52,840 bases of DNA from a virus. The notes under the pieces are model-generated. The model did no database searches and was not told the origin of the DNA. It worked only from the letters and a program-made list of their open reading frames with translations. The stretch covers positions 1 through 52,840 of the IMG/VR virus record IMGVR_UViG_3300042350_002745; one strand, written 5' to 3'. The position numbers were made by a program, and so were the translations under genes. This document shows positions 1 through 52,840 of the stretch, piece after piece (position 1 is the stretch's first letter; every line of letters begins with the position of its first letter).

Positions 1-91
1 GCCCCCATGCTGGACTAGGGCAGGTGGCAAGGCCACCTGCCCCCATGCTGGACTAGGGCAGGTGGCAAGGCCACCTGCCCCCATGCTGGAC
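1..91. repeat. 38-bp tandem repeat, 2.4 copies, at window edge
   Basis: Units begin at 1, 39 and 77 (the last partial) and are identical as far as they go. Each unit contains a perfect 11-bp inverted repeat with a 3-base loop (18-28 with 32-42, loop AAG; the next copy starts at 56). The array starts at the first base, so the true copy number is unknown. It could be a genuine terminal or origin repeat, or an assembly end inside a longer array. Confidence 0.9.
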
Positions 92-268
92 AGTTAGTTT
101 ATCGACCGAACATAAGAAACATTATCGGACCATATAAGCAAAACTGATAGAGGGGGGGGGGGTCGTATCGGGAGAGGGGGGAGGGGATGCCGGAGGCATC
201 CCCCCAGGAGCCGCCCAGCTACGCATATAATTTTCAAAATTTTTAGAAACTCCGGCTTTTCCCACCCC

Positions 269-330
269 GCGACCCGCTTCGCGGGTCGCTCAAGCCAACA
301 CACGCGACCCGCTTCGCGGGTCGCTCAAGC
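269..330. repeat. Duplicated 27-bp hairpin repeat
   Basis: Two copies (269-295 and 304-330), 35 bases apart, each contain a 9-bp perfect stem (GCGACCCGC with GCGGGTCGC, loop TTC) followed by TCAAGC. The identical copies with different flanks suggest a recent local duplication or a repeated protein-binding site. Confidence 0.85.
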
Positions 331-530
331 AAGCCGATATGGGGATTCCCATATCGTCTCATAGGTGGTTTTCCCGTATGGGAAAACCACCAACCAGACG
401 AAAGGCCCGACATACGAAAGGCTGCCTTACACACAGGCAGTGAATCCGGCTATGCAGAAGGCTGCCCTACATAAGCGACTTCTCGGCCAGCTTGAGGAGC
501 ATAGAACGCGAGATGCGATCCACAAACGAA

Positions 531-554
531 AAAGCCCCGGTAAACCGGGGCTTT
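531..554 (-). terminator. Intrinsic terminator of the small membrane gene
   Basis: Stem AAAGCCCCGG (531-540), loop TAAA, arm CCGGGGCTTT (545-554). Read leftward the stem is followed by a T-rich tract. It lies 54 bases past the stop of the gene at 608-853 and ends that leftward transcript. Confidence 0.85.
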
Positions 555-607
555 GCTACAGGACTTGTCGCATTGCTACACGGGGTGTAGCAATGCTGAA
601 TCGAGGG

Positions 608-853
608 TCAGGAAAGGTCGTCTCGGTCGTCGGAGTCCCGATGGAAGATCTGAGCAAATGCCGTATCGACGACCTCGAACCGCTCGGCGGTGGCTTGCCA
701 CCGCTCATTCTGGTAATCCCAGAAGTATTCGAGTTCTTCGTCCTGATCGTCGAGGATAGCCTCTACGTCAGTGAGGCGGCGATTGAGGGAGACGGAGTAG
801 GACCAGAGGGCTAGGAGGGCTACCACTAGGAGTAGGGTGGGGAGGTCGATCAT
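608..853 (-). CDS. Small single-pass membrane protein
   Basis: 81 residues. Residues 2-24 form one hydrophobic segment (LPTLLLVVALLALWSYSV), followed by a long charged, acidic, probably helical tail that ends in a run of Asp and Arg. An AAGGAA ribosome site lies 8 bases before the ATG. It is a single-gene unit: it has its own promoter candidate (901-929) and terminator (531-554), separate from the gene upstream. The family is not recognised. Topology is probably N-out with a cytoplasmic tail, so it could act as a spanin- or exclusion-type membrane protein, but nothing in the sequence decides this. Confidence 0.7.
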   Translation of the reverse strand: MIDLPTLLLVVALLALWSYSVSLNRRLTDVEAILDDQDEELEYFWDYQNERWQATAERFEVVDTAFAQIFHRDSDDRDDLS

Positions 854-900
854 GGCAGGTTTCCTTATGGGTGGGGGATGGGTTGGGGGGATCTGCCTTT

Positions 901-929
901 AGTGTATCTTAGGTTGGTTGGGTTGTCAC
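901..929 (-). promoter_or_regulatory. Candidate sigma-70-type promoter
   Basis: Reading leftward, a -35 GTGACA (924-929) and a -10 TACACT (901-906) are separated by 17 bases. It sits between the terminator of the 818-residue gene and the start of the small membrane gene, where a new promoter is required. Matches are 5/6 and 4/6 to consensus. Host sigma preference is unknown. Confidence 0.4.
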
Positions 930-937
930 GAAAACGA

Positions 938-966
938 AAAAACCGGCAGGATTAGTGCCGGTTTTT
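938..966 (-). terminator. Intrinsic terminator of the 818-residue gene
   Basis: An 11-bp stem (938-948 with 956-966, core ACCGGCA/TGCCGGT) whose outer part is A-tract paired to T-tract, giving a U-rich end in both directions. It lies just past the stop of the leftward gene at 994-3450. Confidence 0.8.
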
Positions 967-993
967 GTGGTTGTTGGTGTTGGGCTGGGAGGC

Positions 994-3439
<2,446 letters not shown>

Positions 3440-3450
<11 letters not shown>

Positions 3451-3781
3451 CTGAAATTCTTCCTAACCACTCGGAAAACTCGTTTTCCGAGTAAAAAACC
3501 ACCAAATCGGAGAGATTCGGAGCCTTTAGAGGCTCCGAATTGCCCTGCACACGCAGCAAGACACCCCCTTCAACAAACTCAAGACTTAGTTTCCTACCAG
3601 CACAATCCACACAAAGTGACATCTCCACCGTAACTGCACCTGATTCAAACGCAAGAGTGTATGGAATCAGGGGAACAGGAACCCGAGTGTCCTCGGGTTC
3701 CATCTGCAAAAAGCTCCGAACAAGTTCGAGCTTTGCATGATGATACTGCCCGACAGCGACCAAAATACTTGGATTCAGCAC
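3440..3781 (-). CDS. Hypothetical protein
   Basis: 113 residues from a GTG start preceded by GGTGAAG. No family recognised. It looks like a compact soluble beta-rich protein, with one Cys pair in a C-V-D-C-A-G-R motif near residue 57 that could bind metal or be a chance pair. Its stop overlaps the start of the 818-residue gene by 11 bases and its start is 2 bases past the nuclease gene, so these genes form one coupled leftward operon. The 3' third carries two perfect 10-bp hairpins (3469-3492 and 3515-3540). Confidence 0.7.
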
Positions 3782-3783
3782 TA

Positions 3784-4182
3784 TTACTTCACCTTCCCCT
3801 TGCCATCGTAGGCATCTGCGATGCCTTGCGAGTACAAATCGTAGTTGACGCTGTAATTCTCACCCAATTCGAGTGCCTCTACCGATAGGTAGAGGCACAC
3901 CAAGTACCGACCGTATTTCTCTCGACGGTCTTTGACCGTCTCGATCCATACTTGCGATCCCTTAGGAAGTACCGACTGCAAGAAAGCCTTGGCTTTCTTG
4001 CCGTCCTCAGTACGGATTTCGGGGGTGTTGATGCCTTTAAGCCGCATCTTCTCCCGAGAGTAGTTGTCTCGGCCATCGTCGATCATCAGAACGACGGTAT
4101 CGCCGTCCGTGACTTCCACTACCGTCGCTCTGCGACGGTAGAGCCACGTCGGATCAGGCACTTTGGCTGCTTTCTTTGGCAT
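3784..4182 (-). CDS. Staphylococcal-nuclease-like (thermonuclease) enzyme
   Basis: 132 residues, about the length of a minimal SNase domain. The family signature is clear: V-x-D-G-D-T near residue 26, then M-R-L-K-G-I-N-T-P-E-I (catalytic Arg and Glu near 47 and 55), then R-E-K-Y-G-R-Y-L supplying the second catalytic Arg. Members cut DNA and RNA in a calcium-dependent way. No signal peptide is present; the Lys-rich N-terminus (MPKKAAK) suggests nucleic-acid contact, so the enzyme is probably cytoplasmic. A role in host DNA breakdown or nucleotide salvage is inference. Start and the preceding stop share one base (TAATG). Confidence 0.88.
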   Translation of the reverse strand: MPKKAAKVPDPTWLYRRRATVVEVTDGDTVVLMIDDGRDNYSREKMRLKGINTPEIRTEDGKKAKAFLQSVLPKGSQVWIETVKDRREKYGRYLVCLYLSVEALELGENYSVNYDLYSQGIADAYDGKGKVK

Positions 4183-4808
4183 TACCGCGATTCCCCCTTC
4201 TTGCGAAGCTGGGGGAACATCGCATGAAGCCGAGTGACAAAATCCCCAATCTTGACGAGGCTCGATGTATGCGCATGACGGTGGAACTCGTCCATGAAGC
4301 TATCGGCCAGTTCCTCGGAAATCACATCTGCCACCGGGGCAAGCCCCACCATCAGATTGATCTTGGCGTACAGTTTTCGCGTAGCGAAAAGTGCCCGGTC
4401 AATGAATTTTGCGTTCTCAGTCGGAAATCCAATGGCGGTGGCTGTAATAGCACCGGCAGGGTCACATCGGACGATCTTCTTTGCAAGAAGATCGCCGATT
4501 AGCGACAAAGTGTCCTCCAACAGTTGAATTTCAGCGTCGTTCGAGGGCTCCACATTCTGCCTAGCCAACCACATCCCACCTTCGATGGCGTTGAAAAAGA
4601 CGTGGGAGTATTCGATGTTTCGTTGATAGTTCGCAGGTGACTTGTCGGGATCGGCGTATTCGTCGAGGGCGGCGACGCTCGCGGCCAAGCCGCGAGCGAA
4701 CGCCGTCATAGCATTTAGCATCCCCCCAGGCGTGGAAAAATCCACGACGTTCAAAACAAGGTGGTCAACGGCAAGTTCGATCTCAGATCGAGGTTCTTCG
4801 ACAATCAT
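4182..4808 (-). CDS. Hypothetical protein
   Basis: 208 residues, mostly amphipathic helix (AFARGLAASVAAL, LLEDTLSLIGDLLAKK), no membrane segment, no recognised motif. A ribosome site AAAGG lies 7 bases before the ATG. The stop overlaps the start of the nuclease gene. The helical content and lack of catalytic motifs suggest a structural or regulatory early protein, but no function can be assigned. Confidence 0.75.
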   Translation of the reverse strand: MIVEEPRSEIELAVDHLVLNVVDFSTPGGMLNAMTAFARGLAASVAALDEYADPDKSPANYQRNIEYSHVFFNAIEGGMWLARQNVEPSNDAEIQLLEDTLSLIGDLLAKKIVRCDPAGAITATAIGFPTENAKFIDRALFATRKLYAKINLMVGLAPVADVISEELADSFMDEFHRHAHTSSLVKIGDFVTRLHAMFPQLRKKGESR

Positions 4809-4857
4809 AGTAACCTTTCGTGTGCAAATGCGCCTTGAAGTAAGGCTTTACGAAGGG

Positions 4858-5253
4858 TTATACGCTTTTGGTGGCCTTCTTTTTGGTAGATTCCCTTCGG
4901 GCATCTTCCAAAATCTCGTCCTCCTCGTCGGCGCATTCTTGCAGAAGCTCCTCCTGAGGCCATTCCCCTTTCCACAAAACCACGTTCACGAACAAGTCTT
5001 TCAGACTTGTTCCCGTCAGCACGATCTTCCCTTCGGAAGATCGTAGCCGCCAAACGCCGTCGTTTTCCAAGGAAAACGACGACCTGTGCTGCCGGACCTC
5101 TGCTTCGAGCAGGCCGAAGCAGGGGTAGAAGGAGTCGGCGTAGCGATCCGCTACGCCGACCCAGTGGATGAACCGCTTGCAGACGTACCGAACGTCGGTG
5201 TCGGTGCTTTTGGAGAGGATCAGACGAGCCTTACGCTCGTCCTCGGCCATTTC
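4858..5253 (-). CDS. Hypothetical acidic-tailed protein, first gene of the left operon
   Basis: 131 residues from ATG 5253, which has an AAGG site at the right spacing. An upstream in-frame TTG at 5319 would give 153 residues but has no ribosome site. The middle is hydrophobic and aromatic (YVCKRFIHWVGVADRYADSFYPCFG). The C-terminus is first acidic (EEDEILEDARRE), then Lys-rich (TKKKATK), a pattern seen in small phage regulators and nucleic-acid mimics. No family recognised. It would be the first gene made from the leftward promoter candidate at 5329-5356. A perfect 12-bp hairpin lies inside it (5134-5160). Confidence 0.7.
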   Translation of the reverse strand, partial: EMAEDERKARLILSKSTDTDVRYVCKRFIHWVGVADRYADSFYPCFGLLEAEVRQHRSSFSLENDGVWRLRSSEGKIVLTGTSLKDLFVNVVLWKGEWPQEELLQECADEEDEILEDARRESTKKKATKSV

Positions 5254-5328
5254 GTGCCTTGTTGGGGGTTCGACCATCGGATTGCTTGGGGTTGGTGGAA
5301 AATCTTGTAGATTAGGCAAACTAATGGT

Positions 5329-5356
5329 ATCTTACTTCGTATCAGAATTCTGTCTA
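5329..5356 (-). promoter_or_regulatory. Candidate leftward promoter at the early/late divergence
   Basis: Reading leftward, -35 TAGACA (5351-5356, 5/6 to consensus) and -10 TAAGAT (5329-5334, 4/6) are spaced by 16 bases. It lies in the divergent gap between the left operon and the terminase gene, where promoters in both directions are expected. No comparably good rightward promoter was found. Confidence 0.4.
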
Positions 5357-5368
5357 CAGGGCCATTTT

Positions 5369-6778
5369 GTGAAATTCGACTACTACGAACTCCTCGCCTC
5401 GACTTGTCGCGACTCGTATTTCGAGTTCGTGAAGCAGTTTTGGCATACGATTGTCAAAGATCCCTTGGTGTGCAACTGGCACATCAAGTACCTTTGCGAC
5501 GAAATCCAAGAATCCCTTGAACGGGTCTTTCGAGGCGAGAACAGCACACACGACCTTTTGGTCAATATCGCCCCCGGAACGTCGAAGTCCACTTTGTTCT
5601 CGGTGATGCTCACCCCTTGGGCATGGACTCGGATGCCCCACTTCCGGATGATCGGGGCGTCCTACACGGACGCCCTAGCACTTGACTTGTCGGGAAGATC
5701 CCGACAAGTGGTTGAAAGTGCGCTGTATCAGCGCACTTTCCCCGATATTCGCTTGAGCAAAGACACAAATTCCAAAAGCCACTGGGCCAACACCCGAGGC
5801 GGCGACCGCTACGCAGTTGCGGTAGGCGGCTCGGTAATGGGTATGCACGCTCACGGCATCGTTGTCGACGATCCCATCGACCCCAAAGGGGTCCGATCAA
5901 AGGCAGACCTTGAAACGGCCAACACTTGGTGCAAGGAAACGATCCCTTCGCGTAAGGTCAACAAAGACCTTACGCCGACGTTCGTGGTCATGCAAAGGCT
6001 ACACCAAGACGACCCAAGTGAGCTATACATCGCGCGGGGCGTTCGGCACATCTGTGTCCCCGGCGAGGACACCCCGAAGATCAACCCACCTGAACTTCGT
6101 GCTAGGTATCAGAATGGTTTATTCGACCCGGTACGACTGTCACGGTCTGTTTTGGCCCGAATGCAGACTGAACTCGGCCAGTTCGGCTACTCAGGTCAGA
6201 TCCTCCAAGACCCCATCCCCCTCGGTGGAGGGATGTTCAAGCCTGAGCGAATCAAAATCGTTGAACACCCGCCCGGAGTCGATTCCTTCCAGAAGATTGT
6301 GCGTTACTACGACAAAGCCGCTACTGATGGTGGCGGGGACTACACAGTAGGCGTTAAGATGGGATTGCATAAGGATGGCTCATATTGGATTTTGGATATA
6401 ATTAGAGGGCAATGGGAATCAGATGATCGCGAGCGACAGATTGTCGCCTGCGCTCATAGGGATGGAAAATCCGTCCGGATTGGGATTGAACGCGAGCCGG
6501 GGTCGTCAGGTGTGGATTCTGTGAAGGATTCCGTCAAACGGCTATCCGGATTTCGCGTTTATCCCAATTTAGCTTCTGGTAAGAAAACCCTCCGGGCAGA
6601 CACGTTCAGCGTTCAGGTGAACGCTGGGAACGTGTACATGGTCAAGGGGGCCTACAACGCAGCCTACCTCGAAGAACTCGCATACTTCCCGAACGGGAAG
6701 CATGACGACCAAGTGGACGCAAGCTCAGGGGCATTCTCGATGCTCGATAAACAACGCACCCGATTGGGAATTCTATGA
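5369..6778 (+). CDS. terL: Terminase large subunit
   Basis: 469 residues from GTG 5369 (AGGG upstream). An in-frame ATG at 5324 would run into the leftward promoter, and longer extensions would lie inside the opposite gene, so I prefer the shorter start. The motor ATPase domain has Walker A N-I-A-P-G-T-S-K-S-T (about 66-75) and Walker B G-I-V-V-D-D (about 163-168). The C-terminal RNase-H-like nuclease has Asp in YYDKAATD (about 315), Glu in IGIERE, and Asp pairs in KHDDQVDA near the end. TerL packages DNA into the prohead by translocation and cuts the concatemer. No small terminase subunit is recognisable beside it. Two back-to-back perfect hairpins of 11 and 12 bp (5685-5740) lie in the gene. 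The stop overlaps the portal start (ATGA). Confidence 0.95.
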   Translation: MKFDYYELLASTCRDSYFEFVKQFWHTIVKDPLVCNWHIKYLCDEIQESLERVFRGENSTHDLLVNIAPGTSKSTLFSVMLTPWAWTRMPHFRMIGASYTDALALDLSGRSRQVVESALYQRTFPDIRLSKDTNSKSHWANTRGGDRYAVAVGGSVMGMHAHGIVVDDPIDPKGVRSKADLETANTWCKETIPSRKVNKDLTPTFVVMQRLHQDDPSELYIARGVRHICVPGEDTPKINPPELRARYQNGLFDPVRLSRSVLARMQTELGQFGYSGQILQDPIPLGGGMFKPERIKIVEHPPGVDSFQKIVRYYDKAATDGGGDYTVGVKMGLHKDGSYWILDIIRGQWESDDRERQIVACAHRDGKSVRIGIEREPGSSGVDSVKDSVKRLSGFRVYPNLASGKKTLRADTFSVQVNAGNVYMVKGAYNAAYLEELAYFPNGKHDDQVDASSGAFSMLDKQRTRLGIL

Positions 6779-8298
6779 GATCCATTGATACGCTAGTCAA
6801 CAATGCCCTGCTGTCCCGAGCCGCATTCTACAACAGCCTGCTCGACGGCAAGACTGAGAAACGCGACATCGACCAAGAGGCGGGGTATCCGGATGTCATC
6901 ACAACTGACGACTACGTCCAGATGTATCGGCGTCAAGACATCGCACAGCGGGTCGTGACGCTCGAACCCGAGGAATCCTGGTCCGAGTACCCCGACATCT
7001 ACGAAACCGACGAAGGCCGTGAAACGGCCTTCGAGAAGGCCATTTCCAAATTTGTCGTGGAGACGAGTCTCCACGAATACTTGGCGAAGGTCGATGCCAT
7101 ATCTGGTATCGGCCAGTACGCTGTGTTGTTCATCGGCGTGGACGACGGCTTAGACTTTGACGCACCTGCCCCCGGTTTTACCGAGGACAGGATCGCGGAA
7201 TCGCGAGGAGCCGCCAAAGTCCTCTACTACCGAGTGTTCGATCAGTCGGCGGCTCGGATCTCCGAGTGGGAACGGGACCGTACCAACCCTCGGTACGGCC
7301 TACCGAAGATGTACGAGTTGGACTTCCAAGACACGATTGACGCCACCCTCGACAAGAATGCCACCCCAGTTACCGATACCGTCCAAGTCCACTGGTCGCG
7401 AGTCGTCCACGTAGCGGACACTCGCTTAACCACCAGCGAAATCTTCGGTTTCCCTCGAATGGAGGCGGTTTTCAACCGCCTCTACGACGTGCGAAAGATC
7501 AACGTGGCCTCCGGGGAAGCCTACTACAAGGGAGGCTTCCCAGGGTATGCCTTCGAGGTTGATCCGCAGAATGGGGAATTGGCCGACGAAGATCGCGAAG
7601 CGATCAAGGAGGAGATCTTCAAGTACGAGAACGGGCTGTCTCGATACTTCGCAGGTGTGGGCGTCGAGGTCAAGCCTCTAGCCCCCACCCTAGTAGCTCC
7701 GACGCCGTTTATCGACAACGCGCTGCGAATGATCGCAGCGGCCAAGGGATACCCAATCACGAAGCTGGTTGGCAACTACGGCGGGAATCAGACCAACGAG
7801 CAGGACGAGATCGCTTGGCGAAACAAGATCGCCCAGCGTCGAGAGTTGTTCGTCACCCCGAAGATCATTCGGGCGACGATCAACAAGATCCAACAAATGG
7901 GGGCTTTGCCCCCAACCAAGACCGTAGGAGGCTCGCCGAGGCCCTACATCGTCAAGTGGAAGCCACTTGCCGAGATGACCGAAGCTGAGAAGGCAGAAAT
8001 CGGACTCAAGCGTACCGAAGCCCTGGCTCGGTACACCACCGCCGGTTCCGAGGCCGTCATCCCACTGATCGATTGGCTCACGAAGATCATGGGGTTGCGG
8101 TTCGAGGAAGCCGAGGCGATAGCCAAGGCCGAGCGAACCGAGTTCTCGCCAGTTCTGAAAGAACTGGCTGCTGGCCTCTCAGGCCAGCAGAACAACACCC
8201 CGTCGAGCATTCCCGCTGTTCCCAAGCCTGGGAACACCAAAGACCCCAGTAAGACCCCCAAGAACGTAGTCCAAAAGGAGAAACCGAAGAATGGTTAA
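6775..8298 (+). CDS. Portal protein (DUF1073/HI1409-type)
   Basis: 507 residues, normal for a portal. The N-terminal region (VQMYRRQDIAQRVVTLEPEESWSEYPDI) and the block with YYKGGFPGYAFEVDPQ and GNYGGNQTNEQDE resemble the DUF1073/TIGR01555 phage portal family. The portal forms the dodecameric ring at the capsid vertex through which TerL pumps DNA. The C-terminus is Pro/Lys-rich and probably disordered. It overlaps TerL by 4 bases and the next gene by 8, the expected terminase-portal order. Family membership is judged from remembered pattern, not from a search. Confidence 0.88.
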   Translation: MRSIDTLVNNALLSRAAFYNSLLDGKTEKRDIDQEAGYPDVITTDDYVQMYRRQDIAQRVVTLEPEESWSEYPDIYETDEGRETAFEKAISKFVVETSLHEYLAKVDAISGIGQYAVLFIGVDDGLDFDAPAPGFTEDRIAESRGAAKVLYYRVFDQSAARISEWERDRTNPRYGLPKMYELDFQDTIDATLDKNATPVTDTVQVHWSRVVHVADTRLTTSEIFGFPRMEAVFNRLYDVRKINVASGEAYYKGGFPGYAFEVDPQNGELADEDREAIKEEIFKYENGLSRYFAGVGVEVKPLAPTLVAPTPFIDNALRMIAAAKGYPITKLVGNYGGNQTNEQDEIAWRNKIAQRRELFVTPKIIRATINKIQQMGALPPTKTVGGSPRPYIVKWKPLAEMTEAEKAEIGLKRTEALARYTTAGSEAVIPLIDWLTKIMGLRFEEAEAIAKAERTEFSPVLKELAAGLSGQQNNTPSSIPAVPKPGNTKDPSKTPKNVVQKEKPKNG

Positions 8299-8671
8299 TT
8301 TCAACCCAGACCTCGCCGCCGAAGTCGTCGAACTACTGGAGCAAGGCGAGGTTTTCCTCGGCTCCGCTCGACTGAAAACCCTCGCGCGCGAGGCACAGCT
8401 TGAGGCTTGTTGTCAAGCCCCCTGCGCCGAAAATTGCGATCATTGTAGCATAAGTTATAATGATTCAGTGTTGGCGTTGCGTCAGCTACTCGCTGACGCA
8501 AAGACCGCTCCCTTCGGTCAAGCCTACGGGGAAATCTTCCCCAAGTTCATCTGCATCGCCTCCAAGGCTTTCAAGGGAATCGAACTCCCACCGCAGGAAT
8601 CTCAAGATGGAAACACTGGTAGCGAACCTCGCAGCGAGCAAAGTTCAGCGCAAGACCCTAGCGGGTCGTAG
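8291..8671 (+). CDS. Hypothetical protein with a Cys cluster
   Basis: 126 residues. The centre has a tight cysteine group (EACCQAPCAENCDHC, about 37-52) that could bind zinc or an Fe-S cluster, followed by helices and a Ser/Gln/Glu-rich disordered tail. It sits between portal and protease/scaffold and overlaps both genes (8 bases and 65 bases), so it is probably a minor head protein. The long overlap with the following gene is unusual; the tail may be non-essential. Confidence 0.65.
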   Translation: MVNFNPDLAAEVVELLEQGEVFLGSARLKTLAREAQLEACCQAPCAENCDHCSISYNDSVLALRQLLADAKTAPFGQAYGEIFPKFICIASKAFKGIELPPQESQDGNTGSEPRSEQSSAQDPSGS

Positions 8672-9773
8672 CTACCTCGTAGCCCCCGTGGCGATGATCG
8701 TTGAGGGGGTGTTCACTGGTAATCAAGGAGCCGTTCTGTACGAACGATCCGAGATTACCAAGTCCGTCTCCTCTTGGAACCACAAGCCCATCACGGTTGG
8801 TCACCCTAAGCAGGGTGACCAATTCGTATCGGGATGCCTGCCCGATGCCATCGAGAACTACAGCGTTGGCATGATTCTCAACACGTCGTTCAACGGCAGC
8901 ACGAAGAAACTTCGTGCTGATGCGTGGTTCGACGAATCCCGTTTGGATGTCGTGCCCGGAGGGCACGCCATCAAGGCGGCTCTTGCGAAGCAAGAGCCGA
9001 TGGAGGTTTCCACCGGCCTGTTTGTCGACAAGGAAATCACTTCCGGCCAGCACAATGGCAAGGAATACTCAGGGAAAGCTCGCAACTTCCGGCCCGATCA
9101 CCTTGCGGTGATCGTCAACGGAGTGGGGGCCTGTTCCGTCAAAGACGGAGCAGGGCTGCTAGTAAACAAAGAGCCTGTCAATCCAGAATCCGAGAAAAAT
9201 TTGGCGGATTCTGACACGGGTGGTAAACTATTAGAGAATCGAATACAAGAAGTTCGAGAATCAAAACCTCTTATAGTCAATGAGCAGGTCAAAATGAAAC
9301 GCGACGAAATCCTCGCCGTAATCGGCGAATCCCACAAAGAATTTGTGACCAACCTCTCCGACGATCAGGTTACGGCCTTGGCGAAGTTGCAGCGAACCGT
9401 GACTGTTGAAATCCCGGTGGTCAACGAAGCTCCGAAGAATCTCAACGAGTTGCTTGCATCGGCCCCTGCCGAGGTCAAAGCGAAGATCGAAGAAGCCTTC
9501 GCCGTCAACACCGCACATCGCGATGGCTTGATCGACAAGATCGTAGCCAACGAGAGGAACCAGTTCAGCAGGGACGAACTCGCAGCGTTGCCTACGGCAA
9601 CGCTCGACAAGATGGCAGTCTTTGCGGTCAACGCCGCTCCTGCTCCTGCCGCTGGCTCCGCACCCGCTCCGGCCCCACGATACGCCGGATCGGCTGCCCC
9701 TTCCGATCCAAAGCCTTCGACCGCTGCGGTCAAAGGCTTCTTGCCTCCGTCCACCTTCTCCGCAAAGGCTTAG
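8607..9773 (+). CDS. DUF2213-type prohead protease / scaffold fusion
   Basis: 388 residues from ATG 8607, chosen because GCAGGA lies upstream and the conserved domain begins here. Residues 1-190 carry the DUF2213 pattern (TLAGRSYLVAPVAMIVEGV, ITKSVSSWNHKPITVGHP, a conserved VSTGL, FRPDHLAVI). The family is usually annotated as capsid maturation protease or scaffold. The C-terminal half is helical and charged, then Ala-Pro-rich (PAPAAGSAPAPAP), as in scaffold domains cleaved on maturation. Position directly before decoration and capsid genes supports this. Catalytic residues cannot be assigned with confidence. Confidence 0.82.
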   Translation: METLVANLAASKVQRKTLAGRSYLVAPVAMIVEGVFTGNQGAVLYERSEITKSVSSWNHKPITVGHPKQGDQFVSGCLPDAIENYSVGMILNTSFNGSTKKLRADAWFDESRLDVVPGGHAIKAALAKQEPMEVSTGLFVDKEITSGQHNGKEYSGKARNFRPDHLAVIVNGVGACSVKDGAGLLVNKEPVNPESEKNLADSDTGGKLLENRIQEVRESKPLIVNEQVKMKRDEILAVIGESHKEFVTNLSDDQVTALAKLQRTVTVEIPVVNEAPKNLNELLASAPAEVKAKIEEAFAVNTAHRDGLIDKIVANERNQFSRDELAALPTATLDKMAVFAVNAAPAPAAGSAPAPAPRYAGSAAPSDPKPSTAAVKGFLPPSTFSAKA

Positions 9774-9779
9774 TGACAC

Positions 9780-10214
9780 ATGACTATTGCTCTCGCACAA
9801 ACGATTCGACTGGCTGGGCCTGATGGAGTCCAAGAGGAGTTCTTGGTTGCTTCTGGCGCGACTCTCAAACCAGGGATGCTTGTTCGCCGCACCACGGCGA
9901 CCGCTTGCAACGTCCACGCCACTTCGGGCGGGGACGGCGCAACCTTGATTCTCCACGAAGATGCCTTGCAAGGCTTAGGAGTCAATGACTCCGCCGCCGA
10001 GGGTACTCGCGTGTACGCCGAGTACGTGGTTCCCGGAGCCAAGCGATACGCTCGCCTCAAGGCGAGCGAAAACGTCGCAGTTGGGGATAACTTGATCTCC
10101 GGCGGAGACGGAACCCTCATCAAAACTACCGGTTCCCCAGTCAAGGTCTTTGCGATCTGCGAGGAAGCCTCGAACGTCGCAACCCAAGAACTGATCCAAG
10201 TTCGCTTCATCTAG
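9780..10214 (+). CDS. Head decoration protein (DUF2190-like)
   Basis: 144 residues, beta-rich with a repeated Gly/Ala pattern (GATLKPGMLVRRTT, NVAVGDNLISGGDG). The L-K-x-G-x-x-V and V-A-x-G-D motifs are typical of small capsid-stabilising proteins placed before the major capsid gene. It would bind the outside of the expanded capsid. The gene follows the protease/scaffold by 6 bases and precedes the capsid by 21. Confidence 0.75.
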   Translation: MTIALAQTIRLAGPDGVQEEFLVASGATLKPGMLVRRTTATACNVHATSGGDGATLILHEDALQGLGVNDSAAEGTRVYAEYVVPGAKRYARLKASENVAVGDNLISGGDGTLIKTTGSPVKVFAICEEASNVATQELIQVRFI

Positions 10215-10235
10215 TAGTAAGGACTACCGACTCTC

Positions 10236-11315
10236 ATGGAAAACATTGAATTTGTTTTGAACAACCAATCGTCGGGAAGTATGGCGTCCCAGTTGCTCGC
10301 AACTGGGTTCGACACCAACGTCCTCCGCCCATTCGTGGGAGCCGATGGTCGAAGCTACATCAACCACGCCACTGGCGAAGTCGATGACAACGGGAACCCC
10401 GTTGTCAAGGCTTACGTCACCAACGCCGGGGCAACCTTGCGTAAGGACGAGTGGGAGTACCTTGACGACGTAGTCGTCAAAGCGGCTCGCAAGCGACTCA
10501 AGATCGTCAACTGGCTTCGAGGCTCCGGCCTCTCGGTCAACTTGCCGAACGGGTTCGGCAAGACGGTTTACCAATACGAACGTCAGAGCGACATTAGTGC
10601 CGCTCGGGTGTCGATGGATGCCTTGGCTCCCGGAGACAACGACCGTCCGACCTATGATCTCGTCAACCTACCGTTGCCGATCATCCACAAAGAAGTGACG
10701 ATGTCGAGCCGTCAGTTGGCTACCAGCCGAAGCGGCAACACGCCGCTTGACGTTACGATGTTGGAACAGGCCGCGATCAAAGTCGCCGAAGAAGCCGAAA
10801 AGCTCCACTTGGGAACCTTCGGTACGTTCACCTTCGGTGGGGCAACCCTCTACGGGTTGACCAACTTCCCGAACCGGATTACCGGTTCGGCGGCTGATCC
10901 CGCAGGCGGAAGTTGGGTTCCCAACGACACCTATACCAACGTGATCGCGATGATCCAAGCAGCTTATGACAAGCTGCACTACGGGCCGTTCAAGCTGTGG
11001 TACTCGACGGGCTTCATGCAATACATGATGCGTCCGTTCTCCACCAGCTACGATTCGACCTCGTTGCTAAGAATGATCGAGCAGATCCCGCAAATTTCGA
11101 GCGTCGAAGTCTGCGATTACCTCACCGGCAAGCAACTGTTGCTTGTCCAAGAGGATTCCAGCACCGTTCGCACCATCATCGGAATGGACATTCAAACCGT
11201 CCAATGGCAAGAGCGCGGCGGCTTGCTTGAGAAGTTCCGAGTAATGGCAATGATGGTCCCGCAGATGAAAGTTGACATCAACTCCAACTGCGGAATCGTC
11301 CACTACAGCGTCTAA
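10236..11315 (+). CDS. Major capsid protein, HK97 fold, encapsulin-like type
   Basis: 359 residues. The pattern NLPLPIIHKEVTMSSRQLATSR, followed by PLDVTMLEQAAIKVAEEAEKLHLG and YGLTNFPNR, then VEVCDYLTGKQLLLVQED, matches encapsulin-like HK97-fold capsid proteins. In these a P-domain and an A-domain build the icosahedral shell. The first 60 residues probably form the N-arm or a delta-like segment. The gene is closed by a strong intrinsic terminator (11346-11390), which fits a highly expressed structural gene. Confidence 0.9.
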   Translation: MENIEFVLNNQSSGSMASQLLATGFDTNVLRPFVGADGRSYINHATGEVDDNGNPVVKAYVTNAGATLRKDEWEYLDDVVVKAARKRLKIVNWLRGSGLSVNLPNGFGKTVYQYERQSDISAARVSMDALAPGDNDRPTYDLVNLPLPIIHKEVTMSSRQLATSRSGNTPLDVTMLEQAAIKVAEEAEKLHLGTFGTFTFGGATLYGLTNFPNRITGSAADPAGGSWVPNDTYTNVIAMIQAAYDKLHYGPFKLWYSTGFMQYMMRPFSTSYDSTSLLRMIEQIPQISSVEVCDYLTGKQLLLVQEDSSTVRTIIGMDIQTVQWQERGGLLEKFRVMAMMVPQMKVDINSNCGIVHYSV

Positions 11316-11345
11316 CGCTGTAGCGACAATCTGACCACCCGCTGC

Positions 11346-11402
11346 ACCCCGACTGTACGCTAAGCCCTTGCGTGCAGTCGGGGTTTCTTTTCGCAAGGGC
11401 TT
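11346..11402 (+). terminator. Intrinsic terminator after capsid gene, with a competing 11-bp pairing
   Basis: Stem ACCCCGACTG (11346-11355) with CAGTCGGGGT (11375-11384), then TTTCTTTT. The loop contains AAGCCCTTGCG (11362-11372), perfectly complementary to CGCAAGGGCTT (11392-11402) just past the T-tract. This allows a pseudoknot or an alternative fold. It may tune read-through into the downstream small-protein cassette, for which no separate promoter is evident. Confidence 0.85.
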
Positions 11403-11415
11403 AGGGCTTTAGCTC

Positions 11416-11625
11416 ATGGCTAGCTATGAATTGCTTGAAGGATCACACGTCATCCAGAACGAGCCTGTCTCGTTCGCAAAGAAGGGTGACATCGTCGAAT
11501 CCGACCGCGACCTCGTCGCGGTCTTTGGAAAACAGAAGTTCAAATTGGTCGAGGGCGAGAAGAAGCCCGAATTGGTGGAGGGCGAGAAGAAGCCCGAACC
11601 CAAGAAAGGCGGGAAGGCAGAGTAA
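11416..11625 (+). CDS. Small hypothetical protein with internal duplication
   Basis: 69 residues. The N-terminus (MASYELLEGSHVIQNEPVSFAKKGDIVESDRDL) looks like a small beta-barrel; a K-G-D-I-V-E element resembles head-tail or decoration proteins. The C-terminus contains a 27-bp tandem duplication (11545-11571 and 11572-11598) encoding L-V-E-G-E-K-K-P-E twice and ends Lys-rich. The stop overlaps the next start (TAATG). Function unknown. Confidence 0.7.
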   Translation: MASYELLEGSHVIQNEPVSFAKKGDIVESDRDLVAVFGKQKFKLVEGEKKPELVEGEKKPEPKKGGKAE

Positions 11626-11882
11626 TGTTTGGAAAACTCCGACTCAGGCAACGCCGTCTCGCTGTTCGCCTTGCCCGTAAATACAACGGACAATTCAACG
11701 GCGACACCGACAAGATCAAGGAAGCTATTGAAAAAGATGAATCGCTGGTAGGGATCGACCCTGCTATGGTCATCTTGTTCATCCAACTGGTTTTGGCCGT
11801 CATCAAGTATTTCCAAGACCGGAAAACTTCCGGTGTGGAAAGCGATGATGATGACGTTCTAGCAGGTGTGGGGGCCGACTAA
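11625..11882 (+). CDS. Small membrane protein
   Basis: 85 residues. A strongly basic N-terminus (KLRLRQRRLAVRLARK) precedes one hydrophobic segment (PAMVILFIQLVLAVIKYF, about 46-64) and an acidic Asp-rich tail. It is the first of four consecutive small membrane-protein genes placed between capsid and peptidase. A holin or holin-regulator role is possible from position but is not shown by the sequence. Confidence 0.65.
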   Translation: MFGKLRLRQRRLAVRLARKYNGQFNGDTDKIKEAIEKDESLVGIDPAMVILFIQLVLAVIKYFQDRKTSGVESDDDDVLAGVGAD

Positions 11883-12184
11883 TGGACTTCACTACCATGC
11901 TAGGTCTGGGCCTACTCGCTTTTGGTTTGTACTGGGTTGCCAGCGGGAAGAAACCCGCTGTCGACCCCCAGTCACAACTGGCTGATCTTATCAACCAGTT
12001 GCGTCCAAAGCCTGTGGAAGTTGCCCAAGAACCTGCGGTCGTCAAGATCGACCGCGACAAGGCCATCGACGCCGTCGAAGTCCTCGTCGACTACTTCGAG
12101 CAACGAGGGACCGCAGAGGCTATTGAGCCTCTGCAATCCATCTTCCAACTGATCCTCACCCCACCTTCAACCCCAAAGGCATAA
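11882..12184 (+). CDS. Membrane-anchored small protein
   Basis: 100 residues. Residues 3-21 form a membrane segment (FTTMLGLGLLAFGLYWVAS) followed by a Pro-rich linker and an amphipathic helical domain (DKAIDAVEVLVDYFEQRG). The start overlaps the previous stop by one base (TAATG). Probably inner-membrane with a cytoplasmic or periplasmic helical domain. Family not recognised. Confidence 0.65.
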   Translation: MDFTTMLGLGLLAFGLYWVASGKKPAVDPQSQLADLINQLRPKPVEVAQEPAVVKIDRDKAIDAVEVLVDYFEQRGTAEAIEPLQSIFQLILTPPSTPKA

Positions 12185-12186
12185 CC

Positions 12187-12390
12187 GTGGATTTCATCGC
12201 ACTTTTCGTCAAGTCCAAACGCAACGTAGTTGCTGTGGTTACCCTCGTACCGTTGCTTTACCAAGCGGTTCAGGCCCTTCAAGCAGGCGAGCCGATTCCC
12301 GAAGTTGTGCTTCTCGGGATCGGGGCCATCGTTTCGACTTGGATCTTGGGCGACTCCGTTCGCCCAACGATGCCCAAGACCAAGGAGTAG
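12187..12390 (+). CDS. Holin-like two-segment membrane protein
   Basis: 67 residues from a GTG start. A basic N-terminus is followed by two hydrophobic segments (NVVAVVTLVPLLYQAVQAL and EVVLLGIGAIVSTWILG) separated by a short turn, then a charged C-terminus. Size and topology fit class II holins, which open the inner membrane for lysis. Holins have no sequence signature, so this rests on topology and on the peptidase gene nearby. Confidence 0.5.
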   Translation: MDFIALFVKSKRNVVAVVTLVPLLYQAVQALQAGEPIPEVVLLGIGAIVSTWILGDSVRPTMPKTKE

Positions 12391-12393
12391 GAC

Positions 12394-12777
12394 ATGGACC
12401 GCAACCGAGTCGGCCCTTGGCTGATGATCGCGGGCGGTCTGCTCCTACTGTTCGGAAACAAACTGCCCCAGCAATGGGGCAGTTTTGCAACAAATGTAGC
12501 GGGTTCGACTGTCGTGTTGGTCAATGAGAAAACTGCGGCAACCGTCGATCAGACGATTGCCTTGCGGAGTGCCAATGAGTTTGTTGAGGCCAACAAACTC
12601 AAAGGCTACCGTAACGCAGATCGCGACGACGAATGGGCAAAGCCCATCGTCGAAGCGGGTCGAGCTAAGAAGCTCGAACCGCCTGTTGTTGGGTACGTTG
12701 ATCTGAAAGACGGCAACGTCTCCAAGGTACGCAAAGTCGTACCTTGGAAATCTTCGTTCGAGGAGTCATTGAAATGA
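12394..12777 (+). CDS. Membrane-anchored protein of the lysis-region cassette
   Basis: 127 residues. One membrane segment near the N-terminus (GPWLMIAGGLLLLFGNKLP), then a soluble, charged domain with helix (ANEFVEANKLKGYRNADRDDEW) and a short beta part. Its stop overlaps the start of the papain-like peptidase gene (ATGA), implying coupled synthesis. No family recognised. Confidence 0.65.
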   Translation: MDRNRVGPWLMIAGGLLLLFGNKLPQQWGSFATNVAGSTVVLVNEKTAATVDQTIALRSANEFVEANKLKGYRNADRDDEWAKPIVEAGRAKKLEPPVVGYVDLKDGNVSKVRKVVPWKSSFEESLK

Positions 12778-13670
12778 GCGGCGAGCAAGAAATCTTCACC
12801 CTCCCAGACGGCTCCAAAGTCGTAGCTGGTTGTGTGGCCCCAACACCCGCAGAGCGTGCGTTGGTGGCCGACATGCCTGTCTATGGCGAGGAGTTCTATC
12901 TCGAAGCCAGCGACATCGAGAAGTCCCTCAAAGGGGACGTTTACAAGCAAATGCGAAAGCGTCGTCAGGCTTGGGTCTTGAACCAAGCCAGACTCGGGAA
13001 ATGCAATGCGTCGGCCACGGTCAGTGCTTCCCACAACCGCAGGGATCTCGATGGACTCCCCCACATCGTCCTGAGTGACTGTTACCTGTACATGCACATC
13101 AACCGAGGCAGAGATCAAGGATCTCTGCTCCAAGACGGCATGGAGTGGGCCAAGCGAGGCTTGGCCCCTCGGAAGCTGAACTCGAATGGGGAAGCGTACA
13201 CGATTCCCCACGACATCTACCTCAAGAACCAGATGCCTGAGAAGTGGTACAAGGCGGCGCAGGAAGCGGCCACCATGTACACTTCCTTCGAGGCGTACAA
13301 ACTTCCGGTAGGTGACTACCGGACGTTCAAAATCGCCCTCGCGAGCGCGCTCGCGAGGGATCACCAAGTGGTCCACGCTTGGCACGTCGGGAACAACTCG
13401 ATGCGATTGCAGAACGGCTACGCCGTTCAAGGCAATGGGGTAGGCAACCACGCCACGCTTTTTCACTCTGGGAAGTGGGTAGGTGGTGATGATCTGGTTC
13501 ACCCAGACATCGAGAACTCTTGGGGACCAAGCTCCAATCCAATGTACGGGCCGACCGGCTCGCAAGGGTGGGGTGAAAACGGCTTTGGCCTTTTCACCAT
13601 GCAGAATGCCTTTCAATGTACGAAGTGGCATGACTTCTGGGTGTTTGTAGGAAACAAGGTGCGCGAATGA
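12774..13670 (+). CDS. Papain-like cysteine peptidase (C1 fold)
   Basis: 298 residues from ATG 12774, preceded by GAGGAG. The papain triad region is visible: Gln and Cys in Q-A-R-L-G-K-C-N-A-S-A (about 83-93), His in G-N-H-A-T-L-F, and Asn in E-N-S-W-G, followed by W-G-E-N-G-F-G-L-F as in papain's active-site strand. There is no signal peptide. Papain-like enzymes cleave peptide bonds. Placement after a set of small membrane proteins suggests a lysis enzyme cutting cell-wall or envelope peptides, but head maturation or a role on the virion is also possible. A perfect 24-bp palindrome lies in the gene (13336-13359). Confidence 0.75.
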   Translation: MSGEQEIFTLPDGSKVVAGCVAPTPAERALVADMPVYGEEFYLEASDIEKSLKGDVYKQMRKRRQAWVLNQARLGKCNASATVSASHNRRDLDGLPHIVLSDCYLYMHINRGRDQGSLLQDGMEWAKRGLAPRKLNSNGEAYTIPHDIYLKNQMPEKWYKAAQEAATMYTSFEAYKLPVGDYRTFKIALASALARDHQVVHAWHVGNNSMRLQNGYAVQGNGVGNHATLFHSGKWVGGDDLVHPDIENSWGPSSNPMYGPTGSQGWGENGFGLFTMQNAFQCTKWHDFWVFVGNKVRE

Positions 13671-14146
13671 AAGATCAAGACAAGAACCTAGCCGTCATCC
13701 TCGGACTGTTGCTGGCAACAGTCCTCCTAGGGTGGGGATTCACCCACAGGGGTGAATCCAAGTCCGAAGTCAGCAAGCAATGCAGCAACGCTGCTTGCCC
13801 CTGCGAGGATTGCACTTGCAAGGATTGCAAGTGCGGGATCGAGCCTGAGCAGGGAGCCGGGGCGAAGCCTCCGGGGAAGTCTCAAGTTTCGGCTCCTAAG
13901 CCGAAACTTGAGATGTTCAGCGTCCCTAACTGCCCACCATGCAAGACAGACAAGAGCCAGATCGGCTCTTGGGTGGATGCTGGTTGGGACGTGACCATCT
14001 ACGAGAGCGATTTTCGAGAATCTGGTAAAATGTATCCCTGGTACAAAGTCACCGAAGTCGATGGCCGACAATACACGTTCCAAGGCCCCCTATCCACCGA
14101 CAAGGTAGAGAGAGAGCGTCGAAATGCTTCTGGCACAAGTCGTTGA
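13667..14146 (+). CDS. Membrane-anchored thioredoxin/glutaredoxin-like protein with CPPC motif
   Basis: 159 residues. An N-terminal membrane segment (LAVILGLLLATVLLGWGF) is followed by a Cys-rich stretch (C-P-C-E-D-C-T-C-K-D-C-K-C) and a thioredoxin-like domain starting L-E-M-F-S-V-P-N-C-P-P-C, with the redox CPPC near residue 90. The domain is short and continues with DVTIYESDF and the cis-Pro-like MYPWY. It probably sits outside the inner membrane and handles disulfides. This is notable because the phage makes a very Cys-rich virion protein (24543-27629). The Cys-rich linker may bind metal. Confidence 0.65.
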   Translation: MKDQDKNLAVILGLLLATVLLGWGFTHRGESKSEVSKQCSNAACPCEDCTCKDCKCGIEPEQGAGAKPPGKSQVSAPKPKLEMFSVPNCPPCKTDKSQIGSWVDAGWDVTIYESDFRESGKMYPWYKVTEVDGRQYTFQGPLSTDKVERERRNASGTSR

Positions 14147-14480
14147 TCCTTCGCAAGCGAAGGAGTGGTTGACCGAAACAAACTACACCGTCACCGGTGT
14201 AGCTTTGGTCATTCTCGCTGCCGTGGCGTTCGCCTTGTGGCGAGTATGTGGTTGGATCGGTAAGGAGTTTTTGATTCCCTGTAGGGACAAGCTATTCCTG
14301 GCCGTAGACAAGCTGCTCTCCAACTTGGAACAGAATACGGGAACTATGCAAGACGTGTCTTGCAGTTTACAAAAACTGTCGGTTCTACCTGAGAAAGTCG
14401 ACGGCCTTTCTAGTCAGGTTTCTGACTTGTCGCAGCGCATGGATAGTGTGGATCGACACCTGAATCACAAAAATTCCTAG
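14124..14480 (+). CDS. Single-pass membrane protein with coiled coil
   Basis: 118 residues. One membrane segment (TVTGVALVILAAVAFALWRVCGW, about 22-44), then a coiled coil (LSNLEQNTGTMQDVSCSLQKL and VDGLSSQVSDLSQRMDSVDRHL). This layout is common in phage lysis cassettes (spanin-like or holin-associated) and in tail-adjacent genes. It overlaps the previous gene by 23 bases. The 3' end touches the next start (TAGTG). Confidence 0.65.
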   Translation: MLLAQVVDPSQAKEWLTETNYTVTGVALVILAAVAFALWRVCGWIGKEFLIPCRDKLFLAVDKLLSNLEQNTGTMQDVSCSLQKLSVLPEKVDGLSSQVSDLSQRMDSVDRHLNHKNS

Positions 14481-15064
14481 TGGAGACTGCTGTGACCTCC
14501 GAAGAACTGAAAGTATTGATTCGTTTAGTCCCCGGCTGGGAGTCCAAGACTTCGCAAGAAGTCTTGGATGCACTCCAAGAGGAAAACATTCCATTCGAGA
14601 ACTCGGGTGATTTTACGTGGAAGGGGCTAGCGTCTGTTTGGGTTCCCGAGACGGGAATGCGATTTGGTAGGGGCGGGTGTAAACTGCTGCAAGACATTCT
14701 CTTGCAGCAGGGGGAAACTTGGGCTATCTCGCAGCTATCTTCTGGGATGCCCTTGAACGATGTTGACATCCAAAACACGTTCAACTTTCTCGACCAAGTA
14801 GGCTTGGTCCCAGGAGCAAGACACCTCGCAAGAGAAGTCAAACGAAACATCAGCCTGCTCGAACAAGCTCGAATCCAAGAGCGCATCGAAAGGTTCCACA
14901 TCGAGATTGAAGTCCCAAGCATCGAAGAAATCGAAGCCTGTTTGTTTGCGATGAAGCTGGCCGATCTGCGAGTCTTGCGAGAAGAACAGATGTGGGACCG
15001 AGTACAGGCCTACAGGATCGCCTTAACTGCGTATAACGGCATTGGCCGAGAACCGGACTTGTAA
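14480..15064 (+). CDS. Hypothetical helical protein
   Basis: 194 residues from a GTG start overlapping the previous stop. Largely helical, with a charged segment (REVKRNISLLEQARIQERIERFHIEIEVPSIEEI). No motif recognised. The N-terminal part (LKVLIRLVPGWESKTSQEVLDALQEENIPF) is probably a small helical domain. It lies directly before fibre-like proteins, so a virion or assembly role is likely. Confidence 0.7.
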   Translation: METAVTSEELKVLIRLVPGWESKTSQEVLDALQEENIPFENSGDFTWKGLASVWVPETGMRFGRGGCKLLQDILLQQGETWAISQLSSGMPLNDVDIQNTFNFLDQVGLVPGARHLAREVKRNISLLEQARIQERIERFHIEIEVPSIEEIEACLFAMKLADLRVLREEQMWDRVQAYRIALTAYNGIGREPDL

Positions 15065-15729
15065 TGGCGATCTCGCGAGTCAGTTTTTCAACCAACAACG
15101 GAACAGGCGTTACCCTTGGTACTCACGCCAAGGGCAACACAATTTTGTATCTTGCGTACAACCAGGGCTCGGGCGTTATTCCTACACTGCCTACAGGCGT
15201 GCTAGGGCTGTACAATCGCTCTAGCAGTAGTGGTTCGCAGCGGATCGGTTATTACATCGCGGACTCGGCATCCGAAACAGTCGGTACTACTGGGTGGACT
15301 AATGCCGACAACGTGACTGCCTTGGCTTACAGCGGCGGTTCAAGCTCAATCGTTGTGCCTTCTTTTTTGTCCGTTGGTTCAGGTACTTCGACAACTATTA
15401 CCTATACCGCGCAAGTCGCTGGTACGCTGAAAGAAAATGCCGCCGACCTCTGGTTAGTGGGATTCGGCATGAATAACAGCGTTTTGAACAACCTTTCTTC
15501 GCTGGCTCCCTCTGGAATGTCGAGCATTAACAATTCGGTCGGAACTAATTTTGAGGTCGCGACCTACGACACAAGCGCAACTCGAACAACCGCATGGCCG
15601 TCAACGAACGTGACCGCAGCCAACTCCGCGACGTACTTCACTATCGTGATTGAACTGCTTGAGCTTGACCATCGGGTTGCTGGTGGTGGTGGATCGTACT
15701 CTCCAATCGACAACCTCTTGATAGGGTAA
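15064..15729 (+). CDS. Structural, fibre-like protein
   Basis: 221 residues rich in Ser, Thr, Gly and Asn with alternating hydrophobic residues, typical of beta-sandwich virion proteins. No Cys. It ends in a Gly run and a short S-P-I-D-N-L-L-I-G tail common to tail or fibre subunits. Start overlaps the previous stop (TAATG). Position between the lysis cassette and the connector genes suggests a head or neck fibre. Confidence 0.65.
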   Translation: MAISRVSFSTNNGTGVTLGTHAKGNTILYLAYNQGSGVIPTLPTGVLGLYNRSSSSGSQRIGYYIADSASETVGTTGWTNADNVTALAYSGGSSSIVVPSFLSVGSGTSTTITYTAQVAGTLKENAADLWLVGFGMNNSVLNNLSSLAPSGMSSINNSVGTNFEVATYDTSATRTTAWPSTNVTAANSATYFTIVIELLELDHRVAGGGGSYSPIDNLLIG

Positions 15730-15731
15730 CC

Positions 15732-17420
15732 ATGTCCGACAAATACATTGGAGACTTCAAAAAAGGACAGCAGATTCGTGTCAAGTTCAACACGTTTAGT
15801 CAGGCGTTGATTCCGACTGCCCCGTCAGTCGCTTTGGAGGTTGCGATCTACAAAGATTCGGCTACAGAAATCACCACGACTGGAATCACACAGCCGACGC
15901 CAAACTTTGATTCCAAGAACGGCCTGCACGAGCTGGTGATCGACACTTCCGATGCTGTGTACGAAGCCGCCAAAGACTATGACATTGTCATCACCGCAGG
16001 CACAGTTGACGGAAAGGATCTCACTCGAACGATCCTTCGGACATTCTCGATTGAGAATCGAAACGTCGATGCCAACGTCACGAAGATCGCAGGGCAGACG
16101 GCTAGTGCCGCTGCCCCCGTGGCGTTCCCGGCGAGTGTGGCAAATGAATCAACGGTAAGCAACCGGCCAACACTGGTCCAGATCGAAGGCTCGACAGTTT
16201 TGGCAAAGAAAAGCGATGTCCCAACAGCATCGGCTATCGCCGATGCTGTCCTAGAGGAAAGTGTCGACGCCCACGACAACGTGGCCCACAGCCTCGCCAA
16301 GTACATCAGCATCATCAAGAAGGCAAACACAGTCATCGAGGGTACGGTGACCTCAGCGGTCACTCCGACTTCGACAACCTTCTCCTCCAACGTCAACTAC
16401 CCAACCGGGGCATTCAAGCACGCTGTTTTGGTGTTCTTGACATCTGCGGCGATCAACGAGCAGAACAGCCCAATCACAGGCTATGTCAACACCAACGGAG
16501 TGTTCACGGTCGAAGAACCGTTTACGGTTGCTCCGACCGTAGGCGACCAATTCATCGTCATCCCGACTGTTCACGTCCACTCCGTGGCCGCGATCCAGTC
16601 GGGCTTGGCTACCAGCACAGCGTTGGCCGCCGTGGCGACCAACGTGACTGCTCTAGTCACCCGAATCCCCGCAACCTTGTTTGCGGGTATTACGTCCCTA
16701 GCCAACTGGCTAGGGGCCATCGCAGGCAAGACCGCTGACTCGACCACCCGCACGCAGATCAACGCCACGACCGCCGGAGCGAATTTTAACGAGACGACCG
16801 ATTCGCTCGAAGCGATCCGAGATCGCGGCGATGCGGCTTGGATCACCGGGGCGACCGGCCAAGGGTCGGGCGCGAGGATCGTGACGATCACTGTCCGAGA
16901 TTCCTCGGCCAGCCCCGTCGAAGCAGCTACGGTTCGCGTGTACCGCGCGGGGGAAACCTACGCTGGGGTTACCAACGCTAGCGGGGTCACATCATTCAGT
17001 CTCGATGACGCGACGTTTACCGTCGCGATCACCGCCGCCGGATTCAGCTTCACGCCTGTTTCGCTGGTAGTCAGCGGGAACGTCTCCCAGACGTACACGC
17101 TGACGAGTACCGGTGGAGTCACGCCGAGCGTGGCTCCACGGACAACGGGCTTCTGGACCGTGAACGATGTCAACGGGGTCGCTCAGGCAGGGGCGCAGGT
17201 GACGATCCAAGCATCGTCACCGCCGCCGGGGTCGACAGGATTGGCGATGGAGGATGCTCCTCGGACGGCAACCGCCGACAATCAAGGGGTGGTCCAGTTC
17301 AACAACCTTGTCAAAGGTGCGACGTACATCGTCTACCGAACCGGAAGCTCCCGGAAGTACAACATCGTCGTCCCCAGCACCGCTGGGGACTCCGTGGCAC
17401 TCGGCTCAATCGTAGGGTAG
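15732..17420 (+). CDS. Structural protein with Ig-like/carboxypeptidase-regulatory-like domains
   Basis: 562 residues. An N-terminal beta domain (KGQQIRVKFNTFSQALIPTAPS) occurs in many phage adhesion or fibre proteins. A helical linker follows (ATSTALAAVATNVTALVTRIP). Two Ig-like domains come next: the first has the pattern V-T-I-T-V-R-D-S-S-A-S-P-V-E-A-A-T-V with a threefold A-G-E/D-turn typical of carboxypeptidase regulatory-like folds; the second is TGFWTVNDVNGVAQAGAQVTI. Such domains bind surface sugars or stabilise the virion. It is probably a surface-exposed fibre or neck protein. Confidence 0.7.
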   Translation: MSDKYIGDFKKGQQIRVKFNTFSQALIPTAPSVALEVAIYKDSATEITTTGITQPTPNFDSKNGLHELVIDTSDAVYEAAKDYDIVITAGTVDGKDLTRTILRTFSIENRNVDANVTKIAGQTASAAAPVAFPASVANESTVSNRPTLVQIEGSTVLAKKSDVPTASAIADAVLEESVDAHDNVAHSLAKYISIIKKANTVIEGTVTSAVTPTSTTFSSNVNYPTGAFKHAVLVFLTSAAINEQNSPITGYVNTNGVFTVEEPFTVAPTVGDQFIVIPTVHVHSVAAIQSGLATSTALAAVATNVTALVTRIPATLFAGITSLANWLGAIAGKTADSTTRTQINATTAGANFNETTDSLEAIRDRGDAAWITGATGQGSGARIVTITVRDSSASPVEAATVRVYRAGETYAGVTNASGVTSFSLDDATFTVAITAAGFSFTPVSLVVSGNVSQTYTLTSTGGVTPSVAPRTTGFWTVNDVNGVAQAGAQVTIQASSPPPGSTGLAMEDAPRTATADNQGVVQFNNLVKGATYIVYRTGSSRKYNIVVPSTAGDSVALGSIVG

Positions 17421-17424
17421 TCAA

Positions 17425-17826
17425 ATGGCAAGAACAACGCTGGCTGCGGTCAACAAGATCATCCAATACGATTCGACGAACGTGCTTGACCCGCAGTTGA
17501 TGATCGACAGCGCATCGCTGATGGTCACCAACGTCATCGGTGTCGCACTCAACGAGGCGACAGCCGAGTTGGTGGAACGCTACCTAGCGGCTCACCTGAT
17601 TGCCATCAGTGACCCGCGACTCCAAAGTGAGCAAGTCAAAACGATCCAAGCCTCCTACCAAGTCCGTCTTTCAGACGGACTTGGCATCACGCACTTCGGG
17701 ACCACGGCCATGATGCTTGATTCTAGCGGCAAACTTGCCGTCTGGAACAACAAGGTGGTCAAAGGCATGGTCAAGTTTGACCTGTTCTGGGCAGGCAAGG
17801 AGGCGGCTACGGATGTCACTTATTAA
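17425..17826 (+). CDS. Head-tail connector-like protein
   Basis: 133 residues. The N-terminal helical part (QLMIDSASLMVTNVIGVALNEATAELVERYLAAHLIAI) resembles adaptor proteins that dock under the portal. The remainder is beta (VKTIQASYQVRLSDGLGIT). It leads a run of four small overlapping genes before the tail tube, the usual place of adaptor, stopper, completion and terminator proteins. A perfect 12-bp hairpin lies in it (17658-17684). Confidence 0.65.
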   Translation: MARTTLAAVNKIIQYDSTNVLDPQLMIDSASLMVTNVIGVALNEATAELVERYLAAHLIAISDPRLQSEQVKTIQASYQVRLSDGLGITHFGTTAMMLDSSGKLAVWNNKVVKGMVKFDLFWAGKEAATDVTY

Positions 17827-18157
17827 GCGATGCCAACGCCAAACCCTGGTCTTTTGGCCCAGGGTTGGCACACAAAAGACCGGCGAACCCATCTGGGGTT
17901 CGCCGGTCGAGTACACCTGCCGGTGGGAGGAAATGCTCAAGGAAGTGATTTCCAACACCAACACCCGAGTCATGTCTCGGGTGCAAACGATCACGCAAGT
18001 CCGCCTACAGGTAGGCGGACTGATGCGACTCGGGACGCTGGCCGACACAGCCTACTGGGACAACCCTAAGCAGAATCCAGACGTGTACGAGGTCATCGAC
18101 TCGTCGATGACCCCCAACCTGCGGAACACCGAGACTCTGTACGAGGCTTGCGGGTAA
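17813..18157 (+). CDS. Head-tail joining (stopper-like) protein
   Basis: 114 residues from ATG 17813 with GGAGG upstream. The sequence (GEPIWGSPVEYTCRWEE, ISNTNTRVMSRVQTITQ, GDTAYW-like LADTAYWDN) has the look of small beta-barrel stoppers. It overlaps its neighbours by 14 bases and 1 base. Perfect hairpins of 13 and 11 bp occur in it (17878-17908 and 17998-18021). Confidence 0.65.
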   Translation: MSLIKRCQRQTLVFWPRVGTQKTGEPIWGSPVEYTCRWEEMLKEVISNTNTRVMSRVQTITQVRLQVGGLMRLGTLADTAYWDNPKQNPDVYEVIDSSMTPNLRNTETLYEACG

Positions 18158-18573
18158 TGAAAGTCACGGTACTGGGGCTTCCGGAATTGGAGAAAGCTCT
18201 TGGCAAGTATGCCAAGAGCCTCGGCACAGCCTTTGCAAAAGGCTGTGAGGATGCCGCCGAGACGTTCTTGAACAGAACGGACGTTCTGGTCAAGTACGAA
18301 ACCGGAGCCCTTCGGGAATCCGGGGTCTGGTTTCAGGAGAAGGAGGGTTTCCAAACGGAAACCATCATCGGGTACGGGGCGAAGATCACTACCGACTACT
18401 ACCGAGAAGGCAGAGACTACCCCCAACAACCCGAACTGTACGCTCGCAGGCAGCATGAGGACATCGCAGGGGCGTTGTTCCCCGTCACGACCGACGAGTG
18501 GATTGTTCATGGGATCAACTACTTCTCGGAAGATATGAGCAACCTGATCGTACAGGAGATGTCCAGAGTATGA
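18157..18573 (+). CDS. HK97 gp10-like head-tail/tail completion protein
   Basis: 138 residues from ATG 18157 (TAATG coupling). L-P-E-L-E-K-A-L-G-K-Y-A-K-S at the start, T-G-A-L-R-E-S-G and the conserved Y-Y-x-x-x-x-x-Y-P-Q-Q-P-E motif with Y-A-R-R-Q-H-E fit the HK97 gp10 family, which joins head to tail. The C-terminus carries an amphipathic helix (SEDMSNLIVQEMSRV). Confidence 0.72.
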   Translation: MKVTVLGLPELEKALGKYAKSLGTAFAKGCEDAAETFLNRTDVLVKYETGALRESGVWFQEKEGFQTETIIGYGAKITTDYYREGRDYPQQPELYARRQHEDIAGALFPVTTDEWIVHGINYFSEDMSNLIVQEMSRV

Positions 18574-18962
18574 CCGGCGCAGAAGCATTAGCAGAAGTGG
18601 TCGAGACGAATCTCCCAAACTTGGGGTATTCGATCTTCATTAACCACGTCCCCGACGAGCCAGACAACGCGATCCTGATCTACGAGATCGGCAGAGGCCG
18701 ACTCGAACCTCGCCTCCACCGCACCGGAAAACGCGAGGAGCATCCTCGCGTTGAAGTCCGTGTTAGGGGCGTGGATTCCGCCGCAGGCGGAATCCTCAGG
18801 CAAATCTCCGACATGACGGAATCCGTGTACGGATTCCCGCTGTCGAACGGCCAAAAATTGCAAGTCATTACCAAATCTAATACAATAGGATTCTCTGGGC
18901 AAGAGCAACAGACCCGGCGATACCACTACGCACAACAATTCCTGCTGACCATTACGGGGTAA
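18570..18962 (+). CDS. Tail terminator/completion-like protein
   Basis: 130 residues from ATG 18570, overlapping the previous stop by 4 bases. A helical N-terminus and beta strands, including R-P/H-R-V-E-V-R-V-R-G-V-D and an end of the form RRYHYAQQFLLTITG, match minor-capsid or tail-terminator proteins that cap the tail tube. It sits immediately before the tail tube gene. Confidence 0.68.
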   Translation: MTGAEALAEVVETNLPNLGYSIFINHVPDEPDNAILIYEIGRGRLEPRLHRTGKREEHPRVEVRVRGVDSAAGGILRQISDMTESVYGFPLSNGQKLQVITKSNTIGFSGQEQQTRRYHYAQQFLLTITG

Positions 18963-18965
18963 ACG

Positions 18966-19430
18966 ATGCCTAAGCTGCCTGACGGATTCAAAACACTGAT
19001 CGCCATTTCTGGGATCACGGCACTTTTCGAGGAAATCGAAGTAACGCCACCCGAGTTGGACGCCAACGGCGTCATCGACCAGACCACGATGCGGAACACC
19101 CGCTATCGAACCAACCTCGGCAAGAAGCTGGTCACCTTTGGTCCTAGCTCTATTGTCGTGGCCTATGACCCTGCGGTCATCGGCCAGATGCACAACATCC
19201 TCGGGTCGAACCGATACATCACAATCACCTTCCCTGATGGGGCTCTTTTGAGCTTCTACGCCGTTGTGAACAAGTTCACTCCAGATGCCCTCAAAGAAGG
19301 CGAACGACCTCAGGCTACTTTGGAATTGATTCCAAGTAACCTGTCAACCGCCGCAACCCCAGTGGAAACCGCTCCGGTTTTTGCCACGGGAACCACGGCG
19401 ACCACGACCACCACGACGCTTGCTCCGTAA
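18966..19430 (+). CDS. Major tail tube protein
   Basis: 154 residues. The order (terminator protein, this gene, chaperones, tape measure) and the beta-rich core (ITALFEEIEVTPPEL, TMRNTRYRTNLGKKLVTFG, ERPQATLELIPSN) identify the tail tube subunit. It ends in a Thr run (TTATTTTTTLAP), the same poly-Thr style as the big Cys-rich protein, possibly a surface-exposed tail. It is followed by a strong terminator. Confidence 0.8.
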   Translation: MPKLPDGFKTLIAISGITALFEEIEVTPPELDANGVIDQTTMRNTRYRTNLGKKLVTFGPSSIVVAYDPAVIGQMHNILGSNRYITITFPDGALLSFYAVVNKFTPDALKEGERPQATLELIPSNLSTAATPVETAPVFATGTTATTTTTTLAP

Positions 19431-19454
19431 GCGTCTCGACACTTGTTTGTTTCA

Positions 19455-19482
19455 GGCGAACACTTGTGTTCGCCTTTTTTTT
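19455..19482 (+). terminator. Intrinsic terminator after tail tube gene
   Basis: A 9-bp perfect stem (19455-19463 with 19466-19474; GGCGAACAC/GTGTTCGCC), a 2-base loop and eight T. It separates the highly expressed tube gene from the chaperone genes, which must be reached by read-through or an unseen promoter. Confidence 0.92.
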
Positions 19483-19502
19483 AGCAGAAGGGTGACCTGA
19501 TT

Positions 19503-19868
19503 ATGTCCGAACCAGTAGTACGTGTCTCAATCCTCCGCAAGTCGCAACCTGTCGAACTCGAAATCACCGAGGGTGAATACGTTCGCTACTCCGTCAAGGA
19601 GATGAACGGGGCACAGCGGGATGAATACTTCAACAAGACCGCAAACCGAACCACTCGCGATGCGAGTGGTGAAGTCATCGGCATGAAAGACTACAAGGGG
19701 CTGTACAGCACCTTGCTGTCGTTCTGCCTCTACGACGCAGACGGTAAGGCTATTCCGGAATCGAAGATTCAGGAATGGCCCGATACGGCGCAGAAGGCGT
19801 TGTTTGAGGTCGCTCGCGACCTCAACGGGCTTAACGCCAAGCAGGGAGACGACTCAAAAAACGATTAA
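19503..19868 (+). CDS. Tail assembly chaperone, short form (gpG-like)
   Basis: 121 residues. The sequence has the mixed beta/helical shape of tail chaperones (LEITEGEYVRYSVKEMNGAQRDEYF). Near its 3' end the in-frame heptamer A AAA AAC (19856-19862) is a classical -1 slippery site, and a two-part stem-loop begins 6 bases later (19869-19900). Ribosomes that do not slip stop at TAA 19866-19868. Chaperones coat the tape measure during tail assembly and are absent from the virion. Confidence 0.85.
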   Translation: MSEPVVRVSILRKSQPVELEITEGEYVRYSVKEMNGAQRDEYFNKTANRTTRDASGEVIGMKDYKGLYSTLLSFCLYDADGKAIPESKIQEWPDTAQKALFEVARDLNGLNAKQGDDSKND

Positions 19869-20185
19869 CGCCAGAACAGTACCTTTGGTACAAGCTGGCG
19901 CATGAACTCGGATGGCCCGTATCGTTGATTAAGCAGTTGACCACGGTGTCTGAATTTGACGAATGGCAGGCGTACTTTGAAGAACGCATGTCCTATTCAG
20001 ACAAGTCAGACTACTACGCTGCGGCTACGATACGGGCCATTTTCGCTTCCCAGGGAGCGAAAGTGTCCCGCAACGTGGGTGACTTTTTGTTGGACTTCAA
20101 GACACCGAACACTCGACAAACCAACACCCAAGACTCGCGAAGCATTTGGTTTCGCATTTTAGGGATGGGACAGGAGACTGAGTAA
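19503..20185 (+). CDS. Tail assembly chaperone, frameshifted long form (gpGT-like)
   Basis: The product of -1 slippage at 19856-19862: join 19503-19862 and 19862-20185, 227 residues. The new frame continues K-R-L-T-P-E-Q-Y-L-W-Y-K-L-A-H-E-L-G-W-P, a pattern typical of second tail chaperones (a short helix that begins with T-P-E and W), through SEFDEWQAYFEE to the stop at 20183-20185. The second part has no good start of its own, which supports expression only by frameshift. The long form usually links the tape measure to the tube. Confidence 0.85.
19856..19900 (+). promoter_or_regulatory. Programmed -1 ribosomal frameshift signal
   Basis: Slippery heptamer A AAA AAC in the zero frame, then a stimulatory stem-loop: outer stem CGCCAG/CTGGCG (19869-19874 with 19895-19900), inner stem GTACC/GGTAC (19879-19883 with 19887-19891). 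The spacer of 6 bases is the usual distance. The zero-frame stop lies in the spacer. Confidence 0.88.
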
Positions 20186-23109
20186 TGGCCGAGCGAGAAC
20201 TGCCTCCAATCCGTGTTCGGATCTTAGGTGATGCTAGCGATTTCGATAAGTCAATCGCCAGCATCGCAGACAAAGTCACCGATCTCCAAAAGAAGATCAA
20301 AGAGGCGGCTTCGTCTGCGGTCACCGCCTCTGCCCGAGCCGAGGAAAACGCGAAGGCGGCACAAAGACGAGCCGACGAAAAGCATAAGATTCGTATGCAA
20401 GGGATCGAGCAGCAGAACGCCACCGCAACTAAAGCGATGGTGTCGAAGGCTCGGTCTGAGATTGCCGCCATAGATAAAAAGAGTCAGGCGGAATACCAAA
20501 AGATACAAAACCAAATCGCGAATGACGATAGGCTCGCCAAGCTAGAGCTACGCCGGTTGAACTCAGCCATCAACGACGACACTCGCAAGGCCAACGCTGA
20601 GATTCTACGGACGCAAAGAAAGTCGGACTTAGATCGACTACGCGCACAGAACACTATAAAAAATCAGAATGCGTTGTCTGCTCAACGAGTCGTCAATCTC
20701 CAAAACAAGGGGACAGCCGACCTTCAAAGAATCTACAATAAGATTAACAACGACAATCAGTTGTTTGCCCAAAAGCAACTACAAGAAGCCGCAAAGCTAG
20801 CTCGAATCAAGCAGCAGATGAACAACACTGCTGCGACCCATGCACAACGCATGTTGATTCTCGATCAGCAACTAATCGCCTCGTACATTCGAGCGGGCAA
20901 CATACAAGCCGCCGGGCAACAAAAGGCGACTAAGCACACCCAAGACATGCTCAAGATGCAACAGCAACTTGCGGACATGCAACGCAAAGCGTCACAAGAC
21001 GCATCTATGCACTTGCTTAAAGAACGCAAGATCCGATGGGAGATGGCTAGGGATGAAGCCACGCACAGACAGCGAATGCGAATCGAAGAAGAAATCCACC
21101 AGAAGCGAATGAAAAGTCGCTTCTACACCACGCAAGCTCCCATACCAAAACCAGCACCCAGGGCGGCTGCTCAACCGGCTATGTTTCCCTCAGGTGGGGG
21201 ACTAGGTATGGGCCTTACGTCCCGCGCTGACATCTACATGCACGCCAATGCAATACGAGCGTTGGTTTCCTCCGGTCAGGGGATGTTGGATCTGTATGGC
21301 AATATAAAGATGGCCGAGGCGGGGCTGTACGCATTCACAGGGAATGCCCAAGCTGCATCTGTTGTCATGGCCGAGATCAAAGACCATGCCGAGAAAACTT
21401 CGTTTACTCGGCTTGGGTTGACCGAGGCTACTCGAAACATGATGTCGTATGGACTCTCGGCGAAGTCCGCGCTTGAACACATGAAGATGCTCGGTGACGT
21501 TGCCGGTGGCAGTGAGCTTCGGTTCGACAGGCTTTCTTTTGCTATGTCCCAAATCACCGCCAACGGCAGGTTGCAGGGGAACGAACTGCGACAGTTGACT
21601 GAGCAGGGTTTTAACCCTTTGGAGACTATGAGTCGAGTGACTGGTAAGTCTATGCTCGAACTGCGAAAGCTCATGGAAGCGGGTGCGATCTCAGCCGATC
21701 AAGTCACCGAAGCTCTTAGGATGGAAACTTCCGCAGGTGGAAGATTCGCCAACATGCAGAAGATCATGGCGAACACACTTCCAGGCCTTCGTAACCAACT
21801 GAAAGAGACTGTCCAGAACTTGAAAATAGGGTTCATTGCCGCACTTGAGAAGGATCTCATTAAGGCTTTGAAGTCGGCCATCGGCTATTTGAAAATGTTC
21901 GAGAAGTATCTACAGACCCCAGCCGGACAGCAGATGGCTGCGAGAATGGTCAATATTGCCAAGAACGTGTTCGCGGCTGCATTGGCTTTTCATACTCTTG
22001 GGTTTGCTATGGCGAGTTTGGCATGGTGGAGTCAGTCCGTGTTCTCCATGCTCAACCGAATTGTTTCTGTGTTCCGCGCATTGGCTATGGGCATCTCGTT
22101 GCTGGTTAGCATAGTCACAAGTCCCTTCGCTTTGATTGTAGCGGGAGCAGTAGCCGCCGGTCTTGCCGTCGCCTACATAGCCGCCCAGATTTGGGGGCCG
22201 GGATCGGTCTACGACGCATTCCTAAATCTGTACGCCACGGTCGCATGGTTCTTTGATTCTGCTACAGGGTTTCTGTACAACTTCGGCCATAACTGGATGG
22301 TCGTCAGCAAGTGGCTTCTGGCTAATTGGAGTACCATCATACCCGACATGATGGACCTGACTATGCGCTTCTTCGGAGCGATGCTCAACAATGCTTCGGT
22401 CGCCTTTAGGGCTGTGGCTCGCCTCATGGTTGTGTTCTCAACGTGGCTTGTCGATACTTGGTATTCATTGTTCGACGGTCGCATCTACGAAGCTATGGTT
22501 TCAGGCTTCATCAAAATCTTCACTTGGCTCGAAGATAAGTGGAAGAAGTTTGGTTTGTTTATGTCGCGAGTCTGGGAGAACTTGTTCGACCCAGGCGCGT
22601 TGTATGACGTTCTGGTTGAAGGCATGGGCATCGACGCAACCGCCGCTGCCATGACCCAAGACATCCAAACAACCCTTGACAAAGGGTTGTTGGAAGGTGT
22701 CAAAGGCGTGTTAGAAAGCGAATTTGCCAACATGCAAACTGGCTTGGAAGGATTCCAAGCCAGTACGCCTGAACTGACGGGATTGAAGTTCGACACACCT
22801 AAAATGCCTGCGCCCCCGAAGGCCCCCGAACTACCCGACGCTGCGGCTTACTCAGGCCCCGGCTTCGGGAGCTTTGGGGCGGGAGCCTCGGACTACAAAG
22901 TGACCGAGGCGATGTCGGCCACTGGGTCCGACTACAGCAAGCTGCTGGCCGAACAAGCGGGTCGCATGGCGACCCCGAAGGCCAACCCGCAGCTTGCTGC
23001 CCAGCAACAGACAAACAACCTGTTGAATCTGATTTACAACGCGCTGCGAGGCGCGCCACAAGTGACACTACAGCCTGCTAGCGTAGCAGGCCCAGGAGCG
23101 ACCCCGTAA
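20185..23109 (+). CDS. Tape measure protein
   Basis: 974 residues, the longest-but-one gene. The N-terminal third is a long Gln/Lys/Ala-rich coiled coil (about 25-330). It is followed by the conserved tape-measure N-domain (about 370-530; ATRNMMSYGLSAKSALEHMK and LRFDRLSFAMSQI), then several hydrophobic segments (about 590-700) and a Pro-rich C-terminus. The protein sets tail length and probably inserts in the host membrane for DNA entry; by the usual rule of about 0.15 nm per residue it suggests a tail near 145 nm. The start overlaps the chaperone stop (TAATG). A perfect 10-bp hairpin lies at 22668-22691. Confidence 0.92.
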   Translation: MAERELPPIRVRILGDASDFDKSIASIADKVTDLQKKIKEAASSAVTASARAEENAKAAQRRADEKHKIRMQGIEQQNATATKAMVSKARSEIAAIDKKSQAEYQKIQNQIANDDRLAKLELRRLNSAINDDTRKANAEILRTQRKSDLDRLRAQNTIKNQNALSAQRVVNLQNKGTADLQRIYNKINNDNQLFAQKQLQEAAKLARIKQQMNNTAATHAQRMLILDQQLIASYIRAGNIQAAGQQKATKHTQDMLKMQQQLADMQRKASQDASMHLLKERKIRWEMARDEATHRQRMRIEEEIHQKRMKSRFYTTQAPIPKPAPRAAAQPAMFPSGGGLGMGLTSRADIYMHANAIRALVSSGQGMLDLYGNIKMAEAGLYAFTGNAQAASVVMAEIKDHAEKTSFTRLGLTEATRNMMSYGLSAKSALEHMKMLGDVAGGSELRFDRLSFAMSQITANGRLQGNELRQLTEQGFNPLETMSRVTGKSMLELRKLMEAGAISADQVTEALRMETSAGGRFANMQKIMANTLPGLRNQLKETVQNLKIGFIAALEKDLIKALKSAIGYLKMFEKYLQTPAGQQMAARMVNIAKNVFAAALAFHTLGFAMASLAWWSQSVFSMLNRIVSVFRALAMGISLLVSIVTSPFALIVAGAVAAGLAVAYIAAQIWGPGSVYDAFLNLYATVAWFFDSATGFLYNFGHNWMVVSKWLLANWSTIIPDMMDLTMRFFGAMLNNASVAFRAVARLMVVFSTWLVDTWYSLFDGRIYEAMVSGFIKIFTWLEDKWKKFGLFMSRVWENLFDPGALYDVLVEGMGIDATAAAMTQDIQTTLDKGLLEGVKGVLESEFANMQTGLEGFQASTPELTGLKFDTPKMPAPPKAPELPDAAAYSGPGFGSFGAGASDYKVTEAMSATGSDYSKLLAEQAGRMATPKANPQLAAQQQTNNLLNLIYNALRGAPQVTLQPASVAGPGATP

Positions 23110-24074
23110 TGGTGACCACACTCGTCGGTTTGCGCAGTCAGTCGATGACCCGAGACGAAGAAGGGCATCGCACCTACAACTTGTCTTGGCTCCTGAGGAC
23201 AAGCGACTATTTGGACGGACCCGAGACGGTCTTGCAGACCGTCAACCTGTTGTTCCCTGTAGGCTCTGCCTACAGTTTGGACAACGACTACGACCCTTGG
23301 GCATTCTGTACGCCTGACTTGTCTATATCGGTCCACCAGGACTTGCAGGAAGGGGAACCTTGCCAGAGTTGGGTTGTGACCAACAAGTTCACAACCAAGC
23401 CTATGACAAGGTGCAACAACACGCAGATCGACAACCCGCTGTTGGAGCCCTACAACATCTCGGGCGACTTCACGCATGTGAGTCGCGAGATGAAAACGGA
23501 TCGCTTCGGCACGCCGCTGCATCACGTCAATTATGAGCAGATGCTCGGACCCGAAGTCGAAGAAAAGATTAGCTTCCCCACAGTGACGATTTCCTTCAAC
23601 TCAGCGATTTTGCCGCTGAGTTTGATTACGATGCTACTCAACAAGCTCAACGATGCGCCGCTTTGGGGTTTCCCGAAGCGGTGCGTTCGGTTTGTCGATG
23701 CAAAATGGGAGCGTGTTTTGTATGGGAGTTGTTTCTACTACTACAAGATCAGCTACACGTTTGAGACGAACCTAGAGACATTCAACAAATTCATCCCAGC
23801 CGTAGGTATGAAAACGCTTCTGCCGAACACAGCCCCAGTGTTTCCCACCGATTTCGCCATACAGAAGGATAAACTAGGCGAAAATTCTGGACCTGTTATC
23901 TTGAACAAGTCAGGAAGGCCAGCCAACCCGACCCGAAACCCGTACATCGAAGATGTGTTCGGCGTGAATCTAAATCCCGGCGAAAGCGACCCGGAGGGTC
24001 CGCTGATTCAGATGCGAGAGATCGCCCACGAATCCAATTTACTACTTCTCGGAATTCCAACCTCAATCAACTAA
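23109..24074 (+). CDS. Tail-tip structural protein (distal-tail-like position)
   Basis: 321 residues, beta-rich with scattered Cys. It follows the tape measure, where the distal tail protein or first hub protein is encoded. The sequence (RSQSMTRDEEGHRTYNLSWLL, ISFPTVTISFNSAILPLSLI) is not one I can place in a family. The first part (TYNLSWLLRTSDYLDGPETVLQTVNLLFPVGSAY) recurs in many phages as an uncharacterised tail protein. The start overlaps the tape-measure stop. Confidence 0.65.
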   Translation: MVTTLVGLRSQSMTRDEEGHRTYNLSWLLRTSDYLDGPETVLQTVNLLFPVGSAYSLDNDYDPWAFCTPDLSISVHQDLQEGEPCQSWVVTNKFTTKPMTRCNNTQIDNPLLEPYNISGDFTHVSREMKTDRFGTPLHHVNYEQMLGPEVEEKISFPTVTISFNSAILPLSLITMLLNKLNDAPLWGFPKRCVRFVDAKWERVLYGSCFYYYKISYTFETNLETFNKFIPAVGMKTLLPNTAPVFPTDFAIQKDKLGENSGPVILNKSGRPANPTRNPYIEDVFGVNLNPGESDPEGPLIQMREIAHESNLLLLGIPTSIN

Positions 24075-24075
24075 C

Positions 24076-24543
24076 ATGGGCAACAAGCAAGAAGAACAAG
24101 TTTTCCGCACTGTAGGCTCCCCCAAAGCGGACGACCGTTTCACGGTCGTCCTGCACGCGCACTACCTAGAGTGGGACACCGGAGCTACCACTGATGTCCG
24201 GTGGGCCTACGACCGCCTGACCCCCACAGGCAAAGGCACATGCACCCAACTGACGCTTCGCGTTCAGCCGGGGAGTCCGACAGCCATTGTGATTCCTGGG
24301 TTGGACCTCGACAAGTGTGAAGTCGTGTTGGGGCATAAAATGCCCCAACTATCGCCAAAGGCCGACTTGGCCGATTCATTCGCCCAAGAACAACGTCGAA
24401 ACGTGATCGAAATCTGGGATTCCGAAAAAATGGTGGGAATCATCGGACCCGATAGAATGATGTTCGGCCAATTCAAAGGCCCTTTGTTTGCTAAATGCAC
24501 CAGAGCCACGGCTCTCCTACACATAACAGCGGCCCCTGTCTGA
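24076..24543 (+). CDS. Probable minor tail protein
   Basis: 155 residues, beta-sandwich-like. Pattern VVLHAHYLEWDTG and GTCTQLTLRVQPGSP, no catalytic motif. It precedes the Cys/Thr-rich protein with a 1-base overlap (TGATG), so the two are made together. Likely a baseplate or tip component. Confidence 0.65.
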   Translation: MGNKQEEQVFRTVGSPKADDRFTVVLHAHYLEWDTGATTDVRWAYDRLTPTGKGTCTQLTLRVQPGSPTAIVIPGLDLDKCEVVLGHKMPQLSPKADLADSFAQEQRRNVIEIWDSEKMVGIIGPDRMMFGQFKGPLFAKCTRATALLHITAAPV

Positions 24544-27500
24544 TGGACAACAAGCATTACGTTCTGACCGAGAAAGATCGTAGGGTATTGGACAATCTCC
24601 ACGGAGAATCCAAAGCGGCCCCTCCCCCTGCGATGCTTCCCGCATCACAGGGCCAGTACCTAGCTGCGCCTGATGTCTATTGGGCATTGCCCCCGTGTGA
24701 AACCGGGTTGCCTGCGGCGACCCGGCTATCAGACGGCTCAGTCAGGCCGGGGCTTGCTAGGTGCTGCTTGTACAGATCGGATGACGATCTGGACAAGCTC
24801 GTACCGGTGCTAGATCCGACTGGGATTCCATTCCGTATTGAAGTCCGTAATCACTACTTCCGAGTCGGCAATGACTTCGTTCAAGTGTGGCGACACAAGA
24901 ACGGAACTTGGACAAATGAACGGCCTGAGCTAGTCTCCGAATCGACGGCCACCACAACAACCGCCGCTCCCAACGCTGTCGCCGTCGACCCTCTCTGCCA
25001 AGGGGAGTGCATCTTCATCGCCGAGGCGGCGACGGGCGGGGGCTTTGCTTGGAAGTCGCCTGTCGGCGGGTGTGCCAACACCACAACGACCACAACGACC
25101 ACAACGACTACCTCGACCACAACGACCTCGACCACAGCCACTACGACGACCGCTGCTCCCGTGATTCCTTGTGAGTCTGTGGGATGTCGACTCAGGTGTG
25201 TGGCCGCCACTACCCCCGCGCCGGGCGGAACCACTTCGTGGCCGCCTGCGCCGAGTACGGGGTATGTGTATCAAGTCATAGGCACGACGTGTGGGCCTCC
25301 TTGCAATTGTTTCGGAGCGGGTGACCCTTGCTTCTACCTCAACGGGGAGATCGACAGCAGGTGCGTGTACGTCGTGACCACGACGCCCGGCCCTACGACC
25401 ACCACGACCACGGGCGGACCCATTGACGGTCCTCAGACTTGCAACATCGCCAACGGCCTGCTCGGATCGCCCGTGTCCGGGACGTACCGAGCGGCTACCG
25501 TCAAGGGATACGCCGCCGGTTGGATCATCTGCCAAGATTGCCCGACCGGTGACTTCCCATTGTTCCCCCGAGGGTCGATAGATTCTATCGACCCCGATCC
25601 CAACGGGCCTGTCGTGGTACACGACAGCCCTTGCGGAAGGAACCCTTGTTCCATGAACGCCACCTTGTACACCGAGGGTAAGGCAGTCTACCGAGCATTC
25701 TCTCTGACCGATCAACAATGGTTCTGGGGCAACAAACCAGATTCCGACCAAATCATCCAATACGACAACGAGAAGTGGTTGGCGAATTGGCGAGTGTGTC
25801 AGCAATGTGGGCCGGGTTTGCGTCCCGCAAACCCGCCTGCTCCGTGGTTGTTTTTCGATGCTTCGGAAAACCAAAATGGAATATCTCTGAGCCCATCTGA
25901 CGGGATGTACTTGTACGAGACATCATGCGTAGCGGGGCCTCCATGCGATGCCTGCGAACTTTCACACATCGGAGATCTTGTTGGGACTACAACCAGCACT
26001 ACATCATCCCCGACCCCACGGCCCACAAGCACGCAACCGCCTTGCGGTTGCGAGCCTCCGACTTACTGCCCCGCCGCATCCGGAGAGTGCGTTCGCACTC
26101 TCTGTAGGCCCGGAGGGGCGGCCTCGGGCACGCCTGCGTGCCCGACGACGACCACAGGTCCGAACCAATGCTTCGATTGGAGATCGGGTAGGGTGTGCGT
26201 ATGTGGAAGCACGACCACAACGACAAGCACAACTACGACGAGAACCCCCGCAAACTGCGGCCAAAGTTGTAGCTTCATCTGGACGAACAGGGGATCTAGC
26301 GGGAGCGGAGGTGGGCCTGTTTACATATCGGATTGTCAGAACGGGTGCTACTGCAACGCGACACTGGCCCCTAGCGGAAGTGGCACTTTCCCTCCTTGCG
26401 GATCTATAGCCGTGGGTACTTGCGTACCCTACCTACCAACGACTGTATACCCAAACACATGCACAGGTTGCCGAGGGGCCTGTAGGTGGTTTGCGACGTA
26501 TAGTAATGGATATGGATCTGCCTTAGTTTGGACAAACTTTGTGTCCGGCTCTCAATGTGTCCCTTACCCATCGCTTTGTTCCTGTGCCGATGGGGTGTAC
26601 CCACCGTCTGAGGGTAATTACGACTCTGACTTCGGCGGGTGCTGCCGATGCGCCACACCGCAGACTCCCCCCAATAACATCTGCGATGTGTTAGAAACCA
26701 CATGCACGTACACCCCGCCCGGCGGGACGCCGTACTGTGAGTGCTGTACCACCCAACCTTGTGACAAATACTGCGCGTTCAAAGGGAACGGAACAGGCGG
26801 TTGGACAAAGATCGACGATCCTTGTCCAACTACATGCCCATGCCCCGCATACCCACCAACGGTCAGTGAGTCTGACTGTGATCTTCGCCGGTACGCCTGC
26901 GGTTCGGTCGTCCCGACCACGACCGCAGGCCCTTCTACCACTACGTCTACTACGACCCCAGGTCCGGGGGCTTGCTGCTTCAACGGGGGTTGCGAGTTCG
27001 TGTCGTTCGCCACTTGTCGAACGTACCGGGGTACGTTCCAAGGACAAGGCGTCACCTGTGTGAGCATCACATGCCCGACCACTGTTCCTCCTACGACAAC
27101 CCAACAATACGGAGCGTGCTGCCGACCCAACGCTGGGTCGCCCTCAGTGCTGTGTGAACAGAACGTCTCAAAGTCGTACTGTGACTACTACCAAGGCAGT
27201 TCGTGGTACTCAGGTCAGACTTGTGCGCAAGCCAACTGCATACCAACTACCACCCAAGCCCCTCGCGGAAGGTGCTGTATCTACCAGTACGGAGTATTCC
27301 AATACTGCATAGACGACATCGTCGAAGCGTCTTGCTCCGTCGACGGTTTCACGCCACCGGGTAGTTTCTCCAAGAACTGGGCGCAGGGGCAATCCTGCTC
27401 CGCAGGTTGCCCCGCGCAGCCGACTACGACCACTACGACAACAACCACGACCACTACGACCACATCCGGCCCGGCCCCGTGTGCCGGGGCCGAATGTACG

Positions 27501-27629
27501 TACCAGTCGCTTGATGGGTCGACCTGGACTCTGATGGAGGCTTGTGCATCACCCTGCAACTGCCCGACCCCTGCGAACCCACCCGCATTTGAGGGTGACG
27601 TAGCCACCCTCAACTGCGTCAGCCCCTAA
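24543..27629 (+). CDS. Giant Cys-rich, Thr-linker virion protein (candidate adhesin)
   Basis: 1028 residues from ATG 24543 (coupled to the previous stop). An N-terminal globular part of about 140 residues is followed by a string of Cys-rich modules separated by Thr-rich linkers. Two module types repeat. One type has C-x(2-4)-C, an aromatic strand, a Trp, then C-x(2-3)-C-x-C-P (near 26260, 26470, 26750 and 27475). The other starts G-A-C-C or G-R-C-C and ends in C-x(3-4)-C (near 26970, 27110 and 27265). Linkers reach runs of about 12 Thr. No membrane anchor or enzyme motif. The protein is probably disulfide-rich and extracellular: a tail fibre or receptor-binding protein. GACC modules and Thr linkers are common in Planctomycetota proteins, which hints at the host or at mimicry of its surface. 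A terminator follows. Confidence 0.85.
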   Translation: MDNKHYVLTEKDRRVLDNLHGESKAAPPPAMLPASQGQYLAAPDVYWALPPCETGLPAATRLSDGSVRPGLARCCLYRSDDDLDKLVPVLDPTGIPFRIEVRNHYFRVGNDFVQVWRHKNGTWTNERPELVSESTATTTTAAPNAVAVDPLCQGECIFIAEAATGGGFAWKSPVGGCANTTTTTTTTTTTSTTTTSTTATTTTAAPVIPCESVGCRLRCVAATTPAPGGTTSWPPAPSTGYVYQVIGTTCGPPCNCFGAGDPCFYLNGEIDSRCVYVVTTTPGPTTTTTTGGPIDGPQTCNIANGLLGSPVSGTYRAATVKGYAAGWIICQDCPTGDFPLFPRGSIDSIDPDPNGPVVVHDSPCGRNPCSMNATLYTEGKAVYRAFSLTDQQWFWGNKPDSDQIIQYDNEKWLANWRVCQQCGPGLRPANPPAPWLFFDASENQNGISLSPSDGMYLYETSCVAGPPCDACELSHIGDLVGTTTSTTSSPTPRPTSTQPPCGCEPPTYCPAASGECVRTLCRPGGAASGTPACPTTTTGPNQCFDWRSGRVCVCGSTTTTTSTTTTRTPANCGQSCSFIWTNRGSSGSGGGPVYISDCQNGCYCNATLAPSGSGTFPPCGSIAVGTCVPYLPTTVYPNTCTGCRGACRWFATYSNGYGSALVWTNFVSGSQCVPYPSLCSCADGVYPPSEGNYDSDFGGCCRCATPQTPPNNICDVLETTCTYTPPGGTPYCECCTTQPCDKYCAFKGNGTGGWTKIDDPCPTTCPCPAYPPTVSESDCDLRRYACGSVVPTTTAGPSTTTSTTTPGPGACCFNGGCEFVSFATCRTYRGTFQGQGVTCVSITCPTTVPPTTTQQYGACCRPNAGSPSVLCEQNVSKSYCDYYQGSSWYSGQTCAQANCIPTTTQAPRGRCCIYQYGVFQYCIDDIVEASCSVDGFTPPGSFSKNWAQGQSCSAGCPAQPTTTTTTTTTTTTTTSGPAPCAGAECTYQSLDGSTWTLMEACASPCNCPTPANPPAFEGDVATLNCVSP
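25078..25155. repeat. Thr-codon microsatellite (ACN-rich)
   Basis: Approximate tandem ACAACGACC/ACGACCACA units that encode a poly-Thr linker of the Cys-rich protein. A similar tract is at 27419-27468. Such tracts can vary in length by slippage in steps that keep the frame. Confidence 0.8.
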
Positions 27630-27642
27630 AATTTGCAAGCCA

Positions 27643-27676
27643 AGAGACACCCTGTAGAATCAGGGTGTCTCTTTTC
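27643..27676 (+). terminator. Intrinsic terminator after Cys/Thr-rich gene
   Basis: A 12-bp perfect stem (27643-27654 with 27661-27672; AGAGACACCCTG and its complement), a 6-base loop and TTTTC. The next gene starts 17 bases later, so it relies on read-through or an unseen promoter. Confidence 0.9.
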
Positions 27677-27692
27677 TCTAGCGGGAACCCAA

Positions 27693-29711
27693 ATGACGAA
27701 ACCATTTTTGACGGTCGCAATGGCGACCTACGACGACTTCGACGGCGTTTACTTCTCGATCCAAGCCCACCGACTTTTGCAGGATGCCTCGGACTGTGAA
27801 TTCATCGTTCTGGACAACAACCCAGACGGCGAACACGGCAAGACCACACGGGAGTTTGTGCAAGGGATCGCACACAACGAGCGGATTCGGTACATTCCAT
27901 TTACCGAATCCAAGGGCACTACGCAAACCCGAGAGCGGCTTTTCCAAGAAGCCGAGGGTCAGTACGTCCTAGTCACCGACCCTCACGTCCTTGTGCAAGC
28001 CAACGGCTTGCACAAGCTCAAGGAGTTCCTTCGGAACTCCGACCCCGAGATGCAGAAGAATCTATTCACCGGCCCCCTGCTCTACGATGGCCTAAACTAC
28101 GTTGCCACCCACTTCGAGTGCATGTTCCGAGATCAAATGGAAGGGGCCTGGGCGACCGCCTGGAAGCATCCAGACGGTGCGATAATCGTAACGTCCGAAT
28201 CCCCATCCAAGACTGTCCTAATGCGTCGTCTGCACCCTGAGGGCCTTGGGGAGTGGATCGCCACGGATATTCCGTGGCCGGGCCACGAAAAGGCTTTGAT
28301 GGCTCGCGGCTACAAAGTAGCCGGGATCGACTCGAACGATCCGCCATTCGAGATCCCAGCCCAAGGGCTGGGACTCTTTTGCTCGTCGAAAGAGCATTGG
28401 CTAGGGTTCAATCCCGACTTCCGAATGTTCGGGGGCGAGGAATGCTACATCCATCGGAAGTACCGAAACGCAGGACGGAAGGCAATGTGCCTTCCGTTCC
28501 TCAAGTGGGTACACCGATTCGGGAGAGTCGGTGGGCCGAAGTACCCGCTGACGATGGAGGGCAAGATCCGGAACTACCTTCTCGGGTACGACGAACTCGG
28601 CCTCGACCGAGAGCCGATTCGCAAGCACTTCGTGGATGAAGTCAAAGTACCGCAACAGCGGTACGATGTGATCGCCGCCGATCCTAAGGCGTTCTCGCCT
28701 TACGTCGCGCCGACGCAACCACAAGCCGACGCCATCGGAACCTCAAACCTCGGGCTTCCTTTGCCAGTTGGAGTCGAGAACCTCGGCCAAGTGGCCGAGT
28801 TTCTCCTCAGGAACCCCCGCGACTTGGACCAACATATCAACGCATTCATGCGTTGGACTCTCGACTGCGATGTCGCAGTCGAGATCACCAAGCGGCGGGA
28901 AAGCTCCGCTTTCCTGCTCGCTGCCCTGGGTCGCAAAGTCTGCAAAGGCAAGTGCAACAAGGAAACCTGCGACAAGGCAACCTGCAAGCAGGTTGCCGAA
29001 CTGTTCTCTTGGCAGGAAGAATCGGACAGCCTTTTGGGCATCCTCCAAGAGCATGTCAAGATCCACCAAGGCCGACCGCTCAGCTACACGGTCACCATCG
29101 CCGATCTGACCGAGCCTGTGGGCGAGATTCCCGAAGCCGACTTCCTGTTCCTCGATACTCGGCACACTGGCGAACGCCTTCATCGGGAATTGACCACCTA
29201 CGCACCCATGATCCGCAAGCGGATCATGGTCCACGACACCGCCTTATACGGGCTTGTCGGGGAAGGCAACACCAAGGGCCTTTGGTGGGCTATTAAGGCA
29301 TTCATGGCCGACAACCCAGAATGGTTTGTCGCCGAACACAACGATGCTCAGTACGGTATGACCGTACTGAGTCGAGTGCCTGAGGATCGTCCGAAGGACG
29401 AGACGAAGCCTTGGCCCAAAACCGACAAGGATGGTAATCCTTGCGGTTGCGGGACCAACCTCAAAGGCTGGCTCAAGAAGATCGGCATCGAGGCTTCGCC
29501 CACTTGCTCTTGCAACGCAAGAGCAAAGGCGATGGACTTGCAAGGCCCTCAATGGTGTAGGGACAACATCGAGACGATCTTGGATTGGCTAAACGAAGAA
29601 GCCACCAAGAGGAATCTTGGTGGCTTGTTCTTCCGACCGGCTGTCAAGCTGGTCGTACAAAGAGCGATCTCCAAGGCCGAGAAGGACGAAGCAGCAGGCA
29701 ACTGCGGCTAG
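27693..29711 (+). CDS. Glycosyltransferase family 2 fused to a CmcI-like methyltransferase-fold domain and Cys-rich C-terminus
   Basis: 672 residues from ATG 27693, after the terminator. The N-terminal GT-A domain (about 1-290) opens TVAMATYDDFDGV, with CEFIVLDNN and a DxD-like V-T-D-P-H (about 92-96). The middle part (about 360-560) has the pattern of cephalosporin-hydroxylase/rhamnosyl O-methyltransferase-like proteins (ADFLFLDTRHT, RIMVHDTALYG). The last 100 residues have C-G-C-G-T-N, C-S-C-N-A-R-A and a helical W-C-R-D-N-I-E-T-I-L-D-W-L segment common at the C-terminus of phage proteins. It may decorate virion proteins, for example Thr residues of the linkers, or host glycans; this is inference. 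Convergent with the next gene, overlapping by 4 bases. Confidence 0.78.
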   Translation: MTKPFLTVAMATYDDFDGVYFSIQAHRLLQDASDCEFIVLDNNPDGEHGKTTREFVQGIAHNERIRYIPFTESKGTTQTRERLFQEAEGQYVLVTDPHVLVQANGLHKLKEFLRNSDPEMQKNLFTGPLLYDGLNYVATHFECMFRDQMEGAWATAWKHPDGAIIVTSESPSKTVLMRRLHPEGLGEWIATDIPWPGHEKALMARGYKVAGIDSNDPPFEIPAQGLGLFCSSKEHWLGFNPDFRMFGGEECYIHRKYRNAGRKAMCLPFLKWVHRFGRVGGPKYPLTMEGKIRNYLLGYDELGLDREPIRKHFVDEVKVPQQRYDVIAADPKAFSPYVAPTQPQADAIGTSNLGLPLPVGVENLGQVAEFLLRNPRDLDQHINAFMRWTLDCDVAVEITKRRESSAFLLAALGRKVCKGKCNKETCDKATCKQVAELFSWQEESDSLLGILQEHVKIHQGRPLSYTVTIADLTEPVGEIPEADFLFLDTRHTGERLHRELTTYAPMIRKRIMVHDTALYGLVGEGNTKGLWWAIKAFMADNPEWFVAEHNDAQYGMTVLSRVPEDRPKDETKPWPKTDKDGNPCGCGTNLKGWLKKIGIEASPTCSCNARAKAMDLQGPQWCRDNIETILDWLNEEATKRNLGGLFFRPAVKLVVQRAISKAEKDEAAGNCG

Positions 29712-30529
29712 TCCTTCCCCAACCGGGTCCACGCCGGAGGCGGCGTCGTAACTGATATGTTCTGCCTGTAATACGCCTCGATTTCTCGGCGAGTCTCGAT
29801 GTAGAACTCGTCGTAGACGGCTTCCAATGGCTTGCCCGACACGCTGTGTGGGCAAGCATCCCAAGAGGATTCGCAATCGAATCCTCTTGACAAGCCCGAC
29901 CAATGCTGCTCGCCTTCGGCTCCCCACCTATAGACATAGGTAGGGAGCGTCGGCGTTGCTCGCTCGCCCATCCTACCGAATCGAGTCTTGAGTTCGCCGA
30001 GAAACATCTGATCTTGGCCTACGTTCTTGCGGTCTGGAAACAGACCGCCCCAAGGATCTAGGCACTTCCGGTCGAACGTGATGCTTGACCAGAACCGACC
30101 TTCGGTCGGTTCGACGTTCAGTGAACCACCGAAGGTGGTGAACACCTTGTCGGGGTAAGTCCACAAGGCCCCGGTCCCGTAATGCCACGCCGCATGTTCG
30201 AGATGATTCTCGGTGAACCCATCGTCGTCATCCCAAATGGCGACGTGGGTGAAGTGCGGCCCCATGTACTCCAAGGCGAAGTTATACTTCGCCGCAATGC
30301 TTGGGTACTTCTCGCCGTTTTGTGGCCTGAGTAGATAGACGTTGCGACTTTTCCATTCTTGCCACTGTTCTTGTGTTGGGGAGCATCTCGCATCCTTCGG
30401 GCGATCATCAATGATCGCCAACGTAGCGTTCTTGTAGGTCTGATCCAAAAAGCACCTAAGTGCGTTTTGGATCGTTTCGTGCCGGTGATTCCACACAGGC
30501 ATCAGGCACAGAAAATGCGGTCGGTTCAC
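29708..30529 (-). CDS. Glycosyltransferase family 2 (GT-A fold)
   Basis: 273 residues. The N-terminus F-L-C-L-M-P-V-W-N-H-R with a nearby T-I-Q-N-A-L-R-C-F-L-D-Q-T-Y and the acidic run W-D-D-D-D-G (DxD metal site, about 99-104) are hallmarks of GT2 enzymes. The late part (VGQDQMFLGELKTRFG) fits acceptor-binding. It transfers a sugar from a nucleotide sugar in the cytoplasm. With the fusion enzyme it faces tail to tail, it may form a modification pair for virion or DNA sugars; which one is unknown. Confidence 0.8.
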   Translation of the reverse strand: MNRPHFLCLMPVWNHRHETIQNALRCFLDQTYKNATLAIIDDRPKDARCSPTQEQWQEWKSRNVYLLRPQNGEKYPSIAAKYNFALEYMGPHFTHVAIWDDDDGFTENHLEHAAWHYGTGALWTYPDKVFTTFGGSLNVEPTEGRFWSSITFDRKCLDPWGGLFPDRKNVGQDQMFLGELKTRFGRMGERATPTLPTYVYRWGAEGEQHWSGLSRGFDCESSWDACPHSVSGKPLEAVYDEFYIETRREIEAYYRQNISVTTPPPAWTRLGKD

Positions 30530-30975
30530 TTGCAGAACTCCTTGGGGTGGATGCAGATTACTTTTTGGTTGAGAGGGACTTCGTATCGGCAGATTCCGCC
30601 TTGCTGGAACACTGGGTACTGGATGCCGGGAAACGGTTGCCGAGGCACGTACTTCTGCCCAGGCTCGGTTTTGAACGACACCGTCCGGGTTTTCACGGAC
30701 GGGCCGTCGTACTCACAAACCCACGCGCCCGGCTCGATAGCTAGCAGGGCTCTGTGGAATTCCTGGACATTGAAAGTACGTTTGGCATCCTGCATTCTCT
30801 GTGCTTTTTTCAGAAGCCTACGCTGCAAAGCGTAGGCTTCTGCTAGGGATTTGATCCTGCGGTTGATCCTCATGTTCATGCCCAAAGCTCTAGCTTTGGC
30901 GAGGTCTTTCAGGAACGCAGGTTGCCAAGTGTTTACGTGGATCGCCGTGGGCGGGTTCTTAGGGTTCTTGCTCAT
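30526..30975 (-). CDS. Hypothetical basic protein
   Basis: 149 residues. A Lys/Arg-rich helical N-terminal half (RINRRIKSLAEAYALQRRLLKKAQRMQDAKR) is followed by a beta domain (GAWVCEYDGPSVKTRTVSF). It overlaps the glycosyltransferase start by 4 bases and the next gene upstream by 17. No family recognised; the basic helix suggests nucleic-acid binding. Confidence 0.7.
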   Translation of the reverse strand: MSKNPKNPPTAIHVNTWQPAFLKDLAKARALGMNMRINRRIKSLAEAYALQRRLLKKAQRMQDAKRTFNVQEFHRALLAIEPGAWVCEYDGPSVKTRTVSFKTEPGQKYVPRQPFPGIQYPVFQQGGICRYEVPLNQKVICIHPKEFCK

Positions 30976-31189
30976 GTTCTTTCTGGGTGGTTATGCCGAT
31001 GCCGTTCCAATCGCATCGGTCGTTTTCGTGGAAAATAGGTTGGCCGAGTTCTGCGCGTCTGCGCATCACTTCGATCTTCTCCCAAGATCCGGCAGGGGCG
31101 TCAGTGCCGACGAACATGGCTTTAGCCACGTCGTCGGCAACTGGGTGATTGCCGTACCTCAGGATGTACTCGAATCTGTCGTTGGTCAC
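30959..31189 (-). CDS. Small hypothetical protein
   Basis: 76 residues. The opening RFEYILRYGNHPVADDVAKAMFVG has a G-N-H-P motif; the rest is acidic and helical. No catalytic motif. It overlaps the preceding Rad50-like gene by 4 bases (ATGA), so it is co-translated with the recombination genes. Confidence 0.65.
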   Translation of the reverse strand: MTNDRFEYILRYGNHPVADDVAKAMFVGTDAPAGSWEKIEVMRRRAELGQPIFHENDRCDWNGIGITTQKEHEQEP

Positions 31190-31701
31190 GCTACCTCGAT
31201 CCTGTTTTCAAAGTCCATGAATTCTTCGATGTGCGTGACCATGATAATCTGAACTCCCATTTCTTGGGAGAGTTCAGACAGAAGTGCGCGGACGTTGCTG
31301 CGGTAGTGCGACGAGACGAACCGGAACGGTTCGTCCAGAATCAAAACCCTAGCAGGTTGGGGACGTTGCAGCATGAGGCAAGCGAGCCGCAAGCCGAAAG
31401 CTGCCACGTCTAAAATTCCGCCGCCGCACGATTGGAGGGGGTCAAGCTCATGGCCTTCCGCATCGACGAGGACGCCACGCACTTCTGTCTGCCCCCGTTT
31501 CTGCTCGAAAACGAGCAGAAACGACAATGCTTGGTCGCCAAAGACTGCCTGCAAGCATCGGGTAACAACGTACCCGATGCGTTTCTGGCAAGCCTCTTGG
31601 CATTTCATGCTGACCTGCTGGACAATCTCCTTGGCCGCCAAGGCGGCCTCGTATTGCCCTCGCAAGTCGTCTATCGACGACTTGCTGGTTGCGACCGCCA
31701 T
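31186..31701 (-). CDS. Rad50/SbcC-like ATPase, C-terminal half
   Basis: 171 residues from ATG 31701 (AAGG upstream). A helical start (residues 5-50) leads to the C-lobe of an SMC/Rad50 ATPase: signature motif S-C-G-G-G-I-L-D-V-A (about 94-103), Walker B R-V-L-I-L-D-E-P-F (about 124-132), then the D-loop region and the H-loop V-T-H (about 156). There is no Walker A in this gene; it is supplied by the separate gene at 32985-34115. The two gene products should assemble into one ATP-binding head that powers the Mre11-like nuclease encoded between them. Confidence 0.82.
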   Translation of the reverse strand: MAVATSKSSIDDLRGQYEAALAAKEIVQQVSMKCQEACQKRIGYVVTRCLQAVFGDQALSFLLVFEQKRGQTEVRGVLVDAEGHELDPLQSCGGGILDVAAFGLRLACLMLQRPQPARVLILDEPFRFVSSHYRSNVRALLSELSQEMGVQIIMVTHIEEFMDFENRIEVA

Positions 31702-31717
31702 GACGGCGGCCTTGTGT

Positions 31718-31966
31718 TTACTTGAGGCCGCCGAGAGCGGTGATCGCAGATTGGTTAGCCGAAAAAAATTCGTCACACTGTTGGTTGAAGGCAGGTTCAT
31801 TGGTTGCGATGTACTGTTCGAGTTCTTGAATTTCCGCTTGTGCCGACTCAACCGATTCGTGGCCGAGTTCCCTGAGGTTGTGGAGTAGTTGCTCCTTCTG
31901 CCCCTCCATCTTGCTTTTCTGAGTCTTGGCTGACTCTAATCTCCGTTGAATTTCCGCATATTCCAC
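31718..31966 (-). CDS. Small coiled-coil protein, possible piece of the Rad50 arm
   Basis: 82 residues from GTG 31966, chosen because GGAG lies 8 bases upstream. It is nearly all heptad helix (YAEIQRRLESAKTQKSKME, LRELGHESVESAQAEIQELEQYI). It lies 16 bases before the C-terminal Rad50 half, just where the descending coiled coil of an intact SbcC would be encoded. So it may be a detached arm segment. It overlaps the zinc-ribbon gene by 119 bases in another frame, which is unusual. Confidence 0.6.
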   Translation of the reverse strand: MEYAEIQRRLESAKTQKSKMEGQKEQLLHNLRELGHESVESAQAEIQELEQYIATNEPAFNQQCDEFFSANQSAITALGGLK

Positions 31967-32108
31967 AATCAGTTCTCCTGGCTTTAAGTGTGCATGGCTT
32001 GTCGCCTGCCCCACCGTAGGGGCAGGCGATGTATTGTACGTCTGGGCTTGGTACTTCTGGAATACGGGTGACCAGATTTTGGCAGATTATGCAGACATAA
32101 TCAGCCAT
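31848..32108 (-). CDS. Small zinc-ribbon-like protein
   Basis: 86 residues, or fewer if the end is only an overlap. The front has C-I-I-C (about 6-9), then Cys at about 29, 39, 48 and 51 (last pair C-G-I-C), a possible zinc-binding set. The stop of the Mre11-like gene overlaps its start by 8 bases. The C-terminal 40 residues overlap the coiled-coil gene and have a low-complexity look, so the functional part is probably the first 50 residues. Alternatively the two frames were once one gene. Confidence 0.5.
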   Translation of the reverse strand: MADYVCIICQNLVTRIPEVPSPDVQYIACPYGGAGDKPCTLKARRTDCGICGNSTEIRVSQDSEKQDGGAEGATTPQPQGTRPRIG

Positions 32109-33012
32109 TTTGTTTGAGATCCGTAATCATCTGTCGGAGGATCACGGCAGTCTGCGATCCGGCGGCGTCGACGGCTCGCTCCAAGTTTTCGAGGAACGAG
32201 TCTCCCGAGAGTTGCAAATTATGCAACTCTTGGATGACCTCGGATGCCACCTTGGCATCCTCGACCTGCGGCTGCCACGACTCTAGCCACACAGGCTCCG
32301 GTACGTCGTAGGGATGCCTCTCGATGGAACCATCGGTCATCAGGACTCCGTAGTGAGGCACTAGGGACTTCTGATCGGCGTTCTGCGGGATGAACCCACC
32401 GTGGTTCATCACGTTGGGGAGCATCCAAGGGATATGGTTGTCCCCGATAATCATGGCATCGAGGTTGGGGTAGAGTCGCTCGAAACGAGACGACTCGTCG
32501 GCCTTGGCGTGGCAGTTGAACTGGTTGCTCCAAGCGTACTTGTGGAGGACTCCCAGCTTGATGCCGTCGAAGGGATGATTGTCAGCTTCGGTCGGTGGTT
32601 CCCACCGACCCCAAGGCATCGCCCAGACTTGCAAGTCCTGCACACCGATGCTGGTCCATTCCATAGCCGGTAAATCAAAAAGAATATCCGCAGCGACCAA
32701 GCACCCGTAGGCTCCTCGGAGCCTACTTTCGTAGTCGTGGTAGCGAAGATCGTGTTGACCGGGAATGGCCGCCATTAGCGGTAGTTTCTGAATCGCGAAT
32801 CGGACGAGTTCGCTCGATGGATTCCATCGGTCGAACACGTCGCCTGCGCAAATGATCGGGGTACTCCATCGCCGGGAGGCATCTTCCAAAGCATTGAGAT
32901 GGTTCTCCATGACCTCGTACCAGTCCTTTTCGGCTCTGGCACTCGGGGCAGTCTCCCGCAAATGGAGATCGGAACACAGGACGGCTAAAGGGGTTTTTTG
33001 CAAGTCGGACAT
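32101..33012 (-). CDS. Mre11/SbcD-like metallophosphoesterase (nuclease)
   Basis: 303 residues from ATG 33012 with GAGGGA upstream. The calcineurin-like metal-site motifs appear in order: S-D-L-H (about 14-17), A-G-D-V-F-D-R-W (about 56-63), P-G-Q-H-D (about 86-90; Gln replaces the usual Asn), G-D-N-H-I-P-W (about 203) and N-H-G-G-F (about 216). The enzyme would be an exo/endonuclease activated by the Rad50-like ATPase. T4 gp47 is the functional analogue. It overlaps the N-terminal Rad50 half by 28 bases, a conserved pairing. Confidence 0.85.
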   Translation of the reverse strand: MSDLQKTPLAVLCSDLHLRETAPSARAEKDWYEVMENHLNALEDASRRWSTPIICAGDVFDRWNPSSELVRFAIQKLPLMAAIPGQHDLRYHDYESRLRGAYGCLVAADILFDLPAMEWTSIGVQDLQVWAMPWGRWEPPTEADNHPFDGIKLGVLHKYAWSNQFNCHAKADESSRFERLYPNLDAMIIGDNHIPWMLPNVMNHGGFIPQNADQKSLVPHYGVLMTDGSIERHPYDVPEPVWLESWQPQVEDAKVASEVIQELHNLQLSGDSFLENLERAVDAAGSQTAVILRQMITDLKQNG

Positions 33013-34115
33013 ACTTCCCTCACTAATTTGATTTTGGTTTCTAACTCGGTGACGGATTGGCAGGCGACTAGGTATGTCCCCTGCCAATCCGCTATGCCAT
33101 TCAACACACGCTCCAACTTCGACTGCTTGGCTCGCGACTCTGCGAGTCGCTTGCCTGTTGCCAGTAGCCCATCCACGTCCCCGTGGATGGGCTTGACGGC
33201 GGCTAGTTGCTGGGCTACTGGTCGGATCGCAGCCAAGCGGGATCGCTTGGCTGCGATCTGCTCGCCCTGCTTTTTCAGTTTCGCTAATCCTGATCCGACA
33301 GTATTAACCAAACTGATCTTGGCCGACACGTCGGCCAAGGGCGCAGTTGCGGCAAGAATCGCCGAACGGCGATTCTTCTTGTCGGCAAGAGCCTTGGCCT
33401 GATCGGCCAAGGCTTGTAGGTCGAGTATCAGTTTGTCTAATGATTGCAGAGAGTGCGACAAGGCTTCGACCACTTGCGTCTTGTCAGACAGCAGCGTGCA
33501 TCGGTTTTGCTTATACTGCAATTCCTGCATGTAGACGACTAGGGACTCGTACTGAGCCAGAACGCTTGGGAACCAAGCGATCTGGTCAAGTTCGGCTTGC
33601 TGCTTCTCGGCGATGGTTTCCATCGCCGAGAGTTCGCCCTTGGTCCGAGTCGCGTTGCTCGCGGCCATCGCGTTGGCCTTGTCGATGATCGACAAGTCCA
33701 CAATGCGGTTGAGTTCTTTTGCCATCTGGCCGGGGGGTAAGGTCAGCAAGAACGGGGCATCGTGCTGGCCTTGCAGGTTGATCTCCGAGAGTCCAAGCGT
33801 AGCTTGGACTTCGGATGGTTGCTTCGTGGCGCACGCCACGAAGGTCTGCCCTGCGGCCTTGTAGCCGTATCCCTCGGTCGGGTGCTTGAACCGAGTGACC
33901 TCGCCTCGATCCGAGGCGATGGTCACTTCGGTGTGCGGCTCGTCGAACGTCTGCAATCCGGTGATCGGCTTGTGTTCCACAAGCCACCGGATTGCACGAA
34001 AGACGGATGACTTGCCTGCGTTTGTGGGGCCGACAATCACGTTGACGTTCGGAACGAACGTCAAGTGGCGGTCGCGGTGAGCCTGAAAGTTAGTCAGCCT
34101 GATGTCTGTGAGCAT
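32985..34115 (-). CDS. Rad50/SbcC-like ATPase, N-terminal half ending in a zinc-hook motif
   Basis: 376 residues. It opens as an SMC N-lobe: L-T-N-F-Q-A-H, Walker A G-P-T-N-A-G-K-S-S (about 29-37), Q-loop region I-N-L-Q-G-Q-H-D (about 112-119). From about 155 to 365 it is coiled coil rich in Leu, Gln, Lys and Ala. It ends at V-C-P-T-C-K-K-P-L and stop: a C-P-x-C zinc-hook motif at the very C-terminus. The C-lobe is in a separate gene (31186-31701), so the ATPase is split at the hook. Analogous in function to T4 gp46. Confidence 0.85.
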   Translation of the reverse strand: MLTDIRLTNFQAHRDRHLTFVPNVNVIVGPTNAGKSSVFRAIRWLVEHKPITGLQTFDEPHTEVTIASDRGEVTRFKHPTEGYGYKAAGQTFVACATKQPSEVQATLGLSEINLQGQHDAPFLLTLPPGQMAKELNRIVDLSIIDKANAMAASNATRTKGELSAMETIAEKQQAELDQIAWFPSVLAQYESLVVYMQELQYKQNRCTLLSDKTQVVEALSHSLQSLDKLILDLQALADQAKALADKKNRRSAILAATAPLADVSAKISLVNTVGSGLAKLKKQGEQIAAKRSRLAAIRPVAQQLAAVKPIHGDVDGLLATGKRLAESRAKQSKLERVLNGIADWQGTYLVACQSVTELETKIKLVREVCPTCKKPL

Positions 34116-34482
34116 GTTTGGCTTCCTCCCGCTGGTTGGCAGCTTCGTTGATGGCGATGATCTGGTCCAGTTCCTCGTCGGTGAGTAGGCTCTGGTGCAA
34201 GTCCCTGCGAATTCTTGCGACTTTGTTTTCCTTGCGGCATCTTTCCATTCCGTGTCGGATCGTATCTGTTACAGGATAAGCCGAGGAGTGAGTCGGACTC
34301 CAGGCATCTAAACCTCGAATCCTTAAATCTGAGTTGAGAATATACAAATCATCACCTAAAGTTATCCGGCCAGTCTTGGATATCTTGGTGATTTTGTGGA
34401 TGGTGTAGTTCCCTCCGCGACCTCCGTGGTGGATTGCAAGTTCGTCTCCGACTTTCCATTCTTTCTTCTGCTCAGACATCAT
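34090..34482 (-). CDS. Hypothetical protein with an N-terminal KOW/SH3-like module
   Basis: 130 residues. The start W-K-V-G-D-E-L-A-I-H-H-G-G-R-G-G and the strand-rich middle resemble the GD-type small barrels in this genome. The C-terminus is a charged helix with several His (AKHAHRHQAD). It overlaps the Rad50 half by 26 bases and the polymerase N-half by 4 (ATGA). Function unknown. Confidence 0.65.
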   Translation of the reverse strand: MMSEQKKEWKVGDELAIHHGGRGGNYTIHKITKISKTGRITLGDDLYILNSDLRIRGLDAWSPTHSSAYPVTDTIRHGMERCRKENKVARIRRDLHQSLLTDEELDQIIAINEAANQREEAKHAHRHQAD

Positions 34483-35681
34483 TTCCTCGGTAGGTATTTA
34501 CTAGGTACGAAGTGTTCCTTGATGATGCCATTCTCGACCATCTGCTGCGAAGCAAGCAGAAGCTCGACTATGGCATCCATCCCGTTATACGTCAGGAGCT
34601 TCGGCCAGGGAACCGAAAGTATCTTATTTCTTTGAGAATTTGTTTCGGACTCGAAATAGGATTCCACGTCCCCCGCGAAGTAGGGCACGCCCAACTTCGC
34701 GAATGCCTGAAACTTCAAGCCCGTCACGCCGCTGTTGGGATTCTCCCAATGCGCGGCTTGCATCGTGTCCCACCACCACCGACGAACCTGAACCCCCAGC
34801 TTAGATCGGCTCCACCGATCCTCGAACTTCATGTTCGCTGCAATCTTCCGAATGTCGGACGCCAAGAATCGCCTAATCGCATCATGCGTATCGGCGTACA
34901 CCGGGAACGAAATGCAATGCAGTTCGTCCCCGGCGGTGTAGGCCACCGCCATCGAAACGATGATCTGGGTGTCCCACTCGGGCTTTCGCCCGGTGGTTTC
35001 GTAGTCGAACGCCACAATCTGTGCCGTCTGAGTGATCTTGTCTAGTTCGGCATTGATCTCTTGGGGATCGTAGATCTGTCGGATTCGGCTCTCCAAGGGG
35101 ACGCACCCATCGGGCCACGGGCGGCCCGATATTCGCATCGCATCCCGCAGTTGTTGGTACTCGAACATGCTCGACACGTCGAGCATTCGTTTGTACTCGC
35201 CCATCAGGCCCACCGGACAGATCCAAGCGTTGAGATCCCTGCAAGGGATCACCGCGCCGTACCACCGGTCGTAAAGCTCGGCGGGGGTCTGCCAGTATCG
35301 GCCAATGACCGACTGAGTAGCCCTCGGACCATAGGGAATGACGACTTCGGGGTTGAGGCGTGCCAACTCGCTCGCGACGAGCGGTTGGCAATGCCGCCAA
35401 GCCTCGTTTGAGGCCCCTGGGCAGGCCGCTGCTGGCACTTTTGGGTAGGCGTCAAGTGTGACGCCTACCCGACTGCAAACGGTCCCTAGACGGCCAAATT
35501 GGCCGTCTAGCAGGGCGTTCGGGGCATCGTCCCCGGCTTTGTCGACCACAAAGACGACTTTGGCCGGTTTACCCGGCCAAGTCTGCTTCGGATGGCGACA
35601 ACTTCGGTCGGCCTTACACGTCCCGCAAAGCGGGACGACGGGCAACGACTTGGTTAGCTTTGCGGAAGCGAACAGCGGCAT
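34479..35681 (-). CDS. DNA polymerase A N-terminal half: uracil-DNA-glycosylase-like domain plus 3'-5' exonuclease
   Basis: 400 residues from ATG 35681. Residues 1-190 carry a Cys group (C-G-T-C-K-A-D-R-S-C) and the pattern V-V-F-V-V-D-K-A-G-D-D-A-P, a uracil-DNA-glycosylase-superfamily-like domain. Residues 215-400 are a DnaQ-like proofreading exonuclease: Exo I F-D-Y-E-T-T-G (about 223-229), Exo II N-M-K-F-E-D (about 285-290), Exo III Y-N-G-M-D-A (about 365). The gene stops where a polymerase domain should follow. That domain is the separate gene at 47903-49267, about 12 kb further along the transcription unit. Proofreading for the split polymerase is the likely role. Confidence 0.8.
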   Translation of the reverse strand: MPLFASAKLTKSLPVVPLCGTCKADRSCRHPKQTWPGKPAKVVFVVDKAGDDAPNALLDGQFGRLGTVCSRVGVTLDAYPKVPAAACPGASNEAWRHCQPLVASELARLNPEVVIPYGPRATQSVIGRYWQTPAELYDRWYGAVIPCRDLNAWICPVGLMGEYKRMLDVSSMFEYQQLRDAMRISGRPWPDGCVPLESRIRQIYDPQEINAELDKITQTAQIVAFDYETTGRKPEWDTQIIVSMAVAYTAGDELHCISFPVYADTHDAIRRFLASDIRKIAANMKFEDRWSRSKLGVQVRRWWWDTMQAAHWENPNSGVTGLKFQAFAKLGVPYFAGDVESYFESETNSQRNKILSVPWPKLLTYNGMDAIVELLLASQQMVENGIIKEHFVPSKYLPRK

Positions 35682-36421
35682 TTTTCTTCGGCTTCCTTGA
35701 CGGAGAGTAGGAGTTTGAGGAACGATTCGGGGTCGTCGAACGACCACCCCGAATCGGATCGGATGACGAAGAACGGCTCCTCACCGGGGAGTTGGTATTC
35801 ACAATCGATGGTGATGTCCTCGGACCCTACGCCAGAAGGGTCCGTCGTGCCGAGGGTGTTCGGCGTTTGCGTGAACTGGAAAGTGACCTTGCTTATGTCC
35901 GGGCCGTAGTAGTCCTTGCTTGTCGTTGTCGGTGGAGTATCTTCCCCTTCGACTTTGATTTCGGCTTCGCAGGTGTCGGAGGGGTACGCCTCTCGCATCT
36001 GTTCGAGTCTGTCCGTATCAATCGCATGGGTGTGCCCATTTCTATCGAGAACTACCTCGCAATATGTAGGATTAACCGTTACGATGGTCCCCGAATGTCG
36101 CATAAATGGTCCTCCGTCAGCCGCGACTCGCACCCTGTCTCCGGGGCTCGGCAGAAAAGGGGCAACGTCGCGGAATTCGTTCTGATTCCAAGCCTGTTGT
36201 ACCGCAGGTACAACAGGGATATCGGAGGCAAGGATTCTCTCACCCTTCTCCAAATGCCGAAAACCTTGAGGGCATTCAGGCGGTTCGACAGGTCGGCAAT
36301 GATCCTGGTCAGCATAAAACCAGTTTTCATCGCTGCTTCCCGTCACTTTCATTAGGTTTTCCCAGGGTGCAATCACTTTACACAACACCCAGACCCTATC
36401 ACCTTTTTTAAGCTCTTTCAT
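35654..36421 (-). CDS. Hypothetical protein with repeated GD (KOW-like) modules
   Basis: 255 residues. It starts L-K-K-G-D-R-V-W-V and has a second unit P-S-P-G-D-R-V-R-V near residue 92 followed by H-S-G-T-I-V-T-V, both typical of KOW/SH3-like barrels. Between them is P-Q-G-F-R-H-L-E-K-G-E-R-I, the phage pattern also seen in the 818-residue and right-edge proteins. The C-terminus is acidic with a short C-R-C. It overlaps the sliding clamp by 4 bases and the polymerase piece by 28. Confidence 0.72.
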   Translation of the reverse strand: MKELKKGDRVWVLCKVIAPWENLMKVTGSSDENWFYADQDHCRPVEPPECPQGFRHLEKGERILASDIPVVPAVQQAWNQNEFRDVAPFLPSPGDRVRVAADGGPFMRHSGTIVTVNPTYCEVVLDRNGHTHAIDTDRLEQMREAYPSDTCEAEIKVEGEDTPPTTTSKDYYGPDISKVTFQFTQTPNTLGTTDPSGVGSEDITIDCEYQLPGEEPFFVIRSDSGWSFDDPESFLKLLLSVKEAEEKCRCSLPQS

Positions 36422-37425
36422 ACGATGTTCTCCGTACTGGTCAGATACACAAAATTCTCCCCACGAATCCGCAGAGCGGATTGCGTGAGGGATACAGGAT
36501 AGTCATGCTTGAGCAACGTCTGGATGTGCTTCGGGTTGATCCCGAAGCACTTCGGCGGCCCGTCATATTCTACGTCCCGGACCTCCTCATAAATCCCACT
36601 TTCGTTCTGCCCACGCACCATTATTTTTCCGGGCTTGAGCCGGAACTGGGCTTGCTTCCCAGTTCCGGTATCAGCGAGGAACGCCGCCGCCTTCTGCAAG
36701 GCGTCGAGCAGACTGCTCGGGAATCGGAGGCTCGCCTCCGATTCTGACCGGAACGCATCAGACAGATCCGGCAACGTCCCGCTGTACGCCCGGACTGCAA
36801 CTTGCAGTCCGGTGTACGTTTTGAAATGCACCCACCCTGCGGACTCGGCGAGCGCAGCTACGCCGAGTTCGTTGACCGCACCGCAAGCCGCACGCTTGAT
36901 AAGCGTCGGCTTGCTGATGGGGCAGTCCAGCTTGTAGCGGACTGCCTGAAACACATCCGTGGCCTGTAGGCCACGGGAGCTTAGTTCCACGCAGGTCAGC
37001 TCCCATGCCTCGGAGTCTTTGGCCGCCGAATCGGCGGCCATCGCCAATGCGTCTGCGAACACAGGGGGAACGTCGGACCACTCGCCGGGGGCATCCACCG
37101 ACTCGTAGTGGGGGATGACATCGAGTTGGACGTTGAGTTTGATCTGCCGGATGTTGGCACACTTGATGACCAACTGGCTGTCCTTGAGCGAGATGTCAAT
37201 CTCGTCCTCGGTCAGCTTTCGCAGGGTTTCCAAAAGCGGCTTCGCAGGAGCCGCGCATCGGAAGTTGACTACGGTATCCTGTTGGCACAGTACCTCGTCG
37301 TTGAACGTGTAGACCTTCCCGTTCGTAAACAGGAAGCATTCCGACTGCTCGATGTTGTCGGTAGAGGACAAGCCAGGGGCGCAGGACTCTAGGTGGCGAA
37401 GGAATTCTTTACGCTGGATTTTCAT
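36418..37425 (-). CDS. Sliding-clamp-like DNA polymerase processivity factor
   Basis: 335 residues, close to the size of a beta clamp. The opening MKIQRKEFLRHLESCAPGLS and the pattern FLFTNGKVYTFNDEV, repeated as three beta-alpha units, match phage clamp proteins of the DnaN type. It would encircle DNA and tether the split polymerase; the clamp loader is at 45503-46405. The call rests on remembered family pattern, since clamps have little invariant sequence. Confidence 0.7.
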   Translation of the reverse strand: MKIQRKEFLRHLESCAPGLSSTDNIEQSECFLFTNGKVYTFNDEVLCQQDTVVNFRCAAPAKPLLETLRKLTEDEIDISLKDSQLVIKCANIRQIKLNVQLDVIPHYESVDAPGEWSDVPPVFADALAMAADSAAKDSEAWELTCVELSSRGLQATDVFQAVRYKLDCPISKPTLIKRAACGAVNELGVAALAESAGWVHFKTYTGLQVAVRAYSGTLPDLSDAFRSESEASLRFPSSLLDALQKAAAFLADTGTGKQAQFRLKPGKIMVRGQNESGIYEEVRDVEYDGPPKCFGINPKHIQTLLKHDYPVSLTQSALRIRGENFVYLTSTENIV

Positions 37426-38036
37426 TGGGAGGCTCCGTAAAGTACGTAGTGGTTGGCCGCCTCTGTCTGCAATGCCGACCTTCTGCCTTCATCCCAGAAT
37501 TGAGATCCCCGAAAAACATAAACGGCGTCGGATGGTGCATGTTCGGCGTCAAGCCACACGAAGCCCGTATCGACTGCCCTTCTTTCTATGTTGGTCACGA
37601 TCAACTCCTCTCGCAAATCCCTCTTGAGAACCAGAATCCAAAACGGAGTACCCGCAAGCGAAGCGGAACGCTTCGCTTGCTCGATGAAGTCCCGCATCTG
37701 ATTCGGCCCGTTGGGCTTGTCAATCAGGTCTTGAATTGTCGTGCTGTTGTACCCTCGCTTGAGTTCAAAGGTCACGATGTTCAGCAACTTCTGCGCTTCG
37801 GGACATTGCGCAGCAATGTCCCCGTAGCCATTGGCTGTGTTCCTACCCGACTTGGCCCGGTTGGTGGCTCGGCCCCCCGAGCCACCAAGCCGCCAGAACC
37901 AGTCGTCGGCTTTGCCTTCGCTCCACCATAGGGATAGCTTTCGAGCGAAGTCTCGCTCGAAAGCGGAGCCTTTCTTCGGATCGCCCTTGCGTTTCTTCTT
38001 GACCGGAGCCTCGGTTGTGGATTTTTTCTTGGGCAT
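37422..38036 (-). CDS. PD-(D/E)XK nuclease (Holliday-junction-resolvase-like)
   Basis: 204 residues. A Lys-rich start is followed by G-S-A-F-E-R-D-F-A-R-K-L (conserved Glu, about 26), then G-Y-G-D-I (Asp, about 71) and F-E-L-K-R-G-Y (E-x-K, about 92-94), the active-site order of PD-(D/E)XK nucleases. Size and the R-D-F-A-R-K helix suit a resolvase or recombination nuclease. Overlaps the clamp by 4 bases. The cut specificity cannot be told from sequence. Confidence 0.75.
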   Translation of the reverse strand: MPKKKSTTEAPVKKKRKGDPKKGSAFERDFARKLSLWWSEGKADDWFWRLGGSGGRATNRAKSGRNTANGYGDIAAQCPEAQKLLNIVTFELKRGYNSTTIQDLIDKPNGPNQMRDFIEQAKRSASLAGTPFWILVLKRDLREELIVTNIERRAVDTGFVWLDAEHAPSDAVYVFRGSQFWDEGRRSALQTEAANHYVLYGASQ

Positions 38037-38047
38037 TATTCGACCTC

Positions 38048-38389
38048 CTATGGTTTGCTTGATGGATTATCAGATCCCTGTGGAATCCCGCAAATTGCGT
38101 GAATTTCACACACTTCCTCCTTAGACAAAGGGATCAGGCCCTCCGTCTTGCGTTTCCTGTTTTGTTGTAAGCATTGATCCTTCGCCGCCTCCCAGGCGGC
38201 GTACAGGGTAAGATCCGTCTCAAGGATCAGATTTAGATTACCAAACCTGATGGGCAGACCACGCGAGAGTTCGATGATCTGTCGCTTCGTCCCCTCGGAG
38301 ACGAAGCAGACTAAATCAATGTCGCTTTCTGGGGTAGCTGTGCCGTAGGCTTGGCTACCTGTGATGAATGCAGGGGTGGCGTTGTCCAT
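38048..38389 (-). CDS. Minimal nucleotidyltransferase
   Basis: 113 residues. G-S-Q-A-Y-G-T-A-T-P-E-S-D-I-D-L (about 11-26) is the GS-x(n)-DxD active site of the polymerase-beta-type nucleotidyltransferase fold. Such small enzymes transfer NMP to proteins, tRNA or antibiotics; toxin MntA-type enzymes are also of this size. No HEPN partner gene is seen next to it. A role in tRNA or protein modification is an open question. Confidence 0.75.
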   Translation of the reverse strand: MDNATPAFITGSQAYGTATPESDIDLVCFVSEGTKRQIIELSRGLPIRFGNLNLILETDLTLYAAWEAAKDQCLQQNRKRKTEGLIPLSKEEVCEIHAICGIPQGSDNPSSKP

Positions 38390-38706
38390 TATTCAGATTC
38401 GCCCTTGTTGCTGCGGTGCTGCTCAATCCAATCATAAACCGCCATCAGTCGCTCATTCTGAGCGTGTCGCAGATCCCTTCGCCTCGCGACTGCTTCCAGC
38501 ACTCGCTTGTCTGCGACTACCTGACCGTCAACCATCTGTTGCTCGACGGCTTGAACAAAGTTGCGGAAGCGAACTTGTCGAGGAGCCTTCCTCGCTTGGG
38601 TGGTTGGGTTGTTCTTCTTGGAGGCTTTGCGTTCCTCAGGGGAACGCGAATCCTCTGGCTTCTTGTTGGAGTCCAACCATTGTTGTCGGGTGAGTCGAAT
38701 GCTCAT
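38389..38706 (-). CDS. Hypothetical basic protein
   Basis: 105 residues from ATG 38706. It overlaps the exonuclease stop by 4 bases and the nucleotidyltransferase start by 1. Arg, Lys and Gln-rich (KAPRQVRFRNFVQAVEQQM, EAVARRRDLRHAQNERL), probably helical and nucleic-acid binding. No family recognised. Confidence 0.65.
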   Translation of the reverse strand: MSIRLTRQQWLDSNKKPEDSRSPEERKASKKNNPTTQARKAPRQVRFRNFVQAVEQQMVDGQVVADKRVLEAVARRRDLRHAQNERLMAVYDWIEQHRSNKGESE

Positions 38707-39551
38707 TTCTTGATGCCTTTCGGTGTTCGTTGTGCTACGCTGTCGAATACTCGGCCCATCATCGCCCAGTCCAAAGCGTCGACCTGTGGAACAGGTCGAC
38801 ACTCGGGAGTCCCCGGAGCGGGGAGCTTCGTAAGCTGGATGTTCTTGTTATACACTTCTACGTGGTCAGTGAAGCGTTTTCGGAACTCAGGTTTCCCTTT
38901 TCCCATTAAAAATTTTGCCGCCTTCGCCATACCAATGCCTGTCAGTCCGACAACATTGTCGGACGAACAGCCTGCCCATGCCTTTGCCGAAGCGTAAAGG
39001 CATGGTGGCATCTCGGAGTGTTTCCTTCGGAAATCCTCCTCATTGACAACCGTTTTGGAAGCCGGGCGGTAGACTACCACCCGGCTGCCCTCGATCATCT
39101 GGTAGAGATCCTCGTCGTTGCTGACGATGTACACCTTCCGAGCATTCGGAAGGTGCTTGACGCACGAAGCGATCAAATCGTCGGCCTCGAATCCTTTGGC
39201 CCAGAAGATGTTGTTGGCCCCGATGGTCGGCAAGTGGATCTCTCGGAACGCTGCCATCTGGTCGTACAAGATCTGTCGGAGTTCCTTCTCGTCCTCAGGA
39301 GCCTGCAACCTCGCTTCTTTGCGAGGTTGCTTGTAGGCAGGGTCGATCTGCTTTCGATAGTCGTATCCGCCATCGAAACAAAAGATCAGCGTGTCCACGC
39401 ATAAATCGTCCTGCAACTTGTTGCAGGACTGATGCAACGCCTTGAACAGCGTACCAGGATCATCCCGCCAGAACTGTGGCGGGATGGTATGCCATCGAGC
39501 GTAAGCGAGGTTGCTTACGTCGATGATCGCGTAGCGAGCATCGGCGGTCAT
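38703..39551 (-). CDS. 5'-3' exonuclease / flap endonuclease (FEN-like)
   Basis: 282 residues. The FEN metal-site motifs occur in order: I-D-V-S-N-L (about 10), C-F-D-G-G (about 60) with a following Y-R-K and Y-K-Q, G-F-E-A-D-D-L-I (about 120), V-S-N-D-E-D-L (about 144), S-D-N-V-V-G-L-T-G-I-G (about 196-206, helix-hairpin-helix). It lacks a polymerase domain, as in T4 RNase H and T5 exonuclease. It removes RNA primers and flaps on the lagging strand. Part of the replication block. Confidence 0.85.
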   Translation of the reverse strand: MTADARYAIIDVSNLAYARWHTIPPQFWRDDPGTLFKALHQSCNKLQDDLCVDTLIFCFDGGYDYRKQIDPAYKQPRKEARLQAPEDEKELRQILYDQMAAFREIHLPTIGANNIFWAKGFEADDLIASCVKHLPNARKVYIVSNDEDLYQMIEGSRVVVYRPASKTVVNEEDFRRKHSEMPPCLYASAKAWAGCSSDNVVGLTGIGMAKAAKFLMGKGKPEFRKRFTDHVEVYNKNIQLTKLPAPGTPECRPVPQVDALDWAMMGRVFDSVAQRTPKGIKK

Positions 39552-39883
39552 GGGGCCTCCACTTCTGGTTTAGGGAGCGGTCGCTTCCTAAAGCGACGTA
39601 AGGCTTCTGTGAGCGTGGTACGAATAAACAGTTCCATTCTGTGTTCGTTGCTAGTGCAAGGTTCCATGTCGAAGAAGGTGTCTAACTTGTACACATTCCC
39701 ATCCGATGCTGCCAGACGCAAGGTGACCTTTACGGCCATGCCTAATAGGCATCGTGGGTGAATCTCATAGGATTCACCCCCAGAGTAGTCAATCCCAGCT
39801 TCGAGAAACTCGACAACTCGGGCTACGAACCGACCGAGCATCTTACGATGCTCGTCGGTTAATTTGTATGGCACTCCGGTCAC
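39548..39883 (-). CDS. Hypothetical protein
   Basis: 111 residues. The middle G-I-D-Y-S-G-G-E-S-Y-E-I-H-P-R-C-L-L-G-M-A-V-K-V-T is conserved-looking; the C-terminus is Arg/Pro-rich. It overlaps neighbours by 4 bases each (ATGA). No function assigned. Confidence 0.65.
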   Translation of the reverse strand: MTGVPYKLTDEHRKMLGRFVARVVEFLEAGIDYSGGESYEIHPRCLLGMAVKVTLRLAASDGNVYKLDTFFDMEPCTSNEHRMELFIRTTLTEALRRFRKRPLPKPEVEAP

Positions 39884-40098
39884 TGTTGCCTCCGAGCTTC
39901 TCTCAAGACATTGCGGATAACTGCAATGCCTTCGAGCTTGTGGCCGATTTCATGCAACTGATCTCGCAGGTTTGCGAGATCAGTCTTGACCTTGACCAAA
40001 ACCTCAGTCTTTTCGTCGGCTGTCAGGGCATCCCCTGACAGCACTTTTTGTTCTACGTTCAGAGCCGCAGATCGGATCTGCTCAATCAGTTCATCCAT
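39880..40098 (-). CDS. Small coiled-coil protein
   Basis: 72 residues, helical throughout, with heptads (LIEQIRSAALNVEQKVL, VKVKTDLANLRDQLHEIGHKLEGI). Located directly after the recombinase gene (1-base gap), so it could be a recombinase accessory protein. No family recognised. Confidence 0.6.
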   Translation of the reverse strand: MDELIEQIRSAALNVEQKVLSGDALTADEKTEVLVKVKTDLANLRDQLHEIGHKLEGIAVIRNVLREARRQQ

Positions 40099-40099
40099 T

Positions 40100-41170
40100 T
40101 TATTCGTACCTTTTCTTACGGGTTACTGTCAGTTGGGACTCGATAGAGTCCCAACAAGCCTGCATTGCCGCGAACAACTCTTGTTCGCGGCCATCATCTT
40201 CGATCTTGCGAATCAATTCTTCGCGGTTGTAGGTCTTGTCGTACATGGTGGAAGCGATCCTGCCTGACGTAGCCGACCATGTTTTTTCTTTGATAAGGAA
40301 GTCGACCGCCGCGCCGGTCGCATCCACGCCGAAGTCGGGCACGATGGGGATGCTGACGGTTCGCTGTCTGCCGTTGATCCGATTTTTTTCGATCTTAAAC
40401 GTAGGGACGATCCCTATGATCCGTTTCTGACCGTTGACTTCCTTCGTCAGCTTCTCGCCGGGATAGGTCCAAATCTCGACCGATCCCCCAAACTTGATCG
40501 CGTGGCCGCCGCCTCGGACGTGCTTCGGCCCGTACAAGCCTGCTTTGAGGTTATCTCGCACTTGCGAGATACTCAATAGAATCGACCCTGAATCCTCAAT
40601 CATCGTAAGAATTCGAGGTAGTCGCTGGCTGTTGATCTTGGCTTTCCCGTCGCCGTAGCTTCCGTCGATGTCCTTGCCTTCGGCGCGATTTTTCGCGTCC
40701 TCGGCAATCTGTTTTTCCTTCTGCTCGCTGGACAGCGTGTCCAGCGAGTCGATGATCGCAACAAACTTCTGGCCTGCTTTGATCTTCGCTTCCAACCAGT
40801 CGTAAACGAACTCAAGCAGCATCGGCTTGCCGGGTTCAGAGCGAAGCACCTGAATCCGCTTCGCGGCTTTCGATCCGAAGAACTTCTCGAAGTCGAAGTG
40901 GTTGCCCACTTCGGCATCGATATGCCATAGCTCGTAGTCGTCGAACTCAGGGTTGTTGGCCGCCTCGGCCAACAACGTCAACGTCGCCAGCGTCTTGCCG
41001 CTGGACGAATCACCAACGTAGAACACGTAGGTTCCAGCCATGATCCCCTTCTGCCAATCGCCGGAGACGGCGAGGTTCAGCAGGGGGCATCCAAGCGAAA
41101 GGAACTTCTGTTCCTTTCGCTTGGGAGTGGCGGCGTCTTGTAGGACTTCGAGTGGCTTCTTCTTAGGCAT
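40100..41170 (-). CDS. RecA/UvsX-like recombinase
   Basis: 356 residues from ATG 41170 with GGGAGA upstream. A Lys-rich start leads to the RecA core: Walker A V-G-D-S-S-S-G-K-T (about 55-63), then an E residue in D-A-E-V-G, Walker B V-A-I-I-D-S-L-D (about 135-142), and S-Q-V-R-D-N in the L1-like region. The C-terminal part (after G-I-V-P-T-F-K-I-E-K-N-R) closes the core. It would form the presynaptic filament on ssDNA, aided by the UvsY-like gene at 45039-45458 and the ssDNA-binding protein. Confidence 0.85.
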   Translation of the reverse strand: MPKKKPLEVLQDAATPKRKEQKFLSLGCPLLNLAVSGDWQKGIMAGTYVFYVGDSSSGKTLATLTLLAEAANNPEFDDYELWHIDAEVGNHFDFEKFFGSKAAKRIQVLRSEPGKPMLLEFVYDWLEAKIKAGQKFVAIIDSLDTLSSEQKEKQIAEDAKNRAEGKDIDGSYGDGKAKINSQRLPRILTMIEDSGSILLSISQVRDNLKAGLYGPKHVRGGGHAIKFGGSVEIWTYPGEKLTKEVNGQKRIIGIVPTFKIEKNRINGRQRTVSIPIVPDFGVDATGAAVDFLIKEKTWSATSGRIASTMYDKTYNREELIRKIEDDGREQELFAAMQACWDSIESQLTVTRKKRYE

Positions 41171-41171
41171 T

Positions 41172-42050
41172 TTATTCTCCCTGTTCTTTAGGTTCTTCGG
41201 TGCTGCAAAATCCGTGGCATTCAAACGTCTCGACTTCGTAGCGGCCTTTCTTAGAGGAAATATCGGCAATTTCAGGATACGATGGGTGAGGTTTCAAAAA
41301 CAGTGGTTGTTTGACTTTGCCGACTGTGTGTGTCAGCACCGTTCGGGGTTCACCTGCTCTATCCGTAAAAGCATGTTCTAAGTCAGCCATGTAGTTAAAT
41401 TTTTTGGGGAAGATCACCTGTATTCGCTTCCAATAGCCGATACCTCCTTGAATACACCCCCCCTTCTCACCGTCGTCTGTTCCGAGGCAGTTGTTGTTCT
41501 TAAAATCTTGGTAGACCTTAGGAGGGGTTATACCTATGTGCGACAAAGCCTTAAACACGCCCTGCTTATCCAGATCGTTCTGGATAAGCGGATAGCTCGG
41601 GTTTTTTTCGGGGTAGTTCATGGTCATGTTTGTTGCCCTGAGTTTCTCTTTCGAGCTAGCATCAAACCCGAACACTTGCGACCAAACGTCAATTCCTTTC
41701 AGTCGTTTGTTTGCGGTGTCTCGTTTCAAATAAGACGAACAAGCCGCGCCGCCTGCATACGAGAATTTCCCGTAGCGTTGCCAAACATCCTCAGGCTCGT
41801 GAAATTTCTCTGACTGTAGTTGCTCTACTTGCACCCCAAGTCGACGTTCAAAATCAAACAAAAACCTGTAAGTATCCGGGTGTTCGATGTTTGTTTGCAT
41901 GTGTATAAACAAGCATCGAGAGCCGAAATGCTCGAAAGCAATAAAGCACGCAACGGCTGACGATGCTCCGCCAGACCAATTACAGACGACCAAGCCGTCA
42001 TCCGATTTTGTAATCGGATTGACGGGTATTTCTAGTTTGTATTTAGGCAT
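41172..42050 (-). CDS. PAPS-reductase-like PP-loop enzyme
   Basis: 292 residues from ATG 42050. The PP-loop S-G-G-A-S-S (about 23-28) binds ATP alpha/beta phosphates. Next come H-M-Q-T-N-I-E-H-P-D-T-Y-R-F (about 49-62), as in PAPS reductase-like enzymes. A later C-L-G-T-D-D-G-E-K-G-G-C-I-Q-G-G motif with further Cys suggests an Fe-S cluster or zinc. Close relatives act in sulfate reduction, in phosphorothioation of DNA (DndC type) or in tRNA thiolation. The Dnd partner genes (dndB, D, E) are not seen, so the substrate is open. It is coupled to the nucleotidase gene (8-base overlap) and to the recombinase gene. Confidence 0.8.
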   Translation of the reverse strand: MPKYKLEIPVNPITKSDDGLVVCNWSGGASSAVACFIAFEHFGSRCLFIHMQTNIEHPDTYRFLFDFERRLGVQVEQLQSEKFHEPEDVWQRYGKFSYAGGAACSSYLKRDTANKRLKGIDVWSQVFGFDASSKEKLRATNMTMNYPEKNPSYPLIQNDLDKQGVFKALSHIGITPPKVYQDFKNNNCLGTDDGEKGGCIQGGIGYWKRIQVIFPKKFNYMADLEHAFTDRAGEPRTVLTHTVGKVKQPLFLKPHPSYPEIADISSKKGRYEVETFECHGFCSTEEPKEQGE

Positions 42051-42579
42051 CGGTACGCTCCATAATGGTCTTGAGGCAATCGAGGACGTACTGTGTTTTG
42101 TCCTCCACCGCAATCGTACCGTTGTACGATTGCGGGTACAAGATTGCGTCACCGCCTTTCTCCCTAAAAAGCCGACAATTCTCGACATTATCGTCGATCA
42201 GGATCGCCCCTGGGCGAGCCAGTTCGTACTTGTCGTGCATGAAGATCGTTTGCCGAATCTCGATGTCCATTTCCCTCTTGAGCCATACGGCTCTGCCGTA
42301 TAGGCAATTGGGGTCTGGGAATGGTCGAGTGCAAACGTATGCCGAGTCTGCGAGATCGCAGACTTCGGCCCATAGCCTCTTGGCCCCTGGGATTCGAGTC
42401 ATCGAATCCCAGAACGAGACGAACGACATGGCGTCGTTGAGGTCTGCCTGAGTAATCCCATGTTCGGCAAACCCATCCCAAGCCTTCCAAGGCTTGAGGG
42501 GTTTGTCCGCCCAGTAGTGGATCTGTTTGACCCAATCCGCCAGCACGCCGTCGCAGTCTACGTAAATCGTTGTCGTCAT
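42043..42579 (-). CDS. HAD-type 5'(3')-deoxyribonucleotidase
   Basis: 178 residues. Motif I Y-V-D-C-D-G-V-L-A-D-W (nucleophile Asp about 8, general acid about 10), T-R-P-F-P-D near residue 85 (motif II Thr), a Lys in WLKREM, and motif III I-L-I-D-D-N (about 128-133). It dephosphorylates dNMPs or a modified nucleotide. The ribosome site AAGGG lies 8 bases from the ATG. Expression is probably set by the leader with terminator at 42603-42799. Confidence 0.8.
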   Translation of the reverse strand: MTTTIYVDCDGVLADWVKQIHYWADKPLKPWKAWDGFAEHGITQADLNDAMSFVSFWDSMTRIPGAKRLWAEVCDLADSAYVCTRPFPDPNCLYGRAVWLKREMDIEIRQTIFMHDKYELARPGAILIDDNVENCRLFREKGGDAILYPQSYNGTIAVEDKTQYVLDCLKTIMERTDA

Positions 42580-42602
42580 CGTTTAGCCCTTGTAAAGACA
42601 TG

Positions 42603-42636
42603 AAAAAACCACCCACTGGTTGCAGCCGGTGGGTGG
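42603..42636 (-). terminator. Intrinsic terminator inside the nucleotidase leader (attenuator)
   Basis: Reading leftward: CCACCCAC (42629-42636) pairs with GTGGGTGG (42609-42616), then TTTTTT (42603-42608). It lies only 24 bases before the nucleotidase ATG, so it would abort transcription unless the stem is prevented. The 5' arm and loop contain ACCGGCTG, complementary to CAGCCGGT upstream in the leader. Confidence 0.8.
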
Positions 42637-42799
42637 TGTATTTGTCAGGCACACAGAAATGAGGTTGTTAAAATCCGCTGCCTGACCGGCTGTTAAGGTT
42701 TAATTGGCGGATAGATAGATTACACCAAGAAACCCAGGCACACACCGGTCGCCGTTGTTTTGCGGCTTCAAGTGGAGAGAGCCGCGAGGCAATCAACCT
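42637..42799 (-). promoter_or_regulatory. Structured leader with predicted antiterminator pairing (riboswitch-like)
   Basis: Non-coding, between the 41-residue gene and the terminator. Reading leftward: hairpin GCGGCT/AGCCGC (42780-42785 with 42762-42767); two copies of a T-G-T-G-T-G-C-C-T-G-like motif, either able to pair with CAGGCA; stem TGCCTGAC/GTCAGGCA (42644-42651 with 42679-42686); and CAGCCGGT (42685-42692), which can pair with the terminator arm at 42623-42630. Mutually exclusive pairings before a terminator are the mark of an attenuator or riboswitch. No known riboswitch class was recognised. Confidence 0.5.
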
Positions 42800-42925
42800 C
42801 TATTTTCCTTTGGTCATGCCACCCTTTTTCGGAGCAGCCGGAGGCTGCTTCGGGGGCTTGGTTCCCTTCGCCCCCTTCTTTTCCTTAGGGACAGTGGACT
42901 TGTACGTTCCTGACTTCGATGGCAT
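42800..42925 (-). CDS. Small Lys/Pro-rich basic protein
   Basis: 41 residues from ATG 42925, with GGAG 8 bases upstream. Composition is Lys, Pro, Gly and Ser with no hydrophobic core: P-S-K-S-G-T-Y-K-S-T-V at the start, K-P-P-K-Q-P-P-A-A-P-K-K in the middle and G-M-T-K-G-K at the end. It is probably disordered and nucleic-acid binding. Phages of diverse hosts carry similar tiny proteins of unknown role. It lies between a promoter/dyad (42968-43007) and the attenuator leader. Confidence 0.6.
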   Translation of the reverse strand: MPSKSGTYKSTVPKEKKGAKGTKPPKQPPAAPKKGGMTKGK

Positions 42926-42967
42926 GGTATTTCTCCTGTTGCCTAGTTGCTGAAAAACCAAAACTGT

Positions 42968-42996
42968 ATTGTACTACAAACGTCGGGACTTGTTTA
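42968..42996 (-). promoter_or_regulatory. Candidate promoter for the 41-residue gene and attenuator leader
   Basis: Reading leftward: -10 TACAAT (42968-42973, 5/6), spacer 17 bases, -35 TAAACA (42991-42996, 4/6). It lies after tRNA-like RNA A and before the basic protein gene, where a new start is plausible. Confidence 0.4.
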
Positions 42997-43007
42997 CAAG
43001 TCCCGAC
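42982..43007. promoter_or_regulatory. 26-bp perfect dyad overlapping the promoter -35 region (candidate operator)
   Basis: A 12-bp perfect inverted repeat (GTCGGGACTTGT with its complement, 2-base centre TT). It covers the -35 hexamer of the promoter at 42968-42996 and lies 4 bases from the 3' end of tRNA-like RNA A. It could be an operator for a dimeric repressor or activator (the phage carries a LysR-like gene), or a processing hairpin. No T-tract follows, so it is not an ordinary terminator. Confidence 0.5.
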
Positions 43008-43011
43008 AAAA

Positions 43012-43077
43012 GGATCAGGCGGGTTTGGTTACCCGCTTGGCGTGGGATACTCGATGTTCCAACCACGCCGCCGACCC
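43012..43077 (-). ncRNA. tRNA-like structured RNA A (smallest member)
   Basis: 66 nt. Reading leftward: closing stem GGGTCGG (43071-43077) with CTGATCC (43012-43018), whose G-T pairs exist only on this strand; 7-bp hairpin GGCGTGG/CCACGCC; and a 5-bp arm GCGGG/CCCGC (loop TAACCAAA) directly abutting the closing stem, as the T-arm does in tRNA. It lacks D- and anticodon-like arms of normal size, so it is not a canonical tRNA. It ends in TTTT. Confidence 0.55.
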
Positions 43078-43138
43078 TCGCAACTTCGCCGCCGTTGGCA
43101 GTAAGGCAGTTGCCGCCTGTGTCTAGCATCGCCAGAAA

Positions 43139-43348
43139 CTACGCTGGCTCTAGGTTGTCCTCGAAATACTTCTGCGCGACCAACCATTGATCGCCGTGGT
43201 TCTTTGGGTTTCGTGCAATCATGTCGCCTTCCTTGGGGCTACCTGCTGCCTTGTCCGTCTCGGATATGCTGACGCCCGAAACGTCCTCGCCCGCAACATA
43301 CGGGCGCATTTCCGACAACCCTTTACGTTTGTACTGCTTCCAACCCAT
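43139..43348 (-). CDS. Conserved small phage protein
   Basis: 69 residues. The pattern M-R-P-Y-V-A-G-E-D, V-S-I-S-E, G-D-M-I-A-R-N-P-K-N-H-G-D-Q-W-L-V-A is one I recognise as recurring in small phage proteins of unknown function. It is soluble, with no Cys. It sits between tRNA-like RNAs B and A, so it is co-transcribed with them. A weak ribosome site (AAAGG) lies 12 bases upstream of the ATG. Confidence 0.7.
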   Translation of the reverse strand: MGWKQYKRKGLSEMRPYVAGEDVSGVSISETDKAAGSPKEGDMIARNPKNHGDQWLVAQKYFEDNLEPA

Positions 43349-43414
43349 AACTCAAGCCTTTCGTAAAAAACCATCAACTGAACTGCCTCGCACGTCTTTC
43401 GTGCGACTGGCAAA

Positions 43415-43525
43415 GGATCGGGCGGGATTCAAACCCGCCTCGGAGTCGCAATGCTCCGTCGTCGGCCAGTCCTCAGAACTCGATTCGCTGTTGCCTCACA
43501 CGTGTCGCCACCACGCCGCCGACCC
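43415..43525 (-). ncRNA. tRNA-like structured RNA B
   Basis: 111 nt. Closing stem GGGTCGG (43519-43525) with CCGATCC (43415-43421), the third pair being G-T only when read leftward. Next come CGG and a 4-bp arm CGTG/CACG with a 7-base loop containing GG, like a D-arm. A 5-bp arm CGGAG/CTCCG follows, like a long variable arm. Last is GCGGG/CCCGC with loop TTTGAAT, one base from the T-loop consensus, abutting the closing stem. An anticodon arm with U33 cannot be placed confidently, and the length exceeds class II tRNAs by about 20 nt. Confidence 0.55.
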
Positions 43526-43702
43526 TCGCCTTCTCTCTGGCTGTCACGCACTGTCGCTACTATTTCCCCACAAACCATGCGTTATTGTTGGGTGAACACG
43601 ATGCCGTAGCTGGCAGCGGTTGCCTATCCTGCTAAGCAACCGAGTGGTCTTTTTTTCTCCCTTTCGGGGTAGGTCTGTCGACCAACCAGGAACCACTTCA
43701 AA
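43526..43702 (-). other. Non-coding spacer with a 9-bp hairpin between RNAs C and B
   Basis: No gene is seen. Reading leftward, GGTTGCTTA (43633-43641) pairs over 9 bp with TAGGCAACC (43618-43626) around a 6-base loop. One pair is T-G only on this strand, supporting a leftward RNA. It could be a further diverged member of the RNA family, or part of a precursor. An A-run/T-run (43651-43657) is also present. Confidence 0.45.
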
Positions 43703-43866
43703 GGGTCGGACAGGAATCGCACCTGCTGACCACACCCGCCTGGGCGTGTTCGCGACGAGCCCTGCCGCGAATCGGGCTTGTCCTTATTTACCGCTTGTGC
43801 CGTTGGTGTCCCGCTAAGGCCCTATCGAACACAGTAGTATCGTGTCACTGTCCACGACGCCGACCC
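43703..43866 (-). ncRNA. tRNA-like structured RNA C (largest member)
   Basis: 164 nt. Closing stem GGGTCGG (43860-43866) with CCGACCC (43703-43709). It is followed by CGT and the D-arm-like CGTG/CACG with loop GACAGTGA, then a long branched interior including TTCGCG/CGCGAA. A T-arm-like GCAGG/CCTGT with loop TGCGATT (the T-loop consensus but for one base) abuts the closing stem. It begins 10 nt past the stop of the ssDNA-binding protein gene, so it is in that transcript. Confidence 0.5.
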
Positions 43867-43876
43867 TCAGGCCCGA

Positions 43877-45037
43877 TCACTGATCGGGCCATTCCGAATC
43901 CCACGCCTCGTCGGAACCAGAACCAGCGGAGGCTGGTGCTGGTTCTGGTGCGACTTCGGGCGTGGTCCCTGTCGCTTGAGCCTGCGGCTCTCGCGACAGA
44001 TCCTTCAAGTTGACCTTGTGAGGGTCATCGTTTCCGTCAAAGACGCTGATTACCCCGTTGACATTCTTGTGGATCGTGACTTTACCCAAGGTGACGTGGT
44101 AAGCCACGTCACCCTTGGCAGGCCAAGCAGCCACAGGAGCCGAGACGGCAGGGGCCGATACCGCAGGAGCCGGAGCAGCAGGAGGCAAGGTCGTCGTAAC
44201 GACCGGCCTTTGCACCTTAGGCTCAGGGGCAGTCGGCTTCGGAATATCCAAAGGTTTCGGCGTTGGCGGTGGTTGCACCACCGCCGAAACCGTAGCCACC
44301 ACTTCGGTGTCCTCGGACACCGAAGCGTCGTCCGCATCTTCGTCGTAAAACTTGGCTCGCAAAGTCTCTGCACTCTCAATAACCAGCAGGTTATCGAGTT
44401 GTAGGGCTTGGGCCAAGATCGCCTCGGGGACGCCGCCGTGTCGGTCGAAATCGAACGAGACGGCCTCATAGCATTTGTTACCTGGAAGCACCTTCTCAGC
44501 AAAGGTGACATAGATGAACGCCCCTTCGACAGGATCGGCGAAGTAGTCAATCCACTCGCGACCGGGGATCGCGACCTTGGCCGAGACGGTCGTGTTCAAC
44601 TGTTTCGAGAACAGGTGGTAGCTGTGATCGAACAGCACGACTTGATTCTGCTCAGGCAACCACACTGTGTACAGTGTGCGTTGCTTGGCATAATACTTCT
44701 TGGCCGTTTCCTTGGTCAACTCGCCCGATTCGATAGCAGCACTGATGCCTTCGCAGATCGGGCATTTGCCGCCCTTGGTCAACCTCGGGCAGATCGCGTA
44801 TCCCTTGTTGTCCGACCCGAGGTTGTTGTGGACGTAGTAGTCTCGGGCGTAGTGCAAATCGCCGTCCTTCGCCACCGGGTGCTTCGCACCCGCTGGCACA
44901 GTGTACGGCAAGATGACCATCTTGAACGTGCCTGCCTTGTCTACCTTGAGAGACTTGATGCCTTGCGGGATTCGGAGAGTCCTGCCAGCAGGGCCTTCTG
45001 CGGCCTTATCTCTGGTTTTTTTCGATGACAATGCCAT
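43877..45037 (-). CDS. Single-stranded DNA-binding protein, gp32-like
   Basis: 386 residues. The N-terminal part is basic. The core has Y-A-R-D-Y-Y-V-H-N-N and a metal site built by C-P-R-L-T-K-G-G-K-C-P-I-C (about 82-94), as in T4 gp32-type proteins, then aromatic strands (LYTVWLPEQNQVVLFD). A long Pro-Ala-Val-rich linker (about 255-320) includes a small K-G-D-V-A-Y barrel. The protein ends acidic (SGSDEAWDSEWPDQ), the usual tail that recruits replication partners. It coats ssDNA for the helicase, recombinase and polymerase. Confidence 0.85.
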   Translation of the reverse strand: MALSSKKTRDKAAEGPAGRTLRIPQGIKSLKVDKAGTFKMVILPYTVPAGAKHPVAKDGDLHYARDYYVHNNLGSDNKGYAICPRLTKGGKCPICEGISAAIESGELTKETAKKYYAKQRTLYTVWLPEQNQVVLFDHSYHLFSKQLNTTVSAKVAIPGREWIDYFADPVEGAFIYVTFAEKVLPGNKCYEAVSFDFDRHGGVPEAILAQALQLDNLLVIESAETLRAKFYDEDADDASVSEDTEVVATVSAVVQPPPTPKPLDIPKPTAPEPKVQRPVVTTTLPPAAPAPAVSAPAVSAPVAAWPAKGDVAYHVTLGKVTIHKNVNGVISVFDGNDDPHKVNLKDLSREPQAQATGTTPEVAPEPAPASAGSGSDEAWDSEWPDQ

Positions 45038-45038
45038 G

Positions 45039-45458
45039 TTAGCTCTTAACTCCCTTCGGTTGGATTGGGGTCGATCCGAGGAATCCGGAGATCGACAGTT
45101 CGGTCAGGTACTTCAAGCTCGAACGCTTAGCGTCGAGCGCATCGCAAACGGCGCGAGTCTCCAACAACTTGGACTTAGCCGCGACTACTGCCGCCTGGGC
45201 TTCAATGTAGTCGGGCTGTATGAGGATCGTCGCTTTGATCGTGTCCTCAGTGGTTTTGGTGATCCCGTAGTTTACGGGGTTCTGCCTGATGTCGCTGCTC
45301 AACTTGGCTTCGACAAGTTTCAGGTGATTCTCAGCGACCAAGGACGCCGTGGCGTCCTCGGACGCTGCTCGGTTCCACAGGAGAATATCCTGTGGAACTG
45401 ATTCGAGGTCATCGGCAAGACGGTTACGATCCACCGACAAGTTTGTTTGCTCAGACAT
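45039..45458 (-). CDS. UvsY-like recombination mediator
   Basis: 139 residues, helical. The pattern D-L-E-S-V-P-Q-D-I-L-L-W-N, then E-N-H-L-K-L-V-E-A-K, T-E-D-T-I-K-A-T-I and C-D-A-L-D-A-K-R-S-S-L resembles UvsY-type mediators, which load the RecA/UvsX-like recombinase on ssDNA-binding-protein-coated DNA. Its place next to the ssDNA-binding protein gene (1-base gap) fits. The family call is from memory of the pattern. Confidence 0.68.
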   Translation of the reverse strand: MSEQTNLSVDRNRLADDLESVPQDILLWNRAASEDATASLVAENHLKLVEAKLSSDIRQNPVNYGITKTTEDTIKATILIQPDYIEAQAAVVAAKSKLLETRAVCDALDAKRSSLKYLTELSISGFLGSTPIQPKGVKS

Positions 45459-45502
45459 TTCTGCCTCCTAAGTGAAAGTTTCCATTCCGACTGTGCTAGG
45501 TT

Positions 45503-46405
45503 CTACGCCGAGGCTCGAACCAAAGCAAGAATAAATCCGGGTTTGCGAGAAGAAAAAAACTGATTTTCAAACTCGCCCATGATCTTGACCACGGTTGGGA
45601 CTGACTTTCCGTTCAGAAGCATCGCCGCACCGTAGGACATGATCGCACACCGAAGTCGCTCGATCTCCCCTTCGGGGAGATCTTTAACCGTGACTCCATG
45701 CTTAGGAAAGATAGACTTTCCAGCATAGAGGTCTTGGACCACCTTGAACACGTCAGGCTTGAGATCCTCAGGGTTGCTGAGGATCTCCGACCAACGCTCC
45801 TTCGGAGCGTTGGCAACCTGCTCCAGCAGCACCAAGGCGAGCCTTGGGCTGCCATTGGCCGCCTGCGAGATCGTCGTGGCGATGCACTCGATCCCCTCGG
45901 CGGTTGACACCTTGTTGACCAAGGTGTTCAAGTCGGCGATGCTGACATCGCCGAGCTTGAAGTGGGTCAGCCGATTCTGCAACGGCTTTTCCAGCTTCTC
46001 GGGGTTGGTCGTGCAAAGGATGAAGTAGATATGGCCGGGGGTATCCTCGGCCATCTTGAGCATAGCTCTCTGACCCTGGGATGTGATTTGGTGGGCCTCG
46101 TCGATGATGTAGATGCGTCGGCCTCCGGAGAGGCCACGCATCTGCAATCGGCCCTCGATCTCGCGGATAGCGTCAACTCCGTTGTCGCTAGCCGCATTCT
46201 TCTCGATGATGTCGACGCCTGATGCTCCGAGTTCCCTGGCGAGAATTCTCGCCAAGGTCGTCTTTCCGGTCCCACTGGGACCGGAAAACAAAAGAGCATG
46301 GGGCAATGCTTGCTTCGCAAGCATTGCTCGTAGTTGCGATACGACAGCAGACTGACCGACAACTTCGTCCAGCGATGCTGGACGGTACTTTTGGTAAAGG
46401 CCCAT
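45503..46405 (-). CDS. Clamp loader / DnaX-like AAA+ ATPase
   Basis: 300 residues. Start Y-Q-K-Y-R-P-A-S-L-D-E-V-V-G-Q, Walker A G-P-S-G-T-G-K-T-T (about 43-51), Walker B I-Y-I-I-D-E-A-H (about 98-105), sensor 1 region C-T-T-N-P-E-K-L and arginine-finger-like R-L-T-H-F. The C-terminal part is a helical collar. It loads the sliding clamp at primer ends. There is no second loader subunit gene in the window. The ATG overlaps the kinase stop by 1 base. Confidence 0.88.
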   Translation of the reverse strand: MGLYQKYRPASLDEVVGQSAVVSQLRAMLAKQALPHALLFSGPSGTGKTTLARILARELGASGVDIIEKNAASDNGVDAIREIEGRLQMRGLSGGRRIYIIDEAHQITSQGQRAMLKMAEDTPGHIYFILCTTNPEKLEKPLQNRLTHFKLGDVSIADLNTLVNKVSTAEGIECIATTISQAANGSPRLALVLLEQVANAPKERWSEILSNPEDLKPDVFKVVQDLYAGKSIFPKHGVTVKDLPEGEIERLRCAIMSYGAAMLLNGKSVPTVVKIMGEFENQFFSSRKPGFILALVRASA

Positions 46406-46986
46406 TACTTCAAAAATCCTTTCATAATCTCAGTGATTCGGCGTTGGAATTGGGGGAGTGATCCGTCGTTCAAGACGATGCGATCAACAGCAAATTGCTG
46501 TTGTTCGCTTCGGTGGCTTGGCAAGGTGGCAACTTCCTCGGAGACTCGACCTTGAATCTCCCAAATCTCGCCACCCTCGGACTTGATGAACTCCGCTTCC
46601 TCGGGGAAACGAACGTCACGGAAGGCATACCTGGGTAGGCCCCTGGCTCTCGTTCTTTGTTTGGCGATGTTGACCCAGCACCACGGGCCGAAGATGTCCC
46701 TGCCATTCTCCGTACCGATGGTACGGAGCATTTGCCGAACGGCGGGATACCGCCGTTTGGTCGTGTCCCATCCGTCCTTGTCAACGAGGGTTTGCAGGTA
46801 AACGCACCGGTGGTGGGCGATCAGCACCGGTGGGTTGAGTCGGTAGAGGCTTTCGTAGACGGGATCGGAGAATCCGATGATCCCGTATCCGAAGTGGAAG
46901 GCTAGCCAAGTGGCTGCGGTATCCTTACCGGAGCCAATTTCCCCCCGCAATCCAATAATTGGAGGTAATTTGTCTAGTTGAGTCAT
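46405..46986 (-). CDS. Deoxynucleoside monophosphate kinase
   Basis: 193 residues. P-loop G-L-R-G-E-I-G-S-G-K-D-T (about 12-23), followed by the FGY-I and F-S-D-P-V elements and R-Q-M-L-R-T-I-G-T-E-N-G-R, as in T4 gp1-like dNMP kinases. The middle D-V-R-F-P-E-E-A-E-F-I lies near the nucleotide site. It phosphorylates dNMPs to dNDPs for phage DNA synthesis. Confidence 0.8.
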   Translation of the reverse strand: MTQLDKLPPIIGLRGEIGSGKDTAATWLAFHFGYGIIGFSDPVYESLYRLNPPVLIAHHRCVYLQTLVDKDGWDTTKRRYPAVRQMLRTIGTENGRDIFGPWCWVNIAKQRTRARGLPRYAFRDVRFPEEAEFIKSEGGEIWEIQGRVSEEVATLPSHRSEQQQFAVDRIVLNDGSLPQFQRRITEIMKGFLK

Positions 46987-47939
46987 TTTAAGTCTCCTAG
47001 TCGCTTTTTAGTGATTTCGCAGTATTCTGGGTTCAATTCACACAGGACAGCATTTCTGCCATGCTTCATAGCTACTTCGGCGGTCGTTCCTGACCCGCCG
47101 AAGGGATCAAGGACAATACTCCCGGGTGACGATCCGGCCAGTACGCACACTTCGGCCAATGCTGGGGTCATTGTAGCGAAGTGTGCTTCCTTATACGGTC
47201 TGGTTGGAATAGACCAAACCGAACGGCGGTTGCGTGTATCATACTGTTTGGCTTCCATTGTAGTCATGCCTTCTGCGGATATGTTTCTGGATTTTCCGCG
47301 ATTCTGTCCTGCACAGACCGCAGGCTCTTGCATCGCATCAAAATCGTAGAAATACCGTTGATTCTTGCTCAGCAGGAAAACGTACTCATGCGCCTTGGTG
47401 CAGCGATCCGTGACGCTCTCAGGCATCGGGTTTGGCTTGTGCCAAATGATGTCCTGCCTGAGATACCAGCCGTCCGCTTGCAATGCGAACGCAACGCGCC
47501 AGGGTATGCCGATTAAATCTTTCTCTTTTAACCCATCAATCCGTCGTCCGCGCTTTGACGCAGATGGGTCAGATGGGAGTCCACGCTTCTTGTCATCTGT
47601 CCGCGCTCCTCCGAATGCATGGGCGCGATTGTCGTCAAATCTACCGGGCCGATAGTTGTAATAACTATCGCCAAGGTTGAGCCACAGCGTCCCATCGTCC
47701 CGCAGCACCCTTCGGACCTCGCGGAACACCGCAACCAGCTTCGCCACAAACTCGTCAGGCGTAGGCTCAAGCCCAATCTGACCGTCGACCCCGTAATCCC
47801 GCAGCCCAAAATACGGCGGCGACGTTACGCAACATTGTATTTTCCCATTGGGGATTTTAGATAATCCGTCCATAACATCCCCTTGATACAGGCGATATTT
47901 GCCTAGCCTGCCTTGTGGTAGGTTTTCTTGCTCGCCCAT
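46983..47939 (-). CDS. DNA methyltransferase, beta class (N6-adenine or N4-cytosine)
   Basis: 318 residues. Motif IV T-S-P-P-Y (about 38-42) comes first and motif I D-P-F-G-G-S-G-T-T (about 277-285) last, the beta-class order. L-C-E-L-N-P-E-Y follows as part of the SAM site. T-S-P-P-Y is used by both N4-cytosine and N6-adenine enzymes, so the base is open. No restriction partner is seen; protection of phage DNA from host nucleases is likely. The stop overlaps the kinase start (ATGA); the start overlaps the polymerase gene by 37 bases. Confidence 0.85.
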   Translation of the reverse strand: MGEQENLPQGRLGKYRLYQGDVMDGLSKIPNGKIQCCVTSPPYFGLRDYGVDGQIGLEPTPDEFVAKLVAVFREVRRVLRDDGTLWLNLGDSYYNYRPGRFDDNRAHAFGGARTDDKKRGLPSDPSASKRGRRIDGLKEKDLIGIPWRVAFALQADGWYLRQDIIWHKPNPMPESVTDRCTKAHEYVFLLSKNQRYFYDFDAMQEPAVCAGQNRGKSRNISAEGMTTMEAKQYDTRNRRSVWSIPTRPYKEAHFATMTPALAEVCVLAGSSPGSIVLDPFGGSGTTAEVAMKHGRNAVLCELNPEYCEITKKRLGDLK

Positions 47940-49267
47940 GAATCTTCTCCTACTTCTACTTCGGTTTTGAGGTCAACGATAATCCAAGGCCACTGTGTTC
48001 GTATCCACTTTGTCATTACCTCGTTTGCCATCTCGATGTAATCGTCGAGTTCCTCTCGGGGAACCTCGGCGATCAGCGAGTCGTGGATCTGGCAGAACAG
48101 GCGGCTACGCATCTTCCTTTGGAAGATGCGTTTTGTCAACTCTATGATGCTTTTTAGCAGACAGTGAAAGGCTGCGCCTTGCACTGGACTGTTGATAACT
48201 TCGTTACGCTTGAAGATCCCCCAGACGCGAAACCCGGTGAGCGTGTGGAAGTGGCCGTTGCGTAGGTACTCTTGGAACCAGTCAGTTCGCCATTGCTTGT
48301 AAACTGAAAACCGCTTGTTCCAGAAATGGTTGAACATGCTGTCGATATGCAACATGAACGAGTCGGAGGTCATAGCCTTTTCGTGGCCGAGGGTCTTGAT
48401 GCCCCTCTCCGATAGGTGTTGCAAAAGCGGCTTGCCGCTTTGCATCGTATGGGATTCGGCGAATCGCCAAAGGTTTTTGGCGATGCTGCCGGGGGCATCC
48501 CCATAGAACGCAGCGAACGTCCAAAATCCCTTAATTGCTTGGCGAATCGGCTTCTCTACGGCATCGAGCTTGAAGCATTCAAGCGTCGACTCCTTGTGGA
48601 GATCGTCGCCAGATTGAAGGATGTCAAGCATCGTCGGATCTCGGTGGTAGCAAGCAGCTACGAACACTTCCAACTGAGCGTAGTCGATCTCCACGATCAC
48701 GTTGTTCGGGTCGCTCGGCTTGATGATCCCCCGCAGAGTCTTACCAACGTCAGGGTCGCGGATTGGTAGATTTTGCAAGTTCGGAGAATCCGAACTTGAC
48801 CGATACGTGGTGACCGTATGTAGATTGAAAAAGGCGTGAACTCTGCCTTTGCAGAGTTCTCGCTTGAATGGCATCAAGTACGTCCCCTTGAGTTTCGCTA
48901 GTTTCTGCGTTCGCTGAAACAGCTTCGCATAGGGAGTATTGATTTCTTGTAGGGCTTCGTCATCCAGAGACAGTTTACCTGTCTCTGGATTCATAAGACC
49001 GCCTGGAAAACCCATGACAATGTAGAGGATGTGGGCTAGTTGCTCTCGGGAGCCGATTTTGGTCTTGGCTCCGAACCGCTTTCGCTGTTCCTCGTACTCA
49101 GTCATTGACCGCAATTCCGCTTCCATCTCCTTGATGCGATTGCCGACATCGGCAATCGCAGCGTCGAGTCGTTCTTCGCATACGGGCATCCCTACGCTTT
49201 CCATTCTGGAAAGCGCGAGGGAGCCTTCGTGCATCAAGGCGTAGGCTTGGGGACTTGCGGGTTTCAT
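47903..49267 (-). CDS. DNA polymerase A, polymerase-domain half
   Basis: 454 residues from ATG 49267 (TAATG coupling to the lipoprotein stop). Motif A V-E-I-D-Y-A-Q-L-E (about 198-206), motif B with K-G-F-W-T-F-A-A-F-Y-G (about 253-263), and motif C C-Q-I-H-D-S-L (about 406-412). There is no exonuclease domain here; it is encoded at 34479-35681. The N-terminal thumb region includes L-K-G-T-Y and T-Y-R-S-S-S-D-S-P-N-L-Q-N-L-P, the latter a strong polymerase A signature. The last residues are a charged tail. Confidence 0.9.
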   Translation of the reverse strand: MKPASPQAYALMHEGSLALSRMESVGMPVCEERLDAAIADVGNRIKEMEAELRSMTEYEEQRKRFGAKTKIGSREQLAHILYIVMGFPGGLMNPETGKLSLDDEALQEINTPYAKLFQRTQKLAKLKGTYLMPFKRELCKGRVHAFFNLHTVTTYRSSSDSPNLQNLPIRDPDVGKTLRGIIKPSDPNNVIVEIDYAQLEVFVAACYHRDPTMLDILQSGDDLHKESTLECFKLDAVEKPIRQAIKGFWTFAAFYGDAPGSIAKNLWRFAESHTMQSGKPLLQHLSERGIKTLGHEKAMTSDSFMLHIDSMFNHFWNKRFSVYKQWRTDWFQEYLRNGHFHTLTGFRVWGIFKRNEVINSPVQGAAFHCLLKSIIELTKRIFQRKMRSRLFCQIHDSLIAEVPREELDDYIEMANEVMTKWIRTQWPWIIVDLKTEVEVGEDSWASKKTYHKAG

Positions 49268-49509
49268 TAGCGACGACGCCCCAGTCGGTCGTAGACAACG
49301 ACCTTGCCAGCGGTCTTGACGACCTTGGCAACGGGTCGGCCAACTCGGTCGTAGACTTGCGAGCAAGTCCCACCGACGCACGTTGCGACCCTCGCTACGG
49401 GACGGCCCAAACGGTCAACGACCGTTTGGGTGTCGCCTGCCATCGCAGCACACCCTGAACACAATGCGGCGACGATCATCACCGCAAAAATTGTTGGTTT
49501 CCGCATCAT
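49267..49509 (-). CDS. Phage-encoded lipoprotein with short DRxGRPVA repeats
   Basis: 80 residues from ATG 49509 (AGAGGG upstream). Signal peptide M-M-R-K-P-T-I-F-A-V-M-I-V-A-A-L-C-S, lipobox L-C-S-G-C with Cys at about 20, then A-A-M-A-G. The mature part has three similar units, V-D-R-L-G-R-P-V-A, Y-D-R-V-G-R-P-V-A and Y-D-R-L-G-R, and two extra Cys in between. Lipid-anchored envelope proteins of phages often act as superinfection exclusion factors; this is a guess. It shares a transcript with the polymerase gene and with the tRNA-like RNAs upstream. Confidence 0.75.
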   Translation of the reverse strand: MMRKPTIFAVMIVAALCSGCAAMAGDTQTVVDRLGRPVARVATCVGGTCSQVYDRVGRPVAKVVKTAGKVVVYDRLGRRR

Positions 49510-49544
49510 CGGAATACCCTCTTTCTATTTTTAACCCAGAAACA

Positions 49545-49571
49545 GCACCGAACCCACGTTGGGTTCGGTGC
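49545..49571 (-). other. 12-bp perfect hairpin after RNA E
   Basis: Stem GCACCGAACCCA (49545-49556) with its complement (49560-49571), 3-base loop. It lies between RNA E and the lipoprotein gene on the same transcript and has no T-tract. It could be a processing or stability element. Confidence 0.6.
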
Positions 49572-49575
49572 GAGA

Positions 49576-49679
49576 GGATCGAGTCGGAATCAAACCGACG
49601 TTGTTCAGCATCGTGAGCTACAGTTGCGGTGTGCCGCATACCGTTTTACGGGCCACGAACCCCAACTCACTACCGATCC
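49576..49679 (-). ncRNA. tRNA-like structured RNA E
   Basis: 104 nt. Closing stem GGATCGG (49673-49679) with TCGATCC (49576-49582), the last pair G-T only in the leftward reading. It is followed by TA (as tRNA positions 8-9), GTGA and a G-rich loop, then TGCGG/CCGCA as an inner hairpin. The T-arm-like GTCGG/CCGAC with loop TTTGATT abuts the closing stem. A stem CGATG/CGTCG with an 8-base loop CTGAACAA is an alternative that competes with the T-arm. Confidence 0.55.
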
Positions 49680-49768
49680 ATAAAAAACCAGCCTCACAAA
49701 CACCTGCTTATCTGGTTTTGTCATTTTTCACCTTTGCCTTTCTTGCGGGGTGTTCCGCAAAATCAAAA

Positions 49769-49908
49769 GGATCGGGCAGGATTGGCTACCTGCTTACGGC
49801 GTCTGGGATGCGTTCGTTTGCCCCAATTCTCTGCCGAGTCTCTACGTTTCCGCTTCTCTTGCCGATGCCGCTTATTTCAAATCGTGGTTATCGCCACGCC
49901 GCCGATCC
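49769..49908 (-). ncRNA. tRNA-like structured RNA D1
   Basis: 140 nt. Closing stem GGATCGG/CCGATCC is perfect (49902-49908 with 49769-49775). Then comes CGG and the D-arm-like CGTG/CACG with an 8-base loop, as in B and C. The abutting arm GCAGG/CCTGC has loop TAGCCAAT, nearly that of RNA A. The interior is unresolved. It is followed by TTTT. Confidence 0.55.
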
Positions 49909-49990
49909 AGTTCCCTGTGAAGGCTTCGATCTGTGCCCTCCGGTTGCCACACGGTACAAGACTAGATCTGAGATGAGGTTGTTTGGTAAA

Positions 49991-50092
49991 GGATCGGGCA
50001 GGTGATTCTCCTGCCAAGTCGCTTATGGGCGAAGCCTCTGGTAGCGTTGTCGCGATCAACACCCCCGCAATCTTTAGGATTGCCGCCGATCC
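49991..50092 (-). ncRNA. tRNA-like structured RNA D2 (best cloverleaf)
   Basis: 102 nt. Closing stem GGATCGG/CCGATCC (50086-50092 with 49991-49997). Then CGG, arm CAATC/GATTG with loop CTAAA, arm TGTTG/CAACG with 7-base loop ATCGCGA (U33 present; nominal anticodon CGC), a larger arm CGCT/AGCG with inner GGC/GCC, and GCAGG/CCTGC with loop AGAATCA abutting the closing stem. This gives four arms plus the acceptor, like a class II tRNA. The T-loop and D-loop consensus bases are absent, so function as a tRNA is doubtful. Confidence 0.5.
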
Positions 50093-50180
50093 TGTGCAAC
50101 TGATAAACCGTTGCCGCCTCGCCGGTTTGGCCTCCGGCATCGGCTCTGATTGTGATTAAATCTTCATGGTGATTTCCTTT

Positions 50181-50209
50181 ATTCTAGGAGGTCGCAAGAT
50201 TCCTCACAA
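50181..50209 (-). promoter_or_regulatory. Candidate promoter for the tRNA-like cluster, lipoprotein and polymerase
   Basis: Reading leftward: -35 TTGTGA (50204-50209, 4/6), 17-base spacer, -10 TAGAAT (50181-50186, 5/6). It would start a transcript about 80 nt before RNA D2. The remaining gap 50093-50332 shows no gene. Confidence 0.45.
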
Positions 50210-50332
50210 CGATCTTTGTTTGGGGCTAGCTCGGTGTCGGTCCTCGAATACGTTGGCCTCGGTTTCATTCGGCCCACTCGATGACGACTCGTCTGCTTGC
50301 GGCTTGTTCGTACCAAGGTCACCCCGATGCCC

Positions 50333-51109
50333 CTATTCTACGTCCGGTGACCGCCTAAAGGCGGTCACCTTGACCAATTTTCCGGTATTTTGTTCCAGAA
50401 TAGGCAGATTCCCTGCTAATTCGCAGGGAATCCATTCAGCAGGCATGTAGCCCGAGCCGATACCTGTCGAAATGGCGTATGCCATTTCGACAGGGTTTGC
50501 CAAGTTTGCAACCTGTTCCTCGGAGTACGATTCCCAGCCCAACCAATCCCCTGCCATGATTCTGTTCGGATCTGATCCGAACAGAACCACAGGCAATTCT
50601 TGGATGACTTCCCCCTCAGCGTTGGGACTGGCCGAGACGAATACGTCGTACCCAGGCTTGGCTCGCGTAGCGAGCCAATCGCTGAAACTGTCATAGCAGA
50701 CCACCTTGGTGATCTGGTACTTGTCGGACAGAAGCTCGCTCAAATTTGGGGTGACGATGCTCAGCCATCGCTCCGCATGGACGGCCACTTGTGGCCGGAC
50801 CTTGTGCGCGTTGCCTAGCTTTTTCATCTCCCGCAGGAGCTTGCGGTGGGCCGCAAGCACCTTCTTGGCGTGCTTGTACAAGACCATGCCGTCAGGCGTG
50901 GGCTTGCGGTAGGAGTCGAATAGCTTGACCTGCAAGATGGATTCCATCTTGCGGTTGCTGTTGGGAATGATCGCGGTGTTGCCCATCTTGAGCTTCTTGC
51001 TGGCTGCTTGGGCACTTCCCAATTCCACGCATAGAACGAACCAGCGGAGGGCTTCGAGCTTCGGTTCGACCACTTGGTCGATTGGGTAGCGACGGGAGGA
51101 GCTAGTCAT
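50333..51109 (-). CDS. LysR-type transcriptional regulator-like protein
   Basis: 258 residues. The N-terminal winged helix has the LysR layout: L-R-W-F-V-L-C-V-E-L-G-S-A-Q-A-A-S-K-K-L (about 20-39), then the recognition-helix region and L-F-D-S-Y-R-K-P-T-P-D-G (about 63-74), where LysR proteins have LF-x-R-x-x-x-x-x-L-T-x-x-G. A linker helix (about 78-100) leads to a short effector-like domain with W-L-A-T-R and a final T-G-I-G-S-G-Y-M-P, as in the effector domain of LysR proteins. It is shorter than usual (about 300) and lacks one effector lobe in part. LysR regulators are very unusual in phages. A near-perfect 27-bp palindrome (50560-50586) and a 10-bp hairpin (50346-50369) lie in the gene. 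Confidence 0.72.
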   Translation of the reverse strand: MTSSSRRYPIDQVVEPKLEALRWFVLCVELGSAQAASKKLKMGNTAIIPNSNRKMESILQVKLFDSYRKPTPDGMVLYKHAKKVLAAHRKLLREMKKLGNAHKVRPQVAVHAERWLSIVTPNLSELLSDKYQITKVVCYDSFSDWLATRAKPGYDVFVSASPNAEGEVIQELPVVLFGSDPNRIMAGDWLGWESYSEEQVANLANPVEMAYAISTGIGSGYMPAEWIPCELAGNLPILEQNTGKLVKVTAFRRSPDVE

Positions 51110-52481
51110 TGGGCCAACACGAAATCAGGCTAGGTCTGCCAACTCGGGTACAACCGGCCACGGCGACGTAGGCCGGTTTGTCTTGCATGAACTCCGCTTC
51201 GCGGAGTGCAACGTAATTGTAGCGGCAGATGTTCTGCCGCCTCTCGGATTCGGTCATGTTCAAGCCAACCATCGCGGTGACGTGCGCCACCTTGGTCTTG
51301 GAGTCTGAGAAGTTCTTCTTCGTCAGGAGCCATGCGGTATACCCCTCGGTGTCTGACTGCGATGCAGTCAGCACCAAACATCGCATTCGAGTCGACATGG
51401 CGCGAAGCTCGCGCCATGTGTGGTCGATTTGCTCGATCTTCTCTCGGAGCCCTATCGGGGCTCCGAGAATGTCAGCGTAGTCGATGACGATGACCTCAGG
51501 AACCCAACCTTCGTCGGCCCACCTGTTGACTTGGTTGGAGATGTCTTTGGCGGTGATCGTACCGGCAGGGTGCGTCAAGAGCCTAAACCGCTTCGGATCG
51601 GCTCCAGCCGACGAAGCGAACGCCTTGACGGCGTCCTCCTTCGTGACTGGGGGAGCCGATTTCGGCTCCCTTACGATCTTCGGCTCTTTGTTCTCGTATG
51701 CCAGTTCTGTAGGGATCAGAAAGCGACCGCCTCTGAGCGGTCGCTTACACAGCCTCGGGAGTAGTCGCAAGATGACCTGATCTTGGCTCATGTCCCCGCA
51801 GGAGAAGAACGCAGTTCTTCTCCCTTGGGCTACCGCTCGCCATGCCAAGTCCATAAGGACTGTGGTTTTCCCAGTCTTTTCGGGGGCCAGCAACGACACG
51901 AATGAATCGGCGGACATGACATCGCCAAAGAATTCCCCGAGCGCGCCGGGGAATTCGATCAGAGGCTTCTTGGTGGACTGGTCGAACGCTCGTTCGACCA
52001 CGGACAAATCGGCCAATGGGAATACTCCGGATTCCTCTTGGCCGATCTTTGGTCGTTTCCACTGGGCCTGAATGTTCAGGGCGTCCTCAACCTTGCCGGT
52101 TTCGGCAAGGTTGGTCAGCGCATTGCCGAGACGCTTGATGCTGTTGCGCTGGACGATGTTGCGGATCAGGTCGACGGCGTAGTCGGGAGTCATGTCCGAC
52201 GTTGCAGGCAGACTGGCTAGCCAGTCTGCCATCGTGTCCACAATCGTCGAATCGGCGATGTCCTTCCAAGTATCGAACTTGGCGGTGATGCCCCCGATGC
52301 CGGGGGCTTCGCCGTACTTGACGAAGTGGTCAACACACCAACGAGCAAGTATGTTGGCATACTTGCTCGCGAAGGATTCGGTGTCCCAAGCGGCGGAAAC
52401 CGCCGCGAGGACTTCGGTGGAGTGGACGAGCGCGCACACTGCGTGCCGCTCGTCACTGCCGTCGTGTCTGACTACTTTCAT
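51102..52481 (-). CDS. DnaB-like replicative helicase
   Basis: 459 residues from ATG 52481 (AAAGG at 7 bases). The helical N-terminal part (1-150) is followed by a RecA-fold motor: Walker A A-P-E-K-T-G-K-T-T (about 198-206), H1a-like region F-S-C-G-D-M-S (about 227-233), Walker B V-I-V-I-D-Y-A-D-I (about 333-341) and the T-A-S-Q-S-D motif (about 376-381). Family-4 helicases unwind DNA 5'-3' on the lagging strand. No primase gene or fused primase domain is visible. The stop overlaps the LysR start by 8 bases. Confidence 0.82.
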   Translation of the reverse strand: MKVVRHDGSDERHAVCALVHSTEVLAAVSAAWDTESFASKYANILARWCVDHFVKYGEAPGIGGITAKFDTWKDIADSTIVDTMADWLASLPATSDMTPDYAVDLIRNIVQRNSIKRLGNALTNLAETGKVEDALNIQAQWKRPKIGQEESGVFPLADLSVVERAFDQSTKKPLIEFPGALGEFFGDVMSADSFVSLLAPEKTGKTTVLMDLAWRAVAQGRRTAFFSCGDMSQDQVILRLLPRLCKRPLRGGRFLIPTELAYENKEPKIVREPKSAPPVTKEDAVKAFASSAGADPKRFRLLTHPAGTITAKDISNQVNRWADEGWVPEVIVIDYADILGAPIGLREKIEQIDHTWRELRAMSTRMRCLVLTASQSDTEGYTAWLLTKKNFSDSKTKVAHVTAMVGLNMTESERRQNICRYNYVALREAEFMQDKPAYVAVAGCTRVGRPSLISCWPND

Positions 52482-52493
52482 CGCCACGCCTTT

Positions 52494-52577
52494 CTAAAAC
52501 TTCCATCTGGCCGAAACGATTTCGACCAGAATCTCAAGGATGCCCGTAAACAAAACCACAATAAGCAACGTCAGCAA
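52494..52577 (-). CDS. Tiny membrane peptide
   Basis: 27 residues from a TTG start with GAGGGA 6 bases upstream. Nearly all hydrophobic (LLTLLIVVLFTGILEILVEIV), ending S-A-R-W-K-F. It overlaps the stop of the right-edge gene. Start choice and reality are uncertain. Confidence 0.4.
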   Translation of the reverse strand: MLTLLIVVLFTGILEILVEIVSARWKF

Positions 52578-52840
52578 GTACCATCCCTCGATCCGGTGCT
52601 TCCGCTCGATCCGGTCGGTGTTGGCCCGACGACCCGCACCGTCTGCCCAACGGCGAACTTCGGCTCCACCGGCTCGATGCGTCGGCGATACCAGACGCCA
52701 AAAACTTGATGCCCTCCGCTGTTTGCGTTCTCTGACTCGGACCATTGTTTATCGTCCCACAAATCCCAAGCCTGATCGCCCGGCTTCAATTCCTCATCGG
52801 GAAACTTCCCAAGCAACGTCCACCCCGGCCCCGGATCGGG
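52571..52840 (-). CDS. Protein with a phage YRR-type module, truncated by the window edge
   Basis: At least 90 residues; the frame stays open to base 52840, so the true start lies outside. The visible part W-T-L-L-G-K-F-P-D-E-E-L-K-P-G-D-Q, then W-Y-R-R-R-I-E-P, is the small phage pattern that also occurs in the 818-residue protein (170-226). It ends with a unit F-A-V-G-Q-T-V-R-V-V like a KOW-type opening. If the genome were circular, the frame would not join an ATG in the first bases of this window. Confidence 0.65.
   Translation of the reverse strand, partial: PDPGPGWTLLGKFPDEELKPGDQAWDLWDDKQWSESENANSGGHQVFGVWYRRRIEPVEPKFAVGQTVRVVGPTPTGSSGSTGSRDGTC

Follow-up and report, generated by a model that had tools for sequence, protein, structure and literature searches.

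What kind of RNA is encoded by short stretches of a phage genome that end like a tRNA and share one acceptor-like stem, and yet differ widely in length? A preliminary description, made from the sequence alone, had reported three such stretches (A, B and C) and had offered three possible functions: decoys for tRNA-targeting nucleases, processing substrates or a new RNA class. They lie in a 52.8-kb record of an uncultured tailed phage (the whole stretch of DNA analysed, hereafter the window), which carries terminase, portal and head genes. Its minus-strand replication genes code for a DnaB-like helicase, DNA polymerase A, a methyltransferase, a dNMP kinase, a clamp loader and an SSB-like protein, and a RecA-like protein, a 5'-3' exonuclease and others are also encoded. 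In this study, the elements and their relatives in other phages were analysed computationally; the earlier observation proved to be correct, and understated.

Elements and flanks in the window

The lengths of A (66 nt), B (111 nt) and C (164 nt) and their coordinates, all on the minus strand, held exactly, and the claimed acceptor, the 5-bp arm with the loops TAACCAAA, TTTGAAT and TGCGATT and the stacked CYGAYCC were all present. Six copies had been mentioned, and D, E and F are the further three (Table 1). A scan of the window for GGNTCGG acceptors that close over 7 bp and stack on a 5-bp hairpin returned A–F and one extra weak match (26016-25809) that was set aside; the six GGRTCGG closures compare with a mean of 0.17 and a maximum of two in 60 dinucleotide shuffles. 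In each of the six, an acceptor-like stem of 7-8 bp stacks on a T-like arm of 5 bp, and a D-like arm is also present; A, B, C and D have an eighth pair, A-1:U73. This tRNA-like part is termed the chassis, and the RNA carried within it the payload. The payload arm is wholly absent from A, which has no anticodon domain at all, and this 66-nt type is conserved in eight phages. A, B and C lie downstream of the SSB gene and D, E and F just upstream of the DNA polymerase gene.

Table 1. Coordinates of the elements and of neighbouring features in the window
Feature	Positions	Strand	Description
SSB-like gene	43877..45037	minus	stop 10 nt upstream of element C; probe for finding the phage group
Element C	43703..43866	minus	164 nt; structured payload; D-arm loop GACAGTGA; T loop TGCGATT
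Leader hairpin	43528..43545	minus	GACAGCCAGAGAGAAGGC; directly upstream of B
Element B	43415..43525	minus	111 nt; chassis as in A, payload in between; D arm GCGTG-GTGGCGA-CACGT; T loop TTTGAAT
Element A	43012..43077	minus	66 nt; acceptor GGGTCGG/CTGATCC; D-like arm GGCGTGG..CCACGCC with long loop; T-like arm GCGGG-TAACCAAA-CCCGC
T-run and perfect inverted repeat	42982..43011	minus	GTCGGGACTTGT/ACAAGTCCCGAC; directly after A; terminator-like
Element D	49991..50092	minus	102 nt; D arm GCAATC-CTAAA-GATTGC; T loop AGAATCA
Element E	49769..49908	minus	140 nt; D loop CGATAA; T loop TAGCCAAT
Element F	49576..49679	minus	104 nt; acceptor GGATCGG/TCGATCC; T arm GTCGG-TTTGATT-CCGAC

The flanks also recur. 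The sequence GACAGCCGGAGAGACGGC stands ahead of other tRNA-like elements in relatives; a scan with the 18-nt leader gave at least 126 places, and tRNA-like closure follows in only about a dozen of 126. The inverted repeat after A is also seen behind the SSB-adjacent element in many relatives. Just downstream of it, at 42603-42642, lies a near-perfect 20-bp inverted repeat with A and T tracts at its flanks, which is terminator-like. The spacers between elements (43526-43702 and 43078-43138 in the window, and those of the arrays at loci L161 and L191) are themselves conserved and structured-looking, ending in ..GACAGCCRGAGAGAMGGCGA or ..GGCAAC..GTTGCGA, and are common to unrelated arrays. A hammerhead-like CTGATGA in one spacer was rejected, as it is not conserved (CTGTTGA in L191).

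A covarying tRNA top half

A search with the SSB-like protein gave 25 contigs, and nearly all of those reaching past the gene have an element directly after it. A 3'-end pattern in IMG/VR found 74 stretches with about 85 elements carrying GGRTCGG acceptors; such elements were present in 30 of 30 records tested, always on one strand, with up to eight in one record. Altogether, the IMG/VR scans yielded 205 distinct elements of 64-305 nt at 177 loci. As this sample was obtained by pattern searches, one of them not exhaustive, the true numbers are larger and the composition is biased; near-duplicate contigs are present, and most matches of an initial IMG/VR scan, which used a 15-nt pattern, were due to chance.

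One genome-contig match lay on a contig of a Planctomycetaceae MAG, where an integrase-like region is close by as judged by sequence reading. In a second genome of the same class, three near-identical prophage-like regions (L229, L230 and L231) share one element and differ by a cassette of roughly 650 bp directly after it, present in one of them. Given this contig and these regions, planctomycetes are the likely hosts of this phage group; a D-arm search of 294 planctomycete-phylum genomes gave one match. Besides a small ORF, the cassette contains a leader hairpin and a further tRNA-like RNA, whose acceptor is TCGCGGG.

The closing stem was assessed using two D-arm patterns that are blind to the acceptor and T arm and that matched 107 and 58 distinct places. 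Closure in exact register, by a 7-bp acceptor and a 5-bp T arm, was found at 85 and 38 of these, respectively (123/165 in total), compared with one and two (three in total) when the acceptor was taken 11 nt off. The acceptors of this set are of all kinds. The shared acceptor of the preliminary description is a trait of this phage group, relatives using many. An eighth acceptor pair, -1:73, occurs in 93 of the 123, against 49.5 in shuffles (at most 66). When 56 chassis sequences were aligned (A1), changes on both sides were found in seven of seven acceptor pairs and four of five T-stem pairs, with 256 double-changed cells against 62 when shuffled and a covariation score of 0.709, against 0.129 when shuffled and at most 0.111 when slid. 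The 100% pairing in this alignment arises by construction, full closure having been required, but the variety of pair types does not. The D stem of the D-arm set is fixed by the search pattern; in the GGRTCGG group the D stem covaries (CGTGG/CCACG, CGCGG/CCGCG, CATGG/CCATG, AGTGG/CCACT and GAATCG/CGATTC). A lack of covariation in the closing stem of relatives would have refuted the preliminary claim; covariation was found, and the claim stands.

The acceptor GACTCAG/CTGAGTC was observed with differing payloads at L421, L461, L474, L475, L481, L423, L441 and L445, and some of its members encode ACCA at the 3' end. CCA is absent from most encoded 3' ends of the elements.

The contact between D-loop position 18 and T-loop position 55 is the classical elbow of tRNA (PMC4810234). 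In the chassis, positions 19 and 56 are nearly invariant, and the 18:55 combinations are A-G (40), G-U (32) and A-U (1), with a mutual information (MI) of 0.90 bits against a shuffle maximum of 0.10. Because 18 and 55 covary, the RNA folds with a tRNA-like contact between the D and T loops, and no other evidence speaks as strongly for a folded, tRNA-like RNA as this elbow covariation. Matching of D-loop and T-loop classes was also found independently within the GGRTCGG group: their MI is 1.49, whereas the highest value among 20,000 shuffles was 1.11, and G-rich D loops go with TTY T loops (12:1 versus 1:27, Fisher 2e-8). Furthermore, in the E type the D and T loops change jointly while the payload is unchanged, the combinations being CGGGAA-TTCGAAT, CGGTAA-TGAAAAT, CGTAA-TGCGATT and CGATAA or CGCAA-TAGCCAAT. 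A sub-class with the D loop ATGGTG (for example L385, L395, L416, L446, L455 and L460) has the non-canonical T loop GTCAGAA in seven of eight cases, the elbow apparently being re-registered.

The confinement of G-T stem pairs to one strand had been taken as a sign of selection on RNA, and this held in relatives: among closures with one non-Watson-Crick pair, the element strand has G.U in 29, A.C in six and another mismatch in 11. Since G.U exceeds A.C by 29:6, selection is inferred to act on the transcribed strand. This bears on the possibility that the elements are DNA recombination sites, integron attC-like or of a tyrosine-recombinase core type, with moving cassettes and folding as a by-product. 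Such a reading is supported by the cassette-like gain or loss between near-identical prophages, by the T arm, whose halves form an inverted repeat around 7-8 nt of spacer, and by the shuffling of payloads, T loops and flanks. However, the G.U to A.C ratio, the 18:55 covariation and an orientation that agrees with the upstream gene in 151 cases against 39 are signatures of RNA, and the closing stems share no sequence across phages, which a recombinase would need. In addition, the elements do not show the attC core GTTRRRY with bottom-strand folding, the ends varying freely with compensation and without a common core, and the G.U bias marking the transcribed strand. Recombination sites are accordingly regarded as very unlikely.

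Loss of the anticodon arm and exchange of payloads

The preliminary claim would also have been refuted if the stretches were standard tRNAs of a known class, and they are not. ARAGORN called no tRNA in the window, and Rfam 15, searched there on the element strand at E up to 10, gave neither tRNA (RF00005) nor another plausible family; a tRNA-Sec match within B (E 0.78) lies on the opposite strand. A canonical anticodon arm (5 bp with a 7-nt loop) was found in one of the 205 elements and is absent from the other 204; ARAGORN calls five of the 205 as tRNAs and, in tmRNA mode, none. Over the window and 12 relative loci, only genuine or near-genuine tRNAs matched Rfam 15. In the loci scanned, the tmRNA model gave only a 17-nt sub-threshold piece, elsewhere than an element, and no ribozyme model (theta/HDV-like or hammerhead) reached threshold, a sub-threshold hammerhead II match in L423 lying away from the element. 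The tRNA-like reading and the statement that the elements are unlike a normal phage tRNA array were both upheld.

The elements resemble tRNA in the 7-8 bp acceptor stacked on a 5-bp T arm, the D arm, the T loop and the 18:55 elbow, and their 8-bp acceptors, sometimes with G-1:C73, resemble those of tRNA-Sec and tRNA-His. They differ in having a payload instead of an anticodon arm, in the alternative A18-G55 elbow pair and in the chassis consensus C8, G9 and A48, where tRNA has U8, A9 and Y48. Alanine identity via G3.U70 was considered and rejected, 3:70 being A-U, G-C, G-U or U-A in members. In tmRNA, too, a tRNA-like top half carries a large domain instead of the anticodon arm; however, ARAGORN recognized in none of the 205 a tmRNA with its mRNA-like tag frame and pseudoknots, no tmRNA match falls over any element, and the payloads are unrelated between members.

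Decaying or intron-bearing phage tRNA genes were considered as a source. Some members are near-normal, such as L161 3354-3427 (55.7 bits to RF00005) and L129 5332-5399 (58.1 bits). Genuine tRNA-Met or tRNA-Arg genes lie near elements in some SSB-group relatives, and one site, recognizable by its matching flanks, is occupied by a genuine tRNA-Arg in L124 and by an 87-nt element in L127; element F is placed by its downstream flank at what is apparently the same site. However, decay does not produce covarying pairs in many different acceptors or an elbow whose two loops are matched anew, and at most a weak signal of an anticodon stem around the payload exceeds chance: the search for a universal closing stem gave only 44 against 29 for 5 bp. 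This origin is considered very improbable. As side observations, near-normal tRNAs with a GGRTCGG acceptor occur at L161 3354-3427, L207 883-804, L185 5193-5125 and L127 1915-1983 and have odd anticodons according to ARAGORN (TCA, CTA, TTG and TTTA, two of them stop-reading), and a tRNA-like 67-mer at L129 5332-5398 has its anticodon loop cut to about 4 nt (CTGGA-GGCA-TCCAG).

The payload was seen only once in 135 of the 205 elements, and 26 payload types recur, riding on different acceptors and T loops. One type is found on four acceptors (L403, L413, L442 and L443), and L126 and L489 have a common payload with differing acceptor, D loop and T loop. The E payload type exists in six phage versions with four different T loops and one compensatory change. 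The payload of C is also found in L156 and L438, with seven compensatory pairs that include a payload helix and acceptor pair 3:70, which is G-C, A-U and U-A in the three. Modular exchange of payloads is shown by these cases. GNRA hairpins with 3-bp stems number 21 on the element strand, against 8.7 expected and a shuffle maximum of 17, and five on the other strand. Payload stability is only slightly greater than that of random sequence (mean z of -0.65 versus -0.29), so many payloads are possibly loosely structured or partner-dependent. No antisense match of payloads to their own locus or to neighbouring phage sequence was found, and no 6-mers of note are shared across payloads. At L184 406-658, the payload of a 253-nt element nests what ARAGORN calls a whole tRNA-Val(CAC).

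It remains possible that the elements are decoys that soak up enzymes or defence effectors acting on the tRNA top half (CCA end, acceptor and elbow), such as toxins that modify the tRNA 3' end, or EF-Tu, with the payload as padding or diversification. The conserved part is exactly the top half, a single record may hold as many as eight copies, real tRNAs adjoin elements, and phages are known to use tRNAs against tRNA-targeting defence (PMC10264068). However, if the payload were padding, its recurrent types would not be maintained with compensatory changes across different phages. The missing anticodon arm rules out anticodon nucleases as targets of almost every element, and the decoy function first offered is to that extent disfavoured; a new RNA class and a processing substrate are favoured among the three.

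Among known RNAs, the closest are the tRNA-like structures of viruses and the band C and band D RNAs of T4, small stable phage RNAs whose function has been unknown since the 1970s (PMC4933390). The latter derive from the T4 tRNA cluster. The elements are like them in kind as small phage RNAs, without direct sequence comparison and with the stability of the elements inferred. BLAST of chassis pieces against 50,697 phage records (INPHARED), T4-like records among them, gave no match, BLAST being weak for such short conserved parts. The 3' tRNA-like structures of plant viruses such as TYMV imitate the elbow, their D and T loops associating in almost the same way (PMC4810234); they form genome 3' ends with a pseudoknotted acceptor, whereas the elements are discrete and internal with a normal helical acceptor. 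The TMERs of the gammaherpesvirus MHV68 are viral tRNA-like RNAs that carry other RNA and are matured by tRNA enzymes; unlike the elements, they carry the payload outside the tRNA fold, as a 3' miRNA hairpin, and the virus is eukaryotic. HDV-like theta ribozymes of gut phages are tied to phage tRNA genes (PMC10879173), but these are self-cleaving ribozymes beside a tRNA, and the loci scanned here gave no ribozyme match above threshold. No description of the class was found in the literature searched, which left out preprints and most subscription journals. The elements apparently form an undescribed, widespread and categorically new class of phage RNAs, which is stated with fair confidence; were the class already in an unseen paper, they would be new members of it.

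Gene context and proposed role

The elements are intergenic (some mechanical ORFs overlap them), with both flanking genes in the same direction in 97 of 171 cases. In unrelated phages, the neighbours are again genes for SSB, DNA polymerase, RecT, RecE, exonuclease, helicase-primase and methyltransferase, and in L464, from another group, an element follows an SSB-like gene. By analogy with tRNAs in mitochondrial transcripts, the folds might serve as mRNA punctuation, being cut by RNase P or RNase Z to separate or stabilize early messages, with the released RNA as a by-product. The intergenic position, the shared direction of the flanking genes and the place directly after SSB in the phage group, and after the SSB-like gene in L464, would suit this. 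However, punctuation needs no payloads, least of all hypervariable ones of 40-250 nt with internal covariation, and the payload-less A type would suffice everywhere; it is judged unlikely.

The reading preferred here, at a probability of roughly 0.55, is that a tRNA top-half chassis, probably matured by the host, carries interchangeable payload RNAs and constitutes a new phage RNA class. There are no expression or processing data, and the processing, stability, payload function and target are inferred. In this view, the elements would be transcribed along with the early replication and recombination genes; host RNase P would read the acceptor and elbow and free the 5' end from the operon transcript, RNase Z or exonucleases together with CCA addition would finish the 3' end, and the product would be a stable small RNA. 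The tRNA elbow is recognized by both RNase P and RNase Z (PMC4810234), and maturation by host enzymes is proposed because the conserved part is what those enzymes see, while the variable part is what decoding needs. The host enzymes might nevertheless not accept the chassis, since positions 8, 9 and 48 differ from tRNA. The near-random stability of the payloads, the missing CCA at most encoded 3' ends and the lack of antisense matches likewise speak against this reading. The least certain step is that the payload would act in trans, probably in host takeover or counter-defence, as suggested by the early-gene position and the per-phage repertoires. A bolder reading, against which the balance tips slightly, is a general RNA-effector platform of uncultured phages, an elbow chassis made and matured by host tRNA enzymes with a large, exchangeable payload repertoire, in which each type would have a different host or defence target.

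Hundreds of members with strong covariation would add a new kind of phage RNA, one that was missed because its middle is hypervariable and because it was not found in cultured phages. The class would be a naturally occurring case of a tRNA scaffold that bears a payload RNA, and would give targets for asking what non-decoding phage tRNA-like RNAs do.
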